Source of the DNA: Streptomyces spinosus
Lineage (GTDB): Bacteria > Actinomycetota > Actinomycetes > Streptomycetales > Streptomycetaceae
Direction of reading: 5' to 3'
DNA length: 64,000 nucleotides
Assembly (NCBI RefSeq): GCF_020400655.1
Contig: NZ_JAINRC010000001.1
Location: 496,001-560,000 of the forward strand
Part shown: piece by piece, positions 1-64,000 of the stretch
How positions within the stretch are numbered: the stretch's first letter is position 1
Layout: each line of letters begins with the position of its first letter
The notes under the pieces: model-generated
The model's input: only the letters and a program-made list of their open reading frames with translations
Told to the model about the DNA's origin: nothing
Database searches by the model: none
Position numbers and translations under genes: made by a program

Positions 1-1344
1 CGGGGGCGCCGGGTCCGGGTGCCGCTCGGCCGGTTCCTGCTGGTCACCCTGATCGCCCCCGGTACGGCGGCGGGCGCGCTGATCGGCGCGGTGCTCGCGA
101 CCGCGCTGCTCGGCTGGGCCCTGCTGGTCCTCGCGCTGCTGCTCGGCGTGGTCTGGCTCGGCTGGGCGGCGGCGGTACCCCTGCTGCGCGGGCTGGAGCG
201 CGGCTGGGCGCTGCTGCGGGGCCTGCGCATGGCCTGCCCCCACCCCGGCTGTTACGCGCCGGTGCCGCTGGCCGTGCACCGCTGCCCCGGCTGCCCGGCC
301 CGCCACGCCGCGCTGCGGCCGGGCCGGTACGGCGCCCTGTGGCACGTGTGCGGCTGCGGGCGCAGGCTGCCCGCCACCCGGCTGACCGGGCGGGGCAGGC
401 TGTCGGCGCTGTGCCCGCGCTGCGAGCAGGTCCTGCCGCAGGCGGTGGCCACCACCCGGGTGGTGCACACACCGCTGGTCGGGGGCACCTCCTCCGGCAA
501 GACGATGCTCATGGCGGCCATGGTGGAGGGGCTGCACTCCTTTGCCCGGGAGGGCCGGCTGCGCGTCGAGTGGGCGACCTCCGCCGACCGCGGCGCCCAC
601 GCGGGCGTCAACCAGCAGCTGAACCGGTCCGGCTGGGCGCACGCCACGACCGGTGGGCCGCCACGCGCCCTCATGCTCACCGTGGCCCGGGGTCGCCGGC
701 GCCGGCTGCTGTACCTGTACGACCCGATGGGCGAGTCCGTGAGCGACGCCGAACGGGTGCGTGCGCAGGGATACTTGGCGCACGCGGACGGGGTCGTCCT
801 GGTCGCCGACGTCCTCGCCGACCCCACGGTGCGCGGCCGGCTCGGTCCGGCGGACGCCGAACGGGCACAGCGGGCGCGGCCGTCGGCGCAGGGCCCGCGG
901 ACGACGTACGAGCGGCTGACCGGCGAGCTGGCCGCGCTGACCGGACGGCGGCGCCGGCTGCCGGTGGCCGCGGTCGTCACCAAGCGGGACGTGCTGGACC
1001 GGCTGACCTCGCTGCCGGTGCCCGGCGACGGCCGGATCGACCACTGGCTCGGCGACATCGGCCTGGGCGCGCTGGTGCGGGCCCTCGGCCACGACTTCGG
1101 GTCGGCCCGCTACTGGGCGGTCAGCTCCCACGCGGCCACCGGCACCGGCCCGTTGGAGAGCGAGCAGCGGCGCGCCGCGGAACCGGTGCTGTGGCTGCTC
1201 GCGGCCTCCGGGTTGCGCACCGGCCCGCTGACCGGGCGGGCGGGCGGCGGGGCGGGCCGGGTGCCGTGGCCCCGGCGGCGGCGGGAGGGCGCCGGGCAGG
1301 GCGGCGGGAACGGCGACAGGGAAGGCGGTTACACCCCGGTATGA
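1..1344 (+). CDS. Membrane-anchored zinc-ribbon GTPase-like protein, 5' end possibly cut
   Basis: The frame is open to the window edge. A GTG at 19 is usable, but the true start may lie upstream. Counting from that GTG (441 aa), residues 5-55 are two hydrophobic helices. A cysteine-rich block follows with CxxxxC/CxxC/CxC/CxxC pairs (C73, C78, C89, C92, C111, C113, C132, C135), as in zinc ribbons. Next come a P-loop GGTSSGKT (155-162), a DxxG-like DPMGE (235-239) and a TKRD (321-324) in the place of the G4 motif NKxD. These are the marks of a P-loop GTPase domain on the cytoplasmic side of the membrane. The tail is Arg/Gly-rich. The stop overlaps the next start (ATGA). The vWA, phosphatase and kinase genes downstream suggest it belongs to a TerY-P type signalling locus. 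The GTPase call is from motifs only and the partner is unknown. Confidence 0.78.
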   Translation, partial: RGRRVRVPLGRFLLVTLIAPGTAAGALIGAVLATALLGWALLVLALLLGVVWLGWAAAVPLLRGLERGWALLRGLRMACPHPGCYAPVPLAVHRCPGCPARHAALRPGRYGALWHVCGCGRRLPATRLTGRGRLSALCPRCEQVLPQAVATTRVVHTPLVGGTSSGKTMLMAAMVEGLHSFAREGRLRVEWATSADRGAHAGVNQQLNRSGWAHATTGGPPRALMLTVARGRRRRLLYLYDPMGESVSDAERVRAQGYLAHADGVVLVADVLADPTVRGRLGPADAERAQRARPSAQGPRTTYERLTGELAALTGRRRRLPVAAVVTKRDVLDRLTSLPVPGDGRIDHWLGDIGLGALVRALGHDFGSARYWAVSSHAATGTGPLESEQRRAAEPVLWLLAASGLRTGPLTGRAGGGAGRVPWPRRRREGAGQGGGNGDREGGYTPV

Positions 1345-1466
1345 ACCACGTGACTCCGTCCGTCGGCCGGGCCCGGAGAGTGATGGCGGGCCTGTTCGTC
1401 GCCGCCCTGTTCCTGGCGGCCGCCGCGCTCGTCCTCGGGGTCTGGCTGGTGCTGCCCCGGCCCTGA
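1341..1466 (+). CDS. 41-residue single-pass membrane protein
   Basis: This short gene starts with ATG inside the stop of the GTPase-like gene (ATGA overlap), which implies translational coupling. It encodes 41 residues: a short basic N-terminus (GRARR), one hydrophobic helix at about residues 15-36, and the end LPRP. I know no family for it. Its size and position suggest an accessory subunit of the membrane GTPase-like protein. It could instead be a chance frame, but the overlap and the clean membrane helix favour a real gene. Confidence 0.55.
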   Translation: MNHVTPSVGRARRVMAGLFVAALFLAAAALVLGVWLVLPRP

Positions 1467-1524
1467 CACCTCCCCTGACGACCTGCTCCCACATGATTCC
1501 CTCTCACCTGAAAGGAACTGCGGC

Positions 1525-2217
1525 GTGAGTGACATTCCCGGCGGGCCGATGGCCAACCGGCCGGTCCACTTCATCTGGCTGCTCGACTGCTCGTACTCGA
1601 TGCAGGGCGAGAAGATCGCCAAGCTCAACTACGCGATCAGGGAGGCCGTTCCGGAGATGCGGTCGGTGGCCCACGACAATCCCGCGGCCCAACTGCTGCT
1701 GCGCACGGTCACCTTCTCCACCACCGCGCAGTGGCACCACCAGACCCCGGTCCCGGTCGACGACTTCACCTGGCAGGACGTGCAGGTCGACGGCATGACC
1801 AACCTCGGTGAGGCGCTGCACCTGGTGGCGCGCGAGCTCCAGACGCCGCCGATGCCGCAGCGGGCGCTGAAGCCGGTGCTGGCGCTGGTGTCGGACGGGG
1901 TGCCCACCGACGACTGGAAGGCGGGCCTGAAGGCCGTGGACGCCACCCCGTGGGGCCGCAAGGCGGTCCGGGTGGCCATCGCGATCGGCGCGGACGCGGA
2001 CCGTGGGGTGCTCCAGGAGTTCCTCGGCAACCCGGAGCTGCAGCCGCTGGACGCCAACAGCCCCAAGCAGCTGGCGGCGGCGATCCGCTGGGCGTCGACG
2101 GCGGCCGTGAAGGCGGCTTCCCAGCCGGTCGCCGGTGACGGCTCCGGGGTGAGCACCGCGAAACAGCCGTACGCGCCGCCGGTGCTGGACGACGACGATG
2201 ACGACGACGTGTGGTGA
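1525..2217 (+). CDS. TerY-like von Willebrand factor A (vWA) domain protein
   Basis: This 230-residue protein is essentially one vWA domain. The metal-ion-dependent adhesion site is complete: DCSYS (D21, S23, S25), a Thr in GMTNLG (T92) and an Asp in LVSDG (D124). These residues coordinate Mg2+ and bind partner proteins. Length and sequence resemble TerY, the vWA member of the TerY-P triad (TerY, PP2C phosphatase, kinase) described for tellurium-type stress systems. The C-terminus is a run of seven aspartates before VW, which is unusual and could bind metal. The start is GTG, about 6 bases after AAAGGAA. The stop lies within the start of the phosphatase gene, so the two are probably translationally coupled. 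Confidence 0.88.
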   Translation: MSDIPGGPMANRPVHFIWLLDCSYSMQGEKIAKLNYAIREAVPEMRSVAHDNPAAQLLLRTVTFSTTAQWHHQTPVPVDDFTWQDVQVDGMTNLGEALHLVARELQTPPMPQRALKPVLALVSDGVPTDDWKAGLKAVDATPWGRKAVRVAIAIGADADRGVLQEFLGNPELQPLDANSPKQLAAAIRWASTAAVKAASQPVAGDGSGVSTAKQPYAPPVLDDDDDDDVW

Positions 2218-3176
2218 CGCTCGGGGTGCGGCGGTGGGAGACGCTGGCCGACAGCGTCCAGGGCGTCGGCAAGCGGCGCAACCAGGACTGGTACGCCTGC
2301 CAGGGCACCGGGTCCGGTCCGGACCCGCTGGTGCTGGCGGTGGCCGACGGGCACGGCTCTGCGGTGCACGCGCGCAGCGCGCTGGGCGCGCGGTTCGCCG
2401 TGGACCGGTTCGTGGTGCTGGCCGGCGCCTTCGGGCGGGCGGCGCACGACTGCCATGAACCGGGGCGGCTCGCCCGGCTGATGACGTACGCGCGGGACGA
2501 CTTCCCGCGGGCGCTGGTGCACGAGTGGCGGCAGGAGGCCCTCGGCCACTGGGACCGCAACCGCCCGGTGGTCGAGGAGGCCTCCCGGGAGCCGGGGACC
2601 GAGGAGAAGCTGGTGCTGTACGGCACCACGCTGATCGGCGCGGTGCTCACGCCGTGGCTGTTCGTGGCCTGGCAGATCGGCGACGGTGACCTCGCGGTGG
2701 TGGAGCACGACGGCACGCTGGTCCGGCCGCTCGCACCCGCCGAGGAGGACCTGGGCGACGAGACCGAGTCGTTGTGCGGGCGGGAGGCGTGGCGGGCGAT
2801 GCGGATGCACTGGGCGCCGCTGTTCGAGGAGGCGCGGTCGCCCCGGCTGGTCGTGCTCTCCACGGACGGCCTGTCGAAGAGCTTCGCGTCGGCCGACGGG
2901 TACCGCGAGTTCGTCAGCGGGCTGGCCGGGCGGCTCGCCCAGGAGGGCGGCGCGGGTGTCCGCGAGGCCCTGCCGGACTGGCTCGCCCAGGCGTCCCGGT
3001 ACTCCGGGGACGACACGACCCTGGCGGCGGCGGTGCGCCCGGCACCGGTCCCGGCGGGCACTCCTGCGGCCCCCGGCGGCCCGGAGGGGCCCGTCGAGCC
3101 CGGTGCGGCGGAGGCGCGGACACCACCCGGCCCGGACGGCGGCGAGGTGGACACGGAACGGACAACGGAGACGTAG
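2211..3176 (+). CDS. PP2C-family serine/threonine phosphatase (TerY-P triad)
   Basis: This 321-residue metal-dependent phosphatase has RRNQD (22-26), ADGHG (45-49), a GTT...GDGD block, STDGLS and SGDDTT, which together supply the PP2C aspartates that hold two Mn/Mg ions. The last 45 residues are a Pro/Ala/Gly-rich tail without predicted fold. Two tandem GTG codons (2211, 2214) can start it; both overlap the vWA stop. The kinase ATG follows its TAG directly. It should reverse phosphorylation by the kinase next door, probably on the vWA protein or the GTPase-like protein. That substrate assignment is inference from the known triad. Confidence 0.9.
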   Translation: MVTLGVRRWETLADSVQGVGKRRNQDWYACQGTGSGPDPLVLAVADGHGSAVHARSALGARFAVDRFVVLAGAFGRAAHDCHEPGRLARLMTYARDDFPRALVHEWRQEALGHWDRNRPVVEEASREPGTEEKLVLYGTTLIGAVLTPWLFVAWQIGDGDLAVVEHDGTLVRPLAPAEEDLGDETESLCGREAWRAMRMHWAPLFEEARSPRLVVLSTDGLSKSFASADGYREFVSGLAGRLAQEGGAGVREALPDWLAQASRYSGDDTTLAAAVRPAPVPAGTPAAPGGPEGPVEPGAAEARTPPGPDGGEVDTERTTET

Positions 3177-4514
3177 ATGAGCGGCATGCTCGATGACGGG
3201 ACGCGCCTCGCGGCGGAGAACGGTGACGACGTCGAGATCCTCGGCTTCCTCGGCGCGGGCGGCCAGGGCGAGGTGTACCGGGTCCGGACACCGGACGGGG
3301 AACGGGCCCTGAAGTGGTACTACCCGACCTGCGCGACCGCCGACCAGGAGGCGATCGTACGGGAGCTGGTGACCCGGGACTTCGCCGACGACCGCTTCCT
3401 GTGGCCGGAGGCCTTCGTGCCGGAGCACCGCGGCTCGTTCGGCTATCTGATGGGGCTGCGCCCGGACCGCTACAAGGGACTCCCGGCGCTGTTCCGGCGG
3501 CAGTTGCGCACCAGCCCGCGCGCGCTGCTGACGGCCTGCCTCTACACGGTGGAGGCCTATCAGGCGCTGCACTCGCGGGGCATCGCCTACCGGGACATCT
3601 CCTGGGGGAACATCTTCTTCGACCCGGACACCGGTGACGTGCTGGTCTGCGACAACGACAACGCGGTGGTGGAGGGCGACGCCAGCGGCATCTCGGGGAC
3701 CATGGAGTTCATGGCGCCGGAGCTGGTGCGCGCGGACCCGGGCGCGCGTCCGGGCACCCAGTCCGACCTGCACTCGCTCGCGGTGCTGCTGTTCATGCTG
3801 CTGATGAACCACCACCCGCTCAAGGGCCGGCGCGAGCTGGGCATCCACTGCCTGGACGAGGCCGCGGAGCGCAAGCTGTACGGCAGGAGCCCGCTGTTCG
3901 TGTTCGACCCGGCGGACGACGCCAACCGGCCGGACCCGCTGGAGCACGCGACCGTGCTGGCCACCTGGGACGCGGCGGCGGAGCGGCTGCGGGAGCTGTT
4001 CCGGCGGTCGTTCACGACGGGACTGCGTGATCCCGCGGCCCGGGTGCGGGAGTCGGAGTGGCGGGACGCGCTGCGGGCGGTGCTGGACGCGGTGGTCGAG
4101 TGCGCCGCGTGCGGGCGGCAGAACATGACGGAGCCGGGCGAGAACCCGCCGCCGCGGGACTGCTGGGGGTGCGGGGCCCGGCTGGTGCTGCCGCCGCGGC
4201 TGACGGTGACCACTCCCCCGCCCCGCACCGAGCACCACATCCGGCTGCGCCGCGCCGCCCGGGTACAGGCCCACCATCTGCTGCCCGAGCCGGCGCGGCA
4301 CGACTGTTCGGACGCGGCACTCGTCGCGGAGCTGGTCGAACACCCCAGGAAACCGGGGCGGTTCGGGCTCGCCAACCGCTCGCGGGAGACCTGGACGGGC
4401 ACCCGCTCGGACGGCACCGTGCAGAAGATCGAGCCCGGCCAGACGGTGCCGCTGCGGTCGGGGCTCGACCTCGACCTCGGCGGCGGGGTCCGGGCGGTGG
4501 TGCGAGCCCGGTGA
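3177..4514 (+). CDS. Atypical protein kinase with C-terminal zinc ribbon (TerY-P triad)
   Basis: The 445-residue protein begins with a kinase fold: glycine loop LGAGGQGEVY (24-33), ATP lysine K46, catalytic loop YRDISWGN (138-145), metal-binding DND (159-161) and MAPE (179-182). The catalytic Asp and Asn are kept. The usual HRD has become YRD and DFG has become DND, typical of the kinase in TerY-P loci rather than of the Pkn/PASTA kinases. A four-cysteine zinc ribbon follows (C309, C312, C329, C332), then a beta-rich tail that ends in an FHA-like or immunoglobulin-like stretch I cannot assign. The gene directly abuts the phosphatase gene. The three genes form one transcription unit ending at a strong hairpin. 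Confidence 0.88.
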   Translation: MSGMLDDGTRLAAENGDDVEILGFLGAGGQGEVYRVRTPDGERALKWYYPTCATADQEAIVRELVTRDFADDRFLWPEAFVPEHRGSFGYLMGLRPDRYKGLPALFRRQLRTSPRALLTACLYTVEAYQALHSRGIAYRDISWGNIFFDPDTGDVLVCDNDNAVVEGDASGISGTMEFMAPELVRADPGARPGTQSDLHSLAVLLFMLLMNHHPLKGRRELGIHCLDEAAERKLYGRSPLFVFDPADDANRPDPLEHATVLATWDAAAERLRELFRRSFTTGLRDPAARVRESEWRDALRAVLDAVVECAACGRQNMTEPGENPPPRDCWGCGARLVLPPRLTVTTPPPRTEHHIRLRRAARVQAHHLLPEPARHDCSDAALVAELVEHPRKPGRFGLANRSRETWTGTRSDGTVQKIEPGQTVPLRSGLDLDLGGGVRAVVRAR

Positions 4515-4522
4515 CGTGGCAG

Positions 4523-4554
4523 GGCCGGAGCCCCGTGGTGGCGGGGCTCCGGCC
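4523..4554. terminator. Bidirectional hairpin terminator
   Basis: A 13-bp perfect stem (4523-4535 with 4542-4554, arm CCGGAGCCCCG) closes a six-base loop TGGTGG. It lies between the kinase stop (4514) and the stop of the leftward gene (4557), so it can end transcription from both sides. Confidence 0.85.
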
Positions 4555-4556
4555 GG

Positions 4557-4880
4557 TCACAGCCCCAGGGCGTTGATGAGCTGCTGGGTGAAGGCGAGGC
4601 TGCCGGTGCCGGCCGAGGCCGCGATGGCGATGGTCTCCAGCGCGGAGCGGATCCGGCCGCGGTTCGGCGGCAGGCCGTCCTCGGCGGACTCCTGGAACTG
4701 GGCCTGGATGATCTCGCCCTGGGGCACCAGTTCCGGGTACTCGGCGCGCAGCGTGTCGGTGAGCCGCTGCGCGAGGTCCATCATGGTGGGCAGGTCGGGG
4801 TGGGCGTGGTTGATCTGGATCTGCCCGTGGTCGCCGAAGTTGGCGGGGCCGTTGACGTTGCCGAAGTTGTAGGTGCTCAT
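4557..4880 (-). CDS. Small protein with N-terminal amyloid-like motif and helical C-terminal domain
   Basis: I chose the ATG at 4880 (107 aa). It follows GAGGACAGGAC, and the protein then opens with STYNFGNVNGPANFGDHGQI, a Gly/Asn-rich motif ending in alternating IQIN. A GTG at 4955 is a rival start (132 aa): it overlaps the upstream stop as GTGA and would add 25 Pro/Arg-rich residues. Residues 30-107 look alpha-helical, with a hydrophobic C-terminal helix (IAIAASAG to LINALGL) that could insert into a membrane or drive oligomerization. The motif recurs at the C-terminal end of the upstream gene product. I know no named family. The layout resembles bacterial amyloid signalling pairs, where one partner templates the fold of the other to activate an effector. 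Confidence 0.75.
   Translation of the reverse strand: MSTYNFGNVNGPANFGDHGQIQINHAHPDLPTMMDLAQRLTDTLRAEYPELVPQGEIIQAQFQESAEDGLPPNRGRIRSALETIAIAASAGTGSLAFTQQLINALGL
4809..4874 (-). other. Copy 1 of shared Asn/Gly motif (codes for residues 3-24)
   Basis: The encoded peptide is TYNFGNVNGPANFGDHGQIQ followed by IN. Against copy 2 the invariant positions are TYN-GNV-GP-NFG-HG and a beta-prone hydrophobic end. The DNA is also similar, for example CCGAAGTTG and the GTTGTAGGT at the start of both copies as read on the + strand. Confidence 0.8.
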
Positions 4881-4951
4881 GTCCTGTCCTCGCTCGCGGT
4901 CCGGCGGCGCGCCCCGGACCGGAGGAGCCGTCGGATGGGTGGGGTTTGCGG

Positions 4952-6478
4952 TCACGGCTTCGGCGCGGGCGGGCCTGATCCCGCGGGATTGGGGCCGCCC
5001 TGGGCTCCCGGGCCGCCCTGGGGTCCGGGCCCTTGCTGCCCGCCCAGGAGGATCGTCCCGTGGGCGCCGAAGTTGCTGGGACCGCTGACGTTACCGATGT
5101 TGTAGGTCTGCGTGGTGATGACCTGTACGGCCTTGTCGAAGGAACCGGTGTCGATGTTGTGGTCCCGCAGGAACCGTTCCGTGGCGGTCAGCACGCCCTG
5201 CTGGAGCCGGAACAGGAAGTCCTGCGCGTCGGTGCGTTCGGCGTAGCCGGCCTCGTCCCAGGCGCCGAGGTCCTCGCGCAGGCTGCCCGTGGCGCCGTAG
5301 TCGTGGCGGACGTGCTGCCGGGTGATGGCGCGGCGGGCCCTGGCCAGCGCCCGGTCGTGGTCGCCGCGCCAGCGGTGGCGCCGCAGGATGCGGCCGAGGG
5401 CGCCGCGCAGTTCGGGGCCGGTGCGGCGGGTGGCGTACCGGAACAGGTCCCACCACCGCTCCCAGGGGGCGACCGGGAGGCGGTCCACGCGGTAGAAGCG
5501 GCCGTCCAGCGGCGGTATCGCGTAGGCGGCCACCTCCCAGGTCAGGCTGGGGTGCTGGAGGATCGCCCGCAGGTACATGGAGACGATCAGCCGGCCGCCC
5601 TCGCCGACGCGTTCCAGGCACAGGTGGGTGCGCATGCCGGCGCCGGGCGTCTGCAGGCCGGCCTGCACGAGTCGCTTGGGGATCTGGGCGCGGGGCCGCC
5701 GGGTGGGGTCGGGCACCAGCTCCGGTATGAGGTGGGCGTTGCTGCCGAGGACGTAGAGCCGGTTCCTGGCCCGCAGTCCCTGGAGCCCGGAGATGTTCTC
5801 CATGTGCCGTGCCACGTAGGTGTGCAGGTCGATGACGTCGAACGGGCGCATCGGCAGTTTTCCGCCGCCCGGGGCGTCGGCGGGCCTGCTGACGTCGATG
5901 GGCTGCCAGACGGTTTCCTTGATCTTGTCGCCGCTGCCGACGAACGGCTTGGTGTAGGCGGCCTCGTCTGCGTAGGGCAGGACGTTGGCGCGTTTCAGGT
6001 CGTGCAGCGCGGCCTCGGCCTCGGGTTCCACCGGGGGGGCAGTCTGCTCGGGTCTGTCGGTGGAGAGGAACACGTCCCGTGCCGTGTCGCGGCTGCGCGC
6101 CTGGGCGTGGCGGACCAGTGTCCAGGCGACCGCGTAGGCGCCGAGAGGGCCAAAAATCGCCACCCATCCGAGTGACCGGTGTCCGTTGACCAGCCCCCAG
6201 AGCCCGACGAGGAGCGTGAGGGCCACGACCGCCTGGAGGCAGGCGAGCCGGCGGTCGAGGGCGGCGCGGCGGCGGGTGGCCACGCGCGCGTGCCGGGCGA
6301 GGGCGACGAAGTTGATGTTGAGGCTGAGCCCGATGGCGTTGAGCCGGTCCCCGGTGAGCATCCGGTCGGCGTACAGGGCGAAGTCGTCGTCGAGGTGCAC
6401 CGAGGCGCTCAGGCGCCGGGTCACCCCGTCCTTGCGGTACTGCGGCAACGGCGGCAACGCCCTGCCCGTCCCACTCAT
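4952..6478 (-). CDS. Two-helix membrane protein with C-terminal amyloid-like motif
   Basis: The product has 508 residues. Residues 79-97 and 104-123 are two hydrophobic helices. The rest is soluble: a large region (about 150-450) rich in Arg, Leu and Trp, with no enzyme motif that I recognise. Near the C-terminus (457-479) sits TYNIGNVSGPSNFGAHGTIL, the same motif as at the N-terminus of the downstream small protein. A Gly/Pro/Gln tail completes it. The stop overlaps a possible GTG start of that gene. In known systems a sensor with such a terminal motif nucleates aggregation of an effector carrying the same motif. The arrangement suggests that this membrane protein is the sensor. Function is inferred from architecture only. 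Confidence 0.75.
   Translation of the reverse strand: MSGTGRALPPLPQYRKDGVTRRLSASVHLDDDFALYADRMLTGDRLNAIGLSLNINFVALARHARVATRRRAALDRRLACLQAVVALTLLVGLWGLVNGHRSLGWVAIFGPLGAYAVAWTLVRHAQARSRDTARDVFLSTDRPEQTAPPVEPEAEAALHDLKRANVLPYADEAAYTKPFVGSGDKIKETVWQPIDVSRPADAPGGGKLPMRPFDVIDLHTYVARHMENISGLQGLRARNRLYVLGSNAHLIPELVPDPTRRPRAQIPKRLVQAGLQTPGAGMRTHLCLERVGEGGRLIVSMYLRAILQHPSLTWEVAAYAIPPLDGRFYRVDRLPVAPWERWWDLFRYATRRTGPELRGALGRILRRHRWRGDHDRALARARRAITRQHVRHDYGATGSLREDLGAWDEAGYAERTDAQDFLFRLQQGVLTATERFLRDHNIDTGSFDKAVQVITTQTYNIGNVSGPSNFGAHGTILLGGQQGPGPQGGPGAQGGPNPAGSGPPAPKP
5042..5110 (-). other. Copy 2 of shared Asn/Gly motif (codes for residues 457-479)
   Basis: The encoded peptide is QTYNIGNVSGPSNFGAHGTI plus LLG, matching copy 1 at about 14 of 22 positions. 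It is followed by a low-complexity GGQQGPGPQGG tail that could act as a flexible linker. Confidence 0.8.
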
Positions 6479-6721
6479 CCGTCCGTCCCCCTCCGGCCTT
6501 CCGCGCGGTTCACCCTAGGGACAACTCCGCGGGTTTGTCGCCTGGTTCGGCGAGGGGCGGTGCCAGAGGACGGTCGTGTGGTATCGGCCTCCGCGGTCCG
6601 GCGCTCCCCTGTGACGTCGGACCGCGGTGGCTCTTGGTTCTGCGCCGGACGGCCCCGCCGTGTCACACGTCCGGTGCGGCCGGGGCGCCGGAGGGGCGTT
6701 TATCGGCCAACCTGATCCGGG

Positions 6722-7405
6722 TCAGTCGAACCGGAGCGCGCCGGTGCGGGTGCGCTTCAGCTCGAAGAAGTCGGGGTGCCGGGCCAACACCCGGAAGCTG
6801 TCGAAGAGTTCGGCCGCCTCGGCGCCGCGCGGGACGGCGCGCAGCACGGGGCCGAACCACACGGTGCCGTCGACGTGGAGGGTGGGCGTGCCGACGTAAC
6901 CGCCGGTCTCCGGCTCGGTGCCGGCCTCGTGGCTGCGGCGGACCGCGTCGTCGTAGGAGGGGTCGTGGGCGGCGGCCGACAAGTCGGCGGGGAGCTGGAG
7001 CGCGGCCAGTGACTCGGTGACCACCGTGTCGAAGTCCTCCGCGCCCTGTTCGTGGATGCGGGTGCCGAACGCGGTGTACAGGTCGCGCAGGACCTTGTCG
7101 CCGTACCGTTCGGCGGCGGCCACGGCGACCCGCACGGGCCCGATCGAGCGGTCCACCAGGTCGCGGTACCAGTCGGGCAGTTCGTTGCCGGTGTTGTGCA
7201 GGTACAGGCTCATCGCCCGGAACCGGAGGTCGAGCGGGCGCAGCCGCTCCACCTCCAGCAGCCAGCGGGAGGTGATCCAGGCGAAGGGGCAGGCGGGGTC
7301 GAAGAAGAAGTCGACCCGGGCCGGGGCGGTGACGGCGGCCGTGGTGGCGGTGGCTGTGGCTGTGGCTGTGGCGGCGGTGAACGTGTGGGTGCTGCGGTGC
7401 GTCAT
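6722..7405 (-). CDS. DsbA-family thioredoxin-fold protein (mycothiol-dependent nitroreductase type)
   Basis: The 227-residue protein has VDFFFDPACPFAWITSRW at residues 31-48. In the actinobacterial DsbA relatives typified by Rv2466c the motif is FDPxCPW(A/C)W. Here it is CPFA, so only one cysteine (C39) is present, which would allow mixed disulfides with mycothiol but not an internal disulfide. The later GTPTLHVDG contains the cis-proline loop. The start is the ATG at 7405. A GTG at 7456 would add 17 residues. Residues 11-23 are a Thr-Ala repeat with no counterpart in the fold and no signal peptide, so it should be cytoplasmic. Likely role: mycothiol-linked redox or detoxification. Confidence 0.82.
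   Translation of the reverse strand: MTHRSTHTFTAATATATATATTAAVTAPARVDFFFDPACPFAWITSRWLLEVERLRPLDLRFRAMSLYLHNTGNELPDWYRDLVDRSIGPVRVAVAAAERYGDKVLRDLYTAFGTRIHEQGAEDFDTVVTESLAALQLPADLSAAAHDPSYDDAVRRSHEAGTEPETGGYVGTPTLHVDGTVWFGPVLRAVPRGAEAAELFDSFRVLARHPDFFELKRTRTGALRFD
7351..7374 (-). repeat. 6-bp microsatellite inside the DsbA-like gene
   Basis: Four tandem copies of TGGCTG (the last TGGCGG) encode alternating Thr-Ala near the protein N-terminus. Slippage would change length in steps of two residues without breaking the frame. Confidence 0.7.
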
Positions 7406-7473
7406 GGCACCGACGCTAGTGCGCCGGTGGCTCAGAATCCCGGCCCAATCCACCACATCTTCTTTGGTCCATT

Positions 7474-8496
7474 TCAGCCGGCGGTCACGCGCCGCTCCGC
7501 CTCGTCGGCCAGTCGGACCAGATCGGCGACGGGCAGCGACCCTGCCGCCCGGTGCTCCCGGGCGAACCGGTTGGCGAGGACTTGCAGCAGTTCGTTGAGC
7601 GGGGTGGGGACGCCGTGCAGCCGGCCGAGCAGGACGATCTCGCCGTTGAGGTAGTCCGCCTCGATGGTGCCGGTGCCCCGGACGAGGGACTGCCAGGAGG
7701 AGCCGCCGCCGCGCGGGGCGCCGTCCAGCGGGACCAGGGTGACCTTGTCGCCGCGGGCCGCGCGCTGCTCCTCCGCGCCGGCGTACGGGATGCCGGCGGC
7801 GTCCAGCACGGCCTCCCCCTCGGCCCGCACGCGCGCGAACAGGGCCCGCGCCTCCTCACCTGCCACCGGCCCGCTGACCGCTTCGAGCGCGTTGCCGAGG
7901 TTCCCGAGGAGCTTGGCGTACTGCCAGCGCGCCACGTCGGGCACCACCGGCGCCTCGAAGTGGGCGTCCGCGAGGTCGGCGGCGATCCGGCGCGCGGTGT
8001 CGTCGGTGCCGTGCGGGACGCGGCCGAGGTGCAGGATGCCGGTGAGCGGGCTGCCCGCGGCGCGGACGACGCCGGGCTCCACGAAGGTCGACGGCAGCCA
8101 GACGCAGACGCCGTACACGTGCCGGAAGCGGCGCAGCGCCAGCCGGCCGCTCTCCACGCCGTTCTGCAGGCAGACCAGCGGCAGCAGTTCGGCCGCGGTG
8201 CCGCCGCCGGCGACGGGCACGTCACCCCAGGCGTCCAGGGCGGCCACGGTGTCCTGGGTCTTCACGGCGAGGACGAGGACGTCGTCGGCGCGCAGTTCGC
8301 CGAGCGGTCCCGGCCCGTCGACGGCGGGCAGCCGGTACGTCGACTCGCCCTGCGGAACCCGCAGTCGCAGTCCGTGCTCGCGCAGGGCTGCCAGGTGCGG
8401 GCCCCGGGCGACCAGGACGACCTCCCGGCCGGCCTGGGCGAGCCGCCCGCCGACGGTACCGCCGACGGCGCCGGCCCCGATGATGACGTAGCGCAT
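7474..8496 (-). CDS. 2-dehydropantoate 2-reductase family protein (ApbA/PanE)
   Basis: The 340-residue protein begins MRYVIIGAGAVGGTVGGRL, the Rossmann glycine motif GxGxxG of NADPH-dependent ketopantoate reductases. The conserved KxxxN region (YAKLLGNLGNALEAV) and the C-terminal helical domain are present. Ketopantoate reductases convert 2-dehydropantoate to pantoate for coenzyme A. Streptomyces genomes hold several paralogues, so the substrate here is uncertain. I chose the ATG at 8496 because the glycine motif follows directly; a GTG at 8514 would add six residues. No pantothenate gene lies nearby, and it is transcribed away from the exporter gene. Confidence 0.85.
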   Translation of the reverse strand: MRYVIIGAGAVGGTVGGRLAQAGREVVLVARGPHLAALREHGLRLRVPQGESTYRLPAVDGPGPLGELRADDVLVLAVKTQDTVAALDAWGDVPVAGGGTAAELLPLVCLQNGVESGRLALRRFRHVYGVCVWLPSTFVEPGVVRAAGSPLTGILHLGRVPHGTDDTARRIAADLADAHFEAPVVPDVARWQYAKLLGNLGNALEAVSGPVAGEEARALFARVRAEGEAVLDAAGIPYAGAEEQRAARGDKVTLVPLDGAPRGGGSSWQSLVRGTGTIEADYLNGEIVLLGRLHGVPTPLNELLQVLANRFAREHRAAGSLPVADLVRLADEAERRVTAG

Positions 8497-8775
8497 GGGC
8501 GAAGCCTCGCACACGCCTCGGGCCCGGCGGCGCCCGGCTGGGCGTGGGCCGGGCCGGGCGAAGCTCCGGCGGACCGGGCACCGCGTCCCTGAGAGCCGCC
8601 CCCGAGAACCGGCGATAGATGTAAGGGGCCGCCGTCCTCCCCAGCGGTGATCCGGGCCCCGCGCGGTTCACCGGGCAGTACGACGAGATGGCTTTATCCC
8701 GCCCCTACCGTCGGACAGGAGCAAGGAGACGTGGCGGCAGGGGGCCGTCACCGCACACGAGGGGGCAGACCCGTC

Positions 8776-11019
8776 ATGGGGAACACAGAGGTGCGGGTGC
8801 GGGGGCTGGCCGCCCGCGCCGGCGGCTGGAGCGCCCGGCACCGCTGGGCGGCCGTCGGCATATGGGTGTTGTTCGTCGTCCTGGCGATGGGCCTCGGCTC
8901 GGCCGCCGGCCGGGTCGACGTGAACGAGAGCGACCAGCTCAAGGGCGAGACGCACACCGCCGCGACGATCATCGACGACGCCGGGATCAAGGAGCCGGCC
9001 GGGGAGACGGTCCTCGTCCAGTCGAAGGACGCCGGCGTCAGGGCCACCAGCCCGCAGTTCCGCGCGGCCGTCGCCGACGTGGTCCGGGCCGTCCGGGGCA
9101 CCGGCGAGGTGACGGACGTGACCTCGCCGTACGACACGCACACCGTCTCCCGGGACGGCCGCAGCGCGCTGGTCCGGTTCGACGTGCGCGGTGACGCGGA
9201 GACGGCCGCCGACCGGATCGAGCCGGTGCTCGAGGCCGTCGCCGGGGTGCAGAAGGACCACGGCACGCTGCGGATCGAGGAGATCGGCGGCGCCAGCATG
9301 CAGAAGCAGTACAAGGACGCCTTCGGGGACGACTTCCAGCAGGCCGAGTACTCGGCGGTGCCGGTGGCCCTCGGCATCCTGCTGATCGCGTTCGGCGCGC
9401 TGGTGGCCGCGCTGCTGCCGGTGGCCCTCGCGATCACCGCGATCATGGCGACGATGGGCCTGATGGGCCTGGTCAGCCACCTCCAGCCGATGAGCGACAC
9501 CGCCAACTCCGTGATGCTGCTGGTCGGTATGGCCGTCGGTGTCGACTACTGCCTGTTCTACCTGCGCCGCGAGCGCGAGGAGCGGACGGCCGGCCGGGAC
9601 GCCGGCACCGCCCTGCGGATCGCCGCCGCGACCAGCGGCCGGGCGATCATCGTCTCCGGTGTCACGGTGTGCGTGGCGATGGCGGGCATGCTGTTCACCG
9701 GGCTCGCCGAGTTCGAGGCGATGGGCCTGGCCTCGCTGATGGTGGTGGCGGTCGCCATGGTCGGCTCGGTGACGGTGCTGCCCGCGCTGCTGTCGCTGCT
9801 CGGCGAGCGGGTCGAGAAGGGACGGCTTCCGTTCCTGGGCCGCCGCAAGCGCGCGGGGAACGGCGACAGCCGGTTCTGGACGGCCGTGCTGCGGGGTGTG
9901 CTCGCCAAGCCGCTGGTCTCGGTCGTCGTCGCGGCCGGCGCGCTGCTGGCGGTCGCCGCGCCCGCGCTCGGCATGAAGACCCAGCAGCTCACCCTGGACC
10001 AGGAGTTCGGCGACTCGCTGCCGATCGTGCAGACGTACAACCGCGTCAACGACGCCTTCCCGGGCGGCAGCGAACCGGCCCAGGTCGTCGTCAAGGCCAA
10101 GGACGTCAACGCCCCCGAAGTCCGCCGGGCCCTGGCCGGCTTCAAGCGGCAGGCGGTCGCCTCGGGTGCCTCGCGCGGCCCGGTCGACGTCAAGCTGTAC
10201 GACGCCCGGAACGTGGCCCTGGTGTCCGTGCCGCTGGTCGGCGGCTCCGACATGGACCGGGCGACACGGAGCCTGGAGAAGCTGCGCGACGAGGTGCGGC
10301 CCGCCACGCTCGGCAAGGTCGACGGCGTGCAGGCACCGGTGACCGGGCAGGTCGCGGGCAACCACGACTTCAACGACCAGCTCATGGGCTCCGTCGTCCC
10401 GGTCTTCGTGTTCGTGGTCGTCTTCGCCTTCCTGCTGATGCTGCTGTCGTTCCGCTCGCTGACCGTCGCGGTCACGTCGATCGTGCTCAACCTGCTGTCG
10501 GTGGCCGCCGCCTACGGCATCCTCGTCGCCGTCTTCCAGCACGGCTGGGGCGCCTCGCTGGTGGGCGCGGAGGGCGTCGGCGCGATCGTCACCTGGCTGC
10601 CGCTGTTCCTCTTCGTGATCCTGTTCGGGCTGTCGATGGACTACCACGTGTTCGTGGTCTCCCGGATCCGCGAGGCCCGGATGCGCGGCCGTACGACGAA
10701 GGACGCGATCCGGCACGGCGTGGTCACCACGGCCGGGGTCGTGACCAGCGCCGCGGTCATCATGGTCGCCGTGTTCGCGATCTTCGGCACGCTCTCCATG
10801 CAGTCCATGAAGCAGATGGGCGTGGGCCTGGCCGCGGCGGTCCTGATCGACGCCACGGTCATCCGCGGAGTGCTGCTGCCGGCGGTGATGGCGCTGCTCG
10901 GCGAGCGCAACTGGTACCTGCCCAAGTGGCTGCACCGCCTGCCGGACCTCACCCACGACGAGACCCCGGAGCCGGTGGCGGCGCCGGTGCCCGACCGGGG
11001 CGAGCGGCTGACCGTCTGA
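8776..11019 (+). CDS. MMPL-family RND transporter
   Basis: The 747-residue membrane protein has the duplicated MmpL architecture: a first helix near residues 29-46, an extracytoplasmic loop, a bundle of five helices, and the same again. Each bundle carries the Asp-Tyr pair used for proton coupling, GVDYCLFYLRRE in the first half and SMDYHVFVVSRIREAR in the second. Such proteins export lipids, pigments or other hydrophobic metabolites using the proton gradient. The ATG at 8776 was preferred to in-frame upstream codons because a basic cytoplasmic leader then precedes the first helix. It stands alone and ends at a strong terminator. No regulator or biosynthetic gene adjoins it, so its cargo is unknown. 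Confidence 0.9.
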   Translation: MGNTEVRVRGLAARAGGWSARHRWAAVGIWVLFVVLAMGLGSAAGRVDVNESDQLKGETHTAATIIDDAGIKEPAGETVLVQSKDAGVRATSPQFRAAVADVVRAVRGTGEVTDVTSPYDTHTVSRDGRSALVRFDVRGDAETAADRIEPVLEAVAGVQKDHGTLRIEEIGGASMQKQYKDAFGDDFQQAEYSAVPVALGILLIAFGALVAALLPVALAITAIMATMGLMGLVSHLQPMSDTANSVMLLVGMAVGVDYCLFYLRREREERTAGRDAGTALRIAAATSGRAIIVSGVTVCVAMAGMLFTGLAEFEAMGLASLMVVAVAMVGSVTVLPALLSLLGERVEKGRLPFLGRRKRAGNGDSRFWTAVLRGVLAKPLVSVVVAAGALLAVAAPALGMKTQQLTLDQEFGDSLPIVQTYNRVNDAFPGGSEPAQVVVKAKDVNAPEVRRALAGFKRQAVASGASRGPVDVKLYDARNVALVSVPLVGGSDMDRATRSLEKLRDEVRPATLGKVDGVQAPVTGQVAGNHDFNDQLMGSVVPVFVFVVVFAFLLMLLSFRSLTVAVTSIVLNLLSVAAAYGILVAVFQHGWGASLVGAEGVGAIVTWLPLFLFVILFGLSMDYHVFVVSRIREARMRGRTTKDAIRHGVVTTAGVVTSAAVIMVAVFAIFGTLSMQSMKQMGVGLAAAVLIDATVIRGVLLPAVMALLGERNWYLPKWLHRLPDLTHDETPEPVAAPVPDRGERLTV

Positions 11020-11034
11020 TTCCGGCCGGTGCCG

Positions 11035-11073
11035 CAGGGCCCGCCGGCTCCCGCTGGGAGCCGGCGGGCCCTG
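11035..11073 (+). terminator. Strong hairpin terminator after the MMPL gene
   Basis: Eighteen perfect base pairs (11035-11052 with 11056-11073, arm CAGGGCCCGCCGGCTCCC) enclose a three-base loop, 15 bases after the stop. No T-run follows, as is usual in Streptomyces. Confidence 0.88.
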
Positions 11074-11198
11074 TCCGTGCTCCTGTTCCCACGGATGAGC
11101 AACCGCATGGACAGGCGGGGTCTGCTCAGGGGCGCCGGCCGTGCCCGCGGCGGTGGTGCCGGCCGCCGCACCCGCCCGCGCTGCGAGGCGCGGTGCCA

Positions 11199-11229
11199 GG
11201 GCCCGCGAGCCCGGCGTCATCCGAAGGGA
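11199..11229. repeat. 31-bp gene-end element, copy 1
   Basis: It begins GGGCCCGCGAGCCCGGCGTC and continues ATCCGAAGGGA. The last 13 bases overlap the 3' end of the glycosyltransferase gene. Two other copies are at 16703 and 50095. Confidence 0.55.
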
Positions 11230-12440
11230 AGGTCCCGACTCCGGCGGTGGCCCGGCAGTTCCGCCTCGATGAGGTCGGCCGCCCGCCGGGTGCCGCCCTC
11301 CTGGGCCATCTCCGCCTGCACCTCCTTGAGCCGGCGCGCGACCTCCGGGTCGTCCACCAGGGCGAGCGCGGCCTCGCGGAGGCGGTCGGCGGTGGCCTCC
11401 TCGGCGGGCAGGTGCCGGGCGACCCCGAGCTTCTGGAGCATGTCGGCGTTGCCGAACTGGTCGACGGCCTGCGGTACGGCGACCATCGGCGTCCCGGTCG
11501 CCAGCCCCTCCTGGCTGCCGCCGGCGCCCGCGTGCGTGACGAACAGGTCGGCCTGCCGCAGGATCGCCAGCTGCGGCACCCAGTCGCGCACCTCGACCCG
11601 GGCCGGTACGTCGCCCAGTTCGGCGCGGGTCACGTGCCGGCCGACCTGGAGGACGACATGCCAGCCGGGCAGGTCGCCGAAGGCGCGCGCGCACTCCCGG
11701 TAGAAGGCGGGCTGCTTGGTGAAGGCCGAGCCGAGCGAGACCAGGACGACCTTCTCCGCACCGGCGGGCCGCTGCCAGTCGCCCTGGTCGGCGCGGTCGC
11801 CCTGGCAGGCGCCGACGAAGGTGTACACGCGCTCGTCCACCCGGTCGGCGTGGGGCTGGAGCGCCTTCGGGATGAGCACGAGGGAGCGCGCGGGGTGGCC
11901 GGCGAAGGAGTCCGGGTCCTGGCTGATCCCGTTCTCCGCCAGCCAGGCCGTGAACCGGGCGTAGTAAGCCCGTCCGCGCTCGGTCTTCCTCGGCTCGGCC
12001 CACATCGGCTCGGCGACCTCCTCCTCGTAGCCCTCCCAGGCGACGAGGTTCGGCGAGAGCGAGATCGCCGGGACGCCCCAGCGGTGGGCCAGGACCCGGG
12101 CCGCGTAGGAGGTGATGTCGTACAGGACGAGGTCCGGGACGTCGTCGGCGTAGGCCTCGACGAGCTGGGGGAGCGCCTGGACGGCGTTGTCCAGGAACGG
12201 TTCCACGTTGTCGAGCAGGGTGGTCCCCCAGGCCTCCGGGTCGGCGTCCGGGCCCGGCAGGGTGGAGGTGTAGGGCACGGGCCGGGCCCCGGTGGCGGCG
12301 ACCTTCCCGGCGAAGACGGGCGGGATGGCGTAGGTGACGCGGTGTCCCCGGGCGACGAGTTCACGGATCACCTCCAGGCTGGGGTTCACGTGGCCGTGGG
12401 CGGCGACGGAGAACATGGCGATGTGGGCGGGTGCGGTCAT
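11217..12440 (-). CDS. mgt: Macrolide-inactivating glycosyltransferase (OleD/Mgt type, GT1)
   Basis: The 407-residue protein follows OleD of S. antibioticus almost throughout: [20 protein letters not shown] at the N-terminus with the catalytic His of [22 protein letters not shown] in the middle, and the UDP-sugar motif [20 protein letters not shown] with [13 protein letters not shown]. OleD and Mgt enzymes move glucose from UDP-glucose to the 2'-hydroxyl of macrolide sugars and so inactivate them in the cytoplasm. No macrolide cluster adjoins, so the role is probably defence against foreign macrolides or general xenobiotic glucosylation. Its promoter carries a 14-bp palindrome (see 12448-12477), which suggests repression by a TetR-like protein and induction by ligand. 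The transcript may be leaderless. Confidence 0.92.
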
Positions 12441-12447
12441 GCCGGGC

Positions 12448-12477
12448 AGGCTAGACGAGACGAGACGTCTCGTTCAA
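12448..12477 (-). promoter_or_regulatory. Promoter and palindromic operator of the glycosyltransferase gene
   Basis: On the minus strand TTGAAC (12477-12472), an 18-bp spacer and TAGCCT (12453-12448) form a promoter. Transcription should begin at about the start codon (12440), so the message is probably leaderless. The perfect palindrome ACGAGACGTCTCGT (12460-12473) fills most of the spacer and touches the -35 box, an arrangement suited to a repressor. Confidence 0.65.
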
Positions 12478-12546
12478 TCGGTTTCCCGTCCGGTACGACG
12501 GTGTGCGGGAGGCCGGACCGGGCCGCTTCCGGGCCCGTGGCCGCGC

Positions 12547-13845
12547 TCAGCGCTGGTAGCGGGCCAGCACCAGGTTGCCGTCTCTCTCCAGGCGGCGGCG
12601 CAGTTCGGCGAGGCCGATGGCTCCGCTGTAGTACTCCTGGTAGGCCGGGGTGGCGACCTTGTCCTTCCACTCGGGGTAGCCGCGCACGGACTGGGCGGGC
12701 GCCGGGCGCAGCCGGGACGCGAGGGCGGTGCCGGTGGCCCAGCCGTTCTCCGTGGTGTGCAGGGCCGGGTCCTTCAGGGCCTCGGTGCCGGTGGGCAGCA
12801 TCCAGTCGCCGAGGGCGAGGCGGACCATGTTCCGGGGCCGCAACAGGAAGTCGATGAACGCGACCGCCTCCTTCTTGTGCGGGCAGTCGGCCGAGACGGA
12901 CAGCGTCTGCGGGCTGACCCCCTGGGTGAGCCCGTCGGCGCCCGCCGGTGCGGGCAGCACCTCCCAGCGGAAGCCCTCGGGAGCCTGCTGCGCGATCTGC
13001 TGGCGGTAGGAGAAGCCCAGCGGGACCATCGCGTACCGGCCGCCGAAGAAACCCGGCAGCGTGTCCGAGCCGCCGCTGCCCAGCGTGGAGGCGGGCGCGC
13101 TGTGGTCGACGGCGACCTGGTCGTGCACGGTGCGCGGTACGACCGCGTCCCCGGCCGTGAACCGCACGGTGACCTTCCCGTCCGCGCCCCGGTGGAACAG
13201 CCGCCCGCCCGCCGACAGGGACAGGTTGAGCGTGGCGGAGACGGGCTCCTTCAGCGGCCAGGCCACGCCGTACCGACCGGGCCCGCTGAGCCGCTTGGCC
13301 ACCTGCCGGAACTCCGCCCAGCTCCAGGGGTGTTCCGGTGTCGGTATGCGCACCCGGGCCGCGCGCAGCCGGTCCGCGTTCGCGATCAGGACACGGGGCT
13401 CCTGGAGGAACGGCACGCCGTAGACGCCGTTCCCGAAGGCGGCCGCATCCCAGCTGCTCTCGGGTATGCCGGACCTGAGCCGGGCGGGCAGCAGGCCGGT
13501 CAGGTCGGCGAGGTAGCCGCCGTGGGCGAAGTCGGCGAGGTCGTCGGAGGCGTCGTGGACGATGTCGGGGGCCTCACCGCCCTCGAAGGAGGTGAGCAGC
13601 TGGTCGTGCACGCTGTCCCAGCTGCCCTGGACGTACTCGACCCTGACGTCCGGGTGGGACGCGTTCCACTCCTTCACCAGCTCCTTGTTGGCGGTGACGG
13701 ACTCCTGCTGCCAGGCCAGGGACTGGAAGCGCAGGGTGATCGGACCGCCGTCCGTCCGGCCGCCCGGGGAGCAGCCCGCGAGGAGCAGCAGGAGCACGAC
13801 CAGTGCCACGGCGCCCCTGGTCCGCACCGGCTCTTCCGCGCCCAT
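12547..13845 (-). CDS. ABC transporter sugar-binding lipoprotein (family 1)
   Basis: The 432-residue protein has a lipoprotein signal ending in LLLAGC (C25), so it is anchored outside the membrane. The rest is a type-1 extracellular solute-binding protein: ITLRFQSLAWQQES, EWNASHPDVRVEYVQGSWD, APDIVHDASDDLADF and GFSYRQQIAQQ match the fold of sugar-binding proteins. It is the last gene of a three-gene importer. Its ATG overlaps the permease stop (TGATG). The start is fixed by this overlap and by the lipobox distance. The ligand, probably a sugar or oligosaccharide, cannot be told from sequence. Confidence 0.9.
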   Translation of the reverse strand: MGAEEPVRTRGAVALVVLLLLLAGCSPGGRTDGGPITLRFQSLAWQQESVTANKELVKEWNASHPDVRVEYVQGSWDSVHDQLLTSFEGGEAPDIVHDASDDLADFAHGGYLADLTGLLPARLRSGIPESSWDAAAFGNGVYGVPFLQEPRVLIANADRLRAARVRIPTPEHPWSWAEFRQVAKRLSGPGRYGVAWPLKEPVSATLNLSLSAGGRLFHRGADGKVTVRFTAGDAVVPRTVHDQVAVDHSAPASTLGSGGSDTLPGFFGGRYAMVPLGFSYRQQIAQQAPEGFRWEVLPAPAGADGLTQGVSPQTLSVSADCPHKKEAVAFIDFLLRPRNMVRLALGDWMLPTGTEALKDPALHTTENGWATGTALASRLRPAPAQSVRGYPEWKDKVATPAYQEYYSGAIGLAELRRRLERDGNLVLARYQR

Positions 13846-14678
13846 CAGCTCTTCACCGCCCCGGCGAGCAGGCCGCCCGTGATCCGCCGCTGGACGAGCG
13901 CGAAGACGGCCACGGAGGGCAGGGTCGCGAGGAAGGCGGCGGCGGCGAGCGGGCCGAGATCGGCCACGCCCTCGGCGCCGATGAAGTGGGTCAGGATCAC
14001 CGGCAGGGTCTGCCTCTCCGGGCTCTTGAGCAGCACCAGCGCGAAGAAGAACTCGTTCCACGCGGTGACGAACGCGAACAGGGCCGTAGCCGCGATGCCG
14101 GGTGCCAGCAGCGGCGCCGTCACCGACACGAGCGTTCTCAGCCGCCCGGCGCCGTCCACGGCCGCCGCCTCCTCCAGTTCGGCGGGCACCGCCCGGACGT
14201 GCCCGGTGAGCATCCACAGCGCGAACGGCAGCGCCCACACCACGTACACCAGCACCAGCCCGGTCAGGGAGTCGACCAGCCGCAGGTTCTTCAGCACCAG
14301 GAACAGCGGGATGATCACCAGCACGAAGGGGAACGCCTGGCTGACCACCACCCACCCCGTGGCGGCCCGGGTGAGCCGGGAGCGGTGCCGGGCCATGACG
14401 TAGGCCGTCGGGGTCGCGAGCAGCACCGCGACGACGGCCGTGCAGAGCGCCACCAGCAGGGAGTTCAGCGCGGCGTGCGCCAGCGGCTGCTCCGCGAACG
14501 CCTGCCGGACATTGGCCAGGGTGGGGTGGCGCGGGATCCAGGTGGGGTGCGGGCCGCCCAGCTCGCGGGGGGACTTGAGCGCGGTGGACAGCAGCCACAG
14601 CAAGGGGAAGGCCAGGAAGAGCAGGTAGCCGAGGAGGGCGGCGTACTGTCCGGCGCGGGCGGCGCGGCGGGGCCTCAC
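13845..14678 (-). CDS. ABC sugar transporter permease (MalG type)
   Basis: This 277-residue inner-membrane protein has six predicted helices and the cytoplasmic EAA loop EEAAAVDGAGRLRTL (about 169-183), which docks on the ATPase. The start is GTG at 14678, overlapping the upstream permease stop as GTGA. It pairs with the next permease to form the channel of a carbohydrate importer. Confidence 0.9.
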   Translation of the reverse strand: MRPRRAARAGQYAALLGYLLFLAFPLLWLLSTALKSPRELGGPHPTWIPRHPTLANVRQAFAEQPLAHAALNSLLVALCTAVVAVLLATPTAYVMARHRSRLTRAATGWVVVSQAFPFVLVIIPLFLVLKNLRLVDSLTGLVLVYVVWALPFALWMLTGHVRAVPAELEEAAAVDGAGRLRTLVSVTAPLLAPGIAATALFAFVTAWNEFFFALVLLKSPERQTLPVILTHFIGAEGVADLGPLAAAAFLATLPSVAVFALVQRRITGGLLAGAVKS

Positions 14679-15646
14679 GCCTCCTCACCGCCCCGCAGCC
14701 GGCCTGCCAGGAATACCGCGAGCAGCACCGCGACCACCGCGACGAGCACGCAGCCCATCGCCGCCGCGTAGCCGAACTGGCCGTAACGGAAGGCCTCTTC
14801 GTAGGCGAAGAGCATCGGCAGCCGGGTCTTCCCGCCGGGTCCGCCGTTCGTGAGCACGTAGACCAGGGCGAAGGAGTTGAGGTTCCAGATGAGGTTGAGC
14901 GCGGTGATGGCGAGGGCCACCGGTCTGAGCGCGGGCCAGGTGACGGTGCGGAAGCGGCGCCAGGCGCCCGCCCCGTCGACCGCCGCGGCCTCGTGGAGTT
15001 CACGCGGGACGTTCTGCAGTCCGGCGAGCAGGGCGACCGTGGTCTGCGGCAGGCCCGCCCAGACGCCGACGACGATCACCGCGGGCAGCGCGGTGGCCAG
15101 GCCGCTCAGCCAGTCCCGGCCGGTGCCGAGGCCGAGGTCGCGCAGGGTTTCGTTGAGGACGCCGGCGTCCGGGTTGTAGACGAGGCGCCACATGATGCCG
15201 ACGACGACCTCGGGCATCGCCCAGGGCACGATCGCGAGGGCGCGGGCCAGGCCGCGCAGGCGTAAGTCCGCGTTCAGCAGGAGGGCCAGGCCGAGCGCCA
15301 GCAGGAACTGCGGCACGGTCACGCCGGCCGCCCAGACCAGGCCGATGCGGAACGACTCCCAGAACAGGGTGTCGTGCAGCAGGTCCCGGAAGTTCAGGGC
15401 GCCGATCCACCGGGTGGCGGACGTGCGGCCGGACTGGGCGTCGGTGAAGGCCAGCCCGATGCCGTAGAGCAGCGGGCCGACGCTGAGCAGGAGGACCGGC
15501 ACGAGGGCGGGCAGGACCAGGAACCAGGCGCCGTGATCGGCGACGCGGCGACCGGCCGGCCGCCGTGCTCCGGCCGGTGGTGTCCGCGCTTCGACCGCTG
15601 CTGTCACGGAATCAGCCCCTTTGCCCGCTCCGGTTGGCGTGTTCAT
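14675..15646 (-). CDS. ABC sugar transporter permease (MalF type), contains a TTA codon
   Basis: The 323-residue first gene of the operon encodes six helices after a 40-residue cytoplasmic leader, with the EAA loop HEAAAVDGAGAWRRF. The start is the ATG at 15646. Leucine in NADLRLRG is encoded by TTA (TAA at 15263-15265 on the + strand), the codon read only by the bldA tRNA. Translation of the whole coupled operon could therefore depend on bldA and be delayed to late growth. No ATPase gene is in the operon. In Streptomyces such importers usually share the ATPase MsiK encoded elsewhere. Confidence 0.88.
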   Translation of the reverse strand: MNTPTGAGKGADSVTAAVEARTPPAGARRPAGRRVADHGAWFLVLPALVPVLLLSVGPLLYGIGLAFTDAQSGRTSATRWIGALNFRDLLHDTLFWESFRIGLVWAAGVTVPQFLLALGLALLLNADLRLRGLARALAIVPWAMPEVVVGIMWRLVYNPDAGVLNETLRDLGLGTGRDWLSGLATALPAVIVVGVWAGLPQTTVALLAGLQNVPRELHEAAAVDGAGAWRRFRTVTWPALRPVALAITALNLIWNLNSFALVYVLTNGGPGGKTRLPMLFAYEEAFRYGQFGYAAAMGCVLVAVVAVLLAVFLAGRLRGGEEA

Positions 15647-15783
15647 GTTCGTGAAGGCCCGGTACCCCGTCAAGGGACCGCGCACGACGGCCGGGGCCGC
15701 GCCCGGTGCCCGGCCCGGGTCAGTGCGAGACTGACCGGGGACCGGACAGACACGGCACGGGAAGACGGCACGGAGGCAGGACG

Positions 15784-16647
15784 ATGGACGAGGCACGCGC
15801 GCGGGACGTACTGGCCGCGGCGGGAGTGCTGCCGGACCCGGCCCGGGACGCGCGGCTCCTGGCCCTCGGCGAGAACGCGGTGTTCGCGGCCGGCGGCCTG
15901 GTGGTGAAGGTGGGCCGGGACGCGGAGCTGCTGGGGCGGGCCGAGCGCGAACTGGCCGTCGCCGGCTGGCTGGCCGAGGCGGGCGTGCCGGCGGTCCGGG
16001 CGGCCGAGCCGAAGCCGCTGCTGGTGGACGGCCACCCGGTGACCGTGTGGCACCGGCTGCCGGATCCCGTACGGTCGGCCGAGCCCCGGGACCTGGCCGT
16101 CCTGCTGCGCGGGGTGCACGCACTGCCCTCTCCCCCCTTCGGACTGCCGCCCCGCGATCTGCTGGACGGTGTGGAACGCTGGCTGCGGCTCGCGGGCGAC
16201 GCGATCGACCCCGAGGACGCGGCCTTCCTGCGTGCGCGCCGCGACGGTTTCGCCGCCCAGGCGGCGGCGCTGACGCCGCGTCTGACACCAGGGCCGATCC
16301 ACGGGGACGCGCTGCCGCGCAATGTGCACATTGGGCCGGACGGGCCGGTCCTGGTCGACCTGGAGACCTTCGCCGCCGATCTGCGCGAGCACGACCTGGT
16401 CGTCATGGCCCTCTCCCGCGACCGCTACGGGCTGCCCGCCGAGGCGTACGACTCCTTCACCGAGGCGTACGGATGGGATGTGCGGGAGTGGGAGGGCTGC
16501 GCGGTCCTGCGCGGCGCCCGGGAGACGGCGAGCTGCGCGTGGGTGGCCCAGCACGCGCCGTCCAACCCCAAGGCGCTGGCCGAGTTCCGGCGCCGGGTCG
16601 CGTCGCTGCGGGACGGGGACGCGACGGTGCGGTGGTATCCCTTCTGA
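15784..16647 (+). CDS. Aminoglycoside phosphotransferase-family kinase
   Basis: The 287-residue protein has the APH/choline-kinase fold: a nucleotide lysine in LVVKVG (K42), the Brenner motif HGDALPRN (173-180) with catalytic Asp and Asn, and the metal-binding Asp of VLVDLETF (192). Family members phosphorylate small hydroxyl compounds; the substrate here is unknown and antibiotic resistance should not be assumed. The ATG at 15784 follows GGAGGCAGGACG. It is transcribed away from the sugar importer, so it might phosphorylate the imported compound, but that is only a guess from position. Confidence 0.85.
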   Translation: MDEARARDVLAAAGVLPDPARDARLLALGENAVFAAGGLVVKVGRDAELLGRAERELAVAGWLAEAGVPAVRAAEPKPLLVDGHPVTVWHRLPDPVRSAEPRDLAVLLRGVHALPSPPFGLPPRDLLDGVERWLRLAGDAIDPEDAAFLRARRDGFAAQAAALTPRLTPGPIHGDALPRNVHIGPDGPVLVDLETFAADLREHDLVVMALSRDRYGLPAEAYDSFTEAYGWDVREWEGCAVLRGARETASCAWVAQHAPSNPKALAEFRRRVASLRDGDATVRWYPF

Positions 16648-16702
16648 GGGTGCCCCGGGACTCCGAGGGCGCCCCCGGAGGCGGCTGCTGTCCGCCACGA
16701 CG

Positions 16703-16733
16703 GGGCCCGCGGGCCCGGCATGATCCGAACGAG
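16703..16733. repeat. 31-bp gene-end element, copy 2
   Basis: It lies between two converging genes. Its first 14 bases, GGGCCCGCGGGCCC, are a perfect palindrome that can form a short hairpin. CGGCATGATCCGAACGAG follows. The copies at 11199 and 50095 agree at most positions. Confidence 0.6.
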
Positions 16734-16738
16734 AGGCC

Positions 16739-17464
16739 TCAGGCCGGCTGGTCCTCGGTCAGTTCCCGGAGGGGCCAGCTGCCGTCGACCACCGCCTCCG
16801 CCTCGCCCTTGCGCCGCAGGAACGCCTGGAAGTCCGCCGCCCACTGCGCGTACCACTCGATCTGGCTGCGGTGCAGCTCCGCCGGGCCGAGGGACGCTAT
16901 CTTCGGGTGGCGGTCGGCTATCGCGGACGCGAGCCGTGCCGCGGCGAGGGCGTCGGCGGTGGCGTTGTGGGCCGCGCCGAGGACGATGCCGTACTCGGCG
17001 CAGACCGCCTCCAGATTCCGTTTGCCGCGGCGGTAGCGGTCGACCCAGCGGTCGATGGTGTACGGATCGATGACCGGGGCGGGGTGGGTGCCGCCCAGCC
17101 GGTCGGTCAGGGACGGCAGACCGTACCGCCGCAGTTCCGCCGCCAGCAGCGTGAGGTCGAAGGCCGCGTTGTAGGCGACGACCGGAACGCCCGACTTCCA
17201 GTACGACACCAGGACGCCGGCGATGGCGTCGGCCACCTGGTCGGCCGGGCGGCCCTCGGCCGTCGCGCGTTCGTTGCTGATGCCGTGCACGGCGACCGCG
17301 TCGGCCGGGATCTCCACGCCCGGATCGGCCAGCCATTCCCGGCGCCCCATGGGCTCACCGGCCTTGACCTCGATCACGGTGCCCGTGACGATGCGCGCCT
17401 CGCGCGGATCGGTCCCGGTCGTCTCCAGGTCGAAGCCGATCAGCAGCTCCTGGTGCCAGCCCAT
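16739..17464 (-). CDS. 3'-5' exonuclease of the DnaQ/DEDDh family
   Basis: The 241-residue protein opens MGWHQELLIGFDLETTGTD with the first catalytic pair D12 and E14, continues with YNAAFDLTLL (second Asp) and ends the active site with HNATADALAAARL (His and Asp). These are the DEDDh residues of proofreading-type exonucleases, using two metal ions. It is a stand-alone domain, unlike the long replicative DnaE-associated forms, and probably trims DNA or RNA in repair. The ATG at 17464 is preceded by GAAGGGGGGC; an upstream GTG is less likely. Confidence 0.9.
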   Translation of the reverse strand: MGWHQELLIGFDLETTGTDPREARIVTGTVIEVKAGEPMGRREWLADPGVEIPADAVAVHGISNERATAEGRPADQVADAIAGVLVSYWKSGVPVVAYNAAFDLTLLAAELRRYGLPSLTDRLGGTHPAPVIDPYTIDRWVDRYRRGKRNLEAVCAEYGIVLGAAHNATADALAAARLASAIADRHPKIASLGPAELHRSQIEWYAQWAADFQAFLRRKGEAEAVVDGSWPLRELTEDQPA

Positions 17465-17600
17465 GGGCGGCCCCCCTTCTTGGTGGTGCTTTCCCCCAGT
17501 GGCCTCCACCATCGCACGCGGCACTGACAATCAGACGCCCGCGTTCCGCTTCCCGGCCCGGAACCGGCCCGCGCCGGGCCCCGCATCCGGTTCCGGCCGT

Positions 17601-18839
17601 TCAGGACACGGGACGCGAATCCGCCCACGTCAGCTCGAATTCCTCGCGGTACGTCGGGAAGAGACCGACTTCGCCCACATCGTCCGACTTGACCAGCCGG
17701 CTGCCGTTGCGCAGCACCAGCACCGGCGACTCCATCCCCCGCGCCCCGCGCAGATAGGACTGCACCACGGCCATGCCGTCCGCGCCGTCGCCGTCCACCA
17801 GGTAGGCGGTGAAGCGGGGCGTCTCGTCGTACACCTGGATCTCGAACGCGCCCGGGTCGCGCAGCCGGGAGCGCACCCGGCGCATGTGCAGGATGTTCAT
17901 CTCGACCGAGCGGCTCAGTTCGCCCCGTTTCATCCCGAGTTCGCGCTCGCGGCGCTTGACCGAGCTGGAGGCCGGGTTGAGGAAGAGCAGCCGCACCCGG
18001 CAGCCGCCCTCGGCGAGCCGGACCAGGCGCCGCCCGGAGAAGTTCTGCACCAGCAGGTTGAGGCCGATGCCGATGGCGTCGAGCCTGCGGGCGCCGCCGA
18101 AGATGTCCTCGGCCGGGAACTGTCGCAGCAGCCGCACCCGGTCGGCGTGGACGGCGACGACGTCGGCGTACCGGTCGCCGACCAGGTCCTCGACCGCGTC
18201 GACGGGCAGCCGGCGCGCCGAGGGCACGTCACCGCCCGCGCCGAGCATCTCCAGCAGCCGCGCGGAGGCCCGCTCGGCCTGGCTGAGGACCGCTTCGGAC
18301 AGGGCCCGGTTGCGGGAGACGACGTTGCGGGTGACCTCCAGCTCGTCCAGGGCGAGTTCGAGGTCCCGCCGCTCGTCGAAGTACGGCTCGAAGCACGGCC
18401 AGTGCTGGACCACCAGCTCGCGCAGCTGGGGCAGGGTGAGGAAGCTGAGCACGTTGTCGTCGGCCGGGTCGAGCAAGTAGCCCTTGCGGCGGCTGACTTC
18501 GCGGACGGCGACCGCGCGCTGCACCCACTCCTGCCCGGCCGGGCCGGCCGCGGCCACCACCCACTCGTCGCCGTGGACCGGTTCGTAGATCGGCCGCAGC
18601 ACGGCCGCCACGACCGCGCGCAGCCGCTGTTCGACGAGGTTCAGCCAGATGTAGGCCCGGCCGGCCCGCTGGGCGCGGGTGCGCACCTCGCGCCAGGCGT
18701 CGGCGTCCCAGTCCAGCTCCGGACCGATGGAACCCGCGTCCATCGGCCGGGCCAGGGACACCGCGCCGGGCGGGACGTCTGTGGAGTTTCCCTCGTGACC
18801 CTCGTCACCAGGAGGCAGCTCCAGCCCTCCCGAGCCCAC
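17601..18839 (-). CDS. HEPN-domain protein of the SAV2148 type
   Basis: The 412-residue protein matches a family kept in most Streptomyces and known to me as SAV2148 HEPN proteins. The N-terminal helices (WLNLVEQRLRAVVAAVLRPI) include R82-x6-H89 (RPIYEPVH), the spacing of the catalytic Rx4-6H motif of HEPN ribonucleases. The C-terminal half contains a beta-alpha region (RRLVRLAEGGCRVRLLFLNP) reminiscent of phospholipase D-like or sensor domains. A GTG at 18839 with GGAAGG upstream was chosen; an ATG at 18743 is possible. It stands alone between an exonuclease gene and the amine oxidase genes. RNase activity is inferred only from the motif. Confidence 0.75.
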   Translation of the reverse strand: MGSGGLELPPGDEGHEGNSTDVPPGAVSLARPMDAGSIGPELDWDADAWREVRTRAQRAGRAYIWLNLVEQRLRAVVAAVLRPIYEPVHGDEWVVAAAGPAGQEWVQRAVAVREVSRRKGYLLDPADDNVLSFLTLPQLRELVVQHWPCFEPYFDERRDLELALDELEVTRNVVSRNRALSEAVLSQAERASARLLEMLGAGGDVPSARRLPVDAVEDLVGDRYADVVAVHADRVRLLRQFPAEDIFGGARRLDAIGIGLNLLVQNFSGRRLVRLAEGGCRVRLLFLNPASSSVKRRERELGMKRGELSRSVEMNILHMRRVRSRLRDPGAFEIQVYDETPRFTAYLVDGDGADGMAVVQSYLRGARGMESPVLVLRNGSRLVKSDDVGEVGLFPTYREEFELTWADSRPVS

Positions 18840-18955
18840 CCGTGCACCGCCTTCCGCTCCCCCGGGCCTTTCCCGTCTCAACGATCAAGGAAGGGTACTC
18901 CGCGAGCGGTCGGCGGTGCAGCCGGATGGACAGGTCGGTTTCCCGTCCGCTGTAC

Positions 18956-20299
18956 TCAACTACGCCATTCCCAGTGTCCGTTCTGCCATGCCAGCTCCTT
19001 GGGGGTGAGCGGATTCATAGCCGTGACGTCCCGCGGGGCGATGGAGAAGCCCTGCCAGTGCACCGGCATGGGCTGCTGGTCCTCGTCCCGGGCGATGTGG
19101 TGGAAACCGACGTTCACCCAGACCACGGGGTGCGTGAGGGTCTGGCCGCCCACCCACTTGTCCACGGACTTCGGGTGGCCGGTCGCGCACGTCGGGTTGT
19201 CGCTGGCGAACAGCTCGCACTTGTCGTACTCGGTGACGTACATGTCGTGCTTGGTGAAGCTGCGGCCCGGGTATCTGGTGGTCGGTCCGGGCACCAGTTC
19301 GTACGAGCGGGCGTGGCCGTCCTTGTTCTTGCCGGTGGCACTGACCACCCGCCACCAGCGGTAGGTCTTGTAGTCGCCCGCGAGTTCCCTGCCGACCTTG
19401 GTGCGGGTGGTCCTGGTGGTCGGGCCCTCCCGCCCGGCGGGGGCGGTGACGGCGGAGTCGTACTGCTCGACCTTCGTCTTCGACGAGCCGTCGAGGCCGA
19501 AGTCGAGCCGCCAGAAGACGTTGTGGCTGTGGCTGGTGGCGTAGTCCCGGGCGCCCTTGCCGATGGGCCAGCCGCGTCCGTCCTGGGCGTTGTAGTCCTC
19601 GAAGGAGAGGCTGCCGGTCGCGCCGGCGTTCATGCTGATCGTGCCGTCGTCCTGGAAGCGCCACTCGGTGATGTACTCGTACCAGCCGACCTGGTTGACC
19701 GTGTAGACCAGCAGGTCCTTGCCCTGCTGCTGGTAGGTCTTGCCCGACTGGAAGAGGTCGTGCATCCGGTAGGCGTGGCCACGCGAACGGGTGGTCGTGC
19801 ACAGGCCCTTGACGTTCGGGTGGCGCGGGTCGCCGTCCGGGACCTTGACCGTCTTGATGGTGCCGCCGGGGCACTCGCCGGGCGACAGCTCCATCAGCTC
19901 CTGGGCGAAGTCCTGGCCCGTGAGGTCGTAGTACTCGTGCTTGCCGTCGTCGTAGGGGACGTGGATCTGGGCGAGTCTGGCGCTGTTGAGGACCTTGATC
20001 GGCTTGGCTTCGCCCTTGGGCTGGTAGGAGATGTTCTCCAGGACGAGGCCGGCCTTGCTGTCGTAGCGCCAGCACATCCGCCAGGTCGTGCCGGTGGTCA
20101 GCTTCTGTTCGATGGTGTAGGCGGCGCTGCAGCCGGGGACCGCCGCGGCGGGCGCGGTCTGCGGCCGGGCCGCGGCGGGGCCGGCGAGCGTCGCGGCGGC
20201 GGCCAGAGCGGCCAGGGACACGCCGACGGCGGCGGTCGTGCGGGCGGCGCGGCCGGTGACTCGCGGCCGGACCGCGCCGGACGGGTGCTTCTCGGGCAT
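18956..20299 (-). CDS. Secreted copper amine oxidase catalytic domain with atypical cofactor motif
   Basis: The 447-residue protein has a signal peptide (hydrophobic core 23-45). It aligns with the catalytic beta-sandwich of copper amine oxidases. The Tyr that becomes topaquinone should be Y207 in QVGWYEYITEW; copper ligands are H257 and H259 in SHSHNVFWRLDF and a third His in VGFHHIARDED. D125 fits the catalytic base, 18 residues before C143. The usual consensus is Asn-Tyr-(Asp/Glu)-Tyr; here Asn is Trp (W206). The protein lacks the N-terminal N2/N3 domains of the roughly 640-residue enzymes. The preceding gene seems to supply such a domain. It may deaminate extracellular amines to aldehyde, ammonia and peroxide, if active. 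Confidence 0.82.
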   Translation of the reverse strand: MPEKHPSGAVRPRVTGRAARTTAAVGVSLAALAAAATLAGPAAARPQTAPAAAVPGCSAAYTIEQKLTTGTTWRMCWRYDSKAGLVLENISYQPKGEAKPIKVLNSARLAQIHVPYDDGKHEYYDLTGQDFAQELMELSPGECPGGTIKTVKVPDGDPRHPNVKGLCTTTRSRGHAYRMHDLFQSGKTYQQQGKDLLVYTVNQVGWYEYITEWRFQDDGTISMNAGATGSLSFEDYNAQDGRGWPIGKGARDYATSHSHNVFWRLDFGLDGSSKTKVEQYDSAVTAPAGREGPTTRTTRTKVGRELAGDYKTYRWWRVVSATGKNKDGHARSYELVPGPTTRYPGRSFTKHDMYVTEYDKCELFASDNPTCATGHPKSVDKWVGGQTLTHPVVWVNVGFHHIARDEDQQPMPVHWQGFSIAPRDVTAMNPLTPKELAWQNGHWEWRS

Positions 20300-20354
20300 G
20301 AAGGGGTGACTCCCTTACCTCAAGGTACGGGTGTGAAGGTCGGGTGGCGGCCGG

Positions 20355-21167
20355 TCAGCCGCGGTCGAGGGCGGCGGTCTTGCGGGCGCTCAGGTCGATG
20401 ACCAGGTCCCTGGTGTCGATCCACGGCCCGTTGCGGACCTTGGAGAACAGCCGCACGCACCGGTGGACGCCGCACTGGTCGAGCACCGCGGGCTGGGCGC
20501 CCGGCGAGGCCTCGTAGATCCCGCCGCTGAGCTCCAGCTGGTCGGGGGAGGTGAGGTCCTTGCCGGTGGCGTCCTTGTAGTCGGCCTTGAGGCCCGCGCC
20601 CAGCGGGCCGGCGATCAGGATCCGGGCCGCCTCGGCATTCTCGGCGCGGCTCGGCGGCGGCTGGACGCCCTGCTGGGTGCCGGTCCGCACGACCTTCCCG
20701 GTGCTCAGGTCGACGGTCCTGGTGACGAGGGTGTCGTTCCGGTAGTCGTAGAAGGTCACGTCGGCGCGCCGTGGCGCGTCCGGGTCGTCCGCCTCGGCGG
20801 CCTCCGGCTCGGCGAGGTCGACGCTCAGCCGCTGCGGTCCGCGGTCGCCGTCGACGTCCCGGGCCGTGGCCGAGAGCCGTCCCGCCGCGGCGATCCTCTC
20901 GACCCGCCGCAGCTCGTCGTCGGTGAGCGGGTCACGGCCCGTGCCCTGCTTCCCCTCGGCCGGTGCCGGCTCCACGACACCGGGCGGTGCGGCGTCCGGG
21001 TCCTGCCCGGCCTGCCGTGCGGCCCGCGTGCCGCCGCCGGCCCCTCCGGAGTCGTCCGCTCCCGCCGTGCCCGGCAGGGTGACCGCCACCATGGCGGCGG
21101 TCCCCGCCGCCGCCAGGGCCGCACCGGTCAGTACTTTGCCCAGATGGCGGTGGACTGTCTCACGCAC
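20355..21167 (-). CDS. Secreted protein resembling copper amine oxidase N-terminal domains
   Basis: The 270-residue protein has a signal peptide (about 1-37, ending AGA-DD), a low-complexity linker, then a domain with LTDDELRRVERIAAAG and VTFYDYRNDTLVTRTVDLSTGKVV. These resemble the N2/N3 domains of copper amine oxidases, where a strand-rich segment ends in (V/T)DL-TGKV. It is the first gene of a pair. The catalytic-domain gene follows after 55 bp with GGGAG before its start. I infer that the two secreted chains together form a split amine oxidase. It was once commonly labelled a Tat-signal protein, but no twin arginine is visible. Confidence 0.68.
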   Translation of the reverse strand: MRETVHRHLGKVLTGAALAAAGTAAMVAVTLPGTAGADDSGGAGGGTRAARQAGQDPDAAPPGVVEPAPAEGKQGTGRDPLTDDELRRVERIAAAGRLSATARDVDGDRGPQRLSVDLAEPEAAEADDPDAPRRADVTFYDYRNDTLVTRTVDLSTGKVVRTGTQQGVQPPPSRAENAEAARILIAGPLGAGLKADYKDATGKDLTSPDQLELSGGIYEASPGAQPAVLDQCGVHRCVRLFSKVRNGPWIDTRDLVIDLSARKTAALDRG

Positions 21168-21226
21168 ATTATCCCCCTACTCCCCCCTGGTCCCCGGGAG
21201 TACGTATCTGCCCCGCTGGTTCGGCT

Positions 21227-21251
21227 CTCGGCGGGTACCAGAACCGCCGAG
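21227..21251. promoter_or_regulatory. 8-bp inverted repeat in the divergent amine oxidase/glgX region
   Basis: CTCGGCGG (21227-21234) and CCGCCGAG (21244-21251) flank nine bases, within the 199 bp between the two divergent genes. It could be an operator for either gene. Confidence 0.4.
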
Positions 21252-21366
21252 TGCACTGGTCACTTGATAAGAGGGCACGCGAGCCACGGGAGGTTGCCTC
21301 ACTTTCGGACGAGACTCGGGGCCGACGCGGCCCCCGGCGGACGGCACACCTGGGAGAGTCGTATCC

Positions 21367-23478
<2,112 letters not shown>

Positions 23479-24009
23479 CGGCCGCCGGGGTCGCGCACCG
23501 CGGGAGGCCGTCCGACGCGCGCGCAGGGGGTGTCGCCGTCGCCTACGCGCGCGTGCGGGCCGTTCGGTGGCCTGCGCGCGCGGTGGCGGACGGCGCGCGC
23601 ACCCCTCGGCCCGCACCCGTCGGTCCGCGAGTCGCCGGTCCGGCAGTCGCCGGTCCGGCACTCGTCGGCCTGGCAGTCGTCCGTCCGCCAGTCGTCGGCC
23701 TGGCACTCGTCGGCCTGGCACTCGCCGGTCTGGCGGGGATGCTCGGCCATCCGGCGTAGCTCGACGAGCCACGGTGGTGCCCGCGGCGGCCCTCAGGAGG
23801 GCCGGGAAGGGTGCCGGACGCCCGGTGGGCGGGCCGGTGGCGAGCGGGCCACGGCGGACACGCCGGCGGACGGGAGACGGGGAAGCGGGGACACCGCCCC
23901 CCGCCGCCCCCGCTTCCCCGGCCTCCCGGCGCTCGGAACCGGACACGCGGGCGTGATCCGGTCCGAGGTCGATGACACGAAAGACGGCGAGCGGGGTACG
24001 TAGGTTCCC
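23479..24009. other. 530-bp gap between glgX and treY, mostly without gene
   Basis: It holds a tandem array (23616-23735). Open frames here have no family resemblance and arise from the repeats. GGTACGTAGG just before 24010 is the likely ribosome binding site of treY. I see no convincing terminator. Confidence 0.6.
23616..23735. repeat. 15-bp degenerate tandem repeat, eight units
   Basis: Eight consecutive 15-bp units vary around GTCGTCGGCCTGGCA or GTCGCCGGTCCGGCA. Two adjacent units (23631-23660) are identical. The period is a multiple of three, so every frame gives a five-residue periodic peptide. Confidence 0.85.
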
Positions 24010-26379
24010 ATGACTTCTGCGCGACCCGGACCGGGGGTGCCCACGGCCACCTACCGGCTGCAGCTCCAGCCCGCGTTCCCGTTCGCCGCCGCCGAAGCGG
24101 CCGTACCCTACCTGGCGTCGCTCGGCGTCTCGCACCTGCACCTGTCCCCCGTCCTGGAGGCCGTCCCGGGCTCCGTGCACGGTTACGACGTCGTCGACCA
24201 CACGCGCGTGCGCGCCGAGCTGGGCGGCGAGGAGGGGCTGCGCGCGCTGGCGCGCACGGCGCACGAGCACGGCCTCGGCCTGGTGGTGGACATCGTGCCC
24301 AACCACATGGCGATGTCCCCCCGGCACAACCCCGCCCTCTGGGAGGTGCTGCGCGAGGGGCCCGGATCGCCGTACGCGCGCTTTTTCGACATCGACTGGG
24401 AGGCGCAGGGCGGCCGGGTGCTGCTGCCGGTGCTCGGCGGCCCGATCGGCACGGAACTGGCGCACCTGGTGGCCGACGGTGGCGTCCTGCGCTACCACGA
24501 CCACGTCTTCCCGCTCCGCCCCGGCACCGAGCACCTGCCGCTGCCCCAGCTGCTGGACGCCCAGTGGTACCGCCCGGTGTGGTGGCGGCTGGCCCGCACG
24601 GAGCTGAACTACCGGCGCTTCTTCAGCATCTCGGAGCTGATCGGGGTGCGGGTGGAGGATCCGGAGGTGTTCGACGCCACCCACGCCACGGTCCTGCGGC
24701 TGCTGTCGGAGGGCGTGTTCGACGGGCTGCGCATCGACCATCCCGACGGTCTCGCCGACCCCGACGGCTACCTCGCGCGGCTGCACGAGGCGACCGGCGG
24801 GCGCTGGACGGTCGTGGAGAAGATCCTGGCCGACGATGAGCACCTGCCGGGCTCCTGGCCCGTCGCGGGCACCACGGGCTACGACGCCCTGCGGCACGTC
24901 GACGGCCTGTTCACGGACCGCACCGGCGCGTACGAACTGCTCGGCCGGTACCGGGCCTTCGCCGCACCGCAGACGGACCGGGGCGGCAACTGGGAGGCCA
25001 CGGTGCGGCGGGCCGCCTACAAGGTGCTCACGCACGAGCTGGCCACCGAGACGGACCGGCTGACCCGGGTGGCGGCCCGGCTGTGCGCCGCCTCGCCTGA
25101 CCTCTCGCTGCGCGACCGCGCGCCCTGGGCGCTGCGGACGGCCGTGGAGGAGCTGCTGGTCCGGATGCGCGTCTACCGGCCGTACGCCTCCGGTGACGCG
25201 TCCACCGTGATCACCGAGGGGGCCGCCGAGGAGGCCCGGCTGGCCTTCGTGGTGCCCGAGGAGGCCGAGGCCGTCGGCGTCGTGCGCCGGCTGCTGGTCG
25301 AGCCGCCCGGTGACCCGTCGGCGCCGGACCACGCCGACCGGGTGGAGTTCCGCACCCGGTTCGCGCAGACCGCGTCGGCGCTGCGCGCCAAGTCGGTGGA
25401 GGACACGGCGTTCTACCGCTACATGCCGCTGCTGTCGGCGACCGAGGTGGGCGGCGATCCGGGCGGTCCGGGGGTGGCGCCGGAGGACTTCCACGCCTAC
25501 TGCGCGCGCGTGCAGCGCGATTGGCCGCTCACCGGCACGGTCGTCTCCACGCACGACACCAAACGCAGCGCGGACGTGCGCGCCGCGCTCGCCGTGCTCA
25601 CCGAGTGCCCGGACCGCTGGGCGGAGCTGCTCGCCGAGGTGTCCCTGCCCGAGGAGGGCGCGCCGGACGGGCAGCTGGCCTGGGCGGCCTGGCAGACGGT
25701 CTTCGGGCTGGGGCCGGCCGAGGAGGAGCGGGTCCAGCAGGCGCTGCTGAAGCACGTGCGCGAGGCGGGCATGTACACCAGCTGGACGGAACAGGAACCG
25801 CCGTACGAGGAGGCGGTGGCGTCCTTCGTCGCCGCCGGGCCGTGCGGGCCGCCCGGCGAGCGCGTGGCGGCGTTCCGGAAGGGGTTGGAGCCGTACGTGC
25901 GGGCCAACGTGCTCGGCACCGCGCTCGTCCACCTGACGATGCCGGGGGTGCCGGACGTGTACCAGGGCACGGAGGGCGAGTACCGGGCGCTGGTGGACCC
26001 GGACAACCGGCGGCCGGTGGCGTTCCCGCCGGAGGCGCCCGGCGAGAAGGACACGCTGACGGCGGCGGCGCTGCGGCTACGCGCCCGCCGCCCGGAGGTG
26101 TTCGGCGCGGACGCGTCGTACGAGCCGCTGACGGCCGGGGGCCCGGCTGCCGACCACTGCCTGGCGTTCGCCCGCTCCGGATCGGTGGTCACGGTGGTGA
26201 CCCGGCTGTCCCTGCGGCTCGCGGAGGCGGGCGGCTGGCGGGACACCCGTCTCCCGCTCCCGCCGGGCCGCTGGGCGGATGTCCTCGCCCCGGGCCGCGA
26301 GTTCACCGGCGAGGTGTCCGTGGCTCAGCTCCTGGACCGGCTGCCGGTGGCCCTGCTGGAACGGGTGGCGGAGGACTGA
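24010..26379 (+). CDS. treY: Malto-oligosyltrehalose synthase TreY
   Basis: The 789-residue enzyme of GH13 begins with TATYRLQLQPAFPF and shows family blocks VHGYDVVDHTRV, GLRIDHPDGLADPDGYL (nucleophile Asp), VVEKILADDEHLPGSW (Glu) and STHDTKRSADVRAAL (Asp). It rearranges the reducing-end alpha-1,4 bond of maltooligosaccharides to alpha-1,1, making maltooligosyltrehalose. Together with glgX upstream and treZ 5.5 kb downstream it completes the TreX-TreY-TreZ route. The ATG is preceded by a weak GTAGG. Length is slightly above average, otherwise normal. Confidence 0.96.
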   Translation: MTSARPGPGVPTATYRLQLQPAFPFAAAEAAVPYLASLGVSHLHLSPVLEAVPGSVHGYDVVDHTRVRAELGGEEGLRALARTAHEHGLGLVVDIVPNHMAMSPRHNPALWEVLREGPGSPYARFFDIDWEAQGGRVLLPVLGGPIGTELAHLVADGGVLRYHDHVFPLRPGTEHLPLPQLLDAQWYRPVWWRLARTELNYRRFFSISELIGVRVEDPEVFDATHATVLRLLSEGVFDGLRIDHPDGLADPDGYLARLHEATGGRWTVVEKILADDEHLPGSWPVAGTTGYDALRHVDGLFTDRTGAYELLGRYRAFAAPQTDRGGNWEATVRRAAYKVLTHELATETDRLTRVAARLCAASPDLSLRDRAPWALRTAVEELLVRMRVYRPYASGDASTVITEGAAEEARLAFVVPEEAEAVGVVRRLLVEPPGDPSAPDHADRVEFRTRFAQTASALRAKSVEDTAFYRYMPLLSATEVGGDPGGPGVAPEDFHAYCARVQRDWPLTGTVVSTHDTKRSADVRAALAVLTECPDRWAELLAEVSLPEEGAPDGQLAWAAWQTVFGLGPAEEERVQQALLKHVREAGMYTSWTEQEPPYEEAVASFVAAGPCGPPGERVAAFRKGLEPYVRANVLGTALVHLTMPGVPDVYQGTEGEYRALVDPDNRRPVAFPPEAPGEKDTLTAAALRLRARRPEVFGADASYEPLTAGGPAADHCLAFARSGSVVTVVTRLSLRLAEAGGWRDTRLPLPPGRWADVLAPGREFTGEVSVAQLLDRLPVALLERVAED

Positions 26380-26418
26380 GACGCCGGGGCGGCACCGGCG
26401 GGCGGCGGGGGCGCGCCG

Positions 26419-26456
26419 CCGTACGACCGCCTGCCGCGCGGCAGGCGGTCGTACGG
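26419..26456 (+). terminator. Hairpin terminator after treY
   Basis: A 17-bp perfect stem (26419-26435 with 26440-26456, arm CCGTACGACCGCCTGCC) closes a GCGC loop, 40 bases after the treY stop and before the converging LysR gene. Confidence 0.88.
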
Positions 26457-26562
26457 TGGACGCGCGGTCGTCGAGCCGAGGGCCGCGCGGCCTTCCGTAC
26501 CCCGGCCGCCCGGGCCGGTCACCCGGCACAACGCCGCGCGGCGCTCGGCTTCCCGCACGCCG

Positions 26563-27489
26563 TCAGGCCTCGGGCGGCTCGCACGCCTCGTCCGGGCCGT
26601 GGGGGCCCAGGGGTGGCCAGGCCGCGCGCAGGAGGTCGACGAAGGCCGCGGCGGCGCCCGTGGGCGGCACGCGCGCGTAGACGGTCAGCGGGCGTCTCCA
26701 GGGCGGAACGGGCGTGAGGACCACGCAGTCCTCGCCGACGGCCCCCCGCACGATGTGGGCGGGCGCGGCGCACACCCCGACGCCGGCGGCGGCCATGCGG
26801 ACGGCCGTCGAGGTGTGCTCGGTCCACACCGCTGTCCGGGGCCGGAACCCGGCGTCCGCGCAGGCCCGGTCGAGGAAGCGTTCGCCGTGCACGACGGGTT
26901 CCATGGCGCAGCGGATCCAGGCGTGGTCGGCGAGTTCCGGGAGAGTGACCGTCGTGCGCCCCGCGAGCCGGTCGTCGAAGGGCACGACGAGAACGACCTC
27001 CTCCTCGCCCACGGGCACGACGGTGCCGGGCCGCCCGGACGGCTCGGGGCCGACGGCGAGGTCGGCGGTACCGCGCTGCACCGCCTCCTCCAGGGCCTCG
27101 GCGGTGGCGTACTCGTGCAGGCGCAGCAGGACTTGGGGGTGGGCCGCGCGCCAGCGGGCGAAGACGTCGGGCAGGAGGCCGACCGCGATGGAGTGCAGGG
27201 CCGCGACGTGCAACTCGCCGCCCTCGGCGCCGACGGTGGCGCGGGCCGCGCGGCGGGCCTGGGCCGCGCTGCGGACGGCGAGTTCGGCGTGCGGCAGGAA
27301 GGCGCGGCCCATCGGGGTGAGGCGCACGCCCCGGGGCAGGCGCTCCAGCAGGGCACCGCCGACCGACTTCTCCAGCGCCTTGATCTGGTGCGAGAGCGCG
27401 GGCTGGGTGACGTGCAGGGCGTCCGCCGCGCGGGTGAACGACGCCTCCTGGACGACCGTCACGAAGTACTCCATCTGGCGCAGGCTCAC
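26563..27489 (-). CDS. LysR-family transcriptional regulator
   Basis: The 308-residue protein begins with a LysR winged helix-turn-helix (residues 1-60, MEYFVTVVQEASFTRAADAL, then TQPALSHQIKALE). A two-lobed periplasmic-binding-like sensor domain follows (about 90-290). It starts with GTG at 27489 and is divergent from the dihydrolipoamide dehydrogenase gene. LysR proteins usually control the divergent neighbour and themselves; nested inverted repeats lie in the 100-bp gap. The inducer is unknown. Confidence 0.92.
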   Translation of the reverse strand: MSLRQMEYFVTVVQEASFTRAADALHVTQPALSHQIKALEKSVGGALLERLPRGVRLTPMGRAFLPHAELAVRSAAQARRAARATVGAEGGELHVAALHSIAVGLLPDVFARWRAAHPQVLLRLHEYATAEALEEAVQRGTADLAVGPEPSGRPGTVVPVGEEEVVLVVPFDDRLAGRTTVTLPELADHAWIRCAMEPVVHGERFLDRACADAGFRPRTAVWTEHTSTAVRMAAAGVGVCAAPAHIVRGAVGEDCVVLTPVPPWRRPLTVYARVPPTGAAAAFVDLLRAAWPPLGPHGPDEACEPPEA

Positions 27490-27511
27490 GTTCCCGGATC
27501 CCTCTCCGTCC

Positions 27512-27565
27512 TGCCATGAAGATCATGCATGGAGTCCACAAGAACATTGCCTTGGACTCATGGCA
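27512..27565. promoter_or_regulatory. Nested inverted repeats between the LysR and dehydrogenase genes
   Basis: TGCCATGA (27512-27519) pairs with TCATGGCA (27558-27565). Inside it, GAGTCCA (27532-27538) pairs with TGGACTC (27553-27559). They occupy the centre of the divergent promoter region and are the best candidates for the LysR binding sites. Confidence 0.55.
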
Positions 27566-27589
27566 AGGGGTGGACGGAGGGTGGATGCC

Positions 27590-29059
27590 ATGACCATCGA
27601 CACAGGCGTCCCTACATCCGATGTGATCGTCGTCGGCGGCGGCACCGGCGGTTACAGCACCGCCCTGCGCGCCGCCGGCCTGGGCCTCGACGTCATCCTC
27701 GTCGAACGCGACAAGGTCGGCGGAACGTGCCTGCACCGGGGGTGCGTCCCCAGCAAGGCGATGCTGCACGCCGCCGAACTGGTCGACGGGATCGCCGAGG
27801 CCCGCGAGCGCTGGGGCGTGAAGGCGACCGTGGACTCCGTCGACTGGGGCGCGCTGGTGGCCACACGGGACGGCATCGTGGCGCGCAACCACAAAGGGGT
27901 CGAGGCACACCTCGCGCAGGCGGGCGTGCGAGTCGTGCGGGGCAGCGCACGGCTGACCGGACCCCGCACGGTACGGGTGGAGAGCACGGGCACGGACGGT
28001 ACGCCGGGCGTGCGCCAGGAGGGTGCGCCGGGCGTGCGGGATCTCACCGCGCGCCGTGCGCTCGTCCTCGCGACCGGCTCCCGCCCGCGCACGCTCCCGG
28101 GGCTCGATCCGGACGGGCGGCGCGTGGTGACGAGCGACGACGCCCTGTTCGCGCCGGGGCTCCCGGCCTCGGTCCTGGTGCTCGGCGGGGGCGCGATCGG
28201 GGTGGAATACGCATCCTTCCACCGGTCCATGGGCGCGGACGTCACCTTGGTGGAGGCCGCCGACCGGATCGTGCCGCTGGAGGACGCCGACGTCAGCCGC
28301 CACCTCACGCGCGGTCTGAAGAGGCGCGGCATCGACGTGCAGACGGGCGCGCGGCTGCTGGACGCGGAGCTGCTGGACAACGGCGTACGCGCGCGCGTGC
28401 GGACCGCGCGGGGAGAGACCCGGACGCTGACGGCGGAACGGCTGCTGGTGGCCGTCGGCCGGGCCCCCGTCACCGAGGGCCTGGGCCTGGACGCGGCAGG
28501 GCTGACGACGGACGAGCGGGGATTCGTCGTACCGCAGGACTGGGGCCGGCTGGAGACGGCCGTGCCGGGCGTCCACGTCGTCGGCGACCTGCTGCCGCCG
28601 CCCTCGCTCGGCCTCGCCCACGCCTCGTTCGCGGAAGGTCTGCTGGTGGCCGAGACCGTGGCCGGGCTTCAGTCGCCGCCGGTCGACTACGCGACCGTGC
28701 CCCGGGTGACGTACTCCTCGCCGCAGACCGCCTCGGTGGGGCTCGGCGAGGCCGAGGCACGCGCGCGTGGGCACGAGGTCGACGTCAACACGATGCCGCT
28801 GACCGCCGTCGCCAAGGGGATGGTGCACGGCCAGGGGGGCATGGTGAAGGTCGTGGCGGAGGCCGGCGGCGGGCCGGTGCTCGGCGTCCACCTGGTCGGC
28901 CCGAACGTGTCGGAGATGATCGCCGAGAGCCAGCTGATCGTCGGCTGGGACGCCGAACCCTCCGACGTGGCCCGGCACGTGCACGCGCACCCCACCCTGT
29001 CGGAGGCGGTGGGCGAGGTGTTCCTGACGCTCGCGGGGCGCGGCCTGCACCAGCAGTGA
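27590..29059 (+). CDS. Dihydrolipoamide dehydrogenase-like FAD disulfide oxidoreductase
   Basis: The 489-residue flavoprotein has the FAD motif VVGGGTGGYS (14-23), the redox disulfide GGTCLHRGCVPSK (C47, C52), an NAD motif VLGGGAIGVEYASF, the FAD-binding VHVVGDL and a C-terminal HPTLSE whose His is the catalytic base. These define class-I disulfide reductases. The sequence is closest to dihydrolipoamide dehydrogenase (E3). No E1/E2 genes are nearby, so it may be a second E3 for a special complex. The ATG at 27590 follows GGAGG by 9 bases. Divergence from the LysR gene suggests regulated expression. Confidence 0.9.
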   Translation: MTIDTGVPTSDVIVVGGGTGGYSTALRAAGLGLDVILVERDKVGGTCLHRGCVPSKAMLHAAELVDGIAEARERWGVKATVDSVDWGALVATRDGIVARNHKGVEAHLAQAGVRVVRGSARLTGPRTVRVESTGTDGTPGVRQEGAPGVRDLTARRALVLATGSRPRTLPGLDPDGRRVVTSDDALFAPGLPASVLVLGGGAIGVEYASFHRSMGADVTLVEAADRIVPLEDADVSRHLTRGLKRRGIDVQTGARLLDAELLDNGVRARVRTARGETRTLTAERLLVAVGRAPVTEGLGLDAAGLTTDERGFVVPQDWGRLETAVPGVHVVGDLLPPPSLGLAHASFAEGLLVAETVAGLQSPPVDYATVPRVTYSSPQTASVGLGEAEARARGHEVDVNTMPLTAVAKGMVHGQGGMVKVVAEAGGGPVLGVHLVGPNVSEMIAESQLIVGWDAEPSDVARHVHAHPTLSEAVGEVFLTLAGRGLHQQ

Positions 29060-29155
29060 GCCCGCGCACCGCGGGGGCGCGGGCGGGGGCGGGCTTCCGC
29101 GTCCGGGCGCTGCCGGGAGCCTCCCCCGCCCGATGCTTGACAGTTCACCCTTCGC

Positions 29156-30448
29156 GTGCGGGACTGGGAGGTGCGAAGCCGGGCGGACAAGTCGGGGGTG
29201 AGTCCTCTGCCGGAGCTGCGCTATCCCAGCGTTCCCGAACTGGTCGCCGCCGCTCAGGCGCTGGCGGCGCAGGAACCCGGGCTGTGCGCGCTGCGCCAGG
29301 TGGGCGTCTCACGCGCGGGCAGACCCCTGCACCTGCTGTCGGTGGGGCACGCCCGCCGTGCGGTGCTCGTGGTGGCGGGCGCGCACGCCAACGAGCCGAC
29401 GGGCGGCTCCACCCTGCGGGTGCTGGCCGAAAGGGTGCTGGCGGAACGCGAGTTGCGGACGGACACCTCCTGGCACTTCCTGCTGTGCGCGGACCCGGAC
29501 GGCGCGAGCCTGCACGTCACCCCGGCGCCGCGCAGCCTGCTCGACTACCACCTCGGTTTCTACCGGCCCACGGGGGCGGAGCAGCCGGAGTGGTCCCCGT
29601 CGGTGCTGCCTCCGGACCGGCTGCCGCCCGAGACACGGACGCTGACCGGGGTCATAGACGAACTGCGCCCGTATCTCCAGGTGACCTTGCACGGTACCGA
29701 TCTGGGCGGCAGCTGGGTGCAGTTGACCAAGGACGTGCCGGGCCTCGCCGAGCCGTTCGCCAAGTCCGCGGCGGAGCTGCACATCCCGGTGGAGACGGGG
29801 GCCTCGGACGCGGCGGGCTGGCCGGCCTCCGGTCCCGGGGTGCATGTGATGCCCGGCCCGGAGACGGGCGTGGCCTACCCGAGCCTGCCGGACGACGCCC
29901 GGCACAGCACCTGGTACCACGCGCACCGGTACGGCGGTCTGACAGCCGTGGTGGAGGTGCCGATGTGGGCGAGCGACCTGGTGGACGACCCGGCGCCGCA
30001 CCCGGCACCGGCCGCGGCCATGCGGCGCCTGGCCACGCGGCTGCTGCGGGACTCCCGGCAGGTCGAACGGATCCTCGCCGAGGCGCTGCCCCGCCTTGAG
30101 GGCGTGGACGGGCCGCTGCTGCGGGCCTCGCGGTGGGCACTGGAGCTGATCCCCGGCCTCGCGGAGGACTGGACCCACACGTCCCCGGCGGGCACGACGA
30201 TGGCGTACGTCGGCAGTGTCGACGCGTTCGGACGGCGGCTGCCGCTGCGGGCCGCGGCGATGCTGCTGCGGGTGCTGCGGGAGGCGGACGACCGGGCGGC
30301 GCCACGCCTGGAACAGCTCGTGGCGACCTGGTGCGACGCCTTCGCCGAGCGGTTCCGGGCCCGCTGGGTGCCGTTGGAGCACCAGGTGGAGCACCAGTCC
30401 CGGACGGTACTGGTGGCGGCACAGCAGGCCCGCGACCGGGCGGCGTGA
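29156..30448 (+). CDS. M14-family zinc carboxypeptidase-like protein
   Basis: The 430-residue protein has zinc ligands HANE (H77, E80) and LHGTD (H179) and the catalytic Glu in AVVEVPM (E267), in the order of M14 peptidases. No signal peptide is visible, so it is probably cytoplasmic and may act on a small peptide or an amidated metabolite. About 150 C-terminal residues are helical and outside the catalytic core. The start is uncertain: GTG codons at 29156, 29171 and 29198 are all in frame and none has a good ribosome site. Its coupling to the dehydrogenase gene 96 bp upstream is possible but unproven. Confidence 0.8.
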   Translation: MRDWEVRSRADKSGVSPLPELRYPSVPELVAAAQALAAQEPGLCALRQVGVSRAGRPLHLLSVGHARRAVLVVAGAHANEPTGGSTLRVLAERVLAERELRTDTSWHFLLCADPDGASLHVTPAPRSLLDYHLGFYRPTGAEQPEWSPSVLPPDRLPPETRTLTGVIDELRPYLQVTLHGTDLGGSWVQLTKDVPGLAEPFAKSAAELHIPVETGASDAAGWPASGPGVHVMPGPETGVAYPSLPDDARHSTWYHAHRYGGLTAVVEVPMWASDLVDDPAPHPAPAAAMRRLATRLLRDSRQVERILAEALPRLEGVDGPLLRASRWALELIPGLAEDWTHTSPAGTTMAYVGSVDAFGRRLPLRAAAMLLRVLREADDRAAPRLEQLVATWCDAFAERFRARWVPLEHQVEHQSRTVLVAAQQARDRAA

Positions 30449-30580
30449 GCCGGGGGCGGCGCGGGTGCGCCCAGCGGGCCCACGGGGAAGGTGCGCCCAG
30501 CCGGCGCGCCGAACGCACCAGCGCCACCCACGCGCCGGTTCACTCCCCCCGGCGCGCGTCCCCGCTCATCGCCCCGCCCC

Positions 30581-30994
30581 TCAGCCGTCCAGGGCGAACA
30601 CCGACCCCGTCCGCGCCCGCATCACACACGCGCTGGTGTACGTGTCCTGGAAGTCGACAGGCCGCCCGTCCCACCGCCCGCGCGCGTGGACCGTCACCGG
30701 GGCGAAGATCATCGGGCAGAAGACGTGCCTGGCCGGGATGCGGTCGACGGCACCGCCGGCGGCGGCCAGTTCCGCGCAGGCCTCGGACGCGCGCGCGTGT
30801 CCCTGGGGCGGCTCGCACAGCAGCAGCGTGCCGCGGCTGTCGCCGGACCGGTCGCCGCCCTTGGAGACCGTGAGGTAGAGCCAGTTGCCCGGCAGGGCGT
30901 CACGGGAGGCCGCCTGGGCCGGGCCCGCGGTGAGGAGGCCGGCCGCGGTCAGCAGGGCGCCGGCCGCCGCTGCCGCTCTGGTGATGTACGTCAT
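30581..30994 (-). CDS. Secreted subtilisin inhibitor (SSI family, I16)
   Basis: The 137-residue precursor has a signal peptide ending in PAQA-AS (about residue 28), leaving a mature protein of about 109 residues, normal for SSI. The four cysteines (C60, C73, C93, C123) form the two conserved disulfides. The reactive-site loop reads CPMIFAP, so P1 is M95 and P1' is I96; SSI itself has Met-Val. A Met at P1 fits inhibition of subtilisin-like proteases. SSI proteins act outside the cell and control developmental proteases. Start: ATG at 30994. Transcribed alone. Confidence 0.93.
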   Translation of the reverse strand: MTYITRAAAAAGALLTAAGLLTAGPAQAASRDALPGNWLYLTVSKGGDRSGDSRGTLLLCEPPQGHARASEACAELAAAGGAVDRIPARHVFCPMIFAPVTVHARGRWDGRPVDFQDTYTSACVMRARTGSVFALDG

Positions 30995-31104
30995 GCCCGT
31001 TGCATCGGCACGGCGGCTCCCCTTCCGCAGTGCGGCTCACCCGATCGGCACCGCGCACACGCGTGACCGCGCGTCCGTTCGAACTGGACCGGCCGGGCGG
31101 GGGC

Positions 31105-31656
31105 TCAGCTCGCCGCGAGCCGGAACACCATCCTGCCGAAGGCGACCTGGTCGCCCTCGCGGACGGCGACCGCCCCGATCACCCGGCGGCCGTTGACGGT
31201 GGTGCCGTTGGTCGAACCCAGGTCCCTGAGGACCCACAGGCCGCCCTGGTGGCGGAGTTCCGCGTGTACACGGGAGACGGTCTCGTGGTTCAGGCGCAGC
31301 CCGTTCGCCGGGTCGCGGCCGATGCGCAGCGGATGGGTGTGCGCCGGGTGCGGCAGCTGCAGCTTGGGCAGCCGCTCGGCCTGCCAGGCCCGCCGCAGCC
31401 GTACCGTGAACCCGGAGACGGCCTCCACGGTGCCGAGGAGGGCGCGGGAGAAGCGGTTCTCCCGGGGCAGGTCGGCGACGAGGGCGGCGAGTTCGTCGGA
31501 GTGGCGAGCGGCGAGCGCGAGTTCCATGCGGCGCACGAACGTGTCGTGCGAGAGCCGGCCCATGGCGACGCCGTCGCGCAGCACCCGCAGCGCCTGGTCG
31601 CGCTCCGCGTCGGACAGGCGCGCGGGATAGGTGGAGAACTCGAAGGACGACGTCAC
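31105..31656 (-). CDS. DUF1707 plus FHA domain protein
   Basis: I chose the GTG at 31656 (183 aa), whose product begins TSSFEFSTYPARLSDAERDQAL. Residues about 10-60 are a DUF1707 (SHOCT-like) domain ending in LADLP. The C-terminal part is an FHA domain: IGRDPANGLRL, SRVHAELR and GSTNGTTVNG carry the Arg, Ser, His and Asn of the phosphothreonine pocket. So it reads phosphoproteins made by Ser/Thr kinases. It is divergent from treZ with a 177-bp gap. Its kinase partner is unknown. Confidence 0.88.
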   Translation of the reverse strand: MTSSFEFSTYPARLSDAERDQALRVLRDGVAMGRLSHDTFVRRMELALAARHSDELAALVADLPRENRFSRALLGTVEAVSGFTVRLRRAWQAERLPKLQLPHPAHTHPLRIGRDPANGLRLNHETVSRVHAELRHQGGLWVLRDLGSTNGTTVNGRRVIGAVAVREGDQVAFGRMVFRLAAS

Positions 31657-31833
31657 GCTGGTGATTGTCGGGCAGTGAACCCCGGGTGTCCAGAATTCGG
31701 GGAATCGGTGCCGCTCCGTGGGTACTTCCGCGACACCTCGCGGCAAAGGGCCGATTCGAGAGCGGATTGATCGTCCGGGGCGGCACGATGGAGACGCGGG
31801 ACATCACGGTGAGCAGACGAAGGGGAACCGTCC

Positions 31834-33579
31834 GTGCAGTTCGAGGTGTGGGCACCGCAGGCAGACCGAGTGACGCTCCATTGCGAGGGCGCCACGCGCG
31901 CGTTGACGCGCGATCCCGCGCGCGAGGGGTGGTGGACGGGTGATGCGGAAGCCGGGGACGGCGCGCGGTACGGGTTCGCGCTGGACGACGGCCCCGTGCT
32001 GCCCGACCCGCGCTCGCGCCGCCAGCCGGACGGCCCGGACGGGTTGAGCGCGGTCGTGGACCACGAGCGGTACGCGTGGCAGTCGCGGTGGGCGGGGCGC
32101 GGACTGCCGGGCGCGGTGCTGTACGAGCTGCACGTGGGCACGTACACCCGGGAGGGCACCCTGGACGCCGCCGCCGCCCGCCTGGACCACCTGGTGGAAC
32201 TGGGCGTGACACACGTGGAGTTGATGCCGCTGTGCCCGTTCCCGGGGCGGCACGGCTGGGGCTACGAGGGCGTGTCGCTGTGGGCGGTGCACGAACCGTA
32301 CGGCGGTCCCGAGGCACTGAAACGCTTCGTGGACCGGGCGCACGAGCTGGGTCTCGGCGTCGTCCTGGACGTCGTGCACAACCACTTGGGGCCCTCGGGG
32401 AACCATCTGCCGCGGTTCGGGCCGTACTTCACGGACACGCACACCACGCCGTGGGGTTCGGCGGTGAACCTGGACGCGCCCGGCTCGGACGAGGTGCGCG
32501 CCTTCCTGCTGGGCAGCGCGCTGGCCTGGCTGCGGGACTACCGGATCGACGGGCTGCGGCTGGACGCGGTGCACGCGCTGTACGACACGCGCGCGTGCCA
32601 CTTCCTGGAGGAGCTGTCGGCGGCGGTCGACGGCCTCGCCGAGGAGGTGGGCAGGCCGCTGTTCCTGATCGCCGAGTCGGACATGAACAACCCGCGCTTC
32701 ATCACCCCGCGCGCGCAGAACGGCCTCGGACTGCACGCGCAGTGGAACGACGACTTCCACCACGCCCTGCACACCGCGCTGACCGGCGAGTCGCAGGGCT
32801 ACTACGCCGACTTCGCGCGCGATCCGTTCGCCGCGCTCGCCAAGACGCTCACGGGCGGCTGGTTCCACGACGGCACCTACTCCAGCTTCCGGGGCCGCGG
32901 TCACGGCCGGCCGCTGGACCGCGCGCGCGTGGCCGGGCACCGGCTGCTCGGCTACAGCCAGACCCACGACCAGGTCGGCAACCGCGCCCAGGGCGACCGG
33001 CTCTCCGCGCACCTCTCCCCCGGTCTGCTGGCCTGTGCGGCCGCGCTGACCCTGACCGCCCCGTTCACGCCGATGCTGTTCATGGGCGAGGAGTGGGCGG
33101 CCGGCACGCCCTGGCAGTTCTTCACCGACCACACCGACCCCGAGCTGGCGGAGGCGGTACGGCGGGGCAGGCGGCGGGAGTTCGCCGCGCACGGGTGGGC
33201 CGAGGAGGACGTGCCCGACCCGCAGGACCCGGCGACGCGCGAGCGGTCCTGCCTGGACTGGTCCGAGCCGGAAGGCGAGCCGCACGCGCGCGTGCTGGCC
33301 TGGTACCGGCAGCTGATCGCGCTGCGCCACGCCCAGCCCGACCTCACCGACCCGGACCTCGCCGACACGAAGGTCGCGTACGACGAGGACGCCCGCTGGC
33401 TGGCCTTCCGGCGCGGCGACCTGCGGGTGGCGGTGAACCTGGGCAAGGAGCCGGTGGCGATCCCGCTGGGCACCGGCCGGGTGGAGGTCCTCGCGGCCTG
33501 GGACCCGGTCGGGACGCCGGGCCCGGACGGGCTGCTGCAGGTGCCCGGGGAGTCGTGCGTGGTGCTCACCCAGCCCTGA
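31834..33579 (+). CDS. treZ: Malto-oligosyltrehalose trehalohydrolase TreZ
   Basis: The 581-residue GH13 enzyme starts with a short N-terminal beta domain (FEVWAPQADRVTL). Its barrel has VVLDVVHNHLGPSGN, GLRLDAVHALYD (nucleophile Asp), LIAESDMNNPR (Glu) and YSQTHDQVGNRAQGDR (Asp, family-specific). It cleaves trehalose from maltooligosyltrehalose made by TreY. A GTG start at 31834 follows GAAGGGGAAC. It is separated from treY by the LysR, dehydrogenase, peptidase, SSI and FHA genes, so the trehalose genes are not one operon. Confidence 0.96.
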   Translation: MQFEVWAPQADRVTLHCEGATRALTRDPAREGWWTGDAEAGDGARYGFALDDGPVLPDPRSRRQPDGPDGLSAVVDHERYAWQSRWAGRGLPGAVLYELHVGTYTREGTLDAAAARLDHLVELGVTHVELMPLCPFPGRHGWGYEGVSLWAVHEPYGGPEALKRFVDRAHELGLGVVLDVVHNHLGPSGNHLPRFGPYFTDTHTTPWGSAVNLDAPGSDEVRAFLLGSALAWLRDYRIDGLRLDAVHALYDTRACHFLEELSAAVDGLAEEVGRPLFLIAESDMNNPRFITPRAQNGLGLHAQWNDDFHHALHTALTGESQGYYADFARDPFAALAKTLTGGWFHDGTYSSFRGRGHGRPLDRARVAGHRLLGYSQTHDQVGNRAQGDRLSAHLSPGLLACAAALTLTAPFTPMLFMGEEWAAGTPWQFFTDHTDPELAEAVRRGRRREFAAHGWAEEDVPDPQDPATRERSCLDWSEPEGEPHARVLAWYRQLIALRHAQPDLTDPDLADTKVAYDEDARWLAFRRGDLRVAVNLGKEPVAIPLGTGRVEVLAAWDPVGTPGPDGLLQVPGESCVVLTQP

Positions 33580-33596
33580 GAGCCGGTGCCGGCACG

Positions 33597-33628
33597 GCCC
33601 TGAGGGTCCCTCGCGGTCCCGTCAGGGC
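33597..33628. terminator. Hairpin between treZ and the converging APH-like gene
   Basis: GCCCTGA (33597-33603) pairs with TCAGGGC (33622-33628), and an inner GGG/CCC extends the stem. The right arm includes the stop codon of the leftward gene. Confidence 0.6.
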
Positions 33629-34557
33629 TCCGGCTCGTCCTCCTGGAGGTCGGTCACCCGCTCCAGCAGGATCGGCTCCCAGGCGCGCCGCAGCTGGGTC
33701 CGCAGCAGGGGCAGGGAACCGGTCGTACGGCCTTGCAGACGGTCGGTGAGGCGGATGACGGTGTCGCAGCGGGCCAGCCACAGGCCGCGCAGACAGGGGC
33801 GGGCGCCGTAACCGGCGAGGGTGGCGGCGCGCACGGCCGGCGGGGAGCCGACGGCGAGGGCGAGCCCGGCGATGTCCTCGGCGGGGTCGCCGAGGGACGC
33901 GGCGGTCCAGTCCAGGATGCCGCGCACCCGGCCGTCGGCGCTGACCAGCACGTGCGCGCCGGTCAGCCCGTGGTGGGTGAGGACGGCGGAACCGGGCTGC
34001 GCGGCGAGCTGGGCCGCGCCGGGCGGGGTCAGCTGGTGCAGCCGGGCCGCGTCGAACTCGTCGGCGGCGGCGAGCCGTTCGGCCGCGTGGACGGCCATCC
34101 GGCGCAGCGCCTCCAGCGAGCGCGGCGCGGGGCGCGGCACGCCGAGCGCCTCGGCCTGGCGGGCCGGCACCGTGCGCAGTCCGCCGAGCAGCCCGGCGAG
34201 GTCGGCCTCCCCGACGGCGGAGACGTCGTGCTCGTCGGCCGTGCCGCCGGGCAGCCGGATGTCGAGGGTGTAGGCGAGGCCGGGCGCCCATTCGCCGTGC
34301 GCGACGCTGGCCGGGACGGCGACGGGCAGCTGCGGGCGGACCAGCTCGCGCAGGCGCAGTTCCCGGCGGCGGCGGACGGAGGACTCGCGGTCGGGCGCGA
34401 GGCGCAGCACATGACGGCCGCCGACCCACCAGGTGTGCTCGCGGTCCTCCGTCACGGGCCGCACGGCGGGTCCCCCCGTGCCGTCGCCGCCCTCCTTGAG
34501 CAGCGAGCGGACCAGCCTGCGGACGGTGTCCGCGGTGGGTGTCGGTGCCTGGATCAT
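33622..34557 (-). CDS. APH-like protein with degenerate catalytic loop
   Basis: The 311-residue protein keeps the APH fold: a nucleotide-binding lobe, helices, and RGILDWTAASLGDPAEDIAGL with the metal-binding Asp (D216). The Brenner motif, normally HGD(x)xxxN, reads HHGLTGAH (195-202): the catalytic Asp position is Gly197 and the Asn position is His202. Phosphotransfer by the usual mechanism is therefore unlikely, and it may be a pseudokinase or bind a ligand only. The start is the ATG at 34557. An M24 peptidase gene is 52 bp upstream on the same strand, possibly the same operon. Confidence 0.8.
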   Translation of the reverse strand: MIQAPTPTADTVRRLVRSLLKEGGDGTGGPAVRPVTEDREHTWWVGGRHVLRLAPDRESSVRRRRELRLRELVRPQLPVAVPASVAHGEWAPGLAYTLDIRLPGGTADEHDVSAVGEADLAGLLGGLRTVPARQAEALGVPRPAPRSLEALRRMAVHAAERLAAADEFDAARLHQLTPPGAAQLAAQPGSAVLTHHGLTGAHVLVSADGRVRGILDWTAASLGDPAEDIAGLALAVGSPPAVRAATLAGYGARPCLRGLWLARCDTVIRLTDRLQGRTTGSLPLLRTQLRRAWEPILLERVTDLQEDEPEP

Positions 34558-34609
34558 GGGTCGCGCGTCGCCGTTCCGGGTGTCGTCGGAAGTTCTCTCC
34601 TCGGGTCTC

Positions 34610-35737
34610 TCAGTCCACTATGACCATCTCACGGGTGGTGTTGTTGAGGCGGCGCGCGCCGTCACCGGTGACCGCGACGATGTCCTCGATGCGCACCCCG
34701 AAGCGGCCGGGCAGGTAGACGCCGGGCTCCACGGAGAAGCACATGCCGGGCACGAGGGGCTGTTCCTCGCCCTCGATCATGTACGGCGGTTCGTGCGTGG
34801 TGACGCCGATGCCGTGGCCGGTGCGGTGGATGAAGTACTCGCCGTACCCGGCGTCCGTGATCACGGCGCGGGCGGCGCGGTCGACCTCCTGGCAGGCCGC
34901 GCCCGGGCGTACGGCCTGGAAGCCGGCCTCCTGGGCGGCGCGCACGACGTCGTGGACCCGGCGCTCCTCCTCGGTCGGCTCGCCGACGTGGACGGTACGG
35001 GTGGTGTCGGAGCCGTAGCCGTCCATCAGACCGCCGAAGTCGAGGACGACCATGTCGCCGCGCCGGATGACACGGTCGCCGACCTCGTGGTGGGGGTTGG
35101 CGCCGTTCGGGCCGGAGCCGACGATCGTGAAGTCGACCTGGGAGTGGCCGAAGCGGCGCAGCAGGCCGGCGAGGTCCTGGCCGATGTCGGACTCGCGGCG
35201 GCCGGCGAAGGGGACCTTGCGGATCTCCTCGAACGCCAGGTCGGCGGCGGCGCCCGCGGCCGCCAGCAGTTCCAGTTCGGCCGCGTCCTTCACGGCGCGC
35301 AGCATGGGCAGGGCGTCGGTGAGGGAGGCGTAGGACGTGCCGGGCAGGGCCCGCTGGAGGCCCAGCAGGTGCATCGCCCAGGTGTTGTCGCTGATGCCGA
35401 ACCGGCCGCGGTCGTCGAGGAGACCGGCGGTGACGGCGTAGGGGTCCTTGCCGTCGGTCCAGTCGCGCAGGGTCAGCGCGGTGGCACCGGCGGCCCGCTC
35501 GGCGTCCGGGGCCTCCAGGGTGGGCACGACGAGCACGGGGTCCCGGCCGGGTGCGAGGACCAGCAGGGTCAGCCGCTCCGTGACCGCCGTGGGCGTGTAG
35601 CCGGTGAGCCACACCATGTCCGGTCCCGGCGCCACGAGCAGCCCCGCGAGGCCGGCGTCCGCGGCGGAGCGCACGGCACGCTCCATACGGGCCCTGTGGT
35701 CGGCGGCGGTGAAGGGCGCGGGCGTACTACCGGTCAT
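34610..35737 (-). CDS. M24-family metallopeptidase (Xaa-Pro aminopeptidase-like)
   Basis: The 375-residue protein has a creatinase-like N-terminal domain and a pita-bread C-terminal domain. The five metal ligands are in VVLDFGG, GSDTTRT, HRTGHGIG, SVEPGVYLPG and VRIEDIVAV. Such enzymes use two Mn or Co ions to remove an N-terminal residue before proline; some relatives act on creatine or other amides. The ATG at 35737 gives the family's usual length. Cytoplasmic, no signal sequence. Confidence 0.92.
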   Translation of the reverse strand: MTGSTPAPFTAADHRARMERAVRSAADAGLAGLLVAPGPDMVWLTGYTPTAVTERLTLLVLAPGRDPVLVVPTLEAPDAERAAGATALTLRDWTDGKDPYAVTAGLLDDRGRFGISDNTWAMHLLGLQRALPGTSYASLTDALPMLRAVKDAAELELLAAAGAAADLAFEEIRKVPFAGRRESDIGQDLAGLLRRFGHSQVDFTIVGSGPNGANPHHEVGDRVIRRGDMVVLDFGGLMDGYGSDTTRTVHVGEPTEEERRVHDVVRAAQEAGFQAVRPGAACQEVDRAARAVITDAGYGEYFIHRTGHGIGVTTHEPPYMIEGEEQPLVPGMCFSVEPGVYLPGRFGVRIEDIVAVTGDGARRLNNTTREMVIVD

Positions 35738-35954
35738 CCGGGCCTCCGGCGCGGGTGGGGAAACGGGGCGTTGGCGTCTGGTGCAGCATCCTGCCCGCCC
35801 GCACGGAGCCGCGCGAGCCGGTCCCGTGGACCGGGGTCCCGCGGTACGTCGAGAGGGCGCTGGGCATGGGTCCATGATGACGTGGGGGACGCATGGTGAC
35901 CAAGGGGTTTCCCGGAGTGACCGGAGTCCGCGGCGGCGGTGGGTCCGGGCCGGG

Positions 35955-36509
35955 TCAGATCACCACCCCCGGGGTCACCGTCAACTGCTGGTAGCCGCCG
36001 CTCGCGTGGCGCACGGTGAGGAGCACCGCCTTGCCGGGGCGGGCCCGTCGGACGGCACGGGCCAGATCGGCGGCGGTGTCCACCCGGGCCTCGCCCCACT
36101 GGAGCACGACGTCCCCGCGGACCAGGCCCGCCGCGTAGCCGGGGCCGGGCACGTGCACGCCCACGACCAGGGCGCCCGCCTCCCGCGCGTCGACGGCCTC
36201 CACGCCCAGGGCGGCCCCGGGCGGGGCGGCGACGGGCGTGGGCGCGGCCCGGGCCGGGGCCGGTGCGGGCGGCGGGGCCTGGTGCCGCGGCCCGGCGAGT
36301 CCGCTCACACCGATCACCGTGGCGCCGACCGCGCCCATGCCCACGCCGGAGAGCACCAGCACGGTGCCGGCGCACAGGCCGCACAGCAGGGTCCGCAGCC
36401 GCCGGCCGCGCCGGGGCGCGGCGTGCGGGTGACGGCCGGGATCCGGGGTGTCGTGCTCCCGCCGGTCCTGACCGGGCACGGGCTTGGGACGCAACGCAGT
36501 CTGTTCCAT
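35955..36509 (-). CDS. Membrane-anchored PDZ-domain protein
   Basis: The 184-residue protein has a basic cytoplasmic leader (1-40), one transmembrane helix (about 41-73), a Pro/Ala linker (77-98) and a PDZ domain (about 98-184) with GLVRGDVVLQWGEARVDTAADLARAVR. No protease domain is present, unlike HtrA proteins. The domain faces outward and could bind C-terminal tails of membrane or secreted proteins, perhaps as an adaptor for a protease. Start: ATG at 36509, with AGGCGAG upstream. The partner is unknown. Confidence 0.88.
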   Translation of the reverse strand: MEQTALRPKPVPGQDRREHDTPDPGRHPHAAPRRGRRLRTLLCGLCAGTVLVLSGVGMGAVGATVIGVSGLAGPRHQAPPPAPAPARAAPTPVAAPPGAALGVEAVDAREAGALVVGVHVPGPGYAAGLVRGDVVLQWGEARVDTAADLARAVRRARPGKAVLLTVRHASGGYQQLTVTPGVVI

Positions 36510-36651
36510 GGTTCGCTCGCCTCCGGGTGATGCTCTACCCGGGGCGGTGGGCTGTGACGAGACACGAAAGAGTGAGACTGCCCGGAGGGTGACTCAGGGT
36601 AGTACCAGCCGTCACGCCTGCGCGGTCGGCACACCCTTCCGGTCCGTCCGC

Positions 36652-38526
36652 TCAGCCCGTGTGACCCTCGCCGTGGCCGCCGTGCGCCCCGCCGTGGTCG
36701 AACTTCAGGGCCTCGGGCGGCATGACGACGAAGGGCCGCATCATGCCCATGTCCTCGTGCTCCAGCAGGTGGCAGTGGTACATGAACCGGCCGTACGCGC
36801 CGTCGAAACGGCCCATGACCCGCAGCATCTGGTCGCCCGGCACCCGGAAGACGTCCTTGAGGCCCCGCTCGTTGGGCGCGAGCGGTATCTCCCGGCCGGC
36901 GTCGTACCGGATCGGCGTGCGGGTGCCGCCCACCGCCGGGTCGAAGCCGGAGACGTCGTACGCGTCGCGGCCCAGCAGCTGGAAGTCGGCCAGGTGGATG
37001 TGCATGGGATGCACGATGGGCGCGAGGTTGAGGAAGCTCCACTGTTCGTGGCTGCCCTCGCCGATCGTGAAGCCGAGCCCGTCGTTGAAGGTCCGCGCGG
37101 TGCGCCGGTACGTCTTCGTGGTGCCGTCGGCTCCGGTGACCTGGACGATGCCCTCGGCCGGGAACGTCAGGCCGCTCGGGTCCTCGACCTCGGTCATCTC
37201 CCAGATCTCGGGGTGCCCGCCGGCCCCTTTGGTGGCGGGCGGGGTCAGCAGCACGAGCCGGTGGCCGTGCGGGGTGTCGTGGGTGAGGCGGCGGAAGGAA
37301 CCGGAGAGCACCTCGGGCAGTTCGAAGGTGTCCTCGGCGCAGCTCTCCCGGACCCGGAACTCCAGCACGGCAGGACAGGGCACGTCTCCGGCCGGGTCGG
37401 GCACCCCGGCCGGCTGGTTGGGGCCCTTGTTCACCAGGCGCAGGGTGCGGCCCTCGAGTCCGCGGAAGTCCACCAGCAGGTCGAACCGCTCGGCCGGCGC
37501 GGCGGTCAGGGCCGGCAGCTCCGCGTCGAAGTCGACCGGCACCGGGCGCGGCAGCAGTCCGCCGTCGCTGCCGATCTGGTGGACGATCCCCGGCACCGGC
37601 TGGTCGTCCTCGTCGATGAGGACCAGTTCGAAGATGCGCGCGTTCGAGGCGTTGACCAGCCGGAACCGGTGCCACGCCGGGTCCACGTCGGCGTACGGCC
37701 AGATGCGGCCGTTGACCGTGGTGTACGGACCGGTGAAGGGCAGGGAGACCGGCTTGCCCGTCTCCGGGTTGCGCTGCTGGACGATCACCGTCTTGTGCAG
37801 GAGCCGGCCGTTGAGGCGGCCGTCCTCGTCGGTGTCGAGGTTGCGGTCGGCGACGACGAGCGGGATCTCCCGCTCGCCGGACGGCAGGTGGAGGGCGTCC
37901 TCCTCGTCGTCCCGGACGAGGTAGGTGCCGTACAGGCCCGCCATCACGTTCCACCGGGTGATGTTCATGGCGTGGTCGTGGTACCACCACTGCACCGCCT
38001 GGTGGTCGTTCGGGTACTCCGACAGCTGGGCGTCGCCGTGGCCGACGGCGTTGTCCGCCCAGCCGTCGTTGCCGCCGCCGGTCTGCGCGCCGTGCAGATG
38101 GGTCACCGACCAGGCCGGCAGGGCGGCGACGTCCTTGTCCGGCTCGGCGCCCTCGCGGCCGGGCTCGGTGGTGGCCTGCGGGCGGCCGTCCGTGCGCAGC
38201 GGCACCTCCACCGAGGTGACCGGGTACTCGCTGTCCTTCGGGATGCGGTTGGTCCAGGCGATGCGGACGCGCTGTCCCCGGCGCACCTCGATGGTGGGGC
38301 CCGGCACGTGTCCGTCGTAGCCCCACATCAGGGTCGGCGGCAGTTGCGGGTGCAGGCGCACCCAGGCCGGGCGCAGAGCGATCTCGGTCTCGCGCAGGAC
38401 GTCGTCCGCGGCGGGCCGCAGGACCGGCGGAACGGTCAACGGCGCCATGTACGGCGTCAGTTCGCGTCCCGCCTGCGCCTGCTCGCCCGTGATCCGTTCG
38501 GCGGGCCTGTCGATGGTCTCGGTCAA
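36652..38526 (-). CDS. Multicopper oxidase resembling phenoxazinone synthase (PhsA)
   Basis: The 624-residue three-cupredoxin protein has all four copper motifs: HLHG (143), YHDHAMN (182), HPMHIH and [12 protein letters not shown] (584), the last containing the type-1 Cys, two His and an axial Met. Sequence and length match PhsA of actinomycin producers and the bilirubin-oxidase/CotA group. PhsA couples o-aminophenols; without actinomycin genes nearby this may be a general phenol oxidase. There is no signal peptide, so it is cytoplasmic. The tail after residue 605 is His/Gly-rich ([13 protein letters not shown]) and may load copper. It follows geosmin synthase after 114 bp. Confidence 0.92.
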
Positions 38527-38640
38527 GGTCGAACACCCCCGTGTGTTCTGGCGCTGTTGTTCCCCTTACTCCCCAAGACTCCCGAGGACGCACCGAAGTT
38601 CCCTGAATGCCCGGTTCCGTACGCGGAGATTCGGCGACCG

Positions 38641-40803
<2,163 letters not shown>

Positions 40804-40946
40804 CTACCCGTGGCCCCGGACGGCCATCCACCCGGCGGCACATGATCACACCATCGCGTGAACCACTCGGGAAACGAGGAACTCCGGTGGGCGGTTGTGG
40901 CGTTGGCTCCCTTGCCGTGTCCGCGCGCGCGGGCCACGGTAGGCGC

Positions 40947-41747
40947 ATGACCTCCTTCGTGCTGCCCCATGAGGTGCACGGCGACGGCGCCCACAAGGTG
41001 TTCGCCGTGCACGGCTGGTTCGCCGACCGGTCCGCGTACGCGGCCGTCCTGCCCGACCTGGACCGCACGTCCTTCAGCTACGCGCTGGTGGACCTGCGCG
41101 GTTACGGCGAGGCCCGGGACGCGACGGGCTCGTACACGACGGCCGAGGCGGCCGTGGACCTGGTGGAGCTGGCGGACCGGCTCGGCTGGGAGCGGTTCTC
41201 GGTGGTCGGCCACTCGATGGGCGGCGCGGTGGCGCAGCGGCTGCTCGCCGTCGCCCCGCACCGGCTGCGCCGGATCGCCGGGGTCTCCCCCGTGCCCGCG
41301 TCCGGCATGCCGCTGGCCGGGGAGCAGGCGGCGCTGTTCGGGGACGCGGCGCACCGGCCGGAGAACCGGCGCGCGATCATCGACTTCACCACCGGTGGCC
41401 GGCGGCCCGCCGCCTGGCTGGACCGGATGGTCGCCCGCTCGCTGGAGCGCAGCGACCCGAAGGCGTTCCGTGCCTGGCTGGACTCGTGGGCGGGCGAGGA
41501 CTTCACCACCGACGTCGTGGGCAGCGAGGTACCGGCGCTGGCCGTGGCCGGCGCGCTGGACCCGGCGCTGTCCCCGGAGGTCATGCGGCGGACCTGGCTG
41601 GCCTGGTACCCGCGCGCGGAGCTGGCCGTGCTGCCGGGCGCCGGTCACTACGCGATGGACGAGACCCCGCTGGACCTGGTCCGTGCCGTGGAGGACTTCC
41701 TGCGGGCCGACGGCCCGGACGGCACCGGGGCGGGCGAGGGGGCGTGA
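40947..41747 (+). CDS. Alpha/beta hydrolase coupled to a P450
   Basis: The 266-residue protein has the nucleophile elbow GHSMGG, the oxyanion region VHGWFADR and the catalytic His in GAGHYAMDE. An acidic residue in AGALDPALSP fits the third member. It may hydrolyse an ester or lactone. I used the ATG at 40947. Its TGA overlaps the GTG of the P450 gene (GTGA), so the two are translated together and probably act in one pathway, such as modification of a lipid or terpenoid. The gene is divergent from geosmin synthase. Any functional link there is speculation. Confidence 0.88.
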   Translation: MTSFVLPHEVHGDGAHKVFAVHGWFADRSAYAAVLPDLDRTSFSYALVDLRGYGEARDATGSYTTAEAAVDLVELADRLGWERFSVVGHSMGGAVAQRLLAVAPHRLRRIAGVSPVPASGMPLAGEQAALFGDAAHRPENRRAIIDFTTGGRRPAAWLDRMVARSLERSDPKAFRAWLDSWAGEDFTTDVVGSEVPALAVAGALDPALSPEVMRRTWLAWYPRAELAVLPGAGHYAMDETPLDLVRAVEDFLRADGPDGTGAGEGA

Positions 41748-43009
41748 GCGTGCGGGACGCGCCGCCGGTCCCGGACGTCTTCGATCCGCGCCGGTACGCC
41801 GCCGGGGTGCCCTACGACGACTACCGCGTGCTGCGCGACCACCATCCGGTGGCCTGGCAGGAGGAACCGGAGGTGCTGGGCTGGCCGGCCGGGCCCGGGT
41901 TCTGGGCGGTGACCCGGCACGCGGACGTCGTGCGCGTGCTGAAGGACGCGGGGACGTACTCGTCGTACGCCGGCGCGACCCAGATCCGTGACCCGGACCC
42001 GGAGGACCTGCCGTTCGTCCGGCGGATGATGCTCAACCAGGATCCGCCGGGGCACGGGCGGCTGCGGCGGCTGGTGAGCCGCGCCTTCACGCCGGGGCGC
42101 GTGGACCGGTTCGCGGCGGTCGCGCGGGAGCGGGCGCGCACGCTGCTCGGGGGCGCCGTGGAGGCGGCGCGGGCGGGGGACGGCACGGTGGACCTGGTGT
42201 CCGCCGTCACCGACGAGTTCGCGCTGCTGAACCTGGCGGACCTGCTGGGCGTCCCGGAGAGCGACCGGCGGCTGCTGCTGCGCTGGACGCGGCGGGTCAT
42301 CGGCTACCAGGACCCGGACGAGGCCGGTGCGCCGGTGCTGGACGGGGACGGCAGACCGGTGAACCCGCGGTCACCGGCGATGCTGGCGGACATGTTCGCC
42401 TACGCCGGACAGCTGGCCGCGTACAAGAGGCGGTATCCCGCGGACGACATCATGACGACGCTCGCCCACGACGCCGAACTCGCCGGAGCCGAACTGGAGA
42501 TGTTCTTCTTCCTGCTCACCGTGGCGGGCAACGACACCGTGCGCGCCGCGGCCCCGGGCGGGCTGCTGGCGCTGGCGGACCACCCGGAGGCGTACGGGCC
42601 GCTGCGCGCGGGGAAGGTGGCGGTGGCGTCCGCCGTCGACGAGCTGCTGCGCTGGCATCCGCCCGTGCTGACCTTCCGCCGGACGGCCGTGCGGGACACC
42701 GAGCTGGCGGGGCGCGTGATCCGGGCGGGTGACAAGGTCGTGGTGTTCCACGCCTCGGCCAACCGCGACGAGCGCGTCTTCACCGCTCCCGACCGGCTCG
42801 ATCTCACCCGCTCCCCCAATCCCCACGTCTCCTTCGGGGACGGTCCGCACGTGTGCCTGGGCGCTCACTTCGCCCGGCTGCAACTGCGGCTGCTGCACGA
42901 GGAGGTGTTGCGCGTCCTGCCCGGGCCGCCGCGTCTCGCCGGGCCGCCCGGGCGGCTGGTGTCGAACTTCATCAACGGCATCAAGTCACTGCCGCTGCGC
43001 TTGACCTGA
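41744..43009 (+). CDS. Cytochrome P450
   Basis: The 421-residue soluble P450 has the I-helix oxygen motif TVAGNDTVRAA, ExxR in DELLRWHP and the heme loop FGDGPHVCLGAHFAR (Cys371). FRRTAVRDTELAGRVIRAGDKVVVFHASANRD resembles the CYP124/125/142 group that oxidizes sterol or branched lipid chains, but I would not assign a family number. The start GTG lies within the hydrolase stop. The last 24 bases overlap the 3' end of the DUF89 gene on the other strand. A ferredoxin gene is not adjacent, so electrons come from elsewhere. Confidence 0.93.
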   Translation: MSVRDAPPVPDVFDPRRYAAGVPYDDYRVLRDHHPVAWQEEPEVLGWPAGPGFWAVTRHADVVRVLKDAGTYSSYAGATQIRDPDPEDLPFVRRMMLNQDPPGHGRLRRLVSRAFTPGRVDRFAAVARERARTLLGGAVEAARAGDGTVDLVSAVTDEFALLNLADLLGVPESDRRLLLRWTRRVIGYQDPDEAGAPVLDGDGRPVNPRSPAMLADMFAYAGQLAAYKRRYPADDIMTTLAHDAELAGAELEMFFFLLTVAGNDTVRAAAPGGLLALADHPEAYGPLRAGKVAVASAVDELLRWHPPVLTFRRTAVRDTELAGRVIRAGDKVVVFHASANRDERVFTAPDRLDLTRSPNPHVSFGDGPHVCLGAHFARLQLRLLHEEVLRVLPGPPRLAGPPGRLVSNFINGIKSLPLRLT

Positions 43010-44215
43010 GGTGTTCTTCCCGCCGCCCTTCGGGTCGGCCTGGATCAGCGCGTGCGTGCCACTGGTGCGCCAGCTCTGCCCCTCGGCCGCCACCAGTTCG
43101 GCCTCGGTCGTCGCGGACAGGCCGGTGATCACGTCGGACTTGAGGGTGCGCAGGGCGGCGACCGGGCCGGGGAAGTACGCGGTCGTCTCCCGGAAGGGCG
43201 TGGTGGGCGGCCAGAGCCGGTCGCCCACCAGACGGCGGTAGTTGAGGTCGCCCTTGACGACGGTCAGCGTGGCCGCGGCGAACTCGGCGCGCAGGTCGTC
43301 CGGCATCGCCGCGTACGGCAGCGGGGCGCAGGAGAAGGAGTGGGCGCGCACGGTGAGCCGGCCGTCGGCCATGGCCGACCAGAGCAGGCGCCCGTACTCG
43401 GCGGCCGTCCCGTGGGCCGCGCGCAGCCGGTGCAGCGCGTCGACGACGTCGGCGGTGGTGGCGTCGGAGACGTAGTACGGGTACGGCTTGACGTGCAGCA
43501 CCGCCCGCGCGGTCCGGCCCTCGGCGAGGAGGTGCGCGATCAGCAGGAGATCGGGGACCAGTTCGCGGCCCGCGTTGTCCGCGACGAGCACGAGCGTGCC
43601 GGTTCCGGCGGGCGGCACCAGCGACCACAGGGTCTCGCTGTCGTCGGCGACCAGCGCGGGGGCGGGTTCCCCGGCCTGTGCGGCCGCGGCGGAGAGCCGG
43701 AAGCCGAGGTCGGCGCGGTTGCCCCACAGCGAGCCGTGCAGCAGGGCGCGGGCCCGCTCGTCCTGCGGCAGGTCCCGCAGGCCGTCCAGGGCGGCCAGTT
43801 CCTCGTCGGTCTCCGGGGCGTCGAGTTCGGCGCGTTTGAAGGGGCGGAAGGGGTCGATCCCCTGCCAGGGGCCCGGCCCGAACCAGCCGACGGCGTCCAG
43901 CAGCCGGCGGTAGAAGTAGCTCTCGGCCCACAGCCACGGCACGTCGTACCAGGACCGCCCGGCGTACTCGGCGAGGCCCCAGTCCTGCCACCGGTCCCGG
44001 TCCGGGGCGTCGGCGGGAAGCGGTTCGACGGTCCCCTCGGTGCAGCTCTTCAGCAGCTCGTCCAGGGCCCTGTGCTGCCCGGGGCCGTACGGGAAGGCGT
44101 CCCGTACCTGCCGGATGATCGCGGGGTGCCGTTCGGCCAGCACGCTGTGCGGGAACGAACCGGGTTCGTCGCCGAGGATCACGGGTGCGAAGGGGATGTC
44201 GGGCATGTCCGTCAC
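42986..44215 (-). CDS. DUF89/ARMT1-type damage-control phosphatase
   Basis: The 409-residue protein has SLWGNRADLG (161-170), VADNAGREL (211-219), where the Asp and Asn bind the metal, and VVKGDLNYRRL, the family's GDxNY block. DUF89 enzymes are metal-dependent phosphatases that clear damaged or toxic sugar phosphates; human ARMT1 belongs here. The start is GTG at 44215; an ATG at 44206 is nearly as good. It is one of the leftward pair with the cprB homologue, whose stop is 13 bp upstream, so the two are probably cotranscribed. Its 3' end overlaps the P450 gene. Confidence 0.88.
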   Translation of the reverse strand: MTDMPDIPFAPVILGDEPGSFPHSVLAERHPAIIRQVRDAFPYGPGQHRALDELLKSCTEGTVEPLPADAPDRDRWQDWGLAEYAGRSWYDVPWLWAESYFYRRLLDAVGWFGPGPWQGIDPFRPFKRAELDAPETDEELAALDGLRDLPQDERARALLHGSLWGNRADLGFRLSAAAAQAGEPAPALVADDSETLWSLVPPAGTGTLVLVADNAGRELVPDLLLIAHLLAEGRTARAVLHVKPYPYYVSDATTADVVDALHRLRAAHGTAAEYGRLLWSAMADGRLTVRAHSFSCAPLPYAAMPDDLRAEFAAATLTVVKGDLNYRRLVGDRLWPPTTPFRETTAYFPGPVAALRTLKSDVITGLSATTEAELVAAEGQSWRTSGTHALIQADPKGGGKNTSGQAQRQ

Positions 44216-44228
44216 CGTATCGCGGGTC

Positions 44229-44876
44229 TCAGGCGGTGCGGATCTCCCGCTCCAGCTGTGTGGCGAGGGTGACGTAGCGGGGGCGGCGGTGCACCGGGAC
44301 GAGTCCGCGGATCATGAGGTGCCACATCTCGGCGACCCTGCGCGGCAGCCGTCCGACCGGTTCCAGCGAGCGGCCCGCGACCCTGGTGCCGATGAAGAAG
44401 CAGACGAGGGAGTGGGCGACGACGCCGACGTCGAGATCTGCGTGCACGTCGGTTTCCCGGACGGCCGCGGTGACCTTGCGGGTCGCGAAGTCGAGCCACT
44501 CGGTGAACGGGTGCCGCAGCGGCGGCCGTACGGCGATGTCCGCGGTGGCCAGGCGCAGTCCGGCGCGCGGCACGGGGTCCTCCACGGCGAGCCGGGCGAT
44601 CCCGAACGTGGTGCGCATCAGGGCCTCGAGCGAGGAGCAGCCGCGGTTCTCGACGTCGGCCACGAGCTGCCGCGCGGCCTTGGCCTGGAGTTCCAGGATG
44701 GCGTGGGCGAGATCCTCCTTGGCGGCGAAGTGGAAGTACAGGGCGCCCTTGGTGACCTTCGCGTGTGCCACGATGTCGCTCAGGCTGGTGGACTCGTACC
44801 CGTGCCGGTCGATCAGATCGGCGGCGGCCGTGATGATCGTCGCCCGGGTCTGTTCGGCACGTAACTGCCTCGGCAT
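44229..44876 (-). CDS. cprB: Gamma-butyrolactone receptor homologue of the ArpA/CprB type
   Basis: The 215-residue TetR-family protein begins MPRQLRAEQTRATIITAAAD with the helix-turn-helix SLSDIVAHAKVTKGALYFHF typical of ArpA, ScbR and CprB. The C-terminal ligand domain keeps RAGLRLA, TEWLDFATRK, HSLVCF and AEMWHLMIRG, closest in my memory to CprB of S. coelicolor, whose gene is also near geosmin synthase. Such proteins repress antibiotic or developmental genes until a butyrolactone binds. The ATG at 44876 has GAGGAGGGG upstream. Codon 5 (Leu) is TTA (44862-44864), so translation may need the bldA tRNA. A candidate self-binding site lies just upstream. Confidence 0.85.
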   Translation of the reverse strand: MPRQLRAEQTRATIITAAADLIDRHGYESTSLSDIVAHAKVTKGALYFHFAAKEDLAHAILELQAKAARQLVADVENRGCSSLEALMRTTFGIARLAVEDPVPRAGLRLATADIAVRPPLRHPFTEWLDFATRKVTAAVRETDVHADLDVGVVAHSLVCFFIGTRVAGRSLEPVGRLPRRVAEMWHLMIRGLVPVHRRPRYVTLATQLEREIRTA

Positions 44877-45304
44877 CCTGGATCCCCTCCTCGCACCGAA
44901 AAGAACAGGACATGCGGTTTGTTTCTGACGCGTTGCATACGATAACTCACCCAGCGGCAACGGGAGTCCGGCGGACCACGCGCGCGGTGCGCCACGCGTC
45001 ATCGCTCCGCTCGACACTGAACGGCTGCTCCGCACCTCTTCGACGGGCGAGCCCTCATGGTCCCCCTTCTCGCCGGCCGGTGTCCGGCAGCCCCGGGGCG
45101 ACGGGCGCCGCCCCATGATCGCCACGATACGAGGCGGACGGCCGACTCCTCAATGGGGTGTGGAAGCAGGCGCAAAACAGCCGAACCGGTCGGTGCTTTC
45201 GCGCCCCCCGCGCGCGGGCGCGCCGGACCGGCTGAACGCGGCGGCCGGCGGGGCCGTACGGGACGGGGCAGACCCGTTCCCCCGCCCGCCGAGGAGACCC
45301 CCGG
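44877..45304. other. 428-bp divergent region between cprB and the LPMO gene
   Basis: It carries an ARE-like site close to cprB and a CCGAACCGGTCGG motif at 45181-45193 nearer the LPMO. No gene is supported here. Confidence 0.5.
44902..44926 (-). promoter_or_regulatory. Candidate butyrolactone-receptor box (ARE-like) before cprB
   Basis: The region reads AGAACAGGACATGCGGTTTG then TTTCT, an imperfect dyad with the GCGGTTTGTTT arm seen in many autoregulatory elements. It lies 26-50 bp before the cprB start, a position suited to self-repression. The second arm is weak. Confidence 0.4.
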
Positions 45305-46261
45305 ATGACTCGGACGACCCGGACGACCGCCCGCCTGAGCGTCAGGGCCGCCGCCGCGACGGCACCGCTCCTGCTCCTGCCGTGGCTGGCGGGGCCCGCC
45401 CGGGCGCACGGAGCCCCCACGGACCCGGTCAGCCGGGTCTACGCCTGTTCCCCCGAGGGCGACGCCGCCCGGACTCCGGCCTGCCGGGCGGCGATCGCGG
45501 CGAACGGCGGTCCGTTCACCGCCTGGGACAACCTGCGGGTGGCGGGGGTGGCGGGCCGTGACCGGCTGGTGATCCCGGACGGCAGACTGTGCAGCGCGAA
45601 CCTGCCGGCGTACCGGGGGCTGGACCTTCCCCGGCGGGACTGGCCGGCGACGCGGCTGGCGCCCGGCGGCCGCCTGACGCTGACCTACGCGTCGACCATC
45701 GCGCACACGGGCACGTTCAGGCTGTACCTGACCAAGCCGGGGTACGACCCCTCGCGGCCGCTGACCTGGTCCGACCTGCCCGCGCGCCCCTTCGCCGAGG
45801 TCACGGACCCACCGCTGCGGGACGGGGCGTACCGCGTGCACGCGACGCTCCCGGCGGACCGGACGGGGCGCCAGGTCCTCTACACGGTCTGGCAGAACAG
45901 CAGCACGCCGGACACCTACTACGCGTGCTCCGACGTGGTCTTCCCGCGGCGCGGGAAAGCCGCCGGGGCGGCGGGGTCCACCCGGCCCGCACCGACGGCG
46001 GATCCACCGGCCGCACCGGCGTCCCCGGCCGCGGCGGCTCCCTCGGGACCGGGTTCACCGGCGGCCGGTTCGACTGCGCGGTCCGGCCACGGCGAGGAGA
46101 AGGCCGGGGCCTCCGTCGGCGACGGGGCACCGGTCGCGCGGACCACGACCGGCGGTTCCGGCCCCTCCGCGCCACTGCTGGCGGGCGGCGCCGCCGCGGT
46201 GCTGGTGCTCACCGGGGGCGCCGCCCTCACTCTGCGGCTGCGCCGTCCACGACGACGCTGA
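45305..46261 (+). CDS. AA10 lytic polysaccharide monooxygenase with C-terminal membrane anchor
   Basis: The 318-residue precursor has a signal peptide cleaved before HGAPTDP. The new N-terminal His (H35) and H134 of IAHTGTF form the histidine brace that binds copper. YYACSDVVF closes the AA10 domain. AA10 enzymes cleave chitin or cellulose oxidatively outside the cell. The catalytic part ends near residue 215. A Pro/Ala/Ser/Gly linker follows, then a hydrophobic helix and Arg-rich end (about 285-318), so the protein stays on the cell surface instead of being released, and it lacks a carbohydrate-binding module. No LPXTG is seen. It starts with ATG at 45305. Confidence 0.9.
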   Translation: MTRTTRTTARLSVRAAAATAPLLLLPWLAGPARAHGAPTDPVSRVYACSPEGDAARTPACRAAIAANGGPFTAWDNLRVAGVAGRDRLVIPDGRLCSANLPAYRGLDLPRRDWPATRLAPGGRLTLTYASTIAHTGTFRLYLTKPGYDPSRPLTWSDLPARPFAEVTDPPLRDGAYRVHATLPADRTGRQVLYTVWQNSSTPDTYYACSDVVFPRRGKAAGAAGSTRPAPTADPPAAPASPAAAAPSGPGSPAAGSTARSGHGEEKAGASVGDGAPVARTTTGGSGPSAPLLAGGAAAVLVLTGGAALTLRLRRPRRR

Positions 46262-46278
46262 GGCGGTGATCCGGTCGG

Positions 46279-48737
<2,459 letters not shown>

Positions 48738-49070
48738 GCCGGGGCCTGGGCGTGCCCACGTCCTGTCGTCGCCGGCGCCTCCGTACCGCAGGCGCCTGGG
48801 CGCGCCGGACCCTCGCCGGCGCGGGGGCCCGGGCGCGCCGGGAGTCGGCGGCTCGGGGCGGAGGCGGAGGCGGGCCGGCCCTCGGCGGCGTGGACCGGAC
48901 CGCCCGCTCGGGTGGTCCCCGGAGCGGACGCGGCCGGACCAGGCCGGATCATCCGCCGGGGTCACCCGAACAGGTGACTTGGGAACTTCTTTGCCCATGC
49001 CCGGAGTTCATCGGGCAGTCGGACGGCGGTGGAGCGCCGTCCGTGACGCGATGAACGAAGGAGTTACGGC
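48738..49070. other. 333-bp gap before the Spo0M gene
   Basis: Very GC-rich, no supported gene. GAAGGAG at 49057-49063 is the ribosome site of the Spo0M gene. GGGAACTTC at 48980-48988 may be part of its promoter. Confidence 0.45.
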
Positions 49071-50063
49071 ATGGTGTTCAAGAGGCTGCTGGGCGCGATC
49101 GGGGTCGGCGGCCCCTCCGTGGACACGGTGCTGGACGGCGGCGCGGCGCTGCCCGGCGGCACCCTGACCGGCCGGGTGCTGCTGCGGGGCGGCGCGACGA
49201 CCGTGGAGGTCGAACACATCGGCCTGGAGCTGATCGCCCGTGTGGAGGCGGAGCACGCCGAGGGCGAGAGCGAGGGCACCGTCGCCTTCGAGCGGTTCAC
49301 CGTCGGCGGTGGCTTCCGACTCGGTGAGCAGGAGGAGCGTGAGCTGCCGTTCAGTGTCCCGCTCCCCTGGGAGACCCCGGTGACCGAACTGCACGGGCAG
49401 CCGCTCGGCATCGTGCTGGGCGTGCGCACCGAGGTCGCGGTGGCCGGCGCCCGGGACAAGGGCGACCTGGATCCGCTCGCCGTCCGTCCCCTGCCCGTGC
49501 AGGAAGCCGTCCTGGAGGCCCTCGGCGCACTGGGCTTCGGCTTCCGCTCGGCCGACCTGGAGTACGGCCGCATCGGTGGTACGGGGCAGCAGTTGCCGTT
49601 CTACCAGGAGATCGAGCTGACGCCTGCCCCGCAGTACGCGCACGCGGTGAACGAGGTCGAGCTGACCTTCCTCGCCTCCCCCCTCGGCGTGGAGGTGGTC
49701 CTGGAGGCGGACAAGCGCGGCGGACTGTGGTCGTCGGGGCACGACGCCCTGACCCGTTTCACCGTGCGCCACGAGGACGCGGCGACCCTCGACTGGCACA
49801 GAGAGGTGGACGGGTGGATCCGCCAGGTGACCGAGCACCGTGACGCCTACGACAGCCACGCGTCGTACGGACACGGCGTCGCGCACCTGCCCGGTCACCA
49901 CTCCCCCGACGCCCACCACTCCGGCCCGGGCCTGGGCACGGCCGTGGCCGCAGGCGCGGCGGGCCTCGCCGTGGGTGTCGTGGGCGGCATGGTGGCAGCG
50001 GAGGCCGTGGACGAGATCGGGGACTTCTTCGAGGGAGAAGAGGAAGAAGGCGACGAAGGCTAG
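49071..50063 (+). CDS. Spo0M-family sporulation-control protein
   Basis: The 330-residue protein starts MVFKRLLGAIGVGGPSVDTVLD, and residues 1-250 follow the Spo0M arrestin-like beta-sandwich. Bacillus Spo0M affects sporulation and cell shape; the biochemical role is unclear. The C-terminal 70 residues are His/Gly-rich, then a hydrophobic glycine-rich helix (about 283-306) and an acidic end EGEEEEGDEG. The gene stands alone. Confidence 0.9.
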   Translation: MVFKRLLGAIGVGGPSVDTVLDGGAALPGGTLTGRVLLRGGATTVEVEHIGLELIARVEAEHAEGESEGTVAFERFTVGGGFRLGEQEERELPFSVPLPWETPVTELHGQPLGIVLGVRTEVAVAGARDKGDLDPLAVRPLPVQEAVLEALGALGFGFRSADLEYGRIGGTGQQLPFYQEIELTPAPQYAHAVNEVELTFLASPLGVEVVLEADKRGGLWSSGHDALTRFTVRHEDAATLDWHREVDGWIRQVTEHRDAYDSHASYGHGVAHLPGHHSPDAHHSGPGLGTAVAAGAAGLAVGVVGGMVAAEAVDEIGDFFEGEEEEGDEG

Positions 50064-50094
50064 GCCGGTCTTTCGTCGGGACCGGGCCGGATCA

Positions 50095-50125
50095 GGGCCC
50101 GCGAGCCCGGCGTGATCCAAGCGAG
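50095..50125. repeat. 31-bp gene-end element, copy 3
   Basis: It begins GGGCCCGCGAGCCCGGCGTG and continues ATCCAAGCGAG, 31 bp after the Spo0M stop. Flanking GGATCA (50089-50094) and TGATCC (50114-50119) can pair to make a larger stem. Confidence 0.6.
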
Positions 50126-50308
50126 AGGCCCCAGGGGCAGGAGGAGGGGGAGGAGCGGGGACGGTGCTGGGCGGTGGGAGGGGCCGGGCCGTGCCGCTCG
50201 GCGGACCGGCCGCCGGGCGAGGGCAAGGGCGGCGGGCTCGGCGGCGGGCCCGCGTGGGCCGGTGCCCGGGCGTCGCGGCTACGGCGGGAGGACGGCGCCG
50301 TCCCTGGG

Positions 50309-50668
50309 TCAGAGCCGGCGGGCCGGGACGGCGGCAGGCGCCTGCCGCTCGGCGAGCCGGCCGACGACACGGTGGACGACGTCGACCACGGCGGCCTGTC
50401 CGGCGGTGTCGACGAAGTACACCTGGCGGCGGCCCTCTCGGCGGGAGCGGACGAGGCCGGCGAGTTTGAGCTTGGTCAGATGCTGGCTGACGGCGGGCAG
50501 GGCACCGCCGACCCGCTCGGCGAGGCCGGTCACGTCACTCTCGCCCTGGGTCAACGCCCACACGATGTGCAGCCGGGCGGGCGAGGCGAGCAGTCCGAAG
50601 GCGGCGGCCGCCTCCGCGAGCACCTCGGCGGAGGGGTCCTGGTGGCCGGTGCCGCGCGCTGTCGCCAC
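50309..50668 (-). CDS. ArsR-family transcriptional regulator
   Basis: The 119-residue winged-helix protein has FGLLASPARLHIVWAL, then the recognition helix region LPAVSQHLTKLKLAGLV and the wing SRREGRRQVYFV. No cysteines are present, so the ArsR or CmtR type of metal site is absent; only the C-terminal helix (DTAGQAAVVDVVHRVV) could hold a His/Asp site. It may sense something else. It is divergent from terB with 202 bp between. A dyad lies near terB. Confidence 0.9.
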   Translation of the reverse strand: MATARGTGHQDPSAEVLAEAAAAFGLLASPARLHIVWALTQGESDVTGLAERVGGALPAVSQHLTKLKLAGLVRSRREGRRQVYFVDTAGQAAVVDVVHRVVGRLAERQAPAAVPARRL

Positions 50669-50802
50669 TGTCGCCTTCCTCCGCTGGGATCGTCATCGGT
50701 TCGTCACGGGCTCGTCGTCGGTGCGTCGCTGTGGTCCGGCTGTGTCGGCCGTGTTCGGGGACACAGTGTAGATCTGCGGAACTTCCCGGCCGCGCCATTA
50801 GT

Positions 50803-50820
50803 TTCTACGTTGCTGTAGAA
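50803..50820. promoter_or_regulatory. TTCTAC-N6-GTAGAA dyad upstream of terB
   Basis: The 18-bp perfect inverted repeat TTCTACGTTGCTGTAGAA lies in the ArsR/terB divergent region, 50 bp before terB. It is AT-rich against its surroundings and a good candidate operator for the ArsR protein. Confidence 0.55.
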
Positions 50821-50870
50821 GAGACCGTCGGGATGCCGGAAGCACCCGGCGGACGATACGAGGAGTACGC

Positions 50871-51326
50871 ATGGCCCTGTGGGACCGCATCAAGGAGTCG
50901 GCGTCGCAGATGCAGACGCAGTTGGTGGCGAAGAAGAACGACCTGAAGAGCGGCGCGTTCCGCGATGCGAGCATGGCGATGTGCGCGTTGGTGGCCGCCG
51001 CCGACGGCACCGTGGACCCGTCGGAGCGGCAGCGGGTCGCTCAGCTCATCGCCACCAACGAGGTGTTGCAGAACTTCCCGGCGGACGACCTGCGCCGGCG
51101 CTTCGAGGAGAACCTGAACAAGCTGACGGCGGACTTCGCCTTCGGCAAGGTGAGCGTGCTGCAGGAGATCGCCAAGGCGAAGAAGAAGCCCGCCGAGGCG
51201 CGGGCCGTCATCCAGATCGGCATCGTCATCGGTGGCGCGGACGGCGACTTCGACAAGGACGAGCAGGCCGTGGTGCGTGAGGCGTGCTACGCGCTGGACC
51301 TGCCGCCGCACGAGTTCGACCTCTGA
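50871..51326 (+). CDS. terB: TerB-family tellurite-resistance protein
   Basis: The 151-residue helical protein has the two acidic metal-binding repeats of TerB, AADGTVDPSE (43-52) and GADGDFDKDE (122-131). TerB proteins bind metal at the membrane and take part in tellurium and general stress systems. It is a solo gene; no TerD, TerZ or TerC is in the window, although a TerY-P triad is 46 kb to the left. The ATG follows GAGGAGTACGC. Confidence 0.92.
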   Translation: MALWDRIKESASQMQTQLVAKKNDLKSGAFRDASMAMCALVAAADGTVDPSERQRVAQLIATNEVLQNFPADDLRRRFEENLNKLTADFAFGKVSVLQEIAKAKKKPAEARAVIQIGIVIGGADGDFDKDEQAVVREACYALDLPPHEFDL

Positions 51327-51497
51327 GCCCTGGGCAGGGCGCGTGGACGGGGGCACGTGCGACGACCTCGGACGTGCCGTGCCCTCGTCCACGCCCGTGC
51401 CGAACGCAGCCCACCGCTCCCGCACCCGGGCACTGCGGTGACGGCGACCGCGGTAACGGCAACCGCGGCGCCCGCCGCTCCCGCACCGGGCCGGCGC

Positions 51498-53228
51498 TCA
51501 CAACTCCGCGAGGCGGGGCAGCAGTTCGGTGGCCGTCTCGATGTCCCCGGTCAGCGGGCGGTCCTCCAGGCCGGTGGGGAGCACCGCGGCGGCGAGCGTG
51601 AGGGCGGAAAGGGCCGGCGGTTCCGGGTGGAGACGCAGGGCCCTGACGGCGGACACCAGTTCGCAGGCGAGGACGGTGGCGTAGGCGGCGCGGGCCCGTT
51701 CCGTCTGGCGGGCCGCCTGCCCGGCGAAGCCGGCGGCCTCCTCCAGGCCGTGGGAGAGGACGGCGTGCCCGGCCGAGGCGGGCGCGGCGGCGCCGGCACG
51801 CAGCTCGGCGAGCGCCGAGTTGGCGGTGTACTCCAGGATCATCGTGCCGGAGCTGCCGGCCGGGCCTGTGGCGAGGAAGGCGGGCAGGCCGGTGAGGTCG
51901 GGGCGGCTCAGCGCGGAGAGCCGGGCGGCGGAGAGCTGCGCGGTCTTCAACAGCGCGAGGTTCAGGCCGTCCAGCGCCAGCGCGAGGGGAGCGGCGAAGA
52001 AGCCGCCGTGGTGGTAGAGGTGGCCCTCGGGGCTGAGGACGGGGTTCTCCGAGGGACAGTTGATCTCGGTCTCGACGATCCGGCGCAGCGCGGCCGAGGC
52101 GTCGAGTGCGGCCCCGTGCACCTGCGGGAACGCACGGAATCCGTACGGGTCCTGGATCCGCCGGTCCGTCGCGCGAGGCCCGTTCGCCGCATCCGTCGCC
52201 GGGTCGTCGGGCAGGCCGAGCAGACGCCGTACCTCGGCGGCGGCACGGGCCGGGCCGGGGTAGGGCCGCAGGGCGTGCACCGGCGCCGCGTACGCCTCCG
52301 GCGAGCCCGACACGGCGGCGAGGGACAGCGCCGCGACCACGTGCGTGGCCCGCAGCAGCAGCTCGGTGCCGTGCCCGGCCAGGGCGGCCTGCGCGAGGGC
52401 GAGCGCGTTGCTGCTGAGCAGCGCCAGGGCGTCCCCGGCCCGCAGCGTGACCGGAGCGGGCAGTCCCCCGGCAGTCCGGTCCCCGTCGCCGGCGCCCGCT
52501 CTAACGCCAAGGGGGCGCGCCTCGCCGACGTGCACACCGTCGACCGTCCCGGTCAGGTCCGCCGCCAGGGTCACTTGCTCCGCACCGGCGCCGACGGCAC
52601 CCACACCGACGGCGCCGAGGGCCCCGGCACCGGCGGGCGGCCGTTCCTCACCGAGCGCACCCCCGGCCGGCAGCTCGGCCGGTGAGCTCGGCGCGTCCTC
52701 GGGTGTCAGCCACGGGCGTTCGCCGAGGAGGGTCAGGCCCGTCTGGGCCAGGGCCGTCAGGTCGCCGGTGCCCACGCCGCCGTACTCGTTGACCGCCGGG
52801 TGCACGCCGAGGCGCAGGGCGTCGGCGAGGGCGGTGACGAAGGACGGGTGGATGCCGGAGCCGCCGGCCAGGAGCTGGTTGGCGCGGATCGCCAGCATCG
52901 CCCGAACCGTGCGGGCCGGCAGCAGCGGACCGGCCCCGCCCGCGTGGCTGCGCAGCAGGCGCAGGCCGTGCGCGGTCTCCTCGGCCGGGTCGACGGCGAC
53001 CGAGCGGTGCGCGCCGACACCGGTGCCACGGCCGTACCAGCGGCCCGTGGCGGCGAGCCGGTCGGCCGTCTCGTGGGCACAGCCGACCCGCTCCAGGGCA
53101 CCGGGGTCGACGGCGGGTACGGCCGTGCCGTCCGCGAGCCGGATCAGGGCGGGGAGGGTGAGGCCGCCGCCGTCGAGCGGGACGCGGGTGTCCCCTGGCT
53201 GCGGGGGCACCCGCGTGGGCACGTCCAC
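51498..53228 (-). CDS. Aromatic amino acid lyase homologue with non-canonical cofactor site
   Basis: The 576-residue protein has the HAL/PAL fold: WYGRGTGVG (active-site Tyr), IQDPYGFRAFPQVHG, TEINCPSENPVLS and GSSGTMILEYTANSALAEL. In active histidine or phenylalanine ammonia-lyases the prosthetic group MIO forms from Ala-Ser-Gly in GSVGASGDL. Here the segment reads EYGGVGTGDLTAL, so Gly-Thr-Gly (153-155) stands there, perhaps with one residue missing. Residues about 188-225 are a Gly/Ala/Val-rich insertion, encoded partly with unusual codons (including AGA for Arg). It starts with GTG. A repeat array lies immediately upstream. Activity is doubtful without MIO. Confidence 0.78.
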   Translation of the reverse strand: MDVPTRVPPQPGDTRVPLDGGGLTLPALIRLADGTAVPAVDPGALERVGCAHETADRLAATGRWYGRGTGVGAHRSVAVDPAEETAHGLRLLRSHAGGAGPLLPARTVRAMLAIRANQLLAGGSGIHPSFVTALADALRLGVHPAVNEYGGVGTGDLTALAQTGLTLLGERPWLTPEDAPSSPAELPAGGALGEERPPAGAGALGAVGVGAVGAGAEQVTLAADLTGTVDGVHVGEARPLGVRAGAGDGDRTAGGLPAPVTLRAGDALALLSSNALALAQAALAGHGTELLLRATHVVAALSLAAVSGSPEAYAAPVHALRPYPGPARAAAEVRRLLGLPDDPATDAANGPRATDRRIQDPYGFRAFPQVHGAALDASAALRRIVETEINCPSENPVLSPEGHLYHHGGFFAAPLALALDGLNLALLKTAQLSAARLSALSRPDLTGLPAFLATGPAGSSGTMILEYTANSALAELRAGAAAPASAGHAVLSHGLEEAAGFAGQAARQTERARAAYATVLACELVSAVRALRLHPEPPALSALTLAAAVLPTGLEDRPLTGDIETATELLPRLAEL

Positions 53229-53252
53229 GGTGGTTCCTGACAGTTCCTGGTC

Positions 53253-53333
53253 GTTCTGGTTCTTCTGGTCGTTCTAGTTGTTCTGGTTGTTCTGGTTGTT
53301 CTGGTTGTTCTACTTCTTCTGGTCGTTCCGGTC
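53253..53333. repeat. 9-bp tandem repeat, nine units
   Basis: Nine units close to GTTCTGGTT, three of them identical in a row (53280-53306). The array sits between the lyase start and the end of the binding-protein gene, and reads AACCAGAAC on the minus strand. Confidence 0.88.
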
Positions 53334-53350
53334 GGCCGAGCCCGCCGGGC

Positions 53351-54313
53351 TCAGCCCAGCCCCGCCGACTTCAGCCACGCCTCGGCCACGTCCAGCGGGT
53401 CCTTGTTCTGGGCCTGCACCTGGGTGTCCAGGTCCAGCAGGGTCGCGGTGTCGAGCTTGGCGGAGACGGCGTTGAGCGCGGCGACGCCCTCCTTGGACAG
53501 CGCGCCCTTGTAGGTGAGCGGCTGGACGTTCTCGAAGCCGAACAGGTTCTTCGGGTCCTGGAGGACGACGAACTTCTCCTTGGAGATGTTCGGGTCCGTG
53601 GTGAAGATGTCCGCCGCCTGCACGGCGTCCTTCTTCAGCGCCGCCAGCGTCAGGGGGCCGCCCGCGTCCAGCGCCTTGAAGGACTTGAACTCCAGGCCGT
53701 AGACGGACTTCAGGCCCACCAGGCCCTGCTGCCGGGTCTGGAACTCCGGCGAGGCGCCGATGACCAGGTCCTTGGCGACGTCCTTCAGGTCGGCGATGGA
53801 GGACTTCTCGGTGAGCTGGTACTTCTTCGCGGTGGCCGCGTTGACCGTGATCGAGTCCTTGTCCTGCGCCGGCGCCGGGTCGAGCAGCGTGAGCTTGGAG
53901 TCCAGCTTGGCCTCGATGGCGTGCGTGGTCTCGGCGAGGGTCTTCGGGGCTGCCTTCGGGTCGAGGTAGGCCAGCAGGGCGCCGTTGTACTCGGGCAGGA
54001 CGGAAATGGAGCCGTTCTTGATCAGCCCGTAGGTCGTCTCGCGGCTGCCGATGTTCGGCTTGTACGTGACCTTGATCCCCTTGGCCTTGAGTGCTTCGCC
54101 GTAGATGTCGGCGAGCAGGGTGCTCTCGGGGAAGTTGTTGGATCCGACGACAACGGTGTCGCCGCTGGCCTTGCTGTTGTCCGACAGAGGGTTGTCGGAC
54201 TTGCCGTCGTCGGAGGAACAGCCCGCCAGCAGAGCCGTAGCCGCCGTGAGGGCGACCGCCGCCGCGCCTCGGTTCCTCCGGATGGACCTGCTGATGTGGG
54301 TCGTGGAAGTCAC
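53351..54313 (-). CDS. Osmoprotectant (glycine betaine/choline) ABC-binding lipoprotein
   Basis: The 320-residue protein has a lipobox ALLAGC and the OpuC/ProX-type binding domain: VVVGSNNFPESTLLADIYGEAL, NIGSRETTYGLIKNGSISVLPEYNGALLAYL and TTDPNISKEKFVVLQDP. It should deliver quaternary amines to the permeases encoded at 58748-60066. Between them lies a conservon on the other strand, so the binding protein has its own promoter. The start is taken as GTG at 54313; an ATG at 54355 would add 14 residues. Confidence 0.88.
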   Translation of the reverse strand: MTSTTHISRSIRRNRGAAAVALTAATALLAGCSSDDGKSDNPLSDNSKASGDTVVVGSNNFPESTLLADIYGEALKAKGIKVTYKPNIGSRETTYGLIKNGSISVLPEYNGALLAYLDPKAAPKTLAETTHAIEAKLDSKLTLLDPAPAQDKDSITVNAATAKKYQLTEKSSIADLKDVAKDLVIGASPEFQTRQQGLVGLKSVYGLEFKSFKALDAGGPLTLAALKKDAVQAADIFTTDPNISKEKFVVLQDPKNLFGFENVQPLTYKGALSKEGVAALNAVSAKLDTATLLDLDTQVQAQNKDPLDVAEAWLKSAGLG

Positions 54314-54600
54314 CCACTGATCCAATCCAGCCAGTTCTCGGTCAGTCAAGGGCATCAGATCACCGATTGGCCTCGATCTGCGGTCACTCGTGCACACAGA
54401 GCATTCTCTTTGTAACGGATTCTTGATGAAAGGTGAGCTGATCGACACCTCAAGAGGCCTGTAGTCTCACCCGAGTTGGTATCGACCACAGCGGTGCGCG
54501 GGGCCCGCTTCGGTGTCGTGACGCAGGCGTTCCGGGGGCGACAGCCCTCAGGTCCGGGAGTGACGGCTCCCCCGGACAAGACACCCATGAAGGAGGCCCG

Positions 54601-57237
54601 GTGTCCACGAACCAGGTGGACGCGCCCGCCCGGCACGCCCCCACGCGGGGCGGAGTACGGGGATTCGCCGACCGCTGGCCCTTCCGGCGCAAACTCAATC
54701 TGCTCGTCGGCATACCCCTCGCGGTCATCGCGGTCCTGCTCGCGTACCTCTTCACCGATCTGGTGCGGCAGTCGTCGAGCGCCGCCTCGGCGGCCCGGCT
54801 GGTGCGCGACAGCGCCCAGCTGGCGCGGCTGGTGGACCGGGTCGAGGCCGAGCACCAGCAGGCCATCCTGCTCTCCACGCGCTACGAGTCCGGGGACGCG
54901 AAACCGTCGACGTCCGCCTACCGTGCGGCGCAGCACGCGGTCGACTCCCAGGTGACGAAGGTACGCGAGGCGTTCGGGGACCGGCTGCCGGAGGGCGAGG
55001 CGCAGGCACTGCGCGGGGTCGAGGGCCTCACCAGCCTGCGCACCTCGGTGGAGCAGTCGTACCTGCCCGCCGACAACATCGACCCGGCCTACGCGGGCGC
55101 CGCCCAGAGCCTGATCGACGGCCTCGGCCTCGACCGCGACGCCGACCTCGCCGATACGTTCACCGGCAGCCTGCTGGACTCCCTGCTGCGCGCGGACGCC
55201 GCCCACGGCGCCTTCGAGACCAACGTGTTCGCCGCCACCACGGGCGACACCAACGCGCAGATCGAGTTCACCAGCGCGGTCGGCGCCTACGCGCTGTACA
55301 CCCACCAGGCCGAGCGCTTCGCCCGGTTCGCCACCGAGGCGCAGGCCGAGCGGTTCGCCGGCATCGAGCACACGCGGGCGGAACGCGAGATCACCGAGGC
55401 GTACGCCGAACTCCAGGTCGGTGTCGGCCGGCTGGAGACGAACGACAAGGTGCTGCTGCGGCGGGCGGTGCGGGACGCACTGACCGACTACCCCGCCTAC
55501 CCCGAACAGGCCGCCGCCCGGCTGAAGATCACCACCGCGCTGATCGGGCAGATCGCCGACCGGGCCGACGGCGCCGCCGACGGCGCCCGGTGGCGGGCCG
55601 GCCTGCTGCTGAGCGGCGCGCTGATCGCCTTCGCGCTGTGGATCGCCTTCGCGGTCCTGGTGCGCCGCTCGGTGGTCCGGCCCGTGCAGGCCCTCACCGG
55701 GGCCGCGCGGGAGGTCGCCGAGGTCGCCGGGCGGGAGCTGGCCCGGGTGGCCGACGACGACGCCGAGGACGACGGACCGCCCCGGCTGCGGGGCATGCCG
55801 GTCACGGCCCGCGACGAGATCGGTGACCTGGCGGAGGCGTTCAACCGCGTGCAGACCACCGCCGCCGCGCTGCTGGAGCGCCAGGTGCTCAGCCGGCGCA
55901 ACACCGCGGAGATGTTCGGCAACGTGGGCCGCCGGGTCAGCAACCTCACCACCCGGCAACTGGCCCTGATCGACGCCGTGGAACGGGGGGAGACCGACCC
56001 GGCGCTGCTGGAACGGCTGTACTCGATCGACCACATCGCCGTACGGCTGCGCCGCAACGCCGACAGCCTGATGCTGCTGGCCGGCATCCGCGAGACGGTG
56101 CTGGACGCGGGTCCCACCGCGCTGTCCACCGTCGTACGGGCCGCGCTCGGGCAGATCGAGGGCTACCAGCGGGTACGGCTGTACGCGGCGTCGGACGCCC
56201 TGGTCGAGCCGGACGTCATCGGTGACCTCACGCTGATGGTGGCCGAACTCCTGGAGAACGCGGTGTCGTTCTCGCCCGAGGGCAGCCCCGTCGAGGTCAC
56301 CGTCCGCTCCGGTGCCGAGGGCACGCACGTCGTGATCACCGACCACGGCCTCGGCATGAGCGCCGAGCGGCTCGCCGAGGAGAACGCCCGGCTGATCCGC
56401 CGCGAACGGCTGGACCTGGTGCCGACCAAGGTGCTGGGCCTGTTCGTGGTGGGCGCGCTGGCCCGCCGCTGGGAGATCGCGGTCGAACTGACCCGCACGC
56501 CGGGCGGCGGTGTGACGGCCGAGGTGACGCTGCCGGCCTCGCTGCTGCTCGCCCCGGGCGCGGGGGCGCAGGCCGTTGCGGCCGCGGCGCCCGCACCGGT
56601 GGCCGCGGTGTCCGGCCCGGTACCCGCGCGGGGCACGCTGCCGCCGGACACCGCCCACGAGAAGGCACCGGCCGCCGGCACCGCCCCGGACGAGCCCGCC
56701 CGCGCCGAACACGGCGGCCCGCTCCCCCGCCGGATCCCCCGCCAGGCACCGCGCGGCACCGACGCGCCGGCCCCTTCGGAGCAGGAAGGGCCCGGCACGG
56801 CCGGACACGGCGCGCGCCCGCTGCGCCGCCGGGTGCGCGGAGCCACGCTGCACACCACCGCCGGCACCGCGCCGACCGTGCCGGAGACCGTACGACCGCT
56901 GGACGCCGAGGCCGTACGCGACGCGCTGGAGGAGTTCGAGGACGCCGTGGAACGCGCCCGACGGGACAGCGACACGGTCGGCCCCGCCCGCCCGGTGACC
57001 AGCGCCAGGGCCCCGGCGACGCACCAGGACGGCGCGACGACGGCACCGCGCCGGCCCCGCCCGGACGGCGCCGCCGAAGCCACACCCCCGTCCCACCCGG
57101 ACGCCACCCCGGCCGCCGCACAGGCCCCGCGCCCGGACGGCACCCTCGCCACCGACCCCCCACCGCATCCCGCCCCCACACCACCGACCACCCCGCCGCA
57201 CGACCCGAACCACCTTCCGGAAGGAGCCGAGCAGTGA
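54601..57237 (+). CDS. cvnA: Conservon sensor histidine kinase-like protein CvnA
   Basis: The 878-residue protein has a helix at 33-54, an extracellular nitrate/nitrite-sensor-like helical domain (about 55-330), a second helix (about 331-354), a HAMP domain, the segment YSIDHIAVRLRRNADSLMLLAG in place of the phospho-acceptor helix, and an ATPase domain (about 540-645) with ELLENAVSFSPEG and DHGLGMS. The last 220 residues are Pro/Ala/Thr-rich and disordered. It heads a four-gene conservon in which the kinase-like protein acts with CvnB, CvnC and the GTPase CvnD like a eukaryotic G-protein-coupled receptor set. GTG at 54601 with GGAGG upstream. Confidence 0.93.
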   Translation: MSTNQVDAPARHAPTRGGVRGFADRWPFRRKLNLLVGIPLAVIAVLLAYLFTDLVRQSSSAASAARLVRDSAQLARLVDRVEAEHQQAILLSTRYESGDAKPSTSAYRAAQHAVDSQVTKVREAFGDRLPEGEAQALRGVEGLTSLRTSVEQSYLPADNIDPAYAGAAQSLIDGLGLDRDADLADTFTGSLLDSLLRADAAHGAFETNVFAATTGDTNAQIEFTSAVGAYALYTHQAERFARFATEAQAERFAGIEHTRAEREITEAYAELQVGVGRLETNDKVLLRRAVRDALTDYPAYPEQAAARLKITTALIGQIADRADGAADGARWRAGLLLSGALIAFALWIAFAVLVRRSVVRPVQALTGAAREVAEVAGRELARVADDDAEDDGPPRLRGMPVTARDEIGDLAEAFNRVQTTAAALLERQVLSRRNTAEMFGNVGRRVSNLTTRQLALIDAVERGETDPALLERLYSIDHIAVRLRRNADSLMLLAGIRETVLDAGPTALSTVVRAALGQIEGYQRVRLYAASDALVEPDVIGDLTLMVAELLENAVSFSPEGSPVEVTVRSGAEGTHVVITDHGLGMSAERLAEENARLIRRERLDLVPTKVLGLFVVGALARRWEIAVELTRTPGGGVTAEVTLPASLLLAPGAGAQAVAAAAPAPVAAVSGPVPARGTLPPDTAHEKAPAAGTAPDEPARAEHGGPLPRRIPRQAPRGTDAPAPSEQEGPGTAGHGARPLRRRVRGATLHTTAGTAPTVPETVRPLDAEAVRDALEEFEDAVERARRDSDTVGPARPVTSARAPATHQDGATTAPRRPRPDGAAEATPPSHPDATPAAAQAPRPDGTLATDPPPHPAPTPPTTPPHDPNHLPEGAEQ

Positions 57238-57710
57238 GCACGTCGACAGGTGACAGCCCGACGGGCGGCACCACGCCGACCGACCTGCAGGCAGCCGCGG
57301 CCGACTTCACCTGGCTGCTGAGCCGCTTCGCGACCGAGACCGCCGGCGTCGTGGACGCCATCGCCGTGTCCTCCGACGGCCTGCTGATCGCGGTGTCACA
57401 GCTGCGTGAGCACGCCGACTCCGAGCGGCTCGCGGCGATCGTGTCCGGCATCACCAGCCTGGCCGCGGGCGCCTCCGGCAACTACGGCCTCGGCGGTCTG
57501 AACAAGGTCATCATCGATCTGGAGGGCGGTCACGTCATCGTCTCCGCGATCGGCAGCGGCGCCGTGCTCGGCGTCGTCACCGACAAGGAGGCGAAACTCG
57601 GCAACATCGCCTACGAGATGACGCTGTTCGCCAACCGCGCCGGTGCCGCGCTGAGTCCGCAGCTCGTGCTGGAGCTGAAGAACAGCGTGGGCGCGGCGGC
57701 GGCCCGCTGA
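57234..57710 (+). CDS. cvnB: Roadblock/LC7 protein CvnB
   Basis: The 158-residue protein has a Roadblock/LC7 domain (DFTWLLSRFATETAGVVDAI, then ISSDGLL-type AVSSDGLLIAVS). Such proteins regulate small GTPases, in this case CvnD. The GTG start overlaps the cvnA stop and follows GGAAGGAG. Confidence 0.95.
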   Translation: MSTSTGDSPTGGTTPTDLQAAAADFTWLLSRFATETAGVVDAIAVSSDGLLIAVSQLREHADSERLAAIVSGITSLAAGASGNYGLGGLNKVIIDLEGGHVIVSAIGSGAVLGVVTDKEAKLGNIAYEMTLFANRAGAALSPQLVLELKNSVGAAAAR

Positions 57711-57726
57711 GGAGGAGAAGGTTTCC

Positions 57727-58155
57727 ATGGCGGACGGCATGGCGGACGGCATGGCGCCCCCGGGCCCGGACCCGGTCGGCCCCGTCCCCGCCGTACGGCC
57801 GTACCTGGTCACCGCCGGCCGGGTCGCGGACGCCGCCTCCGGCCGGGCGCTGCCCGTGGAGACCCAGGTGGTGTCCACCGCCGACGGTCTCGACGCGCTC
57901 GGCCGGCTCTCCTTCGAGCAGCACGACATCGTCGCCGCCTGCCGGCTGCCGCAGTCCCTCGCGGAACTCGCGGCCCGGCTGCGGCTGCACCTCAACGTGG
58001 TGCGCGTCCTGGCCGAGGACCTGCGCGAGGCGGGCCAGTTGGCGGTGTACGTGCCGGACGCCGAGGCCACCCACGACGCGTCCGTCCTGCGCAGGGTTAT
58101 CGATGGCCTGCGGGCCATCCCCGACTCCCGAGGGGTACCGAGTGACACCGACTGA
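57727..58155 (+). CDS. cvnC: DUF742 protein CvnC
   Basis: The 142-residue protein has a DUF742 winged-helix-like domain (RPYLVTAGRV, then LSFEQHDIVAACRLPQSLAELAARL, and LNVVRVLAEDL). It is the third conservon component, and it probably links CvnB and CvnD. It starts with ATG at 57727 after GGAGGAG; two further ATGs in the MADGMADGM repeat are possible. Confidence 0.94.
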   Translation: MADGMADGMAPPGPDPVGPVPAVRPYLVTAGRVADAASGRALPVETQVVSTADGLDALGRLSFEQHDIVAACRLPQSLAELAARLRLHLNVVRVLAEDLREAGQLAVYVPDAEATHDASVLRRVIDGLRAIPDSRGVPSDTD

Positions 58156-58744
58156 ACCGCTCCTGGCCCGGGGCCCGGCCGCGCCTGCCGCGGTACGGCC
58201 GCCGCTGCCGGTGAAGATGGTGATCGCGGGCGGTTTCGGCGTGGGCAAGACCACGGCCGTCGGCGCGATCTCGGAGATCGAGCCGCTGACCACGGAGGCG
58301 TCGATCACCGAGGTCGCGGCCGGCGTGGACGACCTGACGCACACCCCGCGCAAGACCACGACGACCGTCGCGATGGACTTCGGCTGCATCACCATCGACC
58401 CGACGCTGAAGCTGTACCTGTTCGGCACGCCCGGGCAGGAGCGGTTCGGGTTCATGTGGGACGACATCGTGGAGGGCGCGGTCGGCGGGCTCGTCATCGT
58501 CGACACCCGCCGGCTGGACGACTGCTACGCGGCGGTGGACTACTTCGAGCACAAGGGCATCCCGTTCGCCGTCGCGGTGAACGCCTTCGACGGCCGGGTG
58601 GAGCACGCGCTGGAGGACGTCCGCTGGGCGCTGGACGTCTCCCAGGGCGTGCCGGTCGTGGTGTTCGACGCCCGAGAGCGGGGCTCGGTGCGGGACGCGC
58701 TGCTCGTCGTACTCGAACTCGCGCTGGCCCGCACCGAGCGGTGA
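58142..58744 (+). CDS. cvnD: Conservon small GTPase CvnD
   Basis: The 200-residue protein has G1 GGFGVGKTT (30-38), a switch region ending in GTPGQERFGFMW (G3), and AVNAFDG in the G4 place (Asn and Asp kept, Lys replaced). It binds and hydrolyses GTP. The GTG at 58142 overlaps the cvnC end by 14 bases. A P450 (CvnE), present in some conservons, is absent; the next gene converges after 3 bp. Confidence 0.94.
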   Translation: MTPTEPLLARGPAAPAAVRPPLPVKMVIAGGFGVGKTTAVGAISEIEPLTTEASITEVAAGVDDLTHTPRKTTTTVAMDFGCITIDPTLKLYLFGTPGQERFGFMWDDIVEGAVGGLVIVDTRRLDDCYAAVDYFEHKGIPFAVAVNAFDGRVEHALEDVRWALDVSQGVPVVVFDARERGSVRDALLVVLELALARTER

Positions 58745-58747
58745 CCG

Positions 58748-59416
58748 TCAGACGCCGCGGCGTACCCCCGGCGACACCGTGAGCCGGGACGCCGCCCAGA
58801 ACACGGCGAGGGTCGCGAGGGCGAGGCCGGCGACGAGCGTGGCACCGCCGACGACCTTCTCGTAGTTCTTCTGGTAGAGGCCGTCGATGATGTAGCGGCC
58901 GAGGCCGCCGAGGCTGACGTAGGCGGCGATGGTGGCGGTGGAGACGATCTGGATGGCCGCCGTGCGCAGGCCGCTGAGGATCAGCGGCAGCGCGACCGGC
59001 ACCTCCACCTGGAACAGCACGCGGGCCTCGGGCATGCCCATGCCCCGGGCCGCGTCCACCGGGGAGGGGTCGACGGAGCGGACCGCCTCGTAGGTGGTCA
59101 CCAGGATGGGCGGTACGGCGAGCACGACCAGCGGGATCATCACCGGCAGCAGCCCGAAGCCGATCCAGATGAACATCAGCACCAGCAGGCCGAAGCTGGG
59201 CAGCGCGCGGCCGGCGGTGGCGATCAGCGCGAGGGCGTTGCCGCCGCGCCCGGTGTGGCCGGTGAGCAGGCCGACGGGCAGCCCGATCGCGGTGGCGATC
59301 AGCAGGGCTTCCAGGGAGTACTTGATGTGCTCGGCGAACCGGGTGGGGATGCCGTCGTAGCCGTGCCAGTGGGCGCTGTCGCCGAAGAAGGCGTGCGCGA
59401 AGTTCAGGATGTTCAC
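58748..59416 (-). CDS. Osmoprotectant ABC permease (second)
   Basis: The 222-residue permease has five or six helices and the loop SPVDAARGMGMPEARVLFQVEVPVALPLILSG, the signature of glycine betaine/choline importers. Start GTG at 59416, overlapping the upstream stop. It is the last of three coupled genes, ATPase-permease-permease. Confidence 0.92.
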   Translation of the reverse strand: MNILNFAHAFFGDSAHWHGYDGIPTRFAEHIKYSLEALLIATAIGLPVGLLTGHTGRGGNALALIATAGRALPSFGLLVLMFIWIGFGLLPVMIPLVVLAVPPILVTTYEAVRSVDPSPVDAARGMGMPEARVLFQVEVPVALPLILSGLRTAAIQIVSTATIAAYVSLGGLGRYIIDGLYQKNYEKVVGGATLVAGLALATLAVFWAASRLTVSPGVRRGV

Positions 59417-60066
59417 CGGGTGGCACCCTTCCGCGGCATCCAGGGGGTGAGCAGGAGGCGGACGAGGACCAGGACGGCGTCGGCGAGGATGCCCAGCACC
59501 GCGATGGTCAGGACGGAGTTCACGGCCAGTGCGGGCCGGTGGTAGGTCTGGGCGTCGTAGAGCATGTTGCCGAGGGCGCCCTGGTTGCCGATGAGCATGC
59601 CGACGCTGACCAGGGAGATGCTGGAGACGGTGGCCACCCGCAGCCCGGCGATGATCGCGGGTACGGCGATGGGCAACTGGACCTGGAAGTACCGGCGTAC
59701 GGGGCCGAGGCCCATGGCCTGGGCGGCGGCCAGTGTCTCCGGCGGCACCGAGCGGACGCCGTCCACGATCGCCGGGACGAGCACCACCAGGCTGTAGAGC
59801 GCGAGCGGGATCATCACCGTCGTCTCGCTCTGCCCGAAGTAGTCGATGAGGACGACGAAGAAGGCGAGCGAGGGGATGGCGTACAGGACGGTGGTGATGC
59901 CGAGGACGGGCGGGTAGATCCAGCGGAACCGCACGCACAGCTGGGCGATCGGCAGCGAGACGAGCAGTCCGGCGAGCACCGGCAGGAGGGCCTCGCGCAG
60001 ATGCAGCCCGATGAGGCCGAGGTAGCTGTGCTGGAGGTCGCTCGGGAGGTCGAAGAAGCCGCTCAT
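59413..60066 (-). CDS. Osmoprotectant ABC permease (first)
   Basis: The 217-residue permease has the same topology, with PPETLAAAQAMGLGPVRRYFQVQLPIAVPAIIAG as its ATPase-docking loop. The ATG at 60066 overlaps the ATPase stop (ATGA). It forms a heteromeric channel with the other permease. Confidence 0.92.
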   Translation of the reverse strand: MSGFFDLPSDLQHSYLGLIGLHLREALLPVLAGLLVSLPIAQLCVRFRWIYPPVLGITTVLYAIPSLAFFVVLIDYFGQSETTVMIPLALYSLVVLVPAIVDGVRSVPPETLAAAQAMGLGPVRRYFQVQLPIAVPAIIAGLRVATVSSISLVSVGMLIGNQGALGNMLYDAQTYHRPALAVNSVLTIAVLGILADAVLVLVRLLLTPWMPRKGATR

Positions 60067-61196
60067 CGCCCGGCCTTCGCGTCGGCGTGCTCCGCGACCC
60101 GGCTGTGGGCGGCGCGGATCGCCTCGCCGATGACCTGCTGGGAGACGACACCGACCGCGCGTCCCTCGCCGTCCACCGCGACGGCCCAGCCGGTCGGCGA
60201 GAGCACGGCCCCGTCGAGCGCGGTGCGCAGCGAGTCGGTGCCGGGCACGAACGGCCGCCCGTGGTCGAGGAGTCGCTCCCGGTCGATGGCGCCGGCGGTG
60301 AGCCGGTCCGGTTCGCTCCAGCCGAGCGGCCTGCCGTCGAGGTCGGTGACGAGGAGGTACGGTGCCGTGGCCGCCCGGGCGGCGAGCTTGCCGGCGTCGG
60401 CGTCGATGGGGACGACGGGCGCGGTCTGCAACTCCAGCCCGGTGGAGGGGAAGAAGGAGAGCCGGCGGATGCCGCGGTCGGCGCCGAGGAAGTCCTCCAC
60501 GAAGGGGTCGGCGGGCGCGCTGAGCAGTTCGGCGGGCGGGGCGAACTGGGCGAGCCGGCCACCGGTGCGCAGCACGGCGACCTTCGTGCCCAGTTTGATC
60601 GCCTCGTCGATGTCGTGCGTGACGAAGACGATGGTCTTGCCCAGCTCGTCCTGGATGCGCAGGAGTTCGTCCTGGAGCCCCTTGCGCACGACGGGGTCGA
60701 CGGCGGAGAACGGCTCGTCCATCAGCAGCACCGGCGGGTCGGCGGCGAGGGCGCGGGCCACGCCGACGCGCTGCTGCTGGCCGCCGGAGAGCTGGTACGG
60801 GTACCGCTTGGCCAGCGCGGAGTCGAGCCCCACCCGCTCCATCAGCTCGGCGGCCCGGGCCCGGGCCCGCTGCTTGGTCCAGCCGAGCAGCCGGGGCACG
60901 GTGGCGATGTTGTCGAGGATGGTGCGGTGCTGGAAGAGCCCGGCGTTCTGGATGACGTAACCCATCGACCGGCGCAGGGTGTTGACCGGCTGCTGCCGGA
61001 TGTCCCGGCCATCGAGGAGGATGCTGCCCTCGCTGGGCTCCACCATCCGGTTGATCATGCGCAGGGTCGTCGTCTTGCCGCAGCCGGAGGGCCCGACGAG
61101 GACGGTGATGGCGCGGTCCGGTATGTCCAGCGACAACCGGTCGACTGCGACCGTGCCGTCGGGATACCGCTTCGTGACTGAATCTATCCGTATCAA
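60063..61196 (-). CDS. Osmoprotectant ABC ATPase with C-terminal CBS domains
   Basis: The 377-residue ATPase has Walker A GPSGCGKTTT (35-44), signature LSGGQQQR, Walker B LLMDEPFSAVD and the switch His in FVTHDIDEA. About 120 C-terminal residues form two CBS-like repeats (YLLVTDLDGRPLG and WAVAVDGEGRAVGVVS), which in OpuA sense ionic strength and gate transport. The start is a TTG at 61196: the sequence IRIDSVTKRYPDG follows at once and GAAGGG lies upstream. Together with the lipoprotein gene at 53351 it makes a complete importer. Confidence 0.9.
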   Translation of the reverse strand: MIRIDSVTKRYPDGTVAVDRLSLDIPDRAITVLVGPSGCGKTTTLRMINRMVEPSEGSILLDGRDIRQQPVNTLRRSMGYVIQNAGLFQHRTILDNIATVPRLLGWTKQRARARAAELMERVGLDSALAKRYPYQLSGGQQQRVGVARALAADPPVLLMDEPFSAVDPVVRKGLQDELLRIQDELGKTIVFVTHDIDEAIKLGTKVAVLRTGGRLAQFAPPAELLSAPADPFVEDFLGADRGIRRLSFFPSTGLELQTAPVVPIDADAGKLAARAATAPYLLVTDLDGRPLGWSEPDRLTAGAIDRERLLDHGRPFVPGTDSLRTALDGAVLSPTGWAVAVDGEGRAVGVVSQQVIGEAIRAAHSRVAEHADAKAGR

Positions 61197-61424
61197 AACG
61201 CCGCGTACCCTTCGGGCGACCGGTCCTGGGCTGATGCGGGGAGAGTCTAGACCGCCGGTGTTTCGGAACTTTGGCGGGAGAGCGTTCACAGGGGCCACCG
61301 GGGACGGTGGCCCCGGTGACGCGAACGGATCGCGAACGGATCCACCGCGCCGCGCCCGGCACCCGCACGGGATACCGCGCCGGGGCGGCCGGGGCGCCGG
61401 CCCCGGCGGTCCCGCTCGGGGGCC

Positions 61425-61832
61425 TCAGCCCTCCTGGGGCTCCAGCCGCAGCGAGATGGAGTTGATGCAGTACCGCTGGTCGGTGGGGGTCGGGTACCCC
61501 TCGCCCTCGAAGACGTGTCCGAGGTGGGAGCCGCAGCGGGCACACCGCACCTCGGTGCGGACCATGCCGTGCGAGCGGTCCTCGATCAGCTCCACGGCGT
61601 CGGTGTCCTTCGGGTCGTAGAAGGACGGCCAGCCGCAGTGCGACTCGAACTTGGTGCCGGAGGTGAACAGCTCGGCGCCACAGGCCCGACAGGAGTAGAC
61701 GCCCTTGGTCTTGGTGTCCGTGTACTCACCGGTGAAGGCCGGCTCGGTGGCGGCCTGGCGCAGTACGGCGTATTCGGCGGGAGTCAGCTCCGCGCGCCAC
61801 TGCTCGTCCGGCTTCTCGACGTCGTACGACAT
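61425..61832 (-). CDS. msrB: Peptide-methionine (R)-S-oxide reductase MsrB
   Basis: The 135-residue protein has two zinc CxxC pairs (C48/C51, C97/C100), the block HCGWPSFYDP (C66 a possible resolving Cys) and the catalytic Cys in RYCINSISL (C122). It reduces methionine-R-sulfoxide in proteins. It is downstream of murC on the same strand, 15 bp away, so probably in its operon. Confidence 0.97.
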   Translation of the reverse strand: MSYDVEKPDEQWRAELTPAEYAVLRQAATEPAFTGEYTDTKTKGVYSCRACGAELFTSGTKFESHCGWPSFYDPKDTDAVELIEDRSHGMVRTEVRCARCGSHLGHVFEGEGYPTPTDQRYCINSISLRLEPQEG

Positions 61833-61847
61833 CAGTTCTCAGCCCCT

Positions 61848-63239
61848 TTACTGCGACAGGCGGTCCAGGATCAGCGGGCCCAGGTCTGTCACGTCTCCCG
61901 CGCCCATGGTGAGAACGAGATCACCGGGCTTCGCCATTCCCGCGACCACCTCGGGGATCTCCGCCTTGCCGGACACGGCGGTGACGTCGGCGCCGGCCGC
62001 GCGGGCGGCCTCGATGATCAGCTCGCTGGTGACGCCGGGGATCGGGTCCTCGCGGGCCGGGTAGATGTCGAGGACCAGCGAGGCGTCGGCGAGGGCCAGC
62101 GCCTGCCCCATCTCCTTGCCCAGCTCCTGGGTGCGGGAGAAGAGGTGCGGCTGGAAGACGACGAGGATGCGGGCGTCACCGGCGGCGGCGCGCATGGCCT
62201 CCAGGTCGGCGGTCATCTCGGTCGGGTGGTGGGCGTAGGAGTCGATCACCTGGACGCCGGCCGCCTCGCCCTTGAGCTGGAGGCGCCGCTTGACGCCGGT
62301 GTAGGCGGCGAGCGCGGGCGCGAGCCGGGCGGCCGGGATGCCGAGGGCGGCGCCGGCGGCGAGCGCGGCGACCGCGTTCAGGGCGTAGTGCCGGCCCGGC
62401 ACGGACACGCCGAAGGTCAGCTCCTGCCCGTCCAGCACCACGGTGACCTGGCTCTTCAGCCCCTGCGGGACGATCGACAGCACGCGTACGTCCGCGTCGG
62501 CGGCCTCGCCGTAGGTCACGATCCGCACGTCACGGTCCCGCACGCGCCGGGTCAGCTCGCGGGCGCCGTCGTGGTCGGCGGAGACGACCAGGGTGCCGCC
62601 CGCGGTGATCCGGTCCACGAACGCCTCGAAGGACTCGTGGATCTCGTCGATCGAGGCGTAGTTGGCGTGGTGGTCCAGCTCGACGTTGAGGACGATGGCG
62701 ACCTCGGGCGCGTACTTGTGGAAGCTGCGGTCCGACTCGTCGGCCTCGGCGACGAAGATGTCGCCGTCGCCGTGCAGCGCGTTGGAGCCCGGCGCGTCCA
62801 GGTCGCCGCCGATGGCGTACGACGGCTCCAGGCCCAGCTCGGTGAGCGAGACCGCGAGCATGGAGGTGGTGGTGGTCTTGCCGTGGGTACCGGCCACGGC
62901 GATCGGCCGCAGCCCCTCCATCAGGGCGGCCAGCGCGTCGGAGCGGTGCACCACCGGAATGCCCAGCTCGGCGGCGCGGGCCAGCTCGGGGTTGTCCTGC
63001 CGGATCGCCGACGACACGACGACGCAGCTGGCGTCGTCGGCCAGGTGCTCGGCGGCGTGCCCGATGTGCACGGTCGCGCCCAGCGCCCGCAGCGCCTCGG
63101 CGGTCGCCGACTCCTTGGCGTCGCTGCCGGCGACCTCGGCCCCGCGCTGGGCGAGGATCTTGGCGATCCCCGACATCCCGGCGCCGCCGATGCCGATGAA
63201 GTGCGGTCGGTCCATGGCGTCAGGAAGGCCGGGTGCCAT
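61848..63239 (-). CDS. murC: UDP-N-acetylmuramate--L-alanine ligase MurC
   Basis: The 463-residue ligase starts with a Rossmann domain, HFIGIGGAGMSGIA, has the ATP loop GTHGKTTTT (117-125), VAEADESDRSFHKYAP and the C-terminal-domain block DSYAHHPTEM. It adds L-alanine to UDP-MurNAc in peptidoglycan synthesis. The ATG at 63239 has GGGGAG 7 bases upstream. In this genus murC stands apart from the main mur/fts cluster, as here. Confidence 0.97.
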   Translation of the reverse strand: MAPGLPDAMDRPHFIGIGGAGMSGIAKILAQRGAEVAGSDAKESATAEALRALGATVHIGHAAEHLADDASCVVVSSAIRQDNPELARAAELGIPVVHRSDALAALMEGLRPIAVAGTHGKTTTTSMLAVSLTELGLEPSYAIGGDLDAPGSNALHGDGDIFVAEADESDRSFHKYAPEVAIVLNVELDHHANYASIDEIHESFEAFVDRITAGGTLVVSADHDGARELTRRVRDRDVRIVTYGEAADADVRVLSIVPQGLKSQVTVVLDGQELTFGVSVPGRHYALNAVAALAAGAALGIPAARLAPALAAYTGVKRRLQLKGEAAGVQVIDSYAHHPTEMTADLEAMRAAAGDARILVVFQPHLFSRTQELGKEMGQALALADASLVLDIYPAREDPIPGVTSELIIEAARAAGADVTAVSGKAEIPEVVAGMAKPGDLVLTMGAGDVTDLGPLILDRLSQ

Positions 63240-63368
63240 GCGTTTCTCCCCTGAGACGGTACGAGCTGGAGCGGGCCTAGCCTATGCGCTCGGGCACCGG
63301 GCGCCTCGCACGCACCCGCCCCGCCGCCGCGCCGCGGCCCGGACGGCGACCGGGGACGGCACACCCAA

Positions 63369-63412
63369 GGTCTTTTGTTCGGATCCTGCCGGGCTGATCC
63401 GAACGCAAGACC
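63369..63412 (-). terminator. Hairpin terminator after the small conserved gene
   Basis: A 17-bp stem with two mismatches (63369-63385 and 63396-63412) around a 10-base loop directly follows the stop of the leftward gene at 63413. The right arm, GATCCGAACGCAAGACC, resembles the GATCCGAACGA part of the 31-bp element. Confidence 0.75.
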
Positions 63413-63886
63413 CTAGGCCTTGCTGTGCGAGAACAGCTTCAGCACCGGCACCCCCACCTTGTGCCGGGCCCGGGAGGCCCAGTCCCGGTGGAAGAACTCC
63501 TCCACGTAGTGCGGGTCCGTCAGCACGATCACCTCGTCGGCGCCGACCTCGGCGACCAGCGACTTCAGCGCGTCCAACGGGTGCTCCTCGACCAGCCGCC
63601 CCTCCGCCCGGCTCCCCGCGGCGCGCAGCGCCTGGAGCGACACGCCGAGGGCCTGCTGCCCCACGCTCCGGGCCTCCTGCCCCTCCGGGGTCTCGCCTTC
63701 CCGCACCGCCTCGTCGAGTTCGCCGAGCGCGATGTCGTCGATGGCCCGCAGCAGCCGGTCCGCCTGCTCACCGCGCGGCTGGAGCAGCACGTGGAACGAG
63801 ACGGGCTCGTCCCCGTGCAGGGTGGTGACGAACTCCACGTCGGCGGCCGTCAGGGCCTTCTCGATCATCAGAACGCTTGTGAACAC
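63413..63886 (-). CDS. Conserved small protein of unknown function upstream of murC
   Basis: The 157-residue protein begins with GTG at 63886 (GAGAGGCGCC upstream), MFTSVLMIEKALTAADVEFVTTL. It has an alternating beta/alpha pattern, an acidic middle helix region (DEAVREGETPEGQEARSVGQQ) and DEVIVLTDPHYVEEFFHRDWASRARHKVGVPVLKLF, which resembles universal-stress or nucleotide-binding alpha/beta folds. Similar proteins are sometimes named indole-3-glycerol phosphate synthase, but no such active site is visible. Confidence 0.8.
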   Translation of the reverse strand: MFTSVLMIEKALTAADVEFVTTLHGDEPVSFHVLLQPRGEQADRLLRAIDDIALGELDEAVREGETPEGQEARSVGQQALGVSLQALRAAGSRAEGRLVEEHPLDALKSLVAEVGADEVIVLTDPHYVEEFFHRDWASRARHKVGVPVLKLFSHSKA

Positions 63887-64000
63887 CAGGCGCCTCTCTC
63901 CTCGGAGGGCCCGGCAGGGCCCGTGCGGAAACCATCCTTCCCCGTGATCGCACGGGTACTGCCGGACCAGGCTGCTCGCCGGAAGCGGACCGTGACGGCC

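Follow-up and report, generated by a model that had tools for sequence, protein, structure and literature searches.

How does a predicted membrane protein come to end in the same short motif with which its unrelated neighbour begins, and what might such a motif do? The question is raised by two consecutive genes of Streptomyces spinosus (assembly GCF_020400655.1, contig NZ_JAINRC010000001.1, positions 496,001-560,000); this whole stretch of 64,000 nt is called the window below. Both genes lie on the minus strand, and their products are termed the receptor and the partner. The pair consists of the following features.

4952..6478, minus strand: receptor ("sensor") gene, 508 aa (sequence; homologue search)
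6065..6310, minus strand: predicted membrane hairpin of two long helices, residues 57-98 and 101-138 (AlphaFold2 model; hydropathy)
5150..6001, minus strand: soluble alpha/beta receptor domain with a long helix, about residues 160-443
5048..5107, minus strand: receptor-side motif TYNIGNVSGPSNFGAHGTIL, residues 458-477, most of which is modelled with low confidence
4955..5047, minus strand: Gly/Pro/Gln-rich C-terminal tail of the receptor (sequence)
4557..4880, minus strand: partner gene, 107 aa, 71 nt 3' of the receptor gene
4815..4874, minus strand: partner-side motif TYNFGNVNGPANFGDHGQIQ, residues 3-22, of low model confidence
4566..4793, minus strand: partner helical domain of four helices, residues 30-105 (AlphaFold2-type structure model)
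4560..4637, minus strand: C-terminal stretch of the partner, residues 82-107, hydrophobic and containing Gly (GRAVY)

The receptor belongs to a sizeable family: of 7998 candidates that were scored, 158 are homologues at E<=1e-3. Searches of the window receptor against Pfam, NCBIfam and PADLOC gave nothing above cut-off, which agrees with the first-pass annotation that the sensor has no NLR domain. Hydropathy gives one clear hydrophobic segment (residues 76-94), and at least one such segment is found in 120 of the 123 surveyed receptors, duplicates included, and none in the other three. The AlphaFold2 model, based on an 80-sequence alignment, has a mean pLDDT of 89. Its low-confidence end (residues 464-503) takes in most of the motif; the aligned part of it, TYNIGNVSGPSNFGAHGTI, occupies residues 458-476 and is followed by the G/P/Q-rich tail. 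The alpha/beta domain shows a weak, inconclusive likeness to the helix-grip (START/Bet v 1-like) fold, and structure searches returned nothing firm for either protein.

The partner was modelled with a mean pLDDT of 76, and residues 1-25, which include the aligned part of the motif, TYNFGNVNGPANFGDHGQI (residues 3-21), fall below 50. Its last 26 residues have a GRAVY value of 0.9, as against -0.7 for the part before. No EAD was matched in the window partner at E<=1 in Pfam. A GTG at 4955 was considered as the start of the partner gene and rejected; the conserved start is the ATG at 4880. Both window motifs thus sit in low-confidence ends of otherwise structured models, as would fit any disordered docking motif. 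The window partner could equally be an adaptor or a membrane-active effector.

The likeness between the two proteins is confined to the motif. BLASTP of the receptor against the partner aligned about 20 residues rich in Asn and Gly (19 residues, 73.7% identical, E 6.5e-08); the second-best match had an E of 1.2, and the protein bodies showed no other likeness. Earlier claims that the end of the membrane protein and the start of the next product share a motif, and that the two proteins are otherwise unrelated, were therefore borne out. A profile made from the receptor motifs of other loci only, near-identical relatives included, picked out both ORFs from the 64 kb of the window (E 4e-12 and 7.6e-10, followed by E 4.6), and a profile that contains both window motifs returned, at E <= 10, only the two window sites over the 9.17-Mb genome. 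The receptor-side motif reaches 10 bits in 119 of the 120 receptor homologues listed; the one below this score, P0188, is apparently out of frame. The motif is less constant in the small family, where it reaches 10 bits in 40 and 5 bits in 53 of the 72 homologues listed. Asn and Gly make up 38% of the motif, which is rich in G, N, S, T, V and I. RHIM was not among the Pfam matches at E<=1, a scan in which short motifs are easily missed, and Pfam listed no BASS or HET-s motif family either. The shared motif is real and not a product of low complexity.

The pairing of the two genes is strongly conserved. A single pattern-based scan of the genome contig collection, for which the receptor alignment was used, yielded 52 loci, labelled as Streptomyces (50), Microtetraspora (one) and "Actinobacteria bacterium" (one). 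A homologue of the small protein lies directly downstream of the receptor in all of them, some partner starts having been corrected. Among 246 genomes sampled from the genus, 24 carry a close receptor (at least 48% identical), and the partner is adjacent in 23; in the remaining one (L052/G173), neither a partner nor a neighbour homologue was found within a 20-kb stretch. The two samples overlap, and many genomes are common to both. Homologues of four convergent neighbours, given here with their domain matches, also accompany the pair within the scan loci.

3177..4514, plus strand: Ser/Thr protein kinase (Pkinase 3.6e-15; homologue in 52/52 loci)
2211..3176, plus strand: PP2C phosphatase (PP2C_2 1e-31; 52/52 loci)
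1525..2217, plus strand: vWA protein (VWA 4e-5; 52/52 loci)
19..1344, plus strand: DO-GTPase2 (DO-GTPase2 3.8e-13; 50/52 loci)

Four other window neighbours that were tested have homologues in 7 to 24 of the 52 loci. The first-pass annotation had drawn no link between the pair and the conserved convergent GTPase, vWA, PP2C and kinase genes. Just upstream of the window (L113) lie a second DO-GTPase2 gene and a GAP1 gene with N2, M and C domains (GAP1-N2 5e-46, GAP1-C 1.4e-122), and for this reason the convergent operon can be assigned to the GAP1-N2/DO-GTPase systems of the kinase-PP2C-vWA theme, as they are set out in the available part of PMC7159879. The operon combines DO-GTPase and GAP1-N2 genes with the kinase, PP2C and vWA genes of this third theme. 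The candidate FNIII-repeat component (L113:9376-11709) gave no Pfam match.

The sequence of the motif changes from locus to locus, and it changes in both proteins together. GGQNQF is found in both proteins of L051 and of L106, AG[VI]IGD[NH]GT in both proteins of L047, L097-L099 and L112, GNAFG in both proteins of L107 and of L109-L111, and NYH[VI]NNVNGPAIFG in both proteins of L077. Across 59 pairs, receptors and their own partners had a mean cross-score of 74.2, as against 52.9 with permuted partners (sd 1.5, maximum 59.4, 10,000 permutations). The partial Mantel correlation for these pairs, with both protein bodies as covariates, was 0.64, and the highest of 2,000 permutations was 0.24; an earlier run on 55 pairs had the same outcome. 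The motifs co-vary between partners beyond the co-variation of the protein bodies. In the set of 55 pairs, the own partner beat the other in 84% of comparisons between receptors whose bodies differ by 20-35%. Below 20% difference it did not, because the motifs are near identical there.

Partners that stand alone show what happens to the motif when the receptor is missing. Among 30 loci of the small gene, 14 have a receptor, and all 14 also have a kinase match; the other 16, termed orphans, have neither in flanks of about 1.5 kb. Another window neighbour (a homologue of the nitroreductase, ketopantoate reductase or glycosyltransferase) is present in 13 of the 16 orphan loci, which fits the same chromosomal place. 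The 16 orphan genomes do not overlap with the 24 that carry a close receptor, though several of the 16 have a distant one. With a motif profile built from receptors, 54 of 55 paired partners reach 5 bits (median 30.4), whereas only 5 of the 16 orphans do so (median 0.05); therefore, the motif mostly decays once the receptor is gone. The helical domain of the orphans is still recognisable.

The same arrangement extends far beyond the close relatives. Distant receptors, at about 25-33% identity, end in wholly different motifs, each of which is repeated at the start of the next gene product, as in L058 (receptor GDDKRVYVRDNHGALYAHSKHA, partner GDDKRTYVKDNHGTLYAHSKHV), L055 (receptor YEIQHVEGSGHHIGPQGKVIH, partner YRIGHVSGTGHIMGPNGVIH) and L117 (receptor NNGVMLSGGSIQAESLAVGAGARA, partner NEGISMSGGRIEAGALAVGRGARA). 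A survey covered 137 loci, of which 120 were distinct and had a downstream ORF, and motif sharing was taken as a score of 50 or more. By this measure, the receptor motif recurs in a downstream ORF at 110 of the 120 distinct loci, though the motifs vary widely between loci. The first-pass annotation had proposed that such motifs be looked for in neighbouring genes, and the pairing holds across many lineages. The own partner has a median score of 76 and the second-best downstream ORF one of 33; shuffled receptor ends, with one shuffle each, score at most 52. The second-best score reaches 50 at five loci, two of which (L149, L213) have tandem motif-bearing ORFs, and the other three ORFs look like low-complexity or overlapping frames. 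Ten loci fall below the cut-off: five are real-looking but weak pairs by eye (L185, L194, L199, L222, L247), L245 is a motif-less paralogue, L241 is ambiguous, and L118, L123 and L128 are without a convincing partner, G428, the source of L118 and L128, being a draft assembly.

Since related loci share motifs, just 44 receptors score highest with their own partner when all 110 partners are compared, and 89 have it among the best five. In the 17 genomes with two or more pairs at the cut-off (36 receptors), own exceeded other in 42 of 42 comparisons, and in 52 of 54 when no score cut-off was used, both failures being L245. Paralogous pairs of one genome thus carry different motifs, which amounts to insulation at the level of sequence.

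The motif also precedes domains of quite different kinds. A second receptor in the S. spinosus genome (G000:C11:670998-672479) is followed by a partner that starts with the receptor's motif, GHNNSFV.G.NNTTNSGTQ in both, and continues into a CAP12/Pycsar-family TIR domain (PF10137, E 1.2e-25). A convergent ThsA_Macro gene (PF20016, 3.8e-59) lies beside it, and ThsA_Macro homologues occur in all three other TIR loci (L237, L243, L244). A PNP_UDP phosphorylase (PNP_UDP_1) stands behind the motif in three partners tested (2.8e-15 to 8.9e-24), and EAD1 in four (L181, L185, L189, L191; 4.6e-12 to 8.4e-15). By domain, the 110 partners divide into 9 PNP, 4 TIR, 3 EAD1 and 94 others, 78 of which are shorter than 165 aa. 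The paralogue receptor L127 has no Pfam family above cut-off and hence no NLR family. According to the available parts of PMC7889193 and PMC9815663, PNP_UDP and TIR domains occur with amyloid motifs in NLR-linked systems. Taken together, the co-variation of the partners, the different motifs of paralogous pairs in one genome and the fusion of the motif to TIR, PNP and EAD1 make a stronger case than the first-pass annotation had claimed.

The simplest account of these observations is signalling from receptor to partner by homotypic motifs. A matched motif pair that connects the two proteins is well supported; through it the membrane protein likely activates no partner but its own, probably by prion-like templating. 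We infer that the contact may include a cross-beta (amyloid) step. In our main reading, to which we give a probability of about 0.6, the activated, predicted membrane-anchored receptor likely recruits and nucleates its own partner via the motif shared at opposite ends, probably by templating a cross-beta fold. The receptor domain would sense a signal at the membrane, and the convergent DO-GTPase, GAP1, vWA, PP2C and kinase genes may control the receptor by setting its threshold. Clustering at the membrane would bring the disordered motifs together and nucleate the contact, in which receptor and partner motifs would touch each other directly. The receptor motifs would then template the N-terminal motif of the partner in a cross-beta, self-propagating contact, and the C-terminal domain of the partner, concentrated by this templating, would become active. 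Since the window partner is a small bundle of helices, the C-terminal one being hydrophobic, the proposed output is either an adaptor function or a membrane action of the bundle; in sister pairs, it would be depletion of NAD or nucleosides. We also lean, somewhat less firmly, towards a general scheme in which this signalling uses many mutually insulated motif "codes", at least two per genome in many strains, and can be built into GAP1/DO-GTPase-kinase operons or into TIR/ThsA modules of the Thoeris-like kind.

The main rival is homotypic docking without amyloid, in which the motifs would zip into a stoichiometric beta-arch or beta-solenoid and hold the proteins in a constitutive complex that does not propagate. 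The data on pairing, co-variation and insulation fit any specific homotypic contact, and the richness of the motifs in G, N, S, T, V and I suits beta-solenoid rungs as well. The points against it are indirect: PNP_UDP and helical (HeLo) domains are the partners of experimentally tested fungal signalling amyloids, and some predicted BASS motifs are carried by TIR domains (both from the available parts of PMC9815663 and PMC7889193). We regard simple docking as possible but less likely than templating. It is considerably less probable that the motif serves as a label recognised by a third protein (the kinase, vWA or GAP1), with both proteins as clients of one adaptor. In its favour, kinase, PP2C and vWA genes lie beside the pair in 52/52 loci, but the pairs of L055-L060 have no homologue of the window neighbours in flanks of about 1.5 kb, and the tags differ between pairs of one genome, so the supposed third protein would have to vary just as frequently.

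Concerted evolution, in which gene conversion or slippage between nearby stretches of DNA would keep the motifs alike without any function, is strongly disfavoured. The motif segments are similar and separated by about 230 nt; where their residues agree, codon identity is 0.739, as against 0.697 in cross pairs (0/2,000 permutations as high). Nevertheless, 0.719 is already expected from how these two genes use codons (746 positions), a value so close that gene conversion is not the explanation; codon identity is 0.59 over 123 distant loci, duplicates kept in, and the motif has decayed in most orphans. Chance likeness of Asn/Gly-rich termini, which the biased composition of the motifs might suggest, is refuted by the E value of the pair and the lack of a third genome copy at E<=10, by conservation across the 52 loci, by co-variation and by the low scores of shuffled receptor ends.

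Preferring signalling by homotypic motifs, we can compare the pairs with known systems. The primary paper on bacterial amyloid signalosomes (BASS) is reportedly that of Dyrka et al. (2020). In BASS, also referred to as NLR/BELL bacterial amyloid signalosomes, the motif lies at the N-terminus of the NLR and the C-terminus of the effector; the effectors include small helical, TIR and CHAT domains, and the systems occur mainly in actinobacteria and cyanobacteria (PMC7889193, in part). The pairs described here resemble BASS in the adjacency of receptor and effector genes and in the use of one of many short motifs common to both (PMC7889193, in part). As for effector types, TIR is found in 4 of the 110 partners, and the window partner is a helical bundle. 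In contrast to BASS, the receptor has no NLR domain in the two proteins scanned (the window receptor and L127) and instead combines an unclassified alpha/beta domain with a predicted membrane hairpin. The motif polarity is reversed as well, lying at the C-terminus of the receptor and the N-terminus of the partner (against PMC7889193, in part), and EAD1 partners and a convergent GAP1/DO-GTPase-kinase operon are further differences. With a receptor that is not an NLR and reversed motif positions, the pair is not a member of BASS as defined, though it would work in a similar way.

Fungal amyloid NLR signalosomes (HET-S, HELLP/PNT1 and PUASM with PNP_UDP) likewise have pairwise matched motifs and insulated paralogues, and of their pore-forming or PNP_UDP effectors the latter recur here. 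They differ in being NLR-based and eukaryotic, with reversed motif positions, and amyloid has been shown for them experimentally, whereas the present pairs are known from sequence (for the fungal systems, the available parts of PMC7889193 and PMC9815663). The two DO-GTPases, GAP1-N2, kinase, PP2C and vWA beside the pair match the third GAP1-N2/DO-GTPase theme, and the available part of PMC7159879 describes no motif-sharing receptor/partner pair and does not contain the word amyloid. EADs are small helical homotypic adaptor domains that couple sensors to effectors, and some of our partners are EAD1 proteins (PMC7159879 and PMC8195603, in part). Unlike in EAD systems, the coupling here would run through a short motif, disordered in the window models, that precedes the helical domain. 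On the best reading, the receptors form an NLR-independent class that uses homotypic motifs to recruit and nucleate their partners.

If this reading is true, bacterial amyloid signalling would not be tied to NLRs, and a second, membrane-based receptor class with reversed motif polarity would mediate signalling of an immune type independently of the NLR sensors described to date. The paired, lineage-specific motifs are candidate orthogonal recognition codes for studying the specificity of signalling amyloids, and the TIR pair beside a ThsA gene provides a candidate answer to the question of how some TIR effectors are triggered. Uncharacterised actinobacterial genes, together with part of the GAP1/DO-GTPase systems, would then gain a role in defence of the cell-death type.

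The receptor is not confined to the window pair in the source genome of Streptomyces spinosus (G000). A second receptor pair lies on contig C11, about 170 kb from the window pair, and further genes are found upstream of the window:

L134:7232-8164 (+) and L127:764-1498 (-), second receptor pair and its surroundings in G000:C11
L113:9376-15647, upstream of the window, 777-aa uncharacterised protein, second DO-GTPase2 and GAP1 (N2, M and C domains)

In the second pair, the receptor has as its partner a TIR protein (PF10137) that bears the motif; a Thoeris-like ThsA_Macro gene is convergent to the pair. Homologues of this ThsA_Macro gene are present in L237, L243 and L244, each of which contains another, weaker homologue on the opposite strand.

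A receptor relative without the motif was also observed in G000 (L245, G000:C3:302467-303633); no motif partner was found for it, and many of the genomes sampled from the genus give matches that are comparable in strength and extent. A close receptor in another genome (L135, G173:C19:1636001-1656000) has a recognisable motif, and the surrounding 20 kb contained neither a match to the small family of the 107-aa partner nor a homologue of the window's neighbours.

At L149 and L213, one receptor is followed by two motif-bearing ORFs in tandem, the first very short. Partners of about 150–200 aa (L187, L190, L196, L230 and L236) seemingly carry the motif twice ahead of the last domain, which resembles the tandem repeats of other signalling amyloids. 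Elsewhere in the class, in genera other than Streptomyces, PNP_UDP phosphorylase domains are fused to the motif (L200–L203, L205–L208 and L210); this effector type is likewise tied to amyloid motifs in fungi (PMC7889193, PMC9815663).
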